Origin: Thermus scotoductus DSM 8553
GTDB taxonomy: Bacteria; Deinococcota; Deinococci; Deinococcales; Thermaceae
NCBI RefSeq assembly: GCF_000381045.1
Contig: NZ_KB905732.1
Coordinates: forward strand, 1 to 33,865
Reading direction: 5' to 3'
Length of the DNA: 33,865 bases
The stretch's first letter is position 1, and each line of letters begins with the position of its first letter. The position numbers were made by a program, and so were the translations under genes. Under the pieces are notes generated by a model. That model made no database searches. It was not told the DNA's origin and worked only from the letters and a program-made list of their open reading frames with translations. This document shows positions 1 to 33,865 of this stretch, piece by piece.

Positions 1-171
1 GTAGATGGCCGCAGCATCCTGGGGGAGCCTAACCTCTTCCTCTTCCTCAAGAACCAGGATGGTGCCCGTGGGTAGCTGGATGGCCCTGGCAGGCAGAATC
101 CCTTGCTTGAACCACTTCCAGGCGGTGCGGTAGGGAATCCCGTGCTTTCTGGCCCAATGGGACAGCTTCAC
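1..171 (-). CDS. tnpA: IS607-family serine recombinase (TnpA), N-terminal part
   Basis: Reading leftward from a GTG at 171, 57 codons are open to the window edge. The start of the protein, VKLSHWARKHGIPYRTAWKW, then QLPTGTILV, is the MerR-like helix-turn-helix that begins IS607 transposases. The last residues visible (AAIY) are where the catalytic serine-recombinase domain (ARVSS) should follow outside the window. A GGAG lies 8 nt upstream of the GTG and supports this start. In IS607 elements this enzyme catalyses serine-mediated excision and insertion with little target specificity, and is often paired with a tnpB gene, which would lie to the left. Whether the element is intact cannot be seen. 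The upstream end of the element must lie somewhere between 172 and the rpmH promoter, but IS607 has no terminal inverted repeats and I cannot place it. Confidence 0.8.
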   Translation of the reverse strand, partial: MKLSHWARKHGIPYRTAWKWFKQGILPARAIQLPTGTILVLEEEEEVRLPQDAAAIY

Positions 172-338
172 CCCTATCTCTCCGCCTTTACCTTAACACA
201 GAAGAGGATAGACGTCAATAACAGACCACAACTTTGGCAACCGGTATCAGGACCTCCTCCCTAACAGCCGTTTGGGGGGAAGTATAAGGGGAAGGCAAAA
301 CGGATGTCAACGCTCTCTTGCCAGGGTGTAAAAAACCG
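172..338. other. Non-coding stretch between IS607 recombinase and rpmH promoter
   Basis: No convincing reading frame, tRNA or strong hairpin is visible. It is more A/T-rich than the genes to the right and must contain the outer end of the IS607 element. Because IS607 elements lack terminal inverted repeats and target duplications, the junction cannot be assigned by eye. Confidence 0.5.
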
Positions 339-366
339 TTAGACCCTGTATAGCCCTTCTTATGCT
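339..366 (+). promoter_or_regulatory. Promoter of the rpmH-rnpA operon
   Basis: TTAGAC at 339-344 and TATGCT at 361-366 are separated by 16 nt and resemble a sigma-A promoter. A second candidate -10 (TACACT, 366-371) overlaps it. Predicted transcription start is about 373, giving a leader of roughly 36-40 nt before the two start codons. Confidence 0.5.
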
Positions 367-384
367 ACACTCTTTAAGGTATTG

Positions 385-408
385 GGGGCCAAGGCCCCAG
401 GGAGGGAA
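385..408 (+). promoter_or_regulatory. Leader hairpin and shared ribosome-binding site for rpmH and rnpA
   Basis: GGGGCC (385-390) and GGCCCC (393-398) form a perfect 6-bp inverted repeat with a 2-nt gap, immediately before the purine-rich GGAGGGAA (401-408). The same GGAGG is the only Shine-Dalgarno sequence for both start codons, at 409 (rnpA) and 413 (rpmH), 4 nt apart in different frames. The hairpin could modulate access to this single site; that is inference. Confidence 0.6.
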
Positions 409-897
409 ATGGATGAAAAGGACCTGGCAACCCAACCGGAGGAAGCGGGCCAAGACCCACGGCTTCCGGGCCCGCATGAGGACCCCAGGCGGCAGGAAGG
501 TATTGAAGCGGAGAAGGCAGAAGGGCCGCTGGCGCCTCACCCCCAGGGTGAACGCCTGAGCCAACCCCCCCCTGCAGCGGGGGGTAAACTCCTTTCCCTA
601 AAGGGCGACCGGGCATTCCAAAGGCTCCGCCAAGGACGCGCGGGGCGGGGCCGTTTTTTAAGCGTCAAGTGGCTTCCTGCCCCCGAGCTTAGGGTTGGCA
701 TCGTGGTGTCCAAGAAGGTGGGCAAGGCGGTGGTGCGCAACCGCATCAAGCGCCGCCTAAGGGAGATCCTCCGCCGCCTCCACCTCCCCAAGGCCCACCT
801 CCTGGTCATCGCCAGCCCCGAGGCCCGGGAGGCCACCTACGCCGAGCTCTTCCAAGACCTCATCCGCGCCCTCAAGAAGAGTGGGCTGGTACAATAG
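409..897 (+). CDS. rnpA: RNase P protein component with N-terminal extension encoded over rpmH
   Basis: A 162-residue protein from ATG 409 ([10 protein letters not shown]). The conserved part begins near residue 60 ([10 protein letters not shown]), continues with the FLSVKW and [20 protein letters not shown] segments (the RNR signature that binds RNase P RNA) and ends [12 protein letters not shown]. It is the protein cofactor of the tRNA 5'-maturation ribozyme. The first roughly 50 residues are the out-of-frame translation of rpmH, which explains their odd Pro/Glu/Arg-rich composition and the excess length compared with the usual 110-120 residues. The ATG at 409 is preferred to 382 because it alone has correctly placed GGAGG. 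The next gene, yidD, starts 5 nt after the stop. Confidence 0.95.
413..559 (+). CDS. rpmH: Large-subunit ribosomal protein bL34
   Basis: The 48-residue product [20 protein letters not shown]... is a complete, highly basic L34, a small protein of the 50S subunit. The start is fixed by the universally conserved MKRTxQP N-terminus, so the longer upstream extension from 362 is ignored. The gene lies entirely inside the rnpA reading frame (409-897), in the +1 frame relative to it, sharing one ribosome-binding site. This nested arrangement is established for Thermus; the sequence here reproduces it exactly, including start codons 4 nt apart. Confidence 0.97.
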
Positions 898-902
898 GCG
901 GC

Positions 903-1160
903 GTGCGCGGCGTACTGATCCTTCTGGTCAAGGCATACCGCAGGTTCATCTCTCCCCTCAAACCCAGGACCTGCCGCTTCCATCCCACCTGTTCGGCCTA
1001 TGCCCTCGAGGCCCTGGAGCGCCATGGGGCCTTCTGGGGTAGCTACCTGGCGGTAAGACGCATCCTTAAATGCCATCCCCTGCACCCCGGGGGGCTGGAC
1101 CCGGTGCCCTTGGTCTTCCCGCCCCGGAAAACCCTTAAAACCCACAAGGAGGCACGATGA
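903..1160 (+). CDS. yidD: YidD-family membrane protein insertion efficiency factor
   Basis: 85 residues from GTG 903. It shows the family pattern: an amphipathic basic N-terminus ([18 protein letters not shown]), conserved cysteines in [15 protein letters not shown] (C24, C30) and the CHPLHPGG motif (C57), and length as expected. YidD is thought to help YidC-mediated insertion of inner-membrane proteins; its mechanism is not settled. Its last codons overlap the yidC start by the 4-nt ATGA (1157-1160), so the two are translationally coupled. Confidence 0.93.
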
Positions 1161-2452
1161 GAAGGCTTTGGGCTACCCTCTTCCTCCTGGCCCTGCCGGC
1201 TTTGGCCCTCGAGGCGGGGTTCAAGGACCAGGACGTGAACGGGGACGGGGTGCCGGAGAAGATTGCCGTCACCAACCTCATGGACCTGGCCTTTGACCAG
1301 AAGGGCCAGGTGGTGGGCTGGTACGTGAAGACCTACAAGGGCACGGCCTTCAACGACTACACCCGCGCCCCCAACCTGAGCGGCAACGGCCCCGTGGTGG
1401 CCCCGGTGGGCTTCACCCCGGAGAAAGCGGAGTACCAGGTGGAGGATGGCCGCCTTCTGGCCCGTTTCCAGGGCCAAGAGGGCACCCTCACCTACCGCAT
1501 CGAAAAGGGGCGGTACACCGTCCAGGTGACGGCCGACTTCCCCCTCACCCTGAGGCTTTCCGCCCAGGGAAGCCCCAAGGTGCTCCTACAAGGGCAAACG
1601 GAACCCACCCCGAGCGGGGAGGGCCAGCTGGTTTACCTGGCCTGGCAGACCAAGCCCAAGGCGGGCTATGCCCTGGTGGCCTTCGCCCAAAGGCCCTTTT
1701 CGGGGAAGCTGGTGGGCAAGGAGGCCACCCTTACCCTGACTCCCGGGGAGACCCTCAAGGTCTACGGGGGCCAGAACGAGCTGGTGCGCTTCCACGTGGA
1801 GGGCCTTCTCTCCCTTCCCGGCCTCTTTTCCCCCAACATCTGGGGGCAGCTTTCCCTGGGGCTTCTCTGGCTCATGGAGGTGGCCTTCCGCTACACGGGT
1901 AGCTGGGGCCTGGCCATCCTCTTCCTGACCCTGGTGGTGCGCCTCCTCCTTTGGCCCCTCATGCACCAGCAGTTCAAGAGCATGGCGGAGATACAACGCC
2001 TCCAGCCCCTGATCCAAAAGATCAACGAGAAGTACAAGGACGACCCCAACAAGCGGGCGGAGGCCACCATGAAGCTCTACCAGGAGCACAAGGTGAACCC
2101 CGCCGCAGGCTGCCTCCCCCTCTTCATCCAGATGCCCATCCTCTTTATCCTTTGGAAGGTGATCGCCAACTACGAGTTCGGCCAGGGCCTCCTCTGGATC
2201 CCCGACCTGGCCCTCCCCGACCCCTTCTACATCCTCCCCGCCCTCTACGTGGCCTCCACCTTCCTCTCCACCTGGCTTTCCGCCCACGGGAACAAGGACC
2301 TCATCCGGCAAAGCCTCTTCATGAACCTGATCTTCATCTTCCTGGTCCTGCAGTTCCCCGCAGGGGTGACCCTCTACTGGGTGCTCTCCAACCTCATCGG
2401 CCTGGTGCAGCAGTGGCTGATCAACAAAAGCCTCAAGCCCTTAGCGGCGTAA
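1157..2452 (+). CDS. yidC: Membrane protein insertase YidC
   Basis: 431 residues. An N-terminal signal/anchor (about 1-19, [17 protein letters not shown]) precedes a periplasmic beta-rich domain (about 20-225) and the conserved insertase core (about 235-425). The core has a transmembrane segment carrying the groove arginine R262 ([10 protein letters not shown]), a charged cytoplasmic hairpin ([20 protein letters not shown]), the [14 protein letters not shown] segment and further membrane helices. It inserts and folds inner-membrane proteins, alone or with SecYEG. The large periplasmic domain is of the Gram-negative type. Residues 24-34 ([11 protein letters not shown]) resemble a calcium-binding loop, which is unusual (see findings). 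Starts with ATG overlapping the yidD stop; khpB follows after 9 nt. Confidence 0.96.
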
Positions 2453-2461
2453 ACTGAGGGC

Positions 2462-3052
2462 ATGGACGAGAAGAAAAAGAGCATCGACGACCTCCTCTCC
2501 GACCTGGGGGTGCTGGAAGAGGCCCCGGTGGGGATGGAGTTAAAAGAGGCGGGGAAAGCCAGCCCCACGCAAAAAGGGCCCAAAGAGGTGCTGGAGAGCT
2601 TCCTGGTGGGCCTTTTGCTGCGCCTGGACCCCGCCCACTACGTGGAGATCCGCCAGGAGGGGAACCTCCTCAAGGCGGAGGTCAAGGGTGGGGACCTGGG
2701 GCGGTTCATCGGCAAGGAGGGGCGCACCTTAAAGGCCGTGGAGTACCTGGCCGGGGTGGTGCTGGCCAAGCACTTCGGCAGCGCCTACCGGGTGATCCTG
2801 GATGCCGCCGGTTACCGCAAGCGGCAGGAGGACAAGATCCGCAAGATCGCCGAGGATGCCGCCCTCACCGTGGCCATGACCCAGGAGCCCCTGCACCTTC
2901 CCCCCATGCGCCCCTCGGAAAGGCGGATCGTGCACATGCTCCTAAAAAACCACCCCCAGGTGACCACGGAAAGCCAGGGGGAAGGGGAGGAAAGGCACGT
3001 GGTGGTCTACCCCCGTGGTCAGGCTCCTTCGGGAACTGGAGAGGAGGCTTAA
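2462..3052 (+). CDS. khpB: KhpB/Jag-type RNA-binding protein (KH + R3H domains)
   Basis: 196 residues. A short N-terminal segment (MDEKKKSIDDLLSDLG) is followed by a linker, a KH-like domain with the GKEG loop at residues 84-87 (GRFIGKEGRTLKAVEYL), and a C-terminal R3H domain with R154, R155 and H158 (MRPSERRIVHMLLKNHP ... ERHVVVYP). Such proteins bind single-stranded RNA; linkage to yidC is common across bacteria and KhpB/EloR homologues affect cell elongation in some Firmicutes. The specific role in Thermus is not known from sequence. The last 38 nt overlap the predicted prmC start. Confidence 0.92.
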   Translation: MDEKKKSIDDLLSDLGVLEEAPVGMELKEAGKASPTQKGPKEVLESFLVGLLLRLDPAHYVEIRQEGNLLKAEVKGGDLGRFIGKEGRTLKAVEYLAGVVLAKHFGSAYRVILDAAGYRKRQEDKIRKIAEDAALTVAMTQEPLHLPPMRPSERRIVHMLLKNHPQVTTESQGEGEERHVVVYPRGQAPSGTGEEA

Positions 3053-3872
3053 GGCTAAAGGGCTCCCGGAAAAGGAGGCCTGGGACCTCCTGGCCTTGGC
3101 CTCGGGCCTTTCCCGTAAGGACCTCCTCCTTGGCCTATCCCGGACCCCGCCCCCAGGGACCGAAGCCAGGGCCCTGGCCCTCCTGGAAAAGCGCCTTGGG
3201 GGTTATCCCCTACAGTACCTGCTGGGGGAGGTGGAGTTCTTCGGCCTCCCCCTAAAGGTGCAAGAGGGCATCCTCATCCCCAGGCCCGAGACGGAGGGCC
3301 TGGTGGAGCTCGCCCTAGGGCTTCCCCTGCCCGAAGCTCCCCGTATTCTGGACGTGGGCACGGGCACGGGAGCCATCGCCCTGGCCCTAAAAACACATCT
3401 CCCGGAAGCCCAGGTGTGGGCCACGGATACCGACCCCAAGGCCGTGGCCTTGGCCCGGGAGAACGCCCGCAGGCTGGGGCTAGAGGTAACCTTTCTTCAG
3501 GCTCCCCTCACCGGCGGGGTGAAGGATCTGGACCTGGTCGTTTCCAACCCCCCCTACCTCCCCGAGGCCTACCGGTCCCAGGCTCCGAAGGAGCTGGCCT
3601 TTGAAAACCCCCAGGCCCTCTATGCGGGAAGGGAAGGGTTGGATGTGGCCCGTCCCCTGGCGGAGGAGGCCTTTGAGGCCCTCAGACCCGGCGGATTTCT
3701 CCTCCTGGAGCTCGCCCCGGAGAACGTCCAACTCCTGGCGGAAGAGCTTAAAGCCAAGGGATGGGAAGACGTGGAGGTGCTACAGGACCTAGCGGGTCGG
3801 GACCGGTACCTCCGGGCCCGGAGGCCCTCCCAGGAGGCGAAAGGAGAGAAGGGGCCTTTCCGTGGTCCATAG
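3015..3872 (+). CDS. prmC: Release-factor glutamine methyltransferase
   Basis: 285 residues. An N-terminal helical domain (about 1-80) is followed by an AdoMet-binding Rossmann fold with LDVGTGTGAIALAL (D113-G119) and the catalytic/substrate motif NPPY at 178-181, preceded by the conserved PRPETEGLVE. It methylates the GGQ glutamine of release factors RF1/RF2. The start is uncertain: GTG 3015 lies inside khpB, has no clear Shine-Dalgarno, and probably depends on coupling; no better start exists downstream before conserved sequence. The usual family C-terminus is ...GRDRYLRARR; here about 15 more residues run over the 3' end of the convergent DUF3084 gene. Confidence 0.92.
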   Translation: MVRLLRELERRLKAKGLPEKEAWDLLALASGLSRKDLLLGLSRTPPPGTEARALALLEKRLGGYPLQYLLGEVEFFGLPLKVQEGILIPRPETEGLVELALGLPLPEAPRILDVGTGTGAIALALKTHLPEAQVWATDTDPKAVALARENARRLGLEVTFLQAPLTGGVKDLDLVVSNPPYLPEAYRSQAPKELAFENPQALYAGREGLDVARPLAEEAFEALRPGGFLLLELAPENVQLLAEELKAKGWEDVEVLQDLAGRDRYLRARRPSQEAKGEKGPFRGP

Positions 3873-5186
3873 GTCCTTGGACGCCACCACCCCCACCCGC
3901 ACCACTCCCCGTTTCCCCTGGAGGAGGCCAAGCCCCCGGGCCAGCTCCTCAGGGGAGGGAAAGGTGGCGTACTCCGGGGGGAAGCCCGCCTCCAAAAGCC
4001 TTTTCCTTACGGCCTCCCCCAGGGCCTCCAGGGCCTCCTGATCCCGGGCCGGGGTGGATAGCCGGAAGGTGCGGGCGGCCAAGACCTCCCCGGCGGCAAA
4101 GGCCTTGCGCTCGGGATAAAGGCGCACCCGCACCAAAAGCCTCCCCTCTTGGTACCCCGCCCCCTCCAGCACCGCCAGCCCCGGGCCCTGGGGAGCGTCC
4201 AAAAGCTCCACCCCCCGGAAACCCTGCAAAAGGGCCCGGCGCTCGGCCACCCGCGCCAGGGTTTCCCGCCCCTCCTCCGCCAAAAGGCGCACCTCCCCCA
4301 GGTAGAGGCCCTGGCTGAGCCGGACCAGGCTTTGGGCCAGCTGGCCCCGCTCCCCCTGAAGCACCTCCGCCTGCACCAGGAGATTCCTCACCCTTTCCTC
4401 CGTCTTTAGAAGCTCCTCCCGGGCCCTGGCGAGGCTGGCCTTCAAGGCCTCCACCTCCTGGGCAAGGACCTGGCGCTCCCGCCGGGTTTCCTCCAGGCGG
4501 GAAAGGGCCCTAAGCACATCCTCCTGCAGGCGCTTTCTTTCCTCGGCAAACCGGGCCCTTTCCGCCTCCGCCCGCTTTACCGCCTCCTGGAGGGTGGCAA
4601 GGCGCTTCTCCAGGGCCTTAAGCTCCTCGCTCTTCTCCGCCAGTTCCGCCGTCTTCCAGGCCAGCTCCTGGTTCCTTTCCACAAGAAGCCGGGCCAAAAC
4701 CTGCCGCTCCGCCTCGAGGGTAGCCCGCTCCCTTCCCAGGGCCTGCACCTGGGAGGCCAGGGCCTTGGCCTCTTCCTCCAGGCGTTTCCTCACCTGGTTG
4801 GCCTGCTCCAGGGCCCGGGAAAGATCCTTTCGCTCCTCCCGCAGGACATTGAGTTCCGCCAGGGTCCTGCTGGCCTCGGCCTCCATGGCCGTCTTGGCCT
4901 CCAGGAGAACCTGCCGCTCCCTCCTAAGCTGGTCCCGCTCAGCCCGGATGGCCTGGGCCTCGAGGATCACCTCCCTGGCCTCCCGGAACACCAGGAGGAA
5001 CCCCAGGTAGCTGAGAAGGGCGATCCCCACCCCGGCGAGGACCGCCACCAGGGTGGCCGTCTGCCTGGGCCTGAGGCCAAAAAGGCGGTAGTGCCGCTTC
5101 CCCGCCCACTTGGCCACCCTATCCCCCAGATAGGCCACCAAGGCGGCCAGGAGGAGGATCAGGATGAGGAGGGCCCAGAAGGTCAT
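3789..5186 (-). CDS. DUF3084-family membrane-anchored coiled-coil protein
   Basis: 465 residues. Two transmembrane segments (about 3-20 and 45-68) flank a conserved GDRVAKWAGKRHYRLFGLRP stretch typical of DUF3084. A long Glu/Arg/Leu/Ala-rich coiled coil (about 70-290) follows, then a globular C-terminal domain (about 295-455). Function is not established in the family. The stop lies 84 nt inside the convergent prmC gene. It starts 3 nt after the lptB-like stop, so it is co-transcribed with that ABC ATPase. The context suggests an envelope role, by inference only. Confidence 0.8.
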   Translation of the reverse strand: MTFWALLILILLLAALVAYLGDRVAKWAGKRHYRLFGLRPRQTATLVAVLAGVGIALLSYLGFLLVFREAREVILEAQAIRAERDQLRRERQVLLEAKTAMEAEASRTLAELNVLREERKDLSRALEQANQVRKRLEEEAKALASQVQALGRERATLEAERQVLARLLVERNQELAWKTAELAEKSEELKALEKRLATLQEAVKRAEAERARFAEERKRLQEDVLRALSRLEETRRERQVLAQEVEALKASLARAREELLKTEERVRNLLVQAEVLQGERGQLAQSLVRLSQGLYLGEVRLLAEEGRETLARVAERRALLQGFRGVELLDAPQGPGLAVLEGAGYQEGRLLVRVRLYPERKAFAAGEVLAARTFRLSTPARDQEALEALGEAVRKRLLEAGFPPEYATFPSPEELARGLGLLQGKRGVVRVGVVASKDLWTTERPLLSFRLLGGPPGPEVPVPTR

Positions 5187-5189
5187 GGT

Positions 5190-5918
5190 TTAAAGCTCGT
5201 AGTCCTCTCCCAGGTAGTGCCGCCTTACCCCCTGGTCCCGGGCAAAGGTGTCGGGATCCCCGTGGAAGAGGATCTGGCCGTCATACATCACGTAGACCCG
5301 GTCGGTGATGGCCAGGGTTTCCCGCACCGCATGGTCGGTGATGAAAACCCCCACCCCCCGCCTCTCCCGGAGCTCGGCGATGACCTTTTGGATCTCCTTC
5401 ACGTTCTTGGGGTCCACCCCGGTGAAGGGCTCGTCCAGAAGGATGAAATCGGGGTCGGTGCACAGGGCCCGCGCCATCTCCAGCCGCCTCCTTTCCCCCC
5501 CGGAAAGGGCGTAGGCCATCTGGTCCTTGAGGTGGTAGATGGCTAGTTCCTCCAAAAGGGCCTTGGCCTTCTCCAGGCGCTCCTCCCGGGAAAGGGGCTG
5601 GAACTCCAAGACGGCCAGGAGATTTTCCAAAACGGTCATCCGCCGAAAGGCAGAAGGTTCCTGGGGAAGATACCCCAGGCCCAGGCGGGCCCTCCGGTAC
5701 ATGGGCAGGCGGCCGATCTCCTGCCCCTTGAGAAAGATCCGCCCCGCCGTGGGCTTTATGAAGCCCACCAGCATGTAGAAGGTGGTGGTCTTCCCCGCCC
5801 CGTTGGGGCCGAAGAGGGCCACGATCTCCCCGCGCTTGAGGCTCAGGTCCACCCCCCGCACCACCTCCTTGGGGCCATAGCGTTTGCGCAAACCCTGGGC
5901 CAGAAGCTCCCCGTCCAT
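5190..5918 (-). CDS. lptB: LptB-like ABC transporter ATPase
   Basis: 242 residues from ATG 5918, preceded by GGGAGG. Walker [10 protein letters not shown] (37-45), Q-loop in [11 protein letters not shown] signature [15 protein letters not shown], Walker B FILLDEP followed by FTGVDP, and the H-loop ([10 protein letters not shown]) are all present. Among ABC ATPases the closest pattern is LptB (YhbG), which powers lipopolysaccharide export in Gram-negative bacteria. Thermus is not known to make classical LPS, so the cargo may be another envelope glycolipid. No permease partner is adjacent; the downstream gene is the DUF3084 protein. A longer frame extends upstream over the gltX start but lacks family similarity. 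Confidence 0.87.
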
Positions 5919-5957
5919 TACCTCCCAGGGTAAGCCCCAACCTTTAGCCCCGGGTGA

Positions 5958-5963
5958 GATAAT
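5958..5963 (+). promoter_or_regulatory. Possible -10 element for gltX
   Basis: GATAAT lies 9 nt before the gltX ATG in the 54-nt divergent gap between lptB and gltX. No convincing -35 is seen. If used, the transcript would have almost no leader, although GAGG just before the ATG could act as a weak ribosome-binding site. Confidence 0.35.
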
Positions 5964-5972
5964 GGGCGAGGT

Positions 5973-7391
5973 ATGGTGGTGACCCGCATCGCCCCAAGCC
6001 CCACGGGGGACCCCCACGTGGGAACGGCGTACATTGCCCTCTTCAACTACGTCTGGGCCAGGAAAAACGGGGGGCGTTTCCTGGTGCGCATAGAGGATAC
6101 CGACCGCACCCGCTACGTACCCGGGGCGGAGGAGCGCATCCTGGCCGCCTTGAAGTGGCTCGGCATCTCCTACGACGAGGGGCCGGATATCGGCGGGCCC
6201 CACGCCCCTTACCGCCAGTCCGAGAGGCTTCCCCTCTACCGAAAGCACGCCGAGGAACTCCTCAGGCGGGGCTTCGCCTACCGGGCTTTTGAAACCCCGG
6301 AGGAGCTGGAAAGGATCCGGAAGGAAAAGGGAGGGTACGACGGCCGCGCCCGCAACATCCCTCCCGAGGAAGCGGAGGAGCGGGCCCGAAGGGGCGAGCC
6401 CCACGTGATCCGCTTAAAAGTGCCCAGGCCCGGTACCACGGAGGTGAAGGACGAGCTTCGGGGGCTGGTGGTCTACGACAACCAGGAGATCCCCGACGTG
6501 GTCCTCCTCAAGTCCGACGGCTACCCCACCTACCACCTGGCCAACGTGGTGGACGACCACCTCATGGGGGTGACGGACGTGATCCGGGCCGAGGAGTGGC
6601 TGGTTTCTACCCCCATCCACGTCCTCCTTTACCGGGCTTTTGGCTGGGAGGTGCCCAAGTTCTACCACATGCCCCTCCTTAGAAACCCCGACAAGACCAA
6701 GATCAGCAAGCGAAAAAGCCACACCTCCTTGGAATGGTACCGGGCTGAAGGCTTTTTGCCCGAGGCCTTACGGAACTACCTGGCCCTCATGGGCTTCTCC
6801 ATGCCCGACGGGCGGGAGATCTTCACCCTCGAGGAGCTCATCGAGGCCTTCACCTGGGAGCGGGTGTCCCTGGGAGGCCCGGTCTTCGACCTGGAGAAGC
6901 TCCGCTGGCTCAATGGCAAGTACATCCGCGAGGTCCTCCCCCTCGAGGAGGTGGCGGAGCGGGCGAAGCCCTTTTTGCAGGCGGCCGGGCTTTCCTGGCC
7001 CAGCGAGGCCTACCTGAGGCGGGCGGTGGAGCTCATGCGCCCCCGGTTTGACACCCTCAAGGAGCTTCCGGAAAAGGCCCCTTACCTGTTCAGCGAGGAC
7101 TACCCTTTCACGGAAAAGGCCCTGGAGAAGATGAGGGAAGGCCTTCCTGTGCTTCGCGAGGTGGAGCCCCTCCTCCGGGCCCAGGAGGACTGGAGCGAGG
7201 CTGCCCTGGACGCCCTCCTCCGGGGCTTCGCCCAGGAGCGGGGCCTTAAACTCGGCCAGGTGGCCCAGCCCTTACGGGCCGCCCTCACGGGAAGCCTGGA
7301 AACCCCGGGGCTTTTCGAGATCATGGCCCTTCTCGGCAAGGAGCGGGTCCTCGCCCGGCTGGCCCGGGCCCTGGCGGGAGGAACTTCGTGA
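5973..7391 (+). CDS. gltX: Glutamyl-tRNA synthetase
   Basis: 472 residues. The class-I HIGH-type motif is in [15 protein letters not shown] (6-20), RIEDTDRTR follows, and the KMSKS-type loop is KISKRKS at 243-249. The C-terminal half is the helical anticodon-binding cage typical of bacterial GluRS. It charges tRNA-Glu with glutamate. Length and sequence agree with the well-studied Thermus thermophilus enzyme, down to K243-R247. The start at ATG 5973 gives [10 protein letters not shown], as expected. Confidence 0.97.
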
Positions 7392-7416
7392 AACACCCCA
7401 CAAGCCAGGGTATACT
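7388..7416 (+). promoter_or_regulatory. Leaderless-type promoter of the small exported protein gene
   Basis: GTGAAA (7388-7393, overlapping the gltX stop) and TATACT (7411-7416) are 17 nt apart. Only 6 nt separate TATACT from the ATG at 7423, so transcription should begin at or next to the start codon. A GGAG is present but only 2 nt from the ATG, too close to serve as a Shine-Dalgarno sequence. Confidence 0.6.
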
Positions 7417-7422
7417 GGAGCC

Positions 7423-7863
7423 ATGAGGCGGGTTCTCCTTACTCTCCTTCTCGTTTTGGGAATGGCCAGCGCCCAGAGCGCCATTCAGATGCGGTTTGGC
7501 TATGGGGAAAGCCTTGGGCTCACCTTCGGGGCGGGGCTGGAAAACCGCCTGCGGCAGAACCTCTCGGGCCGGCTTTCCGCCATGCTGGCCCCGGCAGCCC
7601 CGGGTGTGGCCCTGGAGGGAGCCCTCCTCTTCAAACCCGACCTGGGCCAGTACGACCCCAGCCTGAAGGGCCTCCTCCCCTACTTCGGCGGGGGGCTCAG
7701 CGCCGTGGTGGGGCCAAGCCTCACCGCCGGGGTGAGCTTCACCGGGGGGCTGGAGGGCCTTCTGGACCCCTACACGGGGCTTTTTGCCGAGGCCACCTAC
7801 GTGTACGGCTTCGCCAACTTCCCCAAGGTCTGGCACTTCACCCTGGGGGTAAGTTTCCGCTAA
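7423..7863 (+). CDS. Small exported protein, possible outer-membrane beta-barrel
   Basis: 146 residues, not recognised as a named family. A clear signal peptide (MRRVLLTLLLVLGMASAQS, cleavage probably near 18) is followed by about 125 residues of alternating small/polar and hydrophobic residues with many glycines (FGYGESLGLTFGAG, GLLPYFGGGLSAVVG, TYVYGFANF) ending in WHFTLGVSFR. Glycine/aromatic-rich amphipathic strands and a terminal strand of this kind are typical of small outer-membrane barrels, but this is inference. It has its own leaderless-type promoter and sits between gltX and ftsY without obvious functional linkage. Confidence 0.75.
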   Translation: MRRVLLTLLLVLGMASAQSAIQMRFGYGESLGLTFGAGLENRLRQNLSGRLSAMLAPAAPGVALEGALLFKPDLGQYDPSLKGLLPYFGGGLSAVVGPSLTAGVSFTGGLEGLLDPYTGLFAEATYVYGFANFPKVWHFTLGVSFR

Positions 7864-7906
7864 AGGCCCTAAGGCGGGGTGCGGGGGCTTGCAAAATAGG
7901 GAAACG

Positions 7907-8821
7907 ATGGGCTTCTTTGACCGATTGAAAGCCGGCCTCGCCAAGACGCGGGAAACCCTCCTCAAGGCCATCCCCTGGGGCGGAAGCCCGGAGGAGGTCC
8001 TGGAGGAGCTGGAAATGGCCCTCCTTGCCGCCGACGTGGGCCTCGAGGCCACCGAGGAGCTCCTGGCCGAGGTAAGGGCCTCGGGGCGGAAGGACCTGAA
8101 GGAGGCCGTTAAGGAGAAACTTGTCCAGATGCTGGAGCCGGACGAGCGCCGGGCCACCTTGAGGAAGCTTGGCTTCCGCCCGCAAAACCCCAAGCCCATA
8201 GAACCCCAGGGCCACGTGGTCCTGGTGGTGGGGGTGAACGGGGTGGGCAAGACCACCACCATCGCCAAGCTGGGCCGCTACTACCAAAACCTGGGCAGGA
8301 AGGTCATGTTCTGCGCCGGGGACACCTTCCGGGCCGCCGGGGGAGCCCAGCTTTCCGAGTGGGGCAAGCGGCTTGGCATCCCCGTCATCCAGGGGCCGGA
8401 AGGAGCCGACCCCGCCGCTTTGGCCTTTGATGCGGCAAGCGCCCGGAAAGCCAGGGGCTACGACCTCCTCCTGGTGGACACCGCGGGCCGCCTCCACACC
8501 AAGCACAACCTCATGGAGGAACTCAAGAAGGTGAAGCGGGCCATCGCCAAGGCCGACCCCGAGGAGCCCAAGGAGGTCTGGCTGGTACTGGATGCCGTCA
8601 CCGGGCAAAACGGCCTGGAGCAGGCCAAGCGCTTCCACGAGGCGGTGGGGCTCACCGGGGTCATCGTCACCAAGCTGGACGGCACCGCCAAGGGGGGGGT
8701 CCTCATCCCCATCGTGCGCACCCTCAAGGTGCCCATCAAGTTCATCGGCGTAGGGGAAGGCCCTGACGACCTCCAGCCCTTCGACGCCGAGGCCTTTGTG
8801 GAAGCCCTCCTGGAGGGGTAA
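7907..8821 (+). CDS. ftsY: Signal recognition particle receptor FtsY
   Basis: 304 residues from ATG 7907; a TTG 18 nt upstream is less likely. An N-domain helical bundle (about 1-95) precedes the GTPase domain: G1 GVNGVGKTTT (109-118), the insertion-box region DTFRAAGGAQLSEW, G3 DTAGRLHTKHNL, G4 TKLDGTAKGG and the closing GVGEGPDDLQPF. It receives ribosome-SRP complexes at the membrane. The acidic A-domain of E. coli FtsY is absent, as in Thermus, where the short NG form is the rule. CAAAAT lies 9 nt before the ATG and may be a weak -10. Confidence 0.96.
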   Translation: MGFFDRLKAGLAKTRETLLKAIPWGGSPEEVLEELEMALLAADVGLEATEELLAEVRASGRKDLKEAVKEKLVQMLEPDERRATLRKLGFRPQNPKPIEPQGHVVLVVGVNGVGKTTTIAKLGRYYQNLGRKVMFCAGDTFRAAGGAQLSEWGKRLGIPVIQGPEGADPAALAFDAASARKARGYDLLLVDTAGRLHTKHNLMEELKKVKRAIAKADPEEPKEVWLVLDAVTGQNGLEQAKRFHEAVGLTGVIVTKLDGTAKGGVLIPIVRTLKVPIKFIGVGEGPDDLQPFDAEAFVEALLEG

Positions 8822-8844
8822 TTAACGGGTCTTCAGGCGCTGGC

Positions 8845-8873
8845 TTGCCCGGTGCCAAGGTCGGGATTAGAAT
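8845..8873 (+). promoter_or_regulatory. Promoter of the methylase-nurA-herA operon
   Basis: TTGCCC (8845-8850) and TAGAAT (8868-8873) are separated by exactly 17 nt. The ATG of the methylase is 8 nt after the -10 box and no Shine-Dalgarno sequence is present, so translation is probably leaderless or nearly so. The same -35 hexamer with the same spacing occurs at fadD (20266). Confidence 0.65.
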
Positions 8874-8881
8874 AGTGGCAA

Positions 8882-11800
8882 ATGAGCCCTTCCAGGGAAG
8901 AAGTTGTTGCCCACTACGCTGACAGGCTTCACCAAGTTCTTCAGAAAACCATAGCGCAGAACCCCAACGAGGCTGAGTTCCGAAGAGCGGTAGAGCCTCT
9001 ATTGGAGGAGTTTTTACGGGAAATGGGCCTCGAGCCCCTAGCCCGAGCAGAGTACACCTTAGCACAGGGACGGGCCGATGCCATCTTTAATCGCTTGGTC
9101 ATCGAGTACGAGCGCCCCGGTGTCCTCAAGCCCAAGCCAGACGCCGCCACACGGCATGCGGTGCAACAGGTTAAGGATTACCTGTCCGGCATCGCCCAGA
9201 GGGAGCGGCATGCCAAGGAACGCCTAGCAGGTGTGGCGTTTGACGGGCGCTATTTGATCTTCGTCCGGCACATGGGGGAAAGGTGGGTGGAGGAACCTCC
9301 CGTGGAGGCCAATCCCCACTCGCTCAAGCGCTTCCTCACCTGGCTTGCGGGCTTGGCTTCGGGGATTGCCCTGACCTCGGAAAACCTCAACCGGGACTTC
9401 AGCATAGAGCAATTGCGCACCCAAACCATCCTCCGTGGGCTTTACCAAGCTTTGGAAAAGGCCCTGGCGGAAGAGGGTCTGGTCCGCCAGCTCTTTGAGC
9501 AATGGCGCATCTTCTTCAGCGAGGCCATAGACTACTCCGAAACCTTTGGCGGGCGCAAGTTGGAACCGCTTAAAAAATGGGTGCGCAAAGCAGGTCTCAA
9601 CATCCAAACCCCAGAAGAAGCCGAGCGTTTCTTCTTCGTCCTCCACACGTACTTCGCCCTATTGGCCAAGCTGCTCGCCTGGCTGGCCCTTTCCCGCCAC
9701 ATGGGGGTTAGGCTGGGAGCCCCGGTGTTCTCTGCCCTTGCTGCTGCAGACGGGGAAACCCTGCAGAAGAGGCTTGGGGAGATGGAGTCGGGAGGCATAT
9801 TCCGGCAGTACGGCATCCTCAACCTTCTGGAGGGGGATTTCTTCGCCTGGTACCTTCACGCCTGGAGCAGCGAGGTGGAGCGTGCCCTCCGTGACCTCAT
9901 CGAACGCCTAGATGAGTACGACCCCACCACCCTCTCCCTCTTCCCCGAGGAAACCCGGGACCTTTTCAAAAAGCTTTACCACTACCTCTTGCCCCGGGAA
10001 ATCCGCCACAACCTGGGGGAGTACTACACCCCAGACTGGCTGGCTTGGCGCCTCCTGGTGCAGCTGGACAATACCTTCTTCGCCGGAACCCCCTCGCCCA
10101 ATGACGAAAAGTTGCGCCAGAAGCTCCTTGGGACCCGGTTTTTAGACCCCGCATGCGGATCCGGTACCTTCTTGGTCCTTGTCATCGGAAGGATGCTGGA
10201 GCTCGGGCGGTTGCTTATGGTTCCGGAGAGGGACCTTTTAGAGGCAATTCTAAAAAATGTGGTGGGTTTCGATCTGAACCCTCTAGCTGTCCTCACAGCC
10301 CGGGTGAACTATCTCCTGGCCATTGCCGATCTCCTTCAGTACCGCCAAGGGGATATCACCATCCCTATTTACCTGGCCGACTCCGTTCGCACGCCTGCCG
10401 AGGGGCAGGACCTTTTCAACCAGGGTATCTACCTCTTCCCCACCGCTGTGGGGGAGTTTCAGGTGCCGGGGGTGCTGGTCGCTACCCCAAAACGCTTCGA
10501 TCGCTTTTGTGAGATTTTGGAAGACAGTATACGCTCCGAGCTGGATGCAAAGGCCTTCCTGGAGAGAACACGAAGGGAACTGGCCCTCGAGGACAACGGA
10601 TGGGATGCCCACGCCCGTGGGTTGACCAAAGACCTTTATGAAAAACTTCTGGATCTCCACAGGAGAGGCCTCAACGGGCTCTGGGCGCGGCTTCTCAAGA
10701 ACAACTTCGCTCCCCTCACCGTGGGACAGTTTGACTACGTCATGGGCAACCCGCCTTGGATTAACTGGGAACACCTGCCTGACGAATATAGGGAAAGCAT
10801 CAAGGACCTTTGGCTCCGTTACCGGATAGCTGGCTCCTTCAAAGGTGGGCGACCCCGCCTAGGAGCAGTCAAAGTGGACATCTCTGCCCTGATGACCTAC
10901 GTAACGGCTGACAAGCTACTCAAAAGCAGCGGCAAGTTGGGTTTTGTTATCACCCAGTCACTCCTGAAAACGGCGGGTGCCGGAGCCGGGTTCCGACGGT
11001 TCAGCATCCCTGGCAAAAACGGCAAGGAAATCCCCCTTCGTGTCCTGCACGTGGATGACATGGTGAACCTCAACCCCTTCGAGGGTGCCTCCAACCGCAC
11101 GGCGGTGATGGTGTTAGAGAAAGGCAAGCCAACGACTTATCCCGTACCCTACACGGTCTGGCGCAAAAAGAAAGGCGCCCGCTTCACCTACGAAAGCACC
11201 CTCGATGAAGTACAAGCCGCCACCCGCCGGCTCCAGTTCCAGGCCGAGCCCGTGGACCCGAACGACCCCACCTCCCCCTGGCTCACCGCCCGCCCGAAGG
11301 CACTCAAGGCTGCGCGCAAAATCATGGGCCGTTCCGATTATGAAGCCCACGCTGGAGTTTGCACCTGGGCAAACGCCGTCTACTGGGTCGAACCGGTGCT
11401 GAAGCGCCCCGATGGGCTTTGGGTGATACGCAACCTGACCGAAGGTGCCAAGGTCAAGGTGGACGAGGTGACCGAGCTGATTGAGCCTGATTTGCTTTAC
11501 CCCCTCCTGCGCGGGCGGGACGTCCAGCGCTGGCGGGCGGAACCCTCGGCGTGGATTATCGTGCCGCAAGACCCAACTAACCCAACCCGCGCCTATCCTG
11601 AAGCGAAGTTACAAGCGGATTACCCCAAGACTTACAGCTACCTCAAGCGGTTTGAAGAGGTACTACGTAATCGGAGTGGCTTTAAGCAAATCCTCTCCAA
11701 GCGTGAGACAGAGTTTTACGGCGTCATGGACATCGGCAACTACACCTTCGCCCCGTGGAAGGTGGTGTGGCGCGGCCAAGTTGCTCCTCACCTTGTTGCT

Positions 11801-12193
11801 GCCGTAACCTCAACCCTTGACGGCAAAGTCATTGTGCCTGATCAAACAGTGTACTTGGCATCCTTCAAAGAACCAGCACCAGCGCATTTCCTTTGCGCGT
11901 GTCTCGACTCGTCCCCCATTCGCTTGACGTACGCAATGCACGGTTACAAACATGTCACCATGGATGTCATTAAGCACATCCGCATCCCGCGCTACGACTC
12001 GTCGGACCCAGTGCATCGGCGGCTTTCGGAGTTATCAGAAGAAGCGCACGAGGCAGCCAAAACGGGAAACGTGCAGAAGGTGGCTGAGCTGGAGGCAGAT
12101 ATTGACAAAGAAGCCGCCAAGCTCTGGGGGCTGACGCCGGAGGAACTAAAGGAGATACAGGAAAGCCTCCGCGAACTCGGAAACACGCAGTGA
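8882..12193 (+). CDS. Large N6-adenine DNA methyltransferase with nuclease-like N-terminus (type IIG / PglX-like)
   Basis: 1103 residues. The first ~150 residues contain EYTLAQGRADAIFNRLVIEY (57-76, with D66, E75, E77), which looks like a PD-(D/E)XK core, although the usual ExK lysine is replaced by glutamate. A helical spacer (about 150-400) leads to the methyltransferase domain: FLDPACGSGTF (420-430, AdoMet binding), GFDLNPLAVLTARVNYLL, and catalytic GNPPW (622-626). The rest includes a TaqI/Eco57I-like target-recognition region, with LLRGRDVQRW near 875-884. It probably methylates adenine in a specific site; whether it also cuts is unclear. It is first in an operon with NurA- and HerA-like genes. 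G+C is visibly lower than in neighbours (28 of 60 in 11641-11700), suggesting acquisition. Confidence 0.85.
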   Translation: MSPSREEVVAHYADRLHQVLQKTIAQNPNEAEFRRAVEPLLEEFLREMGLEPLARAEYTLAQGRADAIFNRLVIEYERPGVLKPKPDAATRHAVQQVKDYLSGIAQRERHAKERLAGVAFDGRYLIFVRHMGERWVEEPPVEANPHSLKRFLTWLAGLASGIALTSENLNRDFSIEQLRTQTILRGLYQALEKALAEEGLVRQLFEQWRIFFSEAIDYSETFGGRKLEPLKKWVRKAGLNIQTPEEAERFFFVLHTYFALLAKLLAWLALSRHMGVRLGAPVFSALAAADGETLQKRLGEMESGGIFRQYGILNLLEGDFFAWYLHAWSSEVERALRDLIERLDEYDPTTLSLFPEETRDLFKKLYHYLLPREIRHNLGEYYTPDWLAWRLLVQLDNTFFAGTPSPNDEKLRQKLLGTRFLDPACGSGTFLVLVIGRMLELGRLLMVPERDLLEAILKNVVGFDLNPLAVLTARVNYLLAIADLLQYRQGDITIPIYLADSVRTPAEGQDLFNQGIYLFPTAVGEFQVPGVLVATPKRFDRFCEILEDSIRSELDAKAFLERTRRELALEDNGWDAHARGLTKDLYEKLLDLHRRGLNGLWARLLKNNFAPLTVGQFDYVMGNPPWINWEHLPDEYRESIKDLWLRYRIAGSFKGGRPRLGAVKVDISALMTYVTADKLLKSSGKLGFVITQSLLKTAGAGAGFRRFSIPGKNGKEIPLRVLHVDDMVNLNPFEGASNRTAVMVLEKGKPTTYPVPYTVWRKKKGARFTYESTLDEVQAATRRLQFQAEPVDPNDPTSPWLTARPKALKAARKIMGRSDYEAHAGVCTWANAVYWVEPVLKRPDGLWVIRNLTEGAKVKVDEVTELIEPDLLYPLLRGRDVQRWRAEPSAWIIVPQDPTNPTRAYPEAKLQADYPKTYSYLKRFEEVLRNRSGFKQILSKRETEFYGVMDIGNYTFAPWKVVWRGQVAPHLVAAVTSTLDGKVIVPDQTVYLASFKEPAPAHFLCACLDSSPIRLTYAMHGYKHVTMDVIKHIRIPRYDSSDPVHRRLSELSEEAHEAAKTGNVQKVAELEADIDKEAAKLWGLTPEELKEIQESLRELGNTQ

Positions 12194-12203
12194 TAGAGGA
12201 GGT

Positions 12204-13334
12204 ATGAAGCCCCTAAAGAGCCTTCGGGAAATCCTGGCAACCCTAGCCCGTGAAGCGGAAGTGCTATCCGCCGTGGGTGGGGCAGTAGAGGATTTGGAGC
12301 GCCCCGACTTTGAGGAGCGAGAGGACCAGGCTCTCAGCGAGGAGGAGCGCGTCTTCGACACCATCTTTGAGAAAAGCCAGGATGGAACCCGCCCTCCCCT
12401 CTACCGCCCCACCCAACCCCTAACCCGACACGACAGGCACCTTTTCCGTTACTTTTTGGATGGCTCCTTCCGTTCCTACTTCCTGGGCACTCTCCTCGAA
12501 CTCGAGCGGGAAACCCCCGTTCACTTTGCCCAAATCGGGGCCTGTGTGCTTCGCCGCGAGGATAATGGCTCGGTGCGGCGGGAAGTTTTAGAGATACGGA
12601 ACCTCCTCCTTGCGGGTAGAAAGCGTCTCTCTCCTGAGCTGTGGGATACATTGAAAAACGCCGCCAAGACGGCAGGTATAAGGCTTGTGGATTTGGAAGA
12701 ACGGGACATCGTGTCTCGTGTGCTTTCCGACTTTGACCTTCGCAATAAGGCAGCGGGTAAGGTGCGATTTGAGATGCACAACTTAGAAGCCGAGCTCATC
12801 AGGGAAGTTCTACCCCGACTAGCGATGGACCGTTGGCTGGTAGTAGACGGTTCCCTTCAGTTTCAACCCACCCTCAACGACTTAAGCCAGAAAGACGGAA
12901 TACAACCCGTGCTGGGTGTGGCCAAAAACTTCCGTAAGGATCCTCAGTTCATCTTTGGACGAGGGCCCCGGAGCGAGCGCCGCTCCATCTACAAACTCCT
13001 TGCTGAACTGGAACCCTATCACCGCACCGCCGCCTATAGCGCCCGGCAGGGCAAACTGGTCTTCTGGTACGTCCGGTTGCGGGAGCAAACCCAAATGGAC
13101 TACCCCCTTATGGGGGTGGTTAAGGCTGAGCTGGTCAACCCCTCCCAGGAGCCGGTACCCTCGGAGTTGATTGACCTGTTATCCCGTGCCCTGGTGGCGG
13201 AAAGGAGCGTTACCCCCCACGGTCAAGACCGTCGGTGGCATGCCCATCTGTATCCTATCTTTCTAGCCGAGCGGGCCATCAAGGAAAGCCTGGTGTCCCG
13301 GGAAGTAGTGCAACAGTTTCTGAAATGGAGGTGA
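12204..13334 (+). CDS. NurA-like nuclease domain protein
   Basis: 376 residues starting 10 nt after the methylase, with GAGGAGGT before the ATG. The pattern fits the NurA fold: YFLDGSFRSYF (D86) as the first acidic motif, WLVVDGSLQF (D215) as the second, GVAKNFRKDP (K241), WYVRLREQ (about 288-295), and a C-terminal WHAHLYPIFLAERA (about 345-358). NurA nucleases are RNase-H-like, Mn-dependent, and work with HerA to resect DNA ends in archaea. Here the HerA-like partner is the next gene (3-nt gap), which strongly supports the assignment even though similarity is by motif only. The linkage to a methylase suggests a role against foreign DNA or at modified sites; that is inference. Confidence 0.65.
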   Translation: MKPLKSLREILATLAREAEVLSAVGGAVEDLERPDFEEREDQALSEEERVFDTIFEKSQDGTRPPLYRPTQPLTRHDRHLFRYFLDGSFRSYFLGTLLELERETPVHFAQIGACVLRREDNGSVRREVLEIRNLLLAGRKRLSPELWDTLKNAAKTAGIRLVDLEERDIVSRVLSDFDLRNKAAGKVRFEMHNLEAELIREVLPRLAMDRWLVVDGSLQFQPTLNDLSQKDGIQPVLGVAKNFRKDPQFIFGRGPRSERRSIYKLLAELEPYHRTAAYSARQGKLVFWYVRLREQTQMDYPLMGVVKAELVNPSQEPVPSELIDLLSRALVAERSVTPHGQDRRWHAHLYPIFLAERAIKESLVSREVVQQFLKWR

Positions 13335-13337
13335 GCT

Positions 13338-15026
13338 ATGCCTGAACCCATCGAACGCCCGGTAATAGGCCTCTCCTCGGCCACCACCAACCAGCCTAAC
13401 TCCTCCGACGAGTTCCACTTCTGGCTGGCACCGGAGGTGATCGTCAACCCCTTCGACATCGTGGAAGCCGAGCAGGTGGCTCCCGGAGGCGAAAAAAGCC
13501 GCACCTTTGGCATCGTAACTACCTTGGAACACACCACCGATGCCCCAAGCCACCTCTCCAACTACATCTCCAACGACTTCGGCCAGGTGTCCACCGAACC
13601 CAATACTCTCCGCCAGGGCACCACTATTGCCCGGGTGGCCGTGCTTTCCAACGACCAGGACATCTACATGCCGGTGATGAACGACCGGCCCGTGCGCTTT
13701 GCTGACGAGAGCGGGATCCATGTTGCCCTGGGCATAGACCAGGTGCCGGAGCGTTACCGGGTTCCCGCCGGACTGATCAGGATGTCCAACGGCACCCAGG
13801 CGGTAGTCTATCTAGATAGCCGCTATATCCTAGGGCCTGAGGGCGCGCACGTGAACATAAGCGGCATCTCGGGCCTGGCCACAAAAACCTCCTACGCCAT
13901 CTTCCTCATCCAGTCCATCCTGCAAAAGGTGGAAAACCGAGACCGCATAGGGGTCATCATCCTTAACGTCAAGCACGGCGACCTTCTTTCCATCGACCAG
14001 CCGCCCCCCAAGGGCCTGGAGCCGGAACAGCATGAGCTTTGGGAAAGACTGGGCCTTATCCCCAAGCCCTTCAGCAACGTACGCTACCTTCTTCCCTACG
14101 GTAAAGACACCCCCACCACAGGCCGGCCCAACAGCTTCCGCCTTCCCGAACGCAACTGGTTCCTGTACGCTTACTCCTTGCAGGATACCTACAACAAGCT
14201 GGATCTCCTCCTCTCCAACATCCCCGACCCCTGGGACACCGTGGGCGCCCTCATCGGGGAGATCACCCAAGGCCTTTCCGACCCCAGAACGGGGCAATGG
14301 GGACCGTCGGGAAAGTGGAAGGGCGTGCAAGACTGGCAAACCCTGCTCAACGGCGAGCCCCTTGTCAAGGATGGGCAAGCCCAGCCGGTAGGGGACGTGC
14401 GTGCCCAATCGGTGGCCCGGTTTAGGCGGCTACTCCGCCGCATCGTCCAGACCCGTCAAACAGGAATCTTCATTCCTCAGCGCCCAAGGCACGTCAAAAA
14501 CCTAAGCGAGGAAATCGCTAAGATCCGGGGTGGGGAAACCATTGTGGTGGACATCGCTCGCCTAGCGGACGACGAGCAGACCCTGGTCTTTGGCGATATC
14601 CTGCGCACCATCTACAACCTCTATGCGGAGGAAGGTAGCGAGCGCGAAGACTTGCCGGAAAAGGTCATCATCTTCGTAGACGAGCTTAACAAGTACGCTC
14701 CTGCACGGGAGAAGGAATCGCCCATCCTGGAACAGGTCCTGGACATCGCCGAACGGGGCCGGTCCTTGGGGGTGGTCCTGTTTGGAGCAGAGCAGTTCAT
14801 GAGTGCGGTGCACGAACGGGTAGCGGGCAACTCCGCCACTTTGGTCCTCGGGCGAAGCGGCTCCGCCGAGCTTTCCTCCTCCGTTTACCGGTTCCTGGAC
14901 CCCGCCATTAAGGCCAACATCTCTCGCCTGCAAAAGGGCGAGCTAATCCTAAGCCACGCCACCTTCCGGCAGCCGGTTAAAATCTCCTTCCCCAAGCCCG
15001 CCTATTTGCAAGAAGGTGCCACCTAG
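13338..15026 (+). CDS. HerA/FtsK-superfamily ATPase with variant Walker A
   Basis: 562 residues. An N-terminal beta-rich region (about 1-150, GLSSATTNQP ... TFGIVTTLEH) resembles the HAS-barrel of HerA. The ATPase domain follows. Walker A reads GISGLATKTS (176-185): compared with HerA GxxGSGKS it has one extra residue, and the glycine before the lysine is T182. Walker B is IIFVDELN (D448, E449). The sensor-like region GVVLFGAEQF and the terminal strands ending PVKISFPKPAY match DUF87/HerA proteins. HerA hexamers translocate DNA and feed NurA. Third gene of the operon, GGAGGT upstream. No gene of the cassette follows: dsbB has its own promoter. Confidence 0.75.
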   Translation: MPEPIERPVIGLSSATTNQPNSSDEFHFWLAPEVIVNPFDIVEAEQVAPGGEKSRTFGIVTTLEHTTDAPSHLSNYISNDFGQVSTEPNTLRQGTTIARVAVLSNDQDIYMPVMNDRPVRFADESGIHVALGIDQVPERYRVPAGLIRMSNGTQAVVYLDSRYILGPEGAHVNISGISGLATKTSYAIFLIQSILQKVENRDRIGVIILNVKHGDLLSIDQPPPKGLEPEQHELWERLGLIPKPFSNVRYLLPYGKDTPTTGRPNSFRLPERNWFLYAYSLQDTYNKLDLLLSNIPDPWDTVGALIGEITQGLSDPRTGQWGPSGKWKGVQDWQTLLNGEPLVKDGQAQPVGDVRAQSVARFRRLLRRIVQTRQTGIFIPQRPRHVKNLSEEIAKIRGGETIVVDIARLADDEQTLVFGDILRTIYNLYAEEGSEREDLPEKVIIFVDELNKYAPAREKESPILEQVLDIAERGRSLGVVLFGAEQFMSAVHERVAGNSATLVLGRSGSAELSSSVYRFLDPAIKANISRLQKGELILSHATFRQPVKISFPKPAYLQEGAT

Positions 15027-15042
15027 AAATAGGGCTCTCTCC

Positions 15043-15071
15043 TAGGCACCAGGGTGGGCAGACGGTATGCT
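15043..15071 (+). promoter_or_regulatory. Leaderless-type promoter of the dsbB-like gene
   Basis: TAGGCA (15043-15048), a 17-nt spacer and TATGCT (15066-15071), then 6 nt to the ATG at 15078. No Shine-Dalgarno sequence lies in the 6-nt gap (CTCCCC), which supports leaderless initiation and fixes the start codon. Confidence 0.6.
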
Positions 15072-15077
15072 CTCCCC

Positions 15078-15497
15078 ATGAACCGCGCTCCGCTTGCACC
15101 CGTCGTACTCGCCTTCGCCTGGGTGGTGGCCCTGGTGGCCACCTTGGGAAGCCTCTACTATTCCGAGGTGCGGCTTTTCCTGCCCTGCGAACTATGCTGG
15201 TACCAGCGGATCTTCATGTATCCCCAAGCGGTCCTACTGGGCATAGCCCTTTGGCGGCAGGACTTCTCGGTATGGCCCTATAGCCTCGCCCTTTCCCTCA
15301 TCGGGGGTAGCTTCAGCAGCCTGCACCTCTTGCAGCAAAACTTCCCCGACCTCTTCACCCTGGCCTGCAAGCCCCCGGTGCCCTGCTCCGTGGAGTACAT
15401 TCCCCAGTTCCCCATCCCCTTGCAGGCCCTGATCGCCTTCCTCCTCATCGCCCTCAGCATGGGGCTTTTGGCCCGAGAGGCCCGTCAAAGGGGGTAG
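15078..15497 (+). CDS. DsbB/BdbC-type disulfide bond formation membrane protein
   Basis: 139 residues with four transmembrane segments (about 7-28, 42-60, 65-85, 112-132). The redox motif CELCWYQR (C37, C40) lies at the start of the second helix and a second pair, C97 and C103, lies in the loop between helices three and four, exactly as in DsbB/BdbC. It reoxidises a periplasmic thiol oxidoreductase and passes electrons to quinone. The short form matches BdbC rather than E. coli DsbB. The DsbA-like partner is not in the window. The last 13 nt overlap the convergent gene on the other strand. Confidence 0.88.
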   Translation: MNRAPLAPVVLAFAWVVALVATLGSLYYSEVRLFLPCELCWYQRIFMYPQAVLLGIALWRQDFSVWPYSLALSLIGGSFSSLHLLQQNFPDLFTLACKPPVPCSVEYIPQFPIPLQALIAFLLIALSMGLLAREARQRG

Positions 15498-16210
15498 CCG
15501 AGCCCCTCGAGGACCGCCCTTACCCTAAAGCCCAGAAGGTCCTCCGGGGGGTGAACTATCTGCACCCTCTCCCAGACCCCCCGGTCCAGGGGGGAAAAAG
15601 CCACCAGGGCGTGGAAGGGGTGGAGAAGATCCAGGCTAAGCCGCCCACCCGCGTAGAGGATCAGGTCCGTCTTGAGGGACAGGGCCCTGGCCTCCTCCGG
15701 CCTCAAGGCCACGTGCCCCCGGGCCCGCTCCGGCAGGCGGGCCAAAAAGCTATCCCCCTCGGCGAAGCTTTTCGCCACCACGGAAACCTGGGCCAAAGGC
15801 CTCAGGAAAGGAGCCAAAGAAGGCCTTAAAGGACCGAGCCAAAGCCCCTTGGCCCCGGGGAAGTGGGTGGAAAGGAACCGCTCCAGGGCCACCCCTTCCG
15901 TGTACTGCCCCATCAGCCCCCCCACCCGGGGGACCACCAGGTCCAAAAGCCCTGCCTCCAGGGCCTCCGCCTCCAGGGAAAGGCTTGGGGCCAGGTCCTT
16001 GGGAGGCGGCAGGGCCTCCGCCAGCACCGCCCCGGCCAGGCCCAAAGGGGCCAGGCAGGGGAAGAGGGCAAAGGGATCCTGGGCCTCCACGGGATAGGGG
16101 AAAAGGGGAAGCCTGGCCGTGGCCACCTCGGCCACCAGCCGGTCAAAGAGGGGGGAAGGGACCTTGTAGAGAAAAGCCAGGGGACGGGCCTTGTGGTACT
16201 CGGGCCGCAT
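15485..16210 (-). CDS. Degenerate shikimate-dehydrogenase-like protein
   Basis: 241 residues. No family is certain, but the order of segments follows AroE: DPFALFPCLAPLGLAGAVL (where AroE has its DF..L...GF.G.NVT region), ALPPPK (NVTxPxK), SLEAEALEAGLLDLVVP (EA..iGAvNT), GLMGQYTEGVALERFL (G.NTDg.Gf...L), then GAKGLWLGPLRPSLAPFL where the NADP-binding GxGG should be. The NTD active-site residues read YTE and the GxGGxA nucleotide motif is missing, so dehydrogenase activity is doubtful. It begins 4 nt after the uvrD stop on the same strand and is probably co-transcribed. It may be a non-enzymatic paralogue; a chance resemblance is possible. Confidence 0.5.
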   Translation of the reverse strand: MRPEYHKARPLAFLYKVPSPLFDRLVAEVATARLPLFPYPVEAQDPFALFPCLAPLGLAGAVLAEALPPPKDLAPSLSLEAEALEAGLLDLVVPRVGGLMGQYTEGVALERFLSTHFPGAKGLWLGPLRPSLAPFLRPLAQVSVVAKSFAEGDSFLARLPERARGHVALRPEEARALSLKTDLILYAGGRLSLDLLHPFHALVAFSPLDRGVWERVQIVHPPEDLLGFRVRAVLEGLGYPL

Positions 16211-16214
16211 GCCT

Positions 16215-18380
16215 TCACCCCAAGCGCCTGAGGTCTGCGTACTTCAAGGAAAGCCTCTTCAAACCAACCCCTTCAAATTGCACCGTCACCTCGTCCCCCA
16301 TGGCCGCCACCACCGTACCTTGGCCAAAGCGGGGGTGGACCACCCGTTCCCCACCCTTGAAGGCCCCGGGCTTGGGCCGGTGGGCTGGAGGAGCCTTGGT
16401 GGGCGTCCGGTAGGGATCGTACTCCTGGTAGAGCCCCTCTTCCACCTCCTCCAGGAAACGGCTTGGCCGGGTGGCTTCGGTGCGCCCGTAAACCTCCCTT
16501 TCCTCCGCATAGGAGAGGCAAAGCCTTTCCTGGGCCCGGGTCACCCCCACGTAGAAGAGGCGGCGCTCCTCCTCGAGGCCCTCCAGGGTGCTCAGGGAGG
16601 AGCGGTGGGGCAAAAGCCCTTCCTCCACCCCCACCACGAAGACCACGGGAAACTCCAGCCCCTTGGCGTTGTGCAGGGTCATGAGGGCCACCTTGCCCGC
16701 GGGCTCCCCCGGCTCCTCCGCCCGGGCGGTAAGGGCCACCTTGTCCAGGAACTCCATGAGCCCCTCCGCCTCCTTGGCGGCCCTCAGGAGCTCCTCCACG
16801 TTCTCCAGGCGGTCCTCGTAGTCCTCGGGGTAGGCCTCCTTCAGGTAGGCGGGGTAGTCGGTGGCCTCGAGGAGGTGGCGGAAAAATCCCTCCGCCGGCC
16901 CAAAGGCCAGTTCCTGGAGCTCCTCCATCAGGGCCAGGAAGTGGCGCAAGGGAGCAGGGCGGGGCAGAACCTCTGCCGCCACCCTGAGGGCCTCGAAGAG
17001 GGGAAGCCCCTTCTCCCTGGCGAGGGCCTCCACCTTCTCCACCGTAGCGGGGCCGATGCCCCGGGGAGGGGTGTTCAGCACCCGCTTCAGGCTCACCCCA
17101 TCCAGGGGGTTCAGGCTCAGGCGGGCGTAGGCCAGAAGGTCCTTCACCTCCGCCCGTTCAAAGAACCCCACCCCCCCCACCACCCGGGCTGGAACCCCCC
17201 GGGAGGCCAGGGCCTGCTCCAGGAGGCGGCTTTGGGCGTTGGTGCGGTAGAGGACCGCCACCCGGTCGAAGGGAGGCCCCAGCCGCAGGATCTCTTCGGC
17301 CACGAAGCGGGCCTCGTCCCGGGCATCCCGGGCCCGGTAGAGGCGCACAGGCTCCCCCCCGGGCTTCACGGGCCTCAAGGTCTTCTCCAGGCGCAGGGCA
17401 TTATTTACGATGAGGGCGTTGGCGAAACGCAGGATGGCCTCGGTGGAGCGGTAGTTCTCCTCGAGGCGGTACACTTTGGCCCCGGGGAAGTCCCGGGTGA
17501 ACTCCAGGATGTTCTTGATGTCGGCGGCGCGGAAGGAGTAGATGCCCTGGTCCGGGTCCCCCACGGCCATGAGGTTGGCCTCCTCCCCCGCCAGGAGCCG
17601 GGTGAAACGGTACTGCACGGGATTGGTGTCCTGGTACTCGTCCACGTGGATGAAGCGGGCCCGCCTCCTGACCCGCTTCAAGACCTCAGGGTCCTCCTCC
17701 AGGAGGCGCAGGGCATAAAGGAGGATGTCCCCAAAGTCCAAGGCCCCCTGGGCCCTAAGGGCTTCCTCGTAGCGCTTCACCACGTCCAAAAGCTTGCCCC
17801 GGCTTAACCCGGCGTAGTACTCGGGAAGCTCAGGAAGGAGGGACTCAGGGGCTTCCCCCCGGTTCTTGGCCCGGTCCAAAAGGCCCTTGATGGGCCCGGG
17901 GCGTGCGGAAAGCCCAAGCTCCTTCAGCACCTCCCTGATAAGGGCGGCCTGGTCGTCCTCGTCGTAAACCACAAAGCCTGGCCTAAGCCCCACCCTTTCC
18001 CCGTAAACCCTAAGGATGCGCAAGGCGGCGGAGTGGAAGGTGGCAACCCAAAGCTCCCCTGCCCCCTTCACCATGCGCTTAAGGCGCTCCCGCATCTCGA
18101 GGGCGGCCTTGTTGGTGAAGGTGACCGCCAGGATCTCCGAGGGGAAGACGCCCCTCTTGGCGATGAGGTAGGCCACCCGGTGGACCACGGTGCGGGTCTT
18201 GCCGCTTCCCGCCCCCGCCACCACCAGGGCCGGTCCCTCAAAGTGCAAGACCGCCTGGCGCTGGGCTTCGTTCAGGGAGGAAAGAAGGGCTTCCGCAAGG
18301 GACTCGCCACGTAACGCAGCTTCCCCATCCGCAAAAAGCCCCCTTGAAGCCTCAAGCTGTTCCCTACGGGAAGCCTCCAC
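16215..18380 (-). CDS. uvrD: UvrD/PcrA-family superfamily 1A DNA helicase
   Basis: 721 residues from GTG 18380. About 33 extra residues precede the Q-motif SLNEAQRQAV. Helicase motifs follow: I AGAGSGKT (55-62), Ia VTFTNKAA, II VDEYQD (246-251), III DPDQGIYSFRAA, IV LEENYRST, V LHNAKGLEFPVVFV, VI RRLFYVGVTRAQERL. The C-terminal GERVVHPRFGQGTVVA segment is the small Tudor-like domain that binds RNA polymerase in PcrA/UvrD. It acts in nucleotide-excision and mismatch repair and transcription-coupled repair. The GTG start is supported by a TAGACT -10 box exactly 6 nt upstream. Confidence 0.95.
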   Translation of the reverse strand: MEASRREQLEASRGLFADGEAALRGESLAEALLSSLNEAQRQAVLHFEGPALVVAGAGSGKTRTVVHRVAYLIAKRGVFPSEILAVTFTNKAALEMRERLKRMVKGAGELWVATFHSAALRILRVYGERVGLRPGFVVYDEDDQAALIREVLKELGLSARPGPIKGLLDRAKNRGEAPESLLPELPEYYAGLSRGKLLDVVKRYEEALRAQGALDFGDILLYALRLLEEDPEVLKRVRRRARFIHVDEYQDTNPVQYRFTRLLAGEEANLMAVGDPDQGIYSFRAADIKNILEFTRDFPGAKVYRLEENYRSTEAILRFANALIVNNALRLEKTLRPVKPGGEPVRLYRARDARDEARFVAEEILRLGPPFDRVAVLYRTNAQSRLLEQALASRGVPARVVGGVGFFERAEVKDLLAYARLSLNPLDGVSLKRVLNTPPRGIGPATVEKVEALAREKGLPLFEALRVAAEVLPRPAPLRHFLALMEELQELAFGPAEGFFRHLLEATDYPAYLKEAYPEDYEDRLENVEELLRAAKEAEGLMEFLDKVALTARAEEPGEPAGKVALMTLHNAKGLEFPVVFVVGVEEGLLPHRSSLSTLEGLEEERRLFYVGVTRAQERLCLSYAEEREVYGRTEATRPSRFLEEVEEGLYQEYDPYRTPTKAPPAHRPKPGAFKGGERVVHPRFGQGTVVAAMGDEVTVQFEGVGLKRLSLKYADLRRLG

Positions 18381-18386
18381 GGGCCG

Positions 18387-18406
18387 AGTCTACCACGGGG
18401 TAGACT
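18387..18406. promoter_or_regulatory. Palindromic divergent promoter core for uvrD and the phosphohexomutase-like gene
   Basis: AGTCTACC (18387-18394), 4 nt, GGTAGACT (18399-18406) is a perfect 8-bp inverted repeat. Each arm contains a TAGACT -10 box facing outward: minus strand 18392-18387, 6 nt from the uvrD GTG; plus strand 18401-18406, 7 nt from the ATG at 18414. No good -35 is visible for either. The palindrome could also bind a dimeric regulator controlling both genes. Confidence 0.55.
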
Positions 18407-18413
18407 CTAAGGC

Positions 18414-19310
18414 ATGGAGCTCTACCCCACGCAGGATGGCTTTTTGGGAGAGATCGCCAAGGACTTCACCTTCGCCCAGGTGGCCCGGCTGGCCGCCGGG
18501 TTTGGGGAAAGGGTTAGGGCGGAAGGGATAACCCGGGTAGTGGTGGCCCACGATACCCGCTTCCTGGCCAAGGAAATGGCGGAGGAAGCGGCGGGGATCC
18601 TGGGGGGAATGGGCCTGGAAACCTTCCTCCTGAAAGGCCCTTCCCCTTTGCCCCTTTTCGGCTTTGCCCTAAAGGAACTGGAAGCGGCCGGGTTTTACCT
18701 CACCGCCAGCCGCAAGCCCGCCCGCTTCCAGGGGGTGAAGCTCCGCCTGGGCCCCGGGAAACCCCTTTCCCCGGAAGGGATGGCCCTTCCCCAGGAGGCC
18801 CCGCAGAAGCGGGGAAGCTTCCAGGTCCTGGACCGGAAGAAGGCCTACCTGGAGCACCTGGCCCAAAACGCCGGCCAGGGAGCCCAGGGAAAAAAGGGGA
18901 TGGTTTACCTGGACACCCTGGGAGGAGCAGGGGGAGGGGTGCTGCCCGGGGTCTTCAAGCTCCTGGGCCTCGAGGCGGAACTTAGGGAACTCCACCCCCT
19001 TCCCCACCCCCTCTTCTACGGGGTGGACCCCGACCCCAAGCCGGAAAACCTCCCCACCCTCCTCGTCCTCATGAAGGCGGTGGAACCCCCGGCGGTGGGC
19101 TTTGCCCTGGATGGGGATGCGGACCGCCTTACCGTGGTCCTGCCCGGCGGGGAGCTGGTTTCCCAGGAGGAAGCCCTGGAAAAACTTAGACAAGCCCTGG
19201 GAGGAAGGGAGGTCCGGGCGGATGGCGAGGGAGGCTACCTCTTCTCCTGGCACCTCCCGGAAAAGGATCCTTTCCTGGCCGCCCTTCTCCTCCTGCAGGT
19301 CCTCCTATGA
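18414..19310 (+). CDS. Truncated alpha-D-phosphohexomutase (PGM/PMM family)
   Basis: 298 residues. It keeps the N-terminal QDGFLGEIAKDFTFAQV motif, the catalytic serine loop in altered form (TASRKPARFQG, S99; the family has TASHNP..NG), the metal-binding DGDADR (233-238) and a GEGG sugar-binding-like loop (271-274). It then stops after about 25 residues. The whole fourth, phosphate-binding domain is missing: normal members have 450-550 residues. The ATGA overlap with the next gene and the leaderless-type promoter argue that the short form is expressed rather than a recent frameshift. Substrate and activity are uncertain; it may be specialised or non-catalytic. Confidence 0.72.
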   Translation: MELYPTQDGFLGEIAKDFTFAQVARLAAGFGERVRAEGITRVVVAHDTRFLAKEMAEEAAGILGGMGLETFLLKGPSPLPLFGFALKELEAAGFYLTASRKPARFQGVKLRLGPGKPLSPEGMALPQEAPQKRGSFQVLDRKKAYLEHLAQNAGQGAQGKKGMVYLDTLGGAGGGVLPGVFKLLGLEAELRELHPLPHPLFYGVDPDPKPENLPTLLVLMKAVEPPAVGFALDGDADRLTVVLPGGELVSQEEALEKLRQALGGREVRADGEGGYLFSWHLPEKDPFLAALLLLQVLL

Positions 19311-20260
19311 AGGAGCTTCTTCCCGGTCTTTACCTCCTTCCCGTGCCCATCCCCTACCCCTTGAAGACGGTAAACCTCTACCTTTTTAGGGGCAACGGGG
19401 AGGTGGCCCTCCTGGACACCGCCTTGGGTACCAAGACCGCCCGGGGAACCCTGGAGCTCAGCCTGGCGGAGCTCGGCCTTTGCTTTACCGACATCAAGAC
19501 CATCCTCCTCACCCACCACCACCCGGACCACTACGGCCTGGCGGGCTTTTTTGAAGGGCTTGGGGCCCGGGTATGGCTGCACGAGGAGGAGGTAGGGCGG
19601 GGCCACCTCTTCTGGCTTCAACCCGAAGCCTTTGAGGAGGCCAGCTGGCGGCTTTTCCTGGACCACGGCACCCCGGAGGAAGCCCTTATGGGCATCCGGG
19701 AAACCATGGCCAAAACCCGGGAGCGGGCCCATCCTCCCCAAAACCCCACGCCCCTGAAGGACGGGGAGGTGCTGGAGGTGGCCGGCAAGAAGCTCCGGGT
19801 CATCTGGACCCCCGGCCACGCCGATGGGCACGTGGCCTTCTATCTGGAGGAGGAAGGAATCCTCCTGGTAGGGGACGCCCTCTTGGAACGGGTATCCCCC
19901 AACGTGGGCCTTTGGGCCTACACCCGGGAGAACCCCCTAAAGGACTTTCTGGCGTCCTTAGAGCGCCTTATGGAGCTTCCAGCCAAGGTGGCGTATGCGG
20001 GGCATTTCGGCCCCATCCTCGAGGTGAAGAAGCGGGCCCAAGAGCTCATCGCCCACCACCAGGAGCGCCTGGAGGCCCTGCTCGGCTTTCTTCAAGCCCC
20101 CATGACCGCCTGGGAGCTTTCCCTAAGGCTTTTCCCCCAGGAGCTGGACGCTCCCGGCAGGCGCTTCGCCTTTGCGGAAACCCTGGCCCACCTGGAGTAC
20201 CTGCGCCTCGAGGGGCACGTAAAGCGGGAAGGCCCCCCCTACCGGTACTTCCGGGCTTAG
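19307..20260 (+). CDS. Metallo-beta-lactamase-fold hydrolase (LACTB2-like)
   Basis: 317 residues. Zinc ligands are in THHHPDHYG (H70, H72, D74, H75), with a later ligand in TPGHADGHVAFY and an aspartate in LLVGDALL. About 100 C-terminal residues after the MBL core contain a winged-helix-like segment (LFPQELDAPGRRFAFAETLA, then HLEYLRLEGHVKREG) as in LACTB2-type enzymes. Members act as thioesterases, nucleases or glyoxalase-II-like hydrolases, so substrate cannot be assigned. The ATG overlaps the stop of the phosphohexomutase gene by 4 nt (coupled translation). Confidence 0.85.
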   Translation: MKELLPGLYLLPVPIPYPLKTVNLYLFRGNGEVALLDTALGTKTARGTLELSLAELGLCFTDIKTILLTHHHPDHYGLAGFFEGLGARVWLHEEEVGRGHLFWLQPEAFEEASWRLFLDHGTPEEALMGIRETMAKTRERAHPPQNPTPLKDGEVLEVAGKKLRVIWTPGHADGHVAFYLEEEGILLVGDALLERVSPNVGLWAYTRENPLKDFLASLERLMELPAKVAYAGHFGPILEVKKRAQELIAHHQERLEALLGFLQAPMTAWELSLRLFPQELDAPGRRFAFAETLAHLEYLRLEGHVKREGPPYRYFRA

Positions 20261-20265
20261 AGCCC

Positions 20266-20294
20266 TTGCCCTAAGCCGCAGGTGGAGGTAAACT
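20266..20294 (+). promoter_or_regulatory. fadD promoter
   Basis: TTGCCC (20266-20271) and TAAACT (20289-20294) are separated by 17 nt, the same -35 hexamer and spacing as the methylase promoter at 8845. Predicted transcription start is about 20301, inside the FadR-like operator that begins at 20294. Confidence 0.6.
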
Positions 20295-20308
20295 TTGACC
20301 CAGTTCAA
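20294..20308. promoter_or_regulatory. FadR-type operator overlapping the fadD transcription start
   Basis: TTTGACCCAGTTCAA matches the Thermus thermophilus FadR (TetR family) consensus that I recall, TTRNACYNRGTNYAA, at every fixed position except the third (T instead of a purine). It contains the half-sites TTGA and TCAA, lies directly after the -10 box and runs into the Shine-Dalgarno AAGGAGGT (20307-20314) of fadD. Repressor binding here would block transcription; acyl-CoA would release it. Confidence 0.6.
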
Positions 20309-20317
20309 GGAGGTGCC

Positions 20318-21964
20318 ATGCATCCCTGGTACACTCACTACGATCCCGGGGTCCCCAAGGAGGCCCCCAGGCCCTGGCTGCTCACCGACCTTCTAAGGGA
20401 AAACGCCCGCCGCTATCCCCACAAGGAGGCCCTGGAATTCCTGGGGCGAAGTCTTAGCTACCGAAACCTGTGGCAGCAGGTGGAGGCCTTCGCCAAAGGC
20501 CTTCAGGAGGCCGGCCTGAAACCCGGGGACCGGGTGGCCATCATGCTCCCTAACTCCCCCCAGTTCGTCATCGCCTTCTACGGCACCCTTTTGGCGGGGG
20601 GCGTGGCGGTGAACACCAACCCCATGTACACCCCCCGGGAACTCGGGCACCAGCTCAGGGACTCGGGGGCCAGGGTCCTGGTCATCCTGGACCTTCTTCT
20701 TCCCCGCTACCAGGAGGTGAAGGCAGAGGCCCCGGTGGAGGTCCTGGTGCGCACAGGCATTCAGGACTACCTGCCCTTCCCCAAGAATCTCCTCTACCCC
20801 TTGATGCTCAAGCGGAAAGGCCAAGCCCCGAGGAGCCTCGAGGGCACCCCCTGGCGTGCCTTCCTCAAGCCGGGTAATCCCCAGCCCGTCCCTTTAGACC
20901 TGGACGACCTCGCCCTTTTGCAGTACACGGGAGGGACCACGGGTGTGGCCAAGGGGGCCATGCTCACCCACCGGAATCTCTCCAGCAACGCCCTCCAGGT
21001 CCGCTCCTGGATCCCCGATTTCCAGGAGGGAGAGGAGGTGGTGCTGGGGGCCATCCCCTTCTTCCACGTCTACGGCATGACCGTGGCCATGAACCTGGCC
21101 CTCTTGGGAGCGGCCAAGCTGGTTCTTCTGCCCCGGCCGGAGATCAAGCCCATCGTGGAGGCCATAGAGAAGCACCGGGTGACCCTTTTCCCCGGGGTGC
21201 CCACCCTCTACGTGGCCTTCAACAACTTCCCGGGAATCGAGAAACGGAACCTAAGGAGCATACGGGCCTGCATCTCGGGCTCCGCTCCCTTGCCCCTGGA
21301 GGTGGCCGATCGCTTTGAACAGCTCACGGGGGCCAAGCTGGTGGAGGGCTACGGCCTCACCGAGGCAAGCCCCGTGACCCACTGCAACCCCCTCCATGGC
21401 GTCCGCAAGCTGGGGAGCGTGGGTCTACCCTTCCCCGGGGTAGAGGCCAAGGTGGTGGACGAGGAGGGTCAGGAAGTCCCCATCGGAGAGGTGGGCGAAC
21501 TCGTCGTCAAAGGCCCCAACATCATGAAGGGCTACTGGAACCGCCCCGAGGAAACCCAAAAGGCCCTCCAGGACGGCTGGCTCTTCACCGGGGATATGGC
21601 CCGAATGGACCAGGATGGCTACTTCTACATCGTGGACCGCAAAAAGGACATGATCATCGCCGGCGGCTACAACATTTACCCCCGCGAGGTGGAAGAGATC
21701 CTCTACCAGCACGAAGCCGTCCAGGAAGCCGCCGTGGTGGGCGTACCCGACCCCTACCGCGGGGAAACCGTGGCCGCCTTCATCGTCCTCAAGGAAGCCT
21801 ACAGGGGCAAGGTCACGGAAAAGGACATCGAAACCTTCTGCCGGCAAAACCTCGCCGCCTACAAGGTTCCCCGCATCATCGAGTTCCGGGACAGCCTGCC
21901 CAAAACCAGCGTGGGGAAAATCCTCAAGCGCGAGCTGACCAAGGAGATGGCGGCCAAACGCTAG
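20318..21964 (+). CDS. fadD: Long-chain acyl-CoA synthetase
   Basis: 548 residues from ATG 20318, preceded by a strong AAGGAGGT. The start MHPWYTHYDPGVP matches the FadD N-terminus; the GTG at 20282 would put the promoter and operator inside the gene. Motifs: ATP-binding YTGGTTGVAKGAMLTHRN, GYGLTEASP, the hinge region YFYIVDRKKDMIIAGGYNIY, and C-terminal PKTSVGKILKREL with the adenylation lysine. It activates fatty acids to acyl-CoA for beta-oxidation. The FadR-like operator at 20294 places it in the fatty-acid degradation regulon. Confidence 0.93.
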   Translation: MHPWYTHYDPGVPKEAPRPWLLTDLLRENARRYPHKEALEFLGRSLSYRNLWQQVEAFAKGLQEAGLKPGDRVAIMLPNSPQFVIAFYGTLLAGGVAVNTNPMYTPRELGHQLRDSGARVLVILDLLLPRYQEVKAEAPVEVLVRTGIQDYLPFPKNLLYPLMLKRKGQAPRSLEGTPWRAFLKPGNPQPVPLDLDDLALLQYTGGTTGVAKGAMLTHRNLSSNALQVRSWIPDFQEGEEVVLGAIPFFHVYGMTVAMNLALLGAAKLVLLPRPEIKPIVEAIEKHRVTLFPGVPTLYVAFNNFPGIEKRNLRSIRACISGSAPLPLEVADRFEQLTGAKLVEGYGLTEASPVTHCNPLHGVRKLGSVGLPFPGVEAKVVDEEGQEVPIGEVGELVVKGPNIMKGYWNRPEETQKALQDGWLFTGDMARMDQDGYFYIVDRKKDMIIAGGYNIYPREVEEILYQHEAVQEAAVVGVPDPYRGETVAAFIVLKEAYRGKVTEKDIETFCRQNLAAYKVPRIIEFRDSLPKTSVGKILKRELTKEMAAKR

Positions 21965-21990
21965 CCCCAGGGCTGACCGGGTCGGAAGCC

Positions 21991-22866
21991 TCAGTCCAGC
22001 ACGAAGCGGTCCTCGCTCTCGTGAAGGCGCACCCGGTGGACGATGCGCTGGTCCTGGCCCCCGTTCCCCTCGGTCATGGCCACCACGCTCACGTAGGGCC
22101 TTAAGGGGCTACGGAGCACCTTCTTGGTGAGGGTTTCCTCCACCTGGAAGATGCCAGCGGAGTTGTTCATGGTCACCTGGATCTCCACGGGCACCTTCTC
22201 CCCTTTGAGGATACGCACCTCGTCCACCGCCAGGGCGCTGATGGAGTGGATGTCGATGCTCCCCAAGGCGAAGGCCTTCCGCCCCCGGCCCTTGGTGATG
22301 TCGGTGCCGTCGGCCACGGCGGTGACCCCTGCCTCAATGGTTAAGGGCTCAGGGGAGAGGTCATGGCTATAGATGCCGTGAAGGATGAGGGCCCTCAGGG
22401 CCGTGCGTTGCTCGGGGTCGGGGTAGATCTTCTCCAGGATCCGGTTCAGGATGGGCAGGGACAGGGTGACACCAAAGGCCTCGTGATGGTCCCGGTGCAC
22501 CTGGTTGCCCAGGTCGTGGAGCATGGTGGCAAGGAGGACCACCACGTAGGCATCCTCCAGCTCCCCGGCCCCCGACTCCACCGTGTCCAGGCGCACCCCT
22601 GCCTCGGCCAGCAACGAAAGGATGGCCACGCTGGCCGCCCCCGTGAGGAGGGCGTGGACCCGGCCGTGGTCGTTGTAGCCCAGCTTGCGCATGGTGATGT
22701 AGTTGGCCATGTTCCACCCAGCCCTGGCCTCGGGGTCTTGGATGAGGAGCTCGTAGGCCTTAAGGGCCTTGGGAAAGGCCTTTAAGCGCTCGCGGATGGA
22801 CTGGTCGGCCTCGGCGTATAGCCTGGCCTTGGGGCTGGCTACGTGGACGATGCGCTCTTCCGTCAT
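21991..22866 (-). CDS. HD-domain metal-dependent phosphohydrolase
   Basis: 291 residues from ATG 22866, which has GGAG 6 nt upstream; a GTG 24 nt further up lacks support. The HD core contains YNDHGRVHALL (H67, H71), MLHDLGNQVHRDHHE (H117-D118) and LILHGIYSHD. A C-terminal region of about 100 residues (VDEVRILKGEKVPVEI..., ending ESEDRFVLD) is beta-rich and unassigned. HD enzymes remove phosphates from nucleotides or cyclic nucleotides; the substrate is unknown. It follows the enoyl-CoA hydratase on the same strand but is separated from it by a likely terminator. Confidence 0.8.
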   Translation of the reverse strand: MTEERIVHVASPKARLYAEADQSIRERLKAFPKALKAYELLIQDPEARAGWNMANYITMRKLGYNDHGRVHALLTGAASVAILSLLAEAGVRLDTVESGAGELEDAYVVVLLATMLHDLGNQVHRDHHEAFGVTLSLPILNRILEKIYPDPEQRTALRALILHGIYSHDLSPEPLTIEAGVTAVADGTDITKGRGRKAFALGSIDIHSISALAVDEVRILKGEKVPVEIQVTMNNSAGIFQVEETLTKKVLRSPLRPYVSVVAMTEGNGGQDQRIVHRVRLHESEDRFVLD

Positions 22867-22876
22867 GGGCAACTCC

Positions 22877-22882
22877 ACATTA
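22877..22882 (-). promoter_or_regulatory. Possible -10 of the HD phosphohydrolase gene
   Basis: On the minus strand TAATGT ends 10 nt before the ATG at 22866, with GGAG in between. No clear -35 is seen, so this is a weak call, but the 116-nt gap and upstream hairpin imply that a promoter is needed here. Confidence 0.35.
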
Positions 22883-22952
22883 CACCACACTGCGAATGGC
22901 CATACCTACCCAACACCCTCATGCGCCCAAAAGAAGCCAGAGGGTGAAGCCA

Positions 22953-22978
22953 AAGCCCCTCCCCAAGGGAAAGGGCTT
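22953..22978 (-). terminator. Probable terminator after the enoyl-CoA hydratase operon
   Basis: In the minus-strand transcript AAGCCCTTTCCC, a short TTGG loop and GGAGGGGCTT can form a roughly 10-bp stem with a few G-U pairs, starting 5 nt after the hydratase stop. The following sequence is only mildly T-rich (CTTCTTTT about 20 nt on), so it could be a processing or pausing hairpin rather than a classic intrinsic terminator. Confidence 0.45.
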
Positions 22979-22982
22979 ACCC

Positions 22983-23804
22983 TTACTCTCCCTTGAAGTT
23001 GGGCGCCCGCTTTTCCAGGAAGGCCCGCACCCCCTCCTTCATGTCCTCGGTGGCGGAGGCATAGCCGAAAAGGTCGGCCTCGATCTCCAGGGCCTCCGCC
23101 AGGTCCAGCCCCTCGCCCCGCACCACGCTTTCCTTGGCCAGGGCCAGGGCAATGGGCGCATTTTTCATGATCTTCTGGGCCAGCTTCTTGGCCTCCTCCA
23201 GGGCATCCTCCCCCACCCGGTTCACCAGACCCAGGCTTAAGGCCTCTTCGGCGGACACATGCCGCCCGGTGAAGATGAGGTCCAAGGCCCGACCCCGCCC
23301 GATGAGGCGGGGAAGCCTTTGGGTGCCGCCAAAGCCCGGGATCAAGCCCAGCCCCACCTCGGGCAGGCCCAGCTTGGCCTCCCTGGAGGCCACCCTCAGG
23401 TCGCAGGCCAGGGCCAGCTCCAGCCCTCCCCCCAGGGCATACCCGTTGATGGCGGCTATGGTGGGAAGGGGCAAGGCGGCGATCTCGGCGAAGACCTGCT
23501 GCCCCAAAAGGGCGTACTCCCGGGCCATGAAGGGATCCTTCAGGGCGGCGATCTCCTTGAGGTCCGCCCCAGCGGCGAAGGCCTTCCCCTCCCCGGTGAA
23601 GATGGCCACCCGAACCTCGGGATCCTGATGGATGACCTCGGCCACCTCGGCAAGCTCCCTGAGGAGGTCCTGGGAAAGGGCGTTTAAGGCCTCAGGACGC
23701 CTTAAGGTAACCAGGGCGATGCCCTCCTCCACCTCGTAGGAGAGGTGCTCAAACTCGGGGATCTCCAGGATGAACTCGTGCTCGTGTTCGTGCTCGTGGG
23801 CCAT
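22983..23804 (-). CDS. Enoyl-CoA hydratase/isomerase (crotonase family) with His-Glu N-terminal tag
   Basis: 273 residues. The crotonase core begins near residue 22 (SYEVEEGIALVTLRRPEALN). The oxyanion-hole segments are KAFAAGADLKEI and GYALGGGLELALACDL. The two catalytic glutamates are E129 and E149, 20 residues apart as in rat crotonase (E144/E164), so a true hydratase is likely. It would hydrate trans-2-enoyl-CoA in beta-oxidation. The first 10 residues, MAHEHEHEHE, are not part of the family fold and arise from a 6-nt tandem repeat. The start lies 1 nt after the deoD stop, so the operon is ABC ATPase-deoD-hydratase. Confidence 0.92.
   Translation of the reverse strand: MAHEHEHEHEFILEIPEFEHLSYEVEEGIALVTLRRPEALNALSQDLLRELAEVAEVIHQDPEVRVAIFTGEGKAFAAGADLKEIAALKDPFMAREYALLGQQVFAEIAALPLPTIAAINGYALGGGLELALACDLRVASREAKLGLPEVGLGLIPGFGGTQRLPRLIGRGRALDLIFTGRHVSAEEALSLGLVNRVGEDALEEAKKLAQKIMKNAPIALALAKESVVRGEGLDLAEALEIEADLFGYASATEDMKEGVRAFLEKRAPNFKGE
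23775..23798. repeat. Four-unit 6-nt tandem repeat encoding (His-Glu)n
   Basis: Plus strand CTCGTG, CTCGTG, TTCGTG, CTCGTG, encoding EHEHEHEH on the minus strand at the N-terminus of the hydratase. Unit length is a multiple of three, so copy number could vary without frameshift. Confidence 0.85.
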
Positions 23805-23805
23805 G

Positions 23806-24513
23806 CTACACCTCCAAAAGGGCCTCGAGGGCCACCTCCACCATACGCCTTACGCCTTCTTGCAAGACCTCAGGGGGAGCCAGCTCCGGGTCACCGATGC
23901 GGTTGGAAACCGTGAGGATGGCCCCCGCCCGCGCTTTGCGCATCTTACCCAGGAGGAAGAGGGCGCTGGCCTCCATCTCAAAGGCCAGCAGGCCAAACTG
24001 GGCCCAGGCCTTCGCTCCCTCGGGGGTGGTGGCGTAGAAGGCATCCTCGGTGGCCACCAGGCCCACATGGTGGGGGTAGCCTCTTTGCTCCGCCTGCTTC
24101 CAGAGGGCACGGAAGAGCTCGGCGTCGGGCACGGGAGCATAGGGACGGCCTTCCAGATACTGCCGGGTGGCCCCGTCCAGGGGCACCGCCCCCTGGGCGA
24201 TCACCAGGTCCCCGGGGGAGAGGCCCTCGTCCACCGCCCCACAGGTGCCCACCCGGAGAAGCACCCTGGCCCCCAAGCTCACCAGCTCCTCCGCCACGAT
24301 GCTGGCCGAAGGGGCCCCCATGCCCGTGGTCTGCACGGAAACCGGCACCCCCCGGTACCGGCCGGTGAAGCCCAGAAGGCCCCGGTGGGAAGTGTAAAGC
24401 CGGGGTTCCTCTAGAAAGGTTTGGGCAATCCACTCCGCCCGGCCCGGATCCCCGGGCAGGAGCACCCTTTCTGCCACATCTCCCCTGTTTCCCCGCACGT
24501 GGATGGGGCTCAT
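23806..24513 (-). CDS. deoD: Purine nucleoside phosphorylase (hexameric type, probably inosine/guanosine-specific)
   Basis: 235 residues. Family motifs: LLPGDPGRAEWIA (phosphate loop with R24), TTGMGAPSASIVAEEL, RVGTCG, and the ribose-binding FEMEASALF. The catalytic aspartate of E. coli-type DeoD (D204 in SDxI) is asparagine here: TVSNRIG has N204, and residue 160 is tyrosine. As I recall, that pair characterises the Thermus thermophilus enzyme specific for 6-oxopurine nucleosides (PNP I), whereas the adenosine-specific enzyme keeps D204. It cleaves nucleosides with phosphate in purine salvage. It lies 11 nt after the ABC ATPase stop. Confidence 0.88.
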   Translation of the reverse strand: MSPIHVRGNRGDVAERVLLPGDPGRAEWIAQTFLEEPRLYTSHRGLLGFTGRYRGVPVSVQTTGMGAPSASIVAEELVSLGARVLLRVGTCGAVDEGLSPGDLVIAQGAVPLDGATRQYLEGRPYAPVPDAELFRALWKQAEQRGYPHHVGLVATEDAFYATTPEGAKAWAQFGLLAFEMEASALFLLGKMRKARAGAILTVSNRIGDPELAPPEVLQEGVRRMVEVALEALLEV

Positions 24514-24524
24514 ACCGCCCCATT

Positions 24525-25154
24525 TTAAAGCCGTAAGGTGGGAAGCCCTTCCACCAAGGCCTCGTCGTGAGTGGAGAAAAGAAGGGCCGCCCCCACCTCC
24601 CTGGCCAACTCCCGCATGAGCCTGAGCACCTCCTTGGCCTGGGTGCGGTCCAGGCTAGCCGTGGGCTCATCGGCCAAAAGAAGCCTGGGGCGAAGGTACA
24701 GGGCCCGGGCCACCGCCACCCGCTGCCGCTCCCCACCCGAAAGCCTCTGGGGCAGGAAGTCCGCCCTTTCCCCAAGGCCCAGCCGGGCAAGGAGCCCAAG
24801 GGCAAGGGCCCGGTCCACCCGGCCTGCCAGGTAGCCGGGGGCCAGGACGTTTTCCAAGGCGGTGAGTTCGGGGAAAAGAAAGTGGTGCTGGAACACAAGA
24901 CCCATAAAGCGAAGCCGCCTCCTGGCCAAAACCCCCTCGGGCAGGCCCCGGATGGGGGTTCCCTCCCAGTACACCTCGCCCTCCTGCAAGGAAAGAAGGC
25001 CCGCCAGGAGGTGGAGGAGGGTGGTCTTACCGCTTCCCGAGGGCCCCAGGATGGTCAGGGCCTCCCCGGGGCAGAGCCTTAAGGAAACCCCCCGGAAAAG
25101 ATAGCCGTTCCCGTAGGAGAATCCCAGGTCTATGGCCTCCAAGACCGGGTTCAC
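24525..25154 (-). CDS. ABC transporter ATPase of the LolD/MacB type, without adjacent permease
   Basis: 209 residues from GTG 25154, with GAGG 7 nt upstream; the longer frame above it lacks similarity and runs over the divergent regulator. Walker A GPSGSGKT (37-44), Q-loop VFQHHFLFPELTALENV, signature RLSGGERQRVAVARAL, Walker B LLLADEPTASLD, H-loop FSTHDEALV. The short length and LTALENV segment resemble LolD/FtsE/MacB-like ATPases, which pair with FtsX-type permeases for lipoprotein export or efflux. No such permease is in the window; the downstream genes are deoD and an enoyl-CoA hydratase. Confidence 0.82.
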   Translation of the reverse strand: MNPVLEAIDLGFSYGNGYLFRGVSLRLCPGEALTILGPSGSGKTTLLHLLAGLLSLQEGEVYWEGTPIRGLPEGVLARRRLRFMGLVFQHHFLFPELTALENVLAPGYLAGRVDRALALGLLARLGLGERADFLPQRLSGGERQRVAVARALYLRPRLLLADEPTASLDRTQAKEVLRLMRELAREVGAALLFSTHDEALVEGLPTLRL

Positions 25155-25166
25155 CCTCTCATCCTC

Positions 25167-25196
25167 TAGGCAAAAGATGAAGCCTCGGTTAGAGTA
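25167..25196 (+). promoter_or_regulatory. Leaderless-type promoter of the CRP/FNR regulator
   Basis: TAGGCA (25167-25172), 18-nt spacer, TAGAGT (25191-25196), then 6 nt to the ATG at 25203 without a Shine-Dalgarno sequence. The -35 hexamer is identical to that at the dsbB promoter (15043). It overlaps the start of the divergent ABC ATPase gene's upstream region. Confidence 0.55.
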
Positions 25197-25202
25197 AGGC
25201 CG

Positions 25203-25853
25203 ATGCCGGCATCCCCTCTCTTCCAGGATATGGGCCCGGACGAAACCCGTCTGGCCCGCTCCTACTTCCATCCCCTGACCTACCCCAAGGGCAAAGCCAT
25301 CTTCCACCAGGGGGATCTGGGCCAGGTCCTTTACCTGGTGGAGGAGGGCCGGGTGCGCCTCTACCGCACCCACCTGGGGGGCCAGGAGAAGATCCTGGGG
25401 TTCCTGGGGCCCGGGGAGGTCTTCGGGGAGATGAGCCTTCTGGACGGCGGCGAACGTAGCGCCAGCGCCCTGGCGGAGGAGGAAACCCTGCTTCTCGCCC
25501 TCTACCGGGAAGCCTACCTCGGGCTCATCCGCCGCCTGCCCCTCTTCGCCCACAACCTGGCCCGCATCCTGGCCCACCGCCTGCGGGAACTCAACCTGGA
25601 GCTGGATCTTCTGGCTTTTGAGGAGGCAAGAAGCCGCGTGGCCTACGCCCTTTTAAAGCTTCTTCGCCAAGGGCACGGGCCCCACTTCCAGCTCCGCCAC
25701 CAGGACCTGGCGGCCCTGGCCGGGGTGAGCCGGGAAACCACCACCCGGGTCCTCCACGAGCTCAAAGACCAAGGCGTCCTCCGCCTTTTTTCAGGGGTGG
25801 TGGAGGTGGTGGACCCCGGGCTTTTGGAGGAGGTGGCCTTTGGCCTGGTTTGA
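25203..25853 (+). CDS. CRP/FNR-family transcription regulator
   Basis: 216 residues. The N-terminal cyclic-nucleotide-binding beta-roll (about 10-115) has GDLGQVLYLVEEGRVRLYR and the phosphate-binding-cassette-like FGEMSLLDGGERSASALAEE (74-93, E76, R85, S86), close to the cAMP-binding pattern. A dimerisation helix (about 115-145) and a C-terminal winged helix with HQDLAALAGVSRETTTRVLH follow. It should bind DNA as a dimer; cAMP or another nucleotide is plausible as ligand. It does not resemble the T. thermophilus SdrP or CRP sequences I can recall. comB follows after 24 nt on the same strand. Confidence 0.9.
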   Translation: MPASPLFQDMGPDETRLARSYFHPLTYPKGKAIFHQGDLGQVLYLVEEGRVRLYRTHLGGQEKILGFLGPGEVFGEMSLLDGGERSASALAEEETLLLALYREAYLGLIRRLPLFAHNLARILAHRLRELNLELDLLAFEEARSRVAYALLKLLRQGHGPHFQLRHQDLAALAGVSRETTTRVLHELKDQGVLRLFSGVVEVVDPGLLEEVAFGLV

Positions 25854-25877
25854 AGAAACCGAGTCGGAGGGCCTTCC

Positions 25878-26636
25878 ATGCGCTTGAAGGTGGATGTCCT
25901 CCCTGCGGAGGAGCTGGTCTACCCCGATGTGGTGTTGGTGGTGGACGTGATCCGCTCCACCACCACGGCCGTCGCCTTCCTGGAGGCGGGGGCAGAGGCC
26001 CTGTACTGGGTCCCAAGCCTCGAGGCCGCCCGGGCCTTCAAGGATGCCGACGTCCTCCTGGCGGGGGAGGTGGGGGGGTTAAAGCCCCCGGGGTTTGACC
26101 TGGGGAACTCCCCCCGGGAGGCCCTCGAGGCCCCCGTGGGCGGCAAGACCGTGGTGATGAGCACCACCAACGGCACCAAGGCCGCCCACGTGGCCGCCAG
26201 GACCGCCAAGCACGTGCTCCTGGCCTCCCTCTTCAACGCCCACGCCGCAGCCCGCCTGGCCCGGGAGCTGGCCACGGAGGAGGTGGCCATTCTGGCCGCC
26301 GGCAAGGAGGGGCGGGTGGGCCTGGACGACCTCTACACCGCCGGGGTCCTGGCGGAGTACTTGGGCCTCCTGGGGGAGGTGGAGCCCGAGGATGGGGCCA
26401 GGATCGCTTTGGCGGTGAAGCGGAACTACCAGGACCCCCTGGAGGCCCTCTCCCTCTCCGCCGCCGCCACCGCCCTGAAGGGGGTGGGCCTCGAGGCCGA
26501 TGTGCCCTTCTGTGCCCAGGTGGCCAAAAGCGCCGTGGTCCCCATCCTCACGGGCCGGGTGGGGGAGGCCCTCATCTTCAAAACAGCTCCCCCAGGGCTC
26601 ACCAAGCGGGCCATCCCCGGAACAGGGGCAGGCTAA
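25878..26636 (+). CDS. comB: ComB-family 2-phosphosulfolactate phosphatase (probable)
   Basis: 252 residues with the ComB signatures: [19 protein letters not shown] (22-39), [20 protein letters not shown], and [15 protein letters not shown]. Domain length matches the family. In archaea ComB dephosphorylates 2-phosphosulfolactate in coenzyme M synthesis; bacterial homologues are widespread without CoM and their substrate is unclear, so the name reflects family rather than proven function. GGAGGG precedes the ATG. It is probably in an operon with the CRP/FNR regulator. Confidence 0.82.
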
Positions 26637-26655
26637 GGCCAGCCTCCCTTCCCGC

Positions 26656-27969
26656 CTAGCCCCCTTGGGCCAAAAGCTCGTAGAAGCGCCTCAGGGTAGC
26701 GATGCCCTTCTCCAGGTTAATCAGGTCAAACTTCTCGTTGGGAGCGTGGAGGTTGTCGTCGGGAAGCCCCAGACCCAGAAGGACCACGGGCGCACGAAGG
26801 GCATCCTGGAGCTCCGCCACCACCGGGATGGTCCCTCCCTCACGGGTGTACACGGGGGGCCTGCCCCAGACCTCCTCCAGGGCCTTGGCCATGAGGCGCA
26901 TGGGAGGGCTGAAGGGATCGGTAAGGACCGGCCTGCCTCCGTGGAGGCGGAGGATCTCCATGGTGTAGCCGGGTGGGCAGATCTCCCGCAGGTAGGCCTC
27001 CACCTGGCTGGCCACCTCCTCGGGGTCCTGGTCCGGCACCAGGCGCAAGGAAACCTTGAAGCCCGCCTCGGCGGGGATCACCGTCTTGGAGCCCTCCCCC
27101 TGGTACCCTCCCCAGATGCCGTTCGGGTCCAGGGTGGGCCGGGTCCAAAGCCTCTCCAGGGGGCTATAGCCCTCCTCCCCGGGCAGCACCTCCACCCCGA
27201 GCTCCCGCCTCAAGGCCTCCTCATCCAAGGGGGGCCAGAGCCTTTTCTCCTCCTCCGAAACCGGCCGCACCCGGTCGTAAAGGCCGGGAACCAGGATCCT
27301 CCCGGTTTTCTCGTCCTTTAGCTTGGAGAGGATCCACCCCATGGCCTGGATGGGGTTCGGAGCCACGCCACCGAAGCTTCCGGAGTGGAGGTCCCGCCGG
27401 GCCCCCTTCAGGCGCACCTCCAAATAGGCCAGGCCCCTTAGGCCATAGGTGAGGGTGGGGGTGAGGGGGGCGAACATGGCTCCATCGGAGATGAGGACCA
27501 CGTCGGCCCTAAGCTTCTCCCGGTGCTCCCGCACGAAGGGCAGAAGGCTCGGGCTTCCGATCTCCTCTTCTCCCTCCACCAGGAACTTCACGTTCACCCG
27601 GGCGGGCAGGTCCTCGAGGGCCGCCACATGCGCCCAAAGCTGCCCCTTGTCGTCGGAGGCTCCCCGGGCGTAGACCCTTCCCTCCCGCACCGTGGGCACG
27701 AAGGGGGGGCTTTCCCAAAGCTCCAAGGGATCCGGGGGCTGGACGTCGTAGTGCCCGTAGACCAGGACCGTGGGGGCCTTGGGATCTAGGAGGCGCTCCG
27801 CGTAGAGGATGGGGTGTAGCGGGGTCTCGTGAAGCTCCGTGCGGAAACCCCGCTCCCTGAGCCTCTTCGCAAGCCAGAGGGCCGCCTTGCGAACGTCTTC
27901 CTTGTGGGCCGGGTCGGTGGATACGGAGGGGATGGACAAGAACTCCAAAAGGGGCTCTAGCGCACTCAC
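26656..27969 (-). CDS. M20-family metallopeptidase (dipeptidase)
   Basis: 437 residues from GTG 27969. Metal ligands: YGHYDVQPP (H73, catalytic D75), GASDDKG (bridging D106), VEGEEEIGS (catalytic/metal E134-E136), and a distal histidine region. The dimerisation (lid) domain occupies about 180-340. The length and [11 protein letters not shown] motif match the cytosolic nonspecific dipeptidase / peptidase M20A-like group. The GTG overlaps the stop of the HspR gene by the 4-nt GTGA, so its translation is coupled to the regulator; this suggests heat-inducible control by inference. Convergent with comB (19-nt gap). Confidence 0.88.
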
Positions 27970-28664
27970 GCCCCCATGCTACTCCCTTCGGGAAGGGTCT
28001 TGCCCTCTTCCAAGAGAAGGAGCTTCAGCCGGGCCACCTCGGCCTCAAAGCGGGCCTGCAGGGCCTCCAGCTCCGAGCGAAGCCGCATGATCTCCTCCAC
28101 CCCCGCCAGGTTCACCCCAAGCTCCTGCGTCAGGCGGCGGATCTCCCTAAGCTTCTCAATGTCCCGCTCCGAGTAAAGCCGGGTCTTCCCACCCGACCGC
28201 TTCGGCTTGATCAAACCCTTCCGCTCGTAAAGCCTCAGGGTCTGCGGGTGCATCTCCAACAGCTCCGCCGCCACCGAGATCACGTACACGGGACGGTCCT
28301 TGGGGGAGGGCTTGGCGGTTTCCCCGGGGGGAGGAAGGGCCGGGCGTTCCAGCTCCGCAAAGCGGGCCCCGATCTCCTCCTTAAGCCGGGCCACCTCGGC
28401 CTCAAAGCGGGCCTGCAGGGCCTCCAGCTCCGAGCGAAGCCGCATGATCTCCTCCACCCCCGCCAGGTTCACCCCAAGCTCCTGCGTCAGGCGGCGGATC
28501 TCCCTAAGCTTCTCAATGTCCCGCTCCGAGTAAAGCCGGGTCTTCCCACCCGACCGCTTCGGCTTGATCAAACCCTTCCGCTCGTAAAGCCTCAGGGTCT
28601 GCGGGTGCATCTCCAACAGCTCCGCCGCCACCGAGATCACGTACACGGGACGGTCCTTGTCCAT
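27966..28664 (-). CDS. hspR: HspR-type MerR-family repressor with a complete internal tandem duplication
   Basis: 232 residues. Residues about 3-94 form an HspR-like unit: [20 protein letters not shown] (helix-turn-helix), [20 protein letters not shown] (wing), [18 protein letters not shown] (the HspR signature), then a coiled coil ([19 protein letters not shown]). After a 26-residue Pro-rich linker the same unit recurs without an amino-acid change at about 121-213, followed by [18 protein letters not shown]. Single HspR proteins are about 100-150 residues and act as dimers repressing chaperone genes at HAIR operators, with DnaK as co-repressor. Here one chain carries two DNA-binding domains. 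A HAIR-like palindrome lies between promoter and start, pointing to autoregulation. Confidence 0.88.
28027..28302. repeat. 276-bp direct repeat, copy 1 (3' half of hspR)
   Basis: Identical base for base to 28384-28659 (offset 357 bp = 119 codons, so the frame is kept). Identity ends at 28027 and 28302. It encodes the second HspR domain of the protein. Confidence 0.97.
28384..28659. repeat. 276-bp direct repeat, copy 2 (5' half of hspR)
   Basis: Identical to 28027-28302 with no mismatch found on line-by-line comparison. It encodes the first HspR domain. The 81 bp between the copies encode the Pro-rich linker and have no counterpart. Confidence 0.97.
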
Positions 28665-28667
28665 GGC

Positions 28668-28688
28668 CTTTAGCTCCTCCCGCTAAAG
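28668..28688. promoter_or_regulatory. HAIR-like operator of hspR
   Basis: CTTTAGC (28668-28674), 7 nt, GCTAAAG (28682-28688) is a perfect 7-bp inverted repeat with the same 7-N-7 geometry as the Streptomyces HAIR site (CTTGAGT-N7-ACTCAAG). It lies between the hspR -10 and its ATG. On the minus strand the 7-nt spacer is GGGAGGA, the ribosome-binding site, so in mRNA it would sit in the loop of a hairpin. Confidence 0.65.
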
Positions 28689-28704
28689 CCTCCTAACCTT
28701 TTCC

Positions 28705-28735
28705 ATTATAAAGGAGGCACAAAACCCAGGCGCAA
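28705..28735 (-). promoter_or_regulatory. hspR promoter
   Basis: A consensus TATAAT is at 28710-28705 on the minus strand. The best -35 is TTGCGC (28735-28730) at a long 19-nt spacing, so it is weak. The iclR stop codon TAA is part of the TATAAT box, so the promoter overlaps the end of the upstream gene. Expected transcription start about 28698, leaving the HAIR-like site at roughly +10 to +30. Confidence 0.55.
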
Positions 28736-29464
28736 GGAAGCTCTCCTGGCCGCCCCCACTACCCGGGGAGCCAGAAGGCGAGCCTCCTCCAGGGAGAGGC
28801 GGCTGGCGGGGGCGGAGAGGGACAGGGCGGCCACCACCTCCCCCCCGGGGCCGAAGACGGGAGCGGCCACACAGCGCACCCCCAGTTCCCTCTCCTCGTT
28901 GTCCAGGGCGTAGCCCTTCCGACGCACGGTTTCCAGCTCCCGCTTCAGGTCCTCGAGGCGGGTGAGGGTGTAAGGAGTGTACGGGGTGAGGGAAAGCCCC
29001 TCGGGGATGCCCCGGAAGGCGAGAAGCACCTTCCCCACCCCCGTGGCGTGCAGGGGAGCCCGGCTTCCGGGAGCGGTGAAGAGCCGGACCAATCTGGCCC
29101 CCTCCGCCTGGTCCAGGTAAAGGGCCTCCCTTCCCGCCAGCACCGCCAGGTTCACGCTCTCCCCCGTTTCCGCCGCCAGGGCCTCCATCTCCGGATGCGC
29201 CGCAAGAAGCAGGTTCTGCCTGGGATAAACCTGGCCCACGGCAAAGGCCTTGGGCCCCACCCGGTAAACGCCCCTTTCCTCCTCCACGAAGCCATGGCGG
29301 ACCAGGGTCTGGAGGAGACGGTAAAGGGTGCTCTTGGTAAGCCCCGTCCGCTCTGCCAGGGGGGAAAGCCCGGCCTCCTTAAGCTCCGCCAGGGCCTGAA
29401 GCACGCTCAGGCCCCGCTCCAAGGTCTTCACCTCCTCGGCTCCTTTCCTCCTGGGTCGTGGCAT
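28706..29464 (-). CDS. IclR-family transcription regulator, likely regulator of malate synthase / glycolate genes
   Basis: 252 residues from ATG 29464. The N-terminal winged helix is VKTLERGLSVLQALAELK ... LSPLAERTGLTKSTLYRLLQ, followed by the IclR effector domain (about 80-245) with the typical HATGVGKVLLAF and DNEERELGVRCVAAPVF segments. IclR proteins bind small acids such as glyoxylate or pyruvate. The gene is divergent from malate synthase with a palindrome between the promoters, the arrangement of a local regulator. The start is fixed by TAGCCT 7 nt upstream; a longer frame beginning in the intergenic region is rejected because it would cover the promoter. Confidence 0.88.
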   Translation of the reverse strand: MPRPRRKGAEEVKTLERGLSVLQALAELKEAGLSPLAERTGLTKSTLYRLLQTLVRHGFVEEERGVYRVGPKAFAVGQVYPRQNLLLAAHPEMEALAAETGESVNLAVLAGREALYLDQAEGARLVRLFTAPGSRAPLHATGVGKVLLAFRGIPEGLSLTPYTPYTLTRLEDLKRELETVRRKGYALDNEERELGVRCVAAPVFGPGGEVVAALSLSAPASRLSLEEARLLAPRVVGAARRASLRLGFVPPL

Positions 29465-29471
29465 GGGCCTC

Positions 29472-29500
29472 AGGCTAGCACCCGCTGGGTTGTTTTTCAA
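29472..29500 (-). promoter_or_regulatory. Leaderless-type promoter of iclR
   Basis: Minus strand TTGAAA (29500-29495), a 17-nt spacer, TAGCCT (29477-29472), then 7 nt to the ATG at 29464. The -35 abuts the palindrome at 29503-29521, so IclR binding could repress its own gene. Confidence 0.65.
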
Positions 29501-29502
29501 GT

Positions 29503-29521
29503 AACAAAAAACCATTTTGTT
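29503..29521. promoter_or_regulatory. Inverted repeat between iclR and malate synthase promoters, candidate IclR operator
   Basis: AACAAAA (29503-29509), 5 nt, TTTTGTT (29515-29521): a perfect 7-bp inverted repeat, strikingly A/T-rich for this genome. It lies 2 nt upstream of the malate synthase -35 (29524) and 2 nt from the iclR -35. A second, shorter pair (TTGTT at 29490, AACAA at 29503) overlaps its left arm. Confidence 0.55.
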
Positions 29522-29523
29522 TC

Positions 29524-29553
29524 TTGACAAATCCCCAGCCCTTCCCTTAGGCT
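29524..29553 (+). promoter_or_regulatory. Malate synthase promoter
   Basis: A consensus -35 TTGACA (29524-29529), 18-nt spacer, TAGGCT (29548-29553), with the ATG 9 nt further on. The intervening CAAACCACC has no Shine-Dalgarno, so initiation is probably leaderless or close to it. Confidence 0.7.
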
Positions 29554-29562
29554 CAAACCACC

Positions 29563-31125
29563 ATGAAGGGCGTGGAAATCCTCAAAGACCATCCCCTCTT
29601 AGGAGAGGTGCTCACGGAAGAGGCCCTGGGGTTCGTGGTGGCCCTGCACCGGGAGTTCAACCCCGTGCGCAAGGCGCTTCTGGAGCGCAGGAAAACCCTC
29701 TGGGAAAGGTACAAGGCCGGGGAAAAACCGGACTTTCCCGAGGAAACCGCCTTCGTGCGGGGCGGGTCCTGGCAGGTGGCGGAGGCTCCACCCGACCTTT
29801 TGGACCGCCGGGTGGAGATCACCGGCCCTGTGGACCGCAAGATGATCATCAACGCCCTGAACTCCGGGGCCAAGGTCTTCATGGCGGATTTTGAAGACGC
29901 CCTCTCTCCCACCTGGGACAACGTCATCCAAGGGCAAAAGAACCTCTATGACGCCGTGCGCCGCCAGATTGACTTTGTAAGCCCCGAGGGCAAGGAGTAC
30001 AAGCTCAAGGAGAAGGTGGCCACCCTGGTGGTCCGGCCTCGAGGCTGGCACCTGGTGGAAAAGCACGTGCGGGTGGACGGGGAGCCCATTTCCGCAAGCC
30101 TCTTTGACTTTGGCCTTTACTTCTTCCACAACGCCCACGAGCTCCTAAGGCGGGGAAGCGGCCCCTACTTCTACCTGCCCAAGATGGAAAGCCACCTGGA
30201 GGCCCGGCTTTGGAACCAGGTCTTCAACTTCGCCCAGGACTACCTGGGCATCCCCCGGGGCACCATCCGGGCCACGGTGCTCATCGAAACCATCCTGGCG
30301 GCCTTGGAGATGGAGGAGATCCTCTACGAGCTTAAGGAGCACGCCGCTGGCCTCAACGCCGGCCGCTGGGACTACATCTTCAGCTGCATCAAGAAGTTCG
30401 CCACCACCGCCCCCATCTTCCCCGACCGGGCCCAGGTCACCATGACCGTGCCCTTCATGAAGGCCTACACCGAGCTTCTGGTGAAGTCCTGCCATATTCA
30501 CGGGGCCCACGCCATCGGGGGCATGGCCGCCTTCATCCCCAGCCGCAAGGACCCCGAGGTGAACGAAAGGGCCTTCCAGCAGGTGCGGGCTGACAAGGAG
30601 CGGGAAGCCTCCCAGGGATTTGACGGCACCTGGGTGGCCCACCCCGACCTGGTACCGGTGGCCATGGAGGTCTTTGACCGCTACCTGGGCGACAAGCCCC
30701 ACCAGAAGCACGTGAAGCGGGAAGACGTCCAGGTAAAGGCGGAGGACCTCCTGAACTTTGAGGTCCCGGGAGGCAAGGTGACGGAAGCAGGCCTTCGCAA
30801 CAACATCTCCGTGGCCCTCCAGTACCTGAACCAGTGGCTTCTCGGCAACGGGGCCGCCGCCATCTTCAACCTCATGGAGGATGCCGCCACCGCCGAGATC
30901 AGCAGGGCGCAGCTCTGGCAATGGGTGCACCGGCAGGCCACCTTGGAGGACGGCCGCCCGGTCACCCCTGAGCTTTACCAAAAGATCAAGGAAGAGGAGC
31001 TCGCCAAGCTGGGAGGACGGGAGGTTGGCCGCTACAAGGAGGCCGAGGAGATCCTGGACAAGCTGGTCCTCTCGGAGGATTTCATCGAGTTCCTGACCCT
31101 GGTGGCCTACGATTACCTGGACTAA
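29563..31125 (+). CDS. aceB: Malate synthase (AceB-type)
   Basis: 520 residues, the usual length of malate synthase A. It has [34 protein letters not shown] (R158, R160), FYLPKMES, the glyoxylate/metal-site region [34 protein letters not shown], and [19 protein letters not shown]. It condenses glyoxylate with acetyl-CoA to malate. Isocitrate lyase is not in the window; instead the next genes are glycolate oxidase subunits, so glyoxylate may come from glycolate here. Divergent IclR gene and palindrome suggest induction by glyoxylate or a related acid. A strong hairpin follows the gene. Confidence 0.95.
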
Positions 31126-31145
31126 GACCACACAGGTCCGGGCTA

Positions 31146-31177
31146 GGAAGGGGTGGGGCAGGCCACCCACCCCTTCC
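31146..31177 (+). terminator. Strong hairpin between malate synthase and glcD
   Basis: GGAAGGGGTGGG (31146-31157), 8-nt loop, CCCACCCCTTCC (31166-31177): a perfect 12-bp stem. It begins 21 nt after the malate synthase stop. No T-run follows, so it may be a partial terminator or an mRNA-processing barrier that sets different levels for aceB and glcDE. No separate glcD promoter is obvious. Confidence 0.6.
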
Positions 31178-31201
31178 GGTAAAGTGGGATAGGAGGTGGC
31201 A

Positions 31202-32605
31202 ATGGGGTTCCTGGAAGAGCTTAGGGCCCTCTTTCCCCCGGGGAGGCTGCTGACCAAGGAGGCAGAGCTTGCCCCTTACGAGTCCGACGCCCTCACCGCC
31301 TACCGCAAGCGTCCCCTGGCTGTGGTGCTTCCCGAGCGGAAGGAGGAGGTGGTGGAAGCGGTGCGCCTCTGCCGCCGGTACGGGGTGCCCTTCCTGGCCC
31401 GGGGAAGCGGCACCAGCCTCTCGGGAGGTTCCTTGCCCGTGGAGGGGGGCCTGGTCATCGCCCTCAACCGCATGAACCGCATCCTACGCCTGGACCCCAA
31501 GGCCCGGATCGCGGTGGTGGAACCCGGGGTGGTGAACCTGGAGGTTTCCCGGCAGGCAGCTCCTTTTGGCCTCTATTACGCCCCCGATCCCTCCAGCCAG
31601 CCCATCTCCACCATTGGCGGGAACGTGGCCTTCAACTCCGGCGGCGCCCACTGCCTGAAGTACGGGATGACGGCGGGCCACGTGCTGGCCCTCGAGGTGG
31701 TCACCCCTGAAGGGGAGGTGGTGCGCCTGGGCGGGGAAGGCCTGGAGAGCGTAGGTCCCGACCTCCACGGCTTTTTCGTGGGCACCGAGGGGCTTTTGGG
31801 AGTAGCCCTGGAGATCACCCTGAGGCTTCTTCCCAAGCCCGAGGCCTACCACACCCTGCTGGCCGCCTACAGGAGCCTCGAGGCCGCCGGCAACGCCGTG
31901 AGCCAGGTGATCCGAAGCGGGCTCCTCCCCGGGGCCATGGAGATCATGGACCGCTTGAGCATAGAGGCCGCCGAGGCAGCGGTGAAGGCCGGCTATCCCC
32001 GGGTGGAGGCCCTCCTCATCGTGGAGCTGGAAGGCCCCAAGGAGGAGGTGGAGGAGGAAGCCAAACTCCTGGCCCAGGTGATTAAAGAAAGCGGGGCCTT
32101 GGAGGTGCGCGTCGCCCAAAGCGAGGCGGAACGCCAGGCCATCTGGAAGGGGCGCAAGGCTGCCTTCAGCGCCGTGGGAAGGCTTTCCCCTGATTACATC
32201 GTCCAGGATGGGGTAGTGCCCCGAAGCCGCCTGGGGGAAGCCCTGAAGGAGATCGGAAGGCTTTCCCAGGAATACGGCCTTAGGGTGGCCAACGTCTTCC
32301 ACGCCGGGGACGGAAACCTTCACCCCCTGGTCCTCTACGACGGCAAAAAACCCGGGGAGCTGGAGCGGGCCGAGGAGCTGGCGGGAGAAATCCTCAAGCT
32401 TTGCGTGCGCCTGGGAGGGTCCTTGACCGGGGAGCACGGCATCGGGGTGGAGAAGAAGGGCTATATGCCCGAAATGTTCGCCCCGGAAGACCTCCTGGCC
32501 ATGGAACGGGTCAAGGAGGCCCTGGACCCCCAAGGCCTCGCCAACCGGGGCAAGGTGCTACCCGGCCACGGGCAAGGCCCGCATCTAGGAGAGGTGTATG
32601 CCTGA
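31202..32605 (+). CDS. glcD: Glycolate oxidase FAD-binding subunit GlcD
   Basis: 467 residues from ATG 31202, with AGGAGGT 4 nt upstream; a GTG 6 nt earlier is inside the Shine-Dalgarno. It has the FAD-binding PCMH fold ([38 protein letters not shown]) and the C-terminal cap with [12 protein letters not shown] and the flavin-site [16 protein letters not shown]. It oxidises glycolate (or D-lactate in close paralogues) to glyoxylate. The neighbouring glcE and malate synthase favour glycolate. It overlaps glcE by 8 nt. Confidence 0.92.
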
Positions 32606-33668
32606 GGTCCGTGCCAACTCTCTGGAAGAAGCACAGGAAGCTGTGCGCACCTATCCCCGCCTGCGCCCCAAGGGGGGTGGGAGCAAGCCAGCCCTCTCCA
32701 CCCCCAAGGACGGGGAGACCCTCCTGGATCTTTCGGGCCTCAGGGGCATCCTGGAGTATGCCCCAGAGGAGTTTGTCTTCACCGCCTATGCCGGCACACC
32801 CCTTAAGGAGATAGAGGAAACCCTACGGGCCCACGGCCAGTACCTGCCCTTCCATCCACCCCTGGTGGAACAGGGGGCCACCCTTGGGGGCACGGTGGCA
32901 GCCGGGCTTTCCGGCCCCATGCGGGAACGGTTTGGGGGCCTGAGGGACTTCATCCTGGGCGTGCGCTTCGTGGACGGGGAAGGAAGGGTGGTGCGGGGCG
33001 GAGGCAAGGTGGTGAAAAACGCCGCCGGCTTCCCTTTCCACCGCCTCATGGTGGGTTCCCTGGGAGCCTTCGGGGTCATGGTGGAGCTTTCCTTCAAGGT
33101 CTTCCCCTCCCCCAGGGCCACCCAAACCCTGCGGCTCACCTATGGGAGCCTAGCGGAGGCCCTTGCCGCCATGGAACGCCTCCGGGTGCTTCCCCTGGAT
33201 CTTCTGGCCCTGGACCTCATTCCCCCGGCCACCCTGGAGATTCGGCTAGGGGGGTTCCCCGAAAGCCTGGGGAAAAGACTAAAACGACTACAGGAAATCC
33301 TGCAAAAGGAAGGCGAGGTGCTGGCGGAGGACGAAACCCACTGGGAAGGGGTGCGGAACCTCCGCTTCCTGGAGGAGGCCCCCATCTGGGTCAAGGTTCC
33401 CTCCACCCCCGCCTGGGTGCCCAAGCTGGAAAACCTGCTCCTAGGGCCCAGGCGGTACCTGGCGGGAGGGGAACTCCTCTACGCCGGGATGGAGGCCAAG
33501 GGACTGGCATCCCTTAGGCAGGCAGGGATTCCCCACCTGGTCCTAAAGGGCGCCGAGGATGCCCTCTTCCCCCACCCGCCCGAGGCCTTTTTCCGCAAGC
33601 TTAAGCTGGCCCTGGACCCCAGGAGCCGTTTTCCCTTAGAGAAAAGAGGGGGCGTGGGGGAGCTATAA
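32598..33668 (+). CDS. glcE: Glycolate oxidase subunit GlcE
   Basis: 356 residues. A FAD-binding-4 domain like GlcD's but shorter: [70 protein letters not shown]. GlcE associates with GlcD and the iron-sulfur subunit GlcF in a membrane-linked glycolate dehydrogenase. The ATG is within the last codons of glcD (coupled translation). glcF, the normal third gene, does not follow within the 197 nt left in the window; a structured non-coding region does. Confidence 0.9.
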
Positions 33669-33674
33669 TCCCCC
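33656..33674 (+). terminator. Hairpin overlapping the glcE stop, with an embedded TATAAT
   Basis: GGGGGA (33656-33661), 7 nt, TCCCCC (33669-33674) is a perfect 6-bp stem followed by GGTTTCC. The TAA stop of glcE is in the loop. TATAAT (33664-33669) overlaps it and could be a -10 box for a downstream transcript, though no good -35 is visible. The right arm is shared with the larger stem at 33671-33679/33725-33733, so the two structures compete. Confidence 0.45.
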
Positions 33675-33865
33675 GGTTTCCAAGATAGCCCTCAAGATAC
33701 GCTAACGCGTGACACAGGCTGACCAAACCGGGGATACATTGGACTCCCCCACGTCCACCACAGGTGGACACGGATTTGGTACAATGTTCTTGGGGACAAA
33801 GTTCCCCGTGGACCTTGAAACTTGGAGTAGGGGGTTCCATCGGGTAGTCCGATGGGTAAAACTCC
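33671..33865. ncRNA. Candidate structured RNA, continuing past the right edge; identity unknown
   Basis: At least six helices can be drawn. Nested: CCCCGGTTT (33671-33679) with AAACCGGGG (33725-33733); inside it TAGCC (33686-33690) with GGCTG (33717-33721, one G-U); inside that ACGC-TAAC-GCGT (33699-33710). Then in series: GTCCACC-ACA-GGTGGAC (33753-33769); GGGGA-N6-TCCCC (33792-33807); and GGAGT (33824-33828) with ACTCC (33861-33865) enclosing CCATCGG-N5-CCGATGG (33837-33855). The stretch lacks the GC-rich third-position pattern of local genes in any frame. Possibilities include a riboswitch-like leader, a transposon-associated guide RNA (IscB or TnpB type) or an intron start; I recognise no specific class. 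Strand is not determined. Confidence 0.45.

What the first reader, a model, noticed from the sequence alone, without database searches (positions are those of the whole stretch)
8845..15026. Methylase + NurA-like nuclease + HerA-like ATPase in one operon: candidate restriction/defence system
Seen: three genes on one strand with gaps of 10 and 3 nt, one promoter (TTGCCC-17-TAGAAT) and lower G+C than both flanks. Known: archaeal HerA-NurA resects DNA ends; large Eco57I/PglX-like methylases occur in type IIG and BREX systems; HerA with other effectors (SIR2, DUF4297) is defensive. Inferred: the methylase marks host DNA and the translocating HerA-NurA pair degrades unmarked or broken foreign DNA. 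No helicase, PglZ, Lon or BrxC gene is present, so this is not a standard BREX or DISARM locus. I cannot say from memory whether this exact trio has been described.
Basis: partly seen in the sequence, partly recalled or inferred. Interest (0 to 1): 0.8.

Follow-up and report, generated by a model that had tools for sequence, protein, structure and literature searches.

The report
Restriction enzyme with NurA-HerA DNA pump
A heat-loving Thermus bacterium carries a three-gene unit that joins a self-marking, DNA-cutting restriction enzyme to a nuclease and a ring-shaped DNA pump; a similar unit in a sister species is needed to hand DNA to other cells, and related units found here in many bacterial phyla suggest that it may also, or mainly, destroy foreign DNA.

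Summary
In detail: three same-strand genes (gaps 10 and 3 nt, 58% G+C against 65% in the flanks, own promoter) encode an Eco57I-type enzyme, a NurA and a HerA. The 'methylase' is a bifunctional type IIG restriction-modification enzyme of the TspDTI subfamily: its first 35 residues equal the chemically sequenced TspDTI N-terminus, and all published catalytic residues fall at the same positions. So restriction is built in, and NurA-HerA is an added second stage.

The trio is not new. The operon TthHB27I-NurA-TdtA(-methylase) on ICETh1 of T. thermophilus HB27 has this order, and its first three genes are needed for DNA donation (transjugation). Here the unit is ICE-less, lacks the fourth gene, and sits after ftsY in 4 of 27 Thermus genomes.

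New here, as far as I could check: (i) 56 of 80 sampled loci, from a dozen or more phyla by record title, pair NurA-HerA with this enzyme; (ii) a sister genome (G026) has an identical HerA and near-identical enzyme front half but a different target-recognition domain, matching TspDTI: specificity swapping, as in restriction systems.

Most likely the enzyme cuts unmodified sites and HerA-NurA takes over the ends. Whether the DNA is destroyed or exported in this host is untested.

The parts
8845..8873 (+). Promoter-like site TTGCCC-17-TAGAAT, ending 8 nt before the start codon
   Evidence: Exact match in the window and in G026; TATAAT at the same place in G030 and G024. Expression not shown.
8882..12193 (+). 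Type IIG (IIC) restriction-modification enzyme, TspDTI subfamily, 1103 aa; nuclease domain about 1-160, helical 160-360, methylase 360-790, target recognition from about 790 (domain limits as given for TspDTI)
   Evidence: PADLOC REase_II 2232 bits and REase_MTase_IIG 1513 bits; Pfam Eco57I; identity of the first 35 residues and of catalytic residues with TspDTI; model and fold match
12204..13334 (+). NurA-like nuclease, 376 aa
   Evidence: AlphaFold model pLDDT 88, Foldseek best match NurA 7f6d_G E 6e-12; D86, E195, D215, H348, Y350 invariant in 42 trio members
13338..15026 (+). HerA/TdtA-type hexameric DNA translocase ATPase, 562 aa, Walker A GISGLATKTS, Walker B DE at 448-449
   Evidence: phmmer 7f6d_B E 4.6e-44; Walker residues invariant

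Best explanation
This is an ICE-less chromosomal relative of the TthHB27I-NurA-TdtA operon: a TspDTI-type type IIG restriction-modification enzyme coupled to a NurA-HerA nuclease-translocase. Proposed working: (1) the IIG enzyme methylates adenine on one strand of an asymmetric site in host DNA and cuts or nicks unmodified copies, by analogy with TspDTI 11/9 nt downstream; (2) the HerA hexamer with NurA loads on the resulting end; (3) it pumps the duplex and NurA cleaves both strands, so the DNA is destroyed; in a mating-competent Thermus the same pump may instead feed duplex DNA out of the cell (donation). Shown here: gene content, order, intact catalytic residues, family identity, fixed site, joint evolution, exchange of the recognition domain. 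Shown elsewhere for relatives: enzyme activity of TspDTI; need for all three genes in HB27 donation; dsDNA exonuclease activity of an archaeal HerA-NurA. Inferred: the hand-over from IIG to HerA-NurA, and that restriction is at least one of the roles. The recognition sequence is unknown.
For: Identity of gene 1: residues 1-35 equal the chemically sequenced TspDTI N-terminus and catalytic residues sit at the same numbers (PMC3384240). Same gene order and sizes as HB27 (1106/377/568 aa there, 1103/376/562 here), both regions 58% G+C (PMC5365140). One working unit: distances for nuclease domain, methylase domain, NurA and HerA correlate at r 0.76-0.88 over 42 sequences, and the tested catalytic residues of NurA, HerA and methylase are invariant; the order can flip to NurA-HerA-IIG while the genes stay together. 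Restriction-type evolution: against G026, IIG residues 1-500 are 96-100% identical per 50-aa window and HerA 100%, but residues 901-1050 are 70, 38 and 38%; G026 has all three TspDTI specificity loops plus its length (1112 aa), ORF length (3339 bp), mass (126.85 against 126.885 kDa) and G+C (58.04 against 57.99%). Hand-over is plausible: T. kodakarensis HerA-NurA degrades both strands from any end (PMC12977600).
Against: No experiment on this locus. HB27 protein sequences were in no collection searched, so percent identity to TthHB27I, its NurA and TdtA was not measured. The HB27 tdtA mutant showed no significant change in transformation (PMC5365140), though a test with unmodified DNA is not described in the passages read. 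The fourth gene and the ICE are absent. One of the four Thermus copies has a split HerA gene (G024), so the unit is not always kept.
Confidence: 0.7

Rival explanations
1. DNA-donation module only: as proposed for ICETh1, the IIG enzyme nicks or cuts the cell's own DNA to make transfer origins, and the HerA (TdtA-type) pump with NurA exports dsDNA to competent neighbours; restriction of foreign DNA is incidental.
For: In HB27 loss of TdtA abolishes donation, loss of NurA or of the IIG enzyme lowers it by 3-5 orders of magnitude, and transfer is higher in regions with more recognition sites (PMC5365140; PMC7767461). Host has a ComEC-type competence gene.
Against: Module occurs in a dozen or more phyla by record title; near neighbours show defence-type families, and no integrase, relaxase or secretion family is among the 25 most frequent Pfam families there; recognition domain is exchanged while the rest is conserved; no ICE parts here.
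Confidence: 0.25
2. Plain type IIG restriction-modification enzyme whose NurA-HerA neighbours do an unrelated job such as repair of breaks made by the enzyme in the host's own DNA.
For: TspDTI alone is an active bifunctional enzyme (PMC3384240); other Thermus type IIG enzymes such as TaqII are found without NurA-HerA (PMC5587805); HerA-NurA has long been linked to end resection in repair.
Against: Tight co-inheritance; the host already has a separate canonical HerA; the tdtA mutant of HB27 was not clearly sensitive to UV or heat.
Confidence: 0.15
3. Decaying relic of an ICE of the ICETh1 kind, kept by chance without function.
For: Low G+C, patchy presence in the genus, one copy with a frameshifted HerA, no integrase found.
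Against: Intact genes with invariant catalytic residues in three of four Thermus copies; same site in four genomes of differing divergence; -10 box retained.
Confidence: 0.07

Closest known systems
TthHB27I-NurA-TdtA-methylase operon (DNA secretion system) of ICETh1, T. thermophilus HB27 (PMC5365140, PMC7767461)
   Same: Gene order, protein sizes, families, low G+C (58%), one operon from a promoter before the IIG gene; IIG of the same TspDTI subfamily
   Different: Here: no fourth methylase gene next door (and none in 27 Thermus genomes searched with a distant homologue), no integrase found, no tRNA or att repeats, fixed site after ftsY, other recognition domain; donation untested; identities to HB27 proteins not measured
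TspDTI of Thermus sp. DT, ATGAA(11/9) (PMC3384240)
   Same: First 35 residues identical; 17 of 18 residues of sequenced peptide 1; same catalytic residues and numbering; ORF G+C 57.97 against 57.99%
   Different: Recognition domain differs (TspDTI loops absent), 1103 against 1112 aa; the TspDTI paper reports no MTase or DNA-binding gene in the flanks it sequenced
Archaeal and Deinococcus HerA-NurA
   Same: Same folds, NurA active-site residues and HerA Walker motifs
   Different: No mre11-rad50 next door; coupled to a type IIG enzyme; a separate canonical HerA exists in the genome
BREX, DISARM, MADS
   Same: Large N6-adenine methylase; HerA resembles MADS mad8 weakly
   Different: No PglZ, BrxC or Lon found; gene 1 scores 32.5 bits against a cut-off of 400 for BREX-2 PglX

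Membership tests
TspDTI subfamily of type IIG/IIC R-M enzymes | D-EXE nuclease residues D66, E75, E77; DPACGSG; NPPW626 | tested here: met
TspDTI subfamily of type IIG/IIC R-M enzymes | N-terminal and internal peptide sequence of TspDTI | tested here: met
   35/35 N-terminal residues, 17/18 of peptide 1
TspDTI subfamily of type IIG/IIC R-M enzymes | Cuts 11/9 nt from its site; SAM-dependent methylation | not testable with these tools
   needs purified enzyme
TspDTI itself (ATGAA specificity) | Proposed specificity loops WTRLAK968, PQET987, KSMGS1028 | tested here: not met
   absent in the window enzyme, present in that of G026
NurA | RNase H-like NurA fold and conserved acidic/His residues | tested here: met
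   no Pfam NurA match of its own
HerA/FtsK translocase | Walker A/B and homology to a solved HerA | tested here: met
tdtA operon of ICETh1 | Order IIG-NurA-TdtA with matching families and sizes | tested here: met
tdtA operon of ICETh1 | Sequence orthology to TTC1877-1879 | not testable with these tools
   HB27 not found in the collections searched
tdtA operon of ICETh1 | Fourth gene, N4/N6 methylase after tdtA | tested here: not met
   a disulfide oxidoreductase gene follows; no homologue in the genus with a distant query
ICETh1-type element | Integrase, tRNA-Ile att site, 47-bp direct repeats | tested here: not met
   not every window ORF was scanned
tdtA operon of ICETh1 | Required for DNA donation | not testable with these tools
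   needs mating tests
BREX | PglX above cut-off, with PglZ and BrxC | tested here: not met
   PglX models far below cut-off; no such genes among the window ORFs scanned

The most novel reading that the evidence does not exclude
The module is a widespread, so far unnamed class of restriction system in which a single-chain type IIG enzyme marks and cuts, and a partner NurA-HerA machine then degrades the DNA from the cut; it moves between phyla as a unit and changes specificity by swapping recognition domains, and transjugation in T. thermophilus HB27 is a secondary use of it.
Probability: 0.4. Interest if true: 0.75.

Novelty: new member of a known kind. Interest (0 to 1): 0.5.

Why it matters
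It gives the native context of the TspDTI type of restriction enzyme and links two literatures, type IIG enzymology and Thermus transjugation. If the widespread module is defensive, DNA donation in Thermus would be a restriction system turned outwards. The near-identical pair (this genome and G026), which differs mainly in the recognition domain, makes the question directly testable.

Tried and rejected
The IMG/VR scan gave one relative (L158, 48%), a four-gene version on a 42.6-kb contig with a replication-initiation protein upstream. Plasmid search with HerA gave six records; in the four inspected HerA lies next to an exonuclease/SbcD and a large SMC/SbcC-like gene, not the IIG enzyme: another kind of system. 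Considered and rejected: BREX/DISARM (cut-offs not reached, partners not found); the nearby PcrA/UvrD-type helicase as a member (its stretch is present without the trio); an intact ICE (no repeats, tRNA or integrase found); a DNA-repair operon (separate canonical HerA present). The recognition site could not be predicted: apart from L037, the most similar recognition domains are 53-56% identical. My first attempt to hand in this report was malformed and was not accepted.

Full report
OBSERVATION. The three ORFs, their spacing, the promoter-like site and the lower G+C are as reported. The -10 box ends 8 nt before the start codon; G026 has the same sequence, and G030 and G024 have TATAAT at that place. 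The operon therefore probably has its own, almost leaderless transcript (inference).

HOST. The window is part of contig C4 of a 2.07-Mb genome (G000) with 26 other genomes in its genus. One copy of the trio lies in a record titled Thermus altitudinis (L089; the contig has the same length, 88,781, as that of G024), so the genus is Thermus. A GTDB contig titled 'Clostridiales bacterium' (L037) carries a practically identical trio and is probably a mis-binned Thermus contig.

GENE 1. It is not a plain methylase. PADLOC models of type II/IIG enzymes cover it end to end with 2232 and 1513 bits. The TspDTI paper (PMC3384240) reports a chemically sequenced N-terminus of 35 residues; all 35 equal the window protein. 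It also gives putative catalytic residues D66, E75, E77 (nuclease) and D422, D464, D500, NPPW626 (methylase); all occur at the same numbers here. A model with mean pLDDT 86 matches adenine methylases, BrxX, DrdV and MmeI.

GENES 2 AND 3. HerA is clear by sequence. NurA is weak by sequence but clear by fold, its best match being the NurA of the D. radiodurans HerA-NurA complex. In 42 trio members D86, E195, D215, H348 and Y350 of NurA and the Walker residues of HerA never vary.

PRIOR KNOWLEDGE. PMC5365140 describes TTC1877 (type IIG, 1106 aa), TTC1878 (NurA, 377 aa), TTC1879 (TdtA, 568 aa) and TTC1880 (N4/N6 methylase, 410 aa) as one operon on a 58% G+C integrative element of T. thermophilus HB27. 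Loss of any of the first three strongly lowers or abolishes DNA donation. It also mentions tdtA-like clusters with the same enzyme family in T. scotoductus and Chloracidobacterium. PMC7767461 proposes that the enzyme cuts donor DNA and that TdtA with NurA uses the cuts as transfer origins. The trio was therefore already described.

THIS COPY. In G000, G026, G030 and G024 the trio lies directly after ftsY; in G037, G045 and G023 the same place holds about 160 bp. No flanking direct repeats, tRNA or integrase were found, and no homologue of a fourth-gene methylase in the genus, using a distant query. It is a chromosomal, ICE-less, three-gene form present in 4 of 27 genomes.

RECOGNITION-DOMAIN SWAP. 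Against G026 the IIG enzyme is 96-100% identical in each 50-aa window of residues 1-500 and HerA is 100%, but residues 901-1050 are 70, 38 and 38%. DNA identity falls from 98-100% to 54% and returns to 97-100% within NurA and HerA. G026 carries the loops WTRLAK968, PQET987 and KSMGS1028 that the TspDTI authors proposed as specificity determinants, and equals TspDTI in ORF and protein length and, almost exactly, in mass and G+C. So G026 most likely encodes TspDTI (ATGAA) or a near-identical enzyme, and the window a variant of other, unknown specificity.

SPREAD. A scan of GTDB contigs found 460 relatives of HerA, of which the best 80 were kept. NurA lies directly upstream in 76 of the 77 that have both; 56 carry the IIG enzyme, before or after the pair. 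Record titles of loci with the IIG enzyme name Chloroflexota, Armatimonadota, Bipolaricaulota, Desulfovirgula, Moorella, Nitrospirae, Omnitrophota, Planctomycetota, Ignavibacteriae, Thermodesulfobacterium, Caldisericales and others. Most are MAGs, so single assignments may be wrong. In 28 loci a gene of about 410 aa, in one tested case matching PF01555, follows HerA, like the fourth gene of HB27. Distances of nuclease domain, methylase domain, NurA and HerA correlate strongly (r 0.76-0.88), those of the recognition domain much less (r 0.42-0.55). The unit travels together while its specificity part is exchanged.

FUNCTION. Proteins near the module match 151 PADLOC families against 44 for proteins further off (130 each), and GmrSD and AAA_15-type genes recur. 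This is modest evidence because overlapping models inflate the counts. T. kodakarensis HerA-NurA degrades both strands of dsDNA from any end, and its authors suggest an antiviral role (PMC12977600). The most likely working is a cut by the IIG enzyme at unmodified sites, then take-over of the ends by HerA-NurA. Destruction (defence) and export (donation) both remain open for this host; I lean to restriction as at least one role.

NOVELTY. As a member of a described operon type with a subfamily-known enzyme, the window's trio is a new member of a known kind. Not found described in the searched library, which lacks most subscription journals: the breadth of the module, the native link of a TspDTI enzyme to NurA-HerA, and the domain swap.

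Noticed in passing
L155-L157 (empty sites of G037, G045, G023): Where the trio sits in the window, related genomes have about 160 bp with a tiny ORF bearing RGYCCG[ST]GCRHCPW (seen in L156 and L157), antiparallel to ftsY; it seems to have been replaced by the trio.
   Followed up: partly
L089 / L154 (G024, T. altitudinis): The HerA gene is split into ORFs of 344 and 221 aa by a frameshift; decay or sequencing error not decided.
   Followed up: no
L104-L116 (mostly Clostridia): A separate branch has NurA-HerA followed by an HSP90-like ATPase (PF13589) and, in L105, a radical SAM protein, without the IIG enzyme; in L105 PADLOC matches only HerA, weakly.
   Followed up: partly
L056, L067, L070, L090, L094, L102 and others: Relatives of a B12-binding radical SAM protein (about 470-540 aa) lie near the module in up to 17 sampled loci, in several closely after the IIG gene; role unexplained.
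   Followed up: partly
L071, L077, L079, L080, L085: Extra genes lie between IIG and NurA; in L080 these are a protein without Pfam match, an AAA/BrxC-D-like ATPase and a PIN-domain protein, suggesting a larger variant.
   Followed up: no
L033-L036 (cyanobacterial, Streptomyces and Chlorohelix plasmids): A HerA-like gene lies next to an exonuclease/SbcD and a large SMC/SbcC-like gene, with an ImmA/IrrE peptidase upstream in two: a HerA-Mre11-Rad50-like plasmid cluster.
   Followed up: no
L037: A GTDB contig labelled Clostridiales bacterium carries a trio practically identical to the window; probably a mis-binned Thermus contig.
   Followed up: partly
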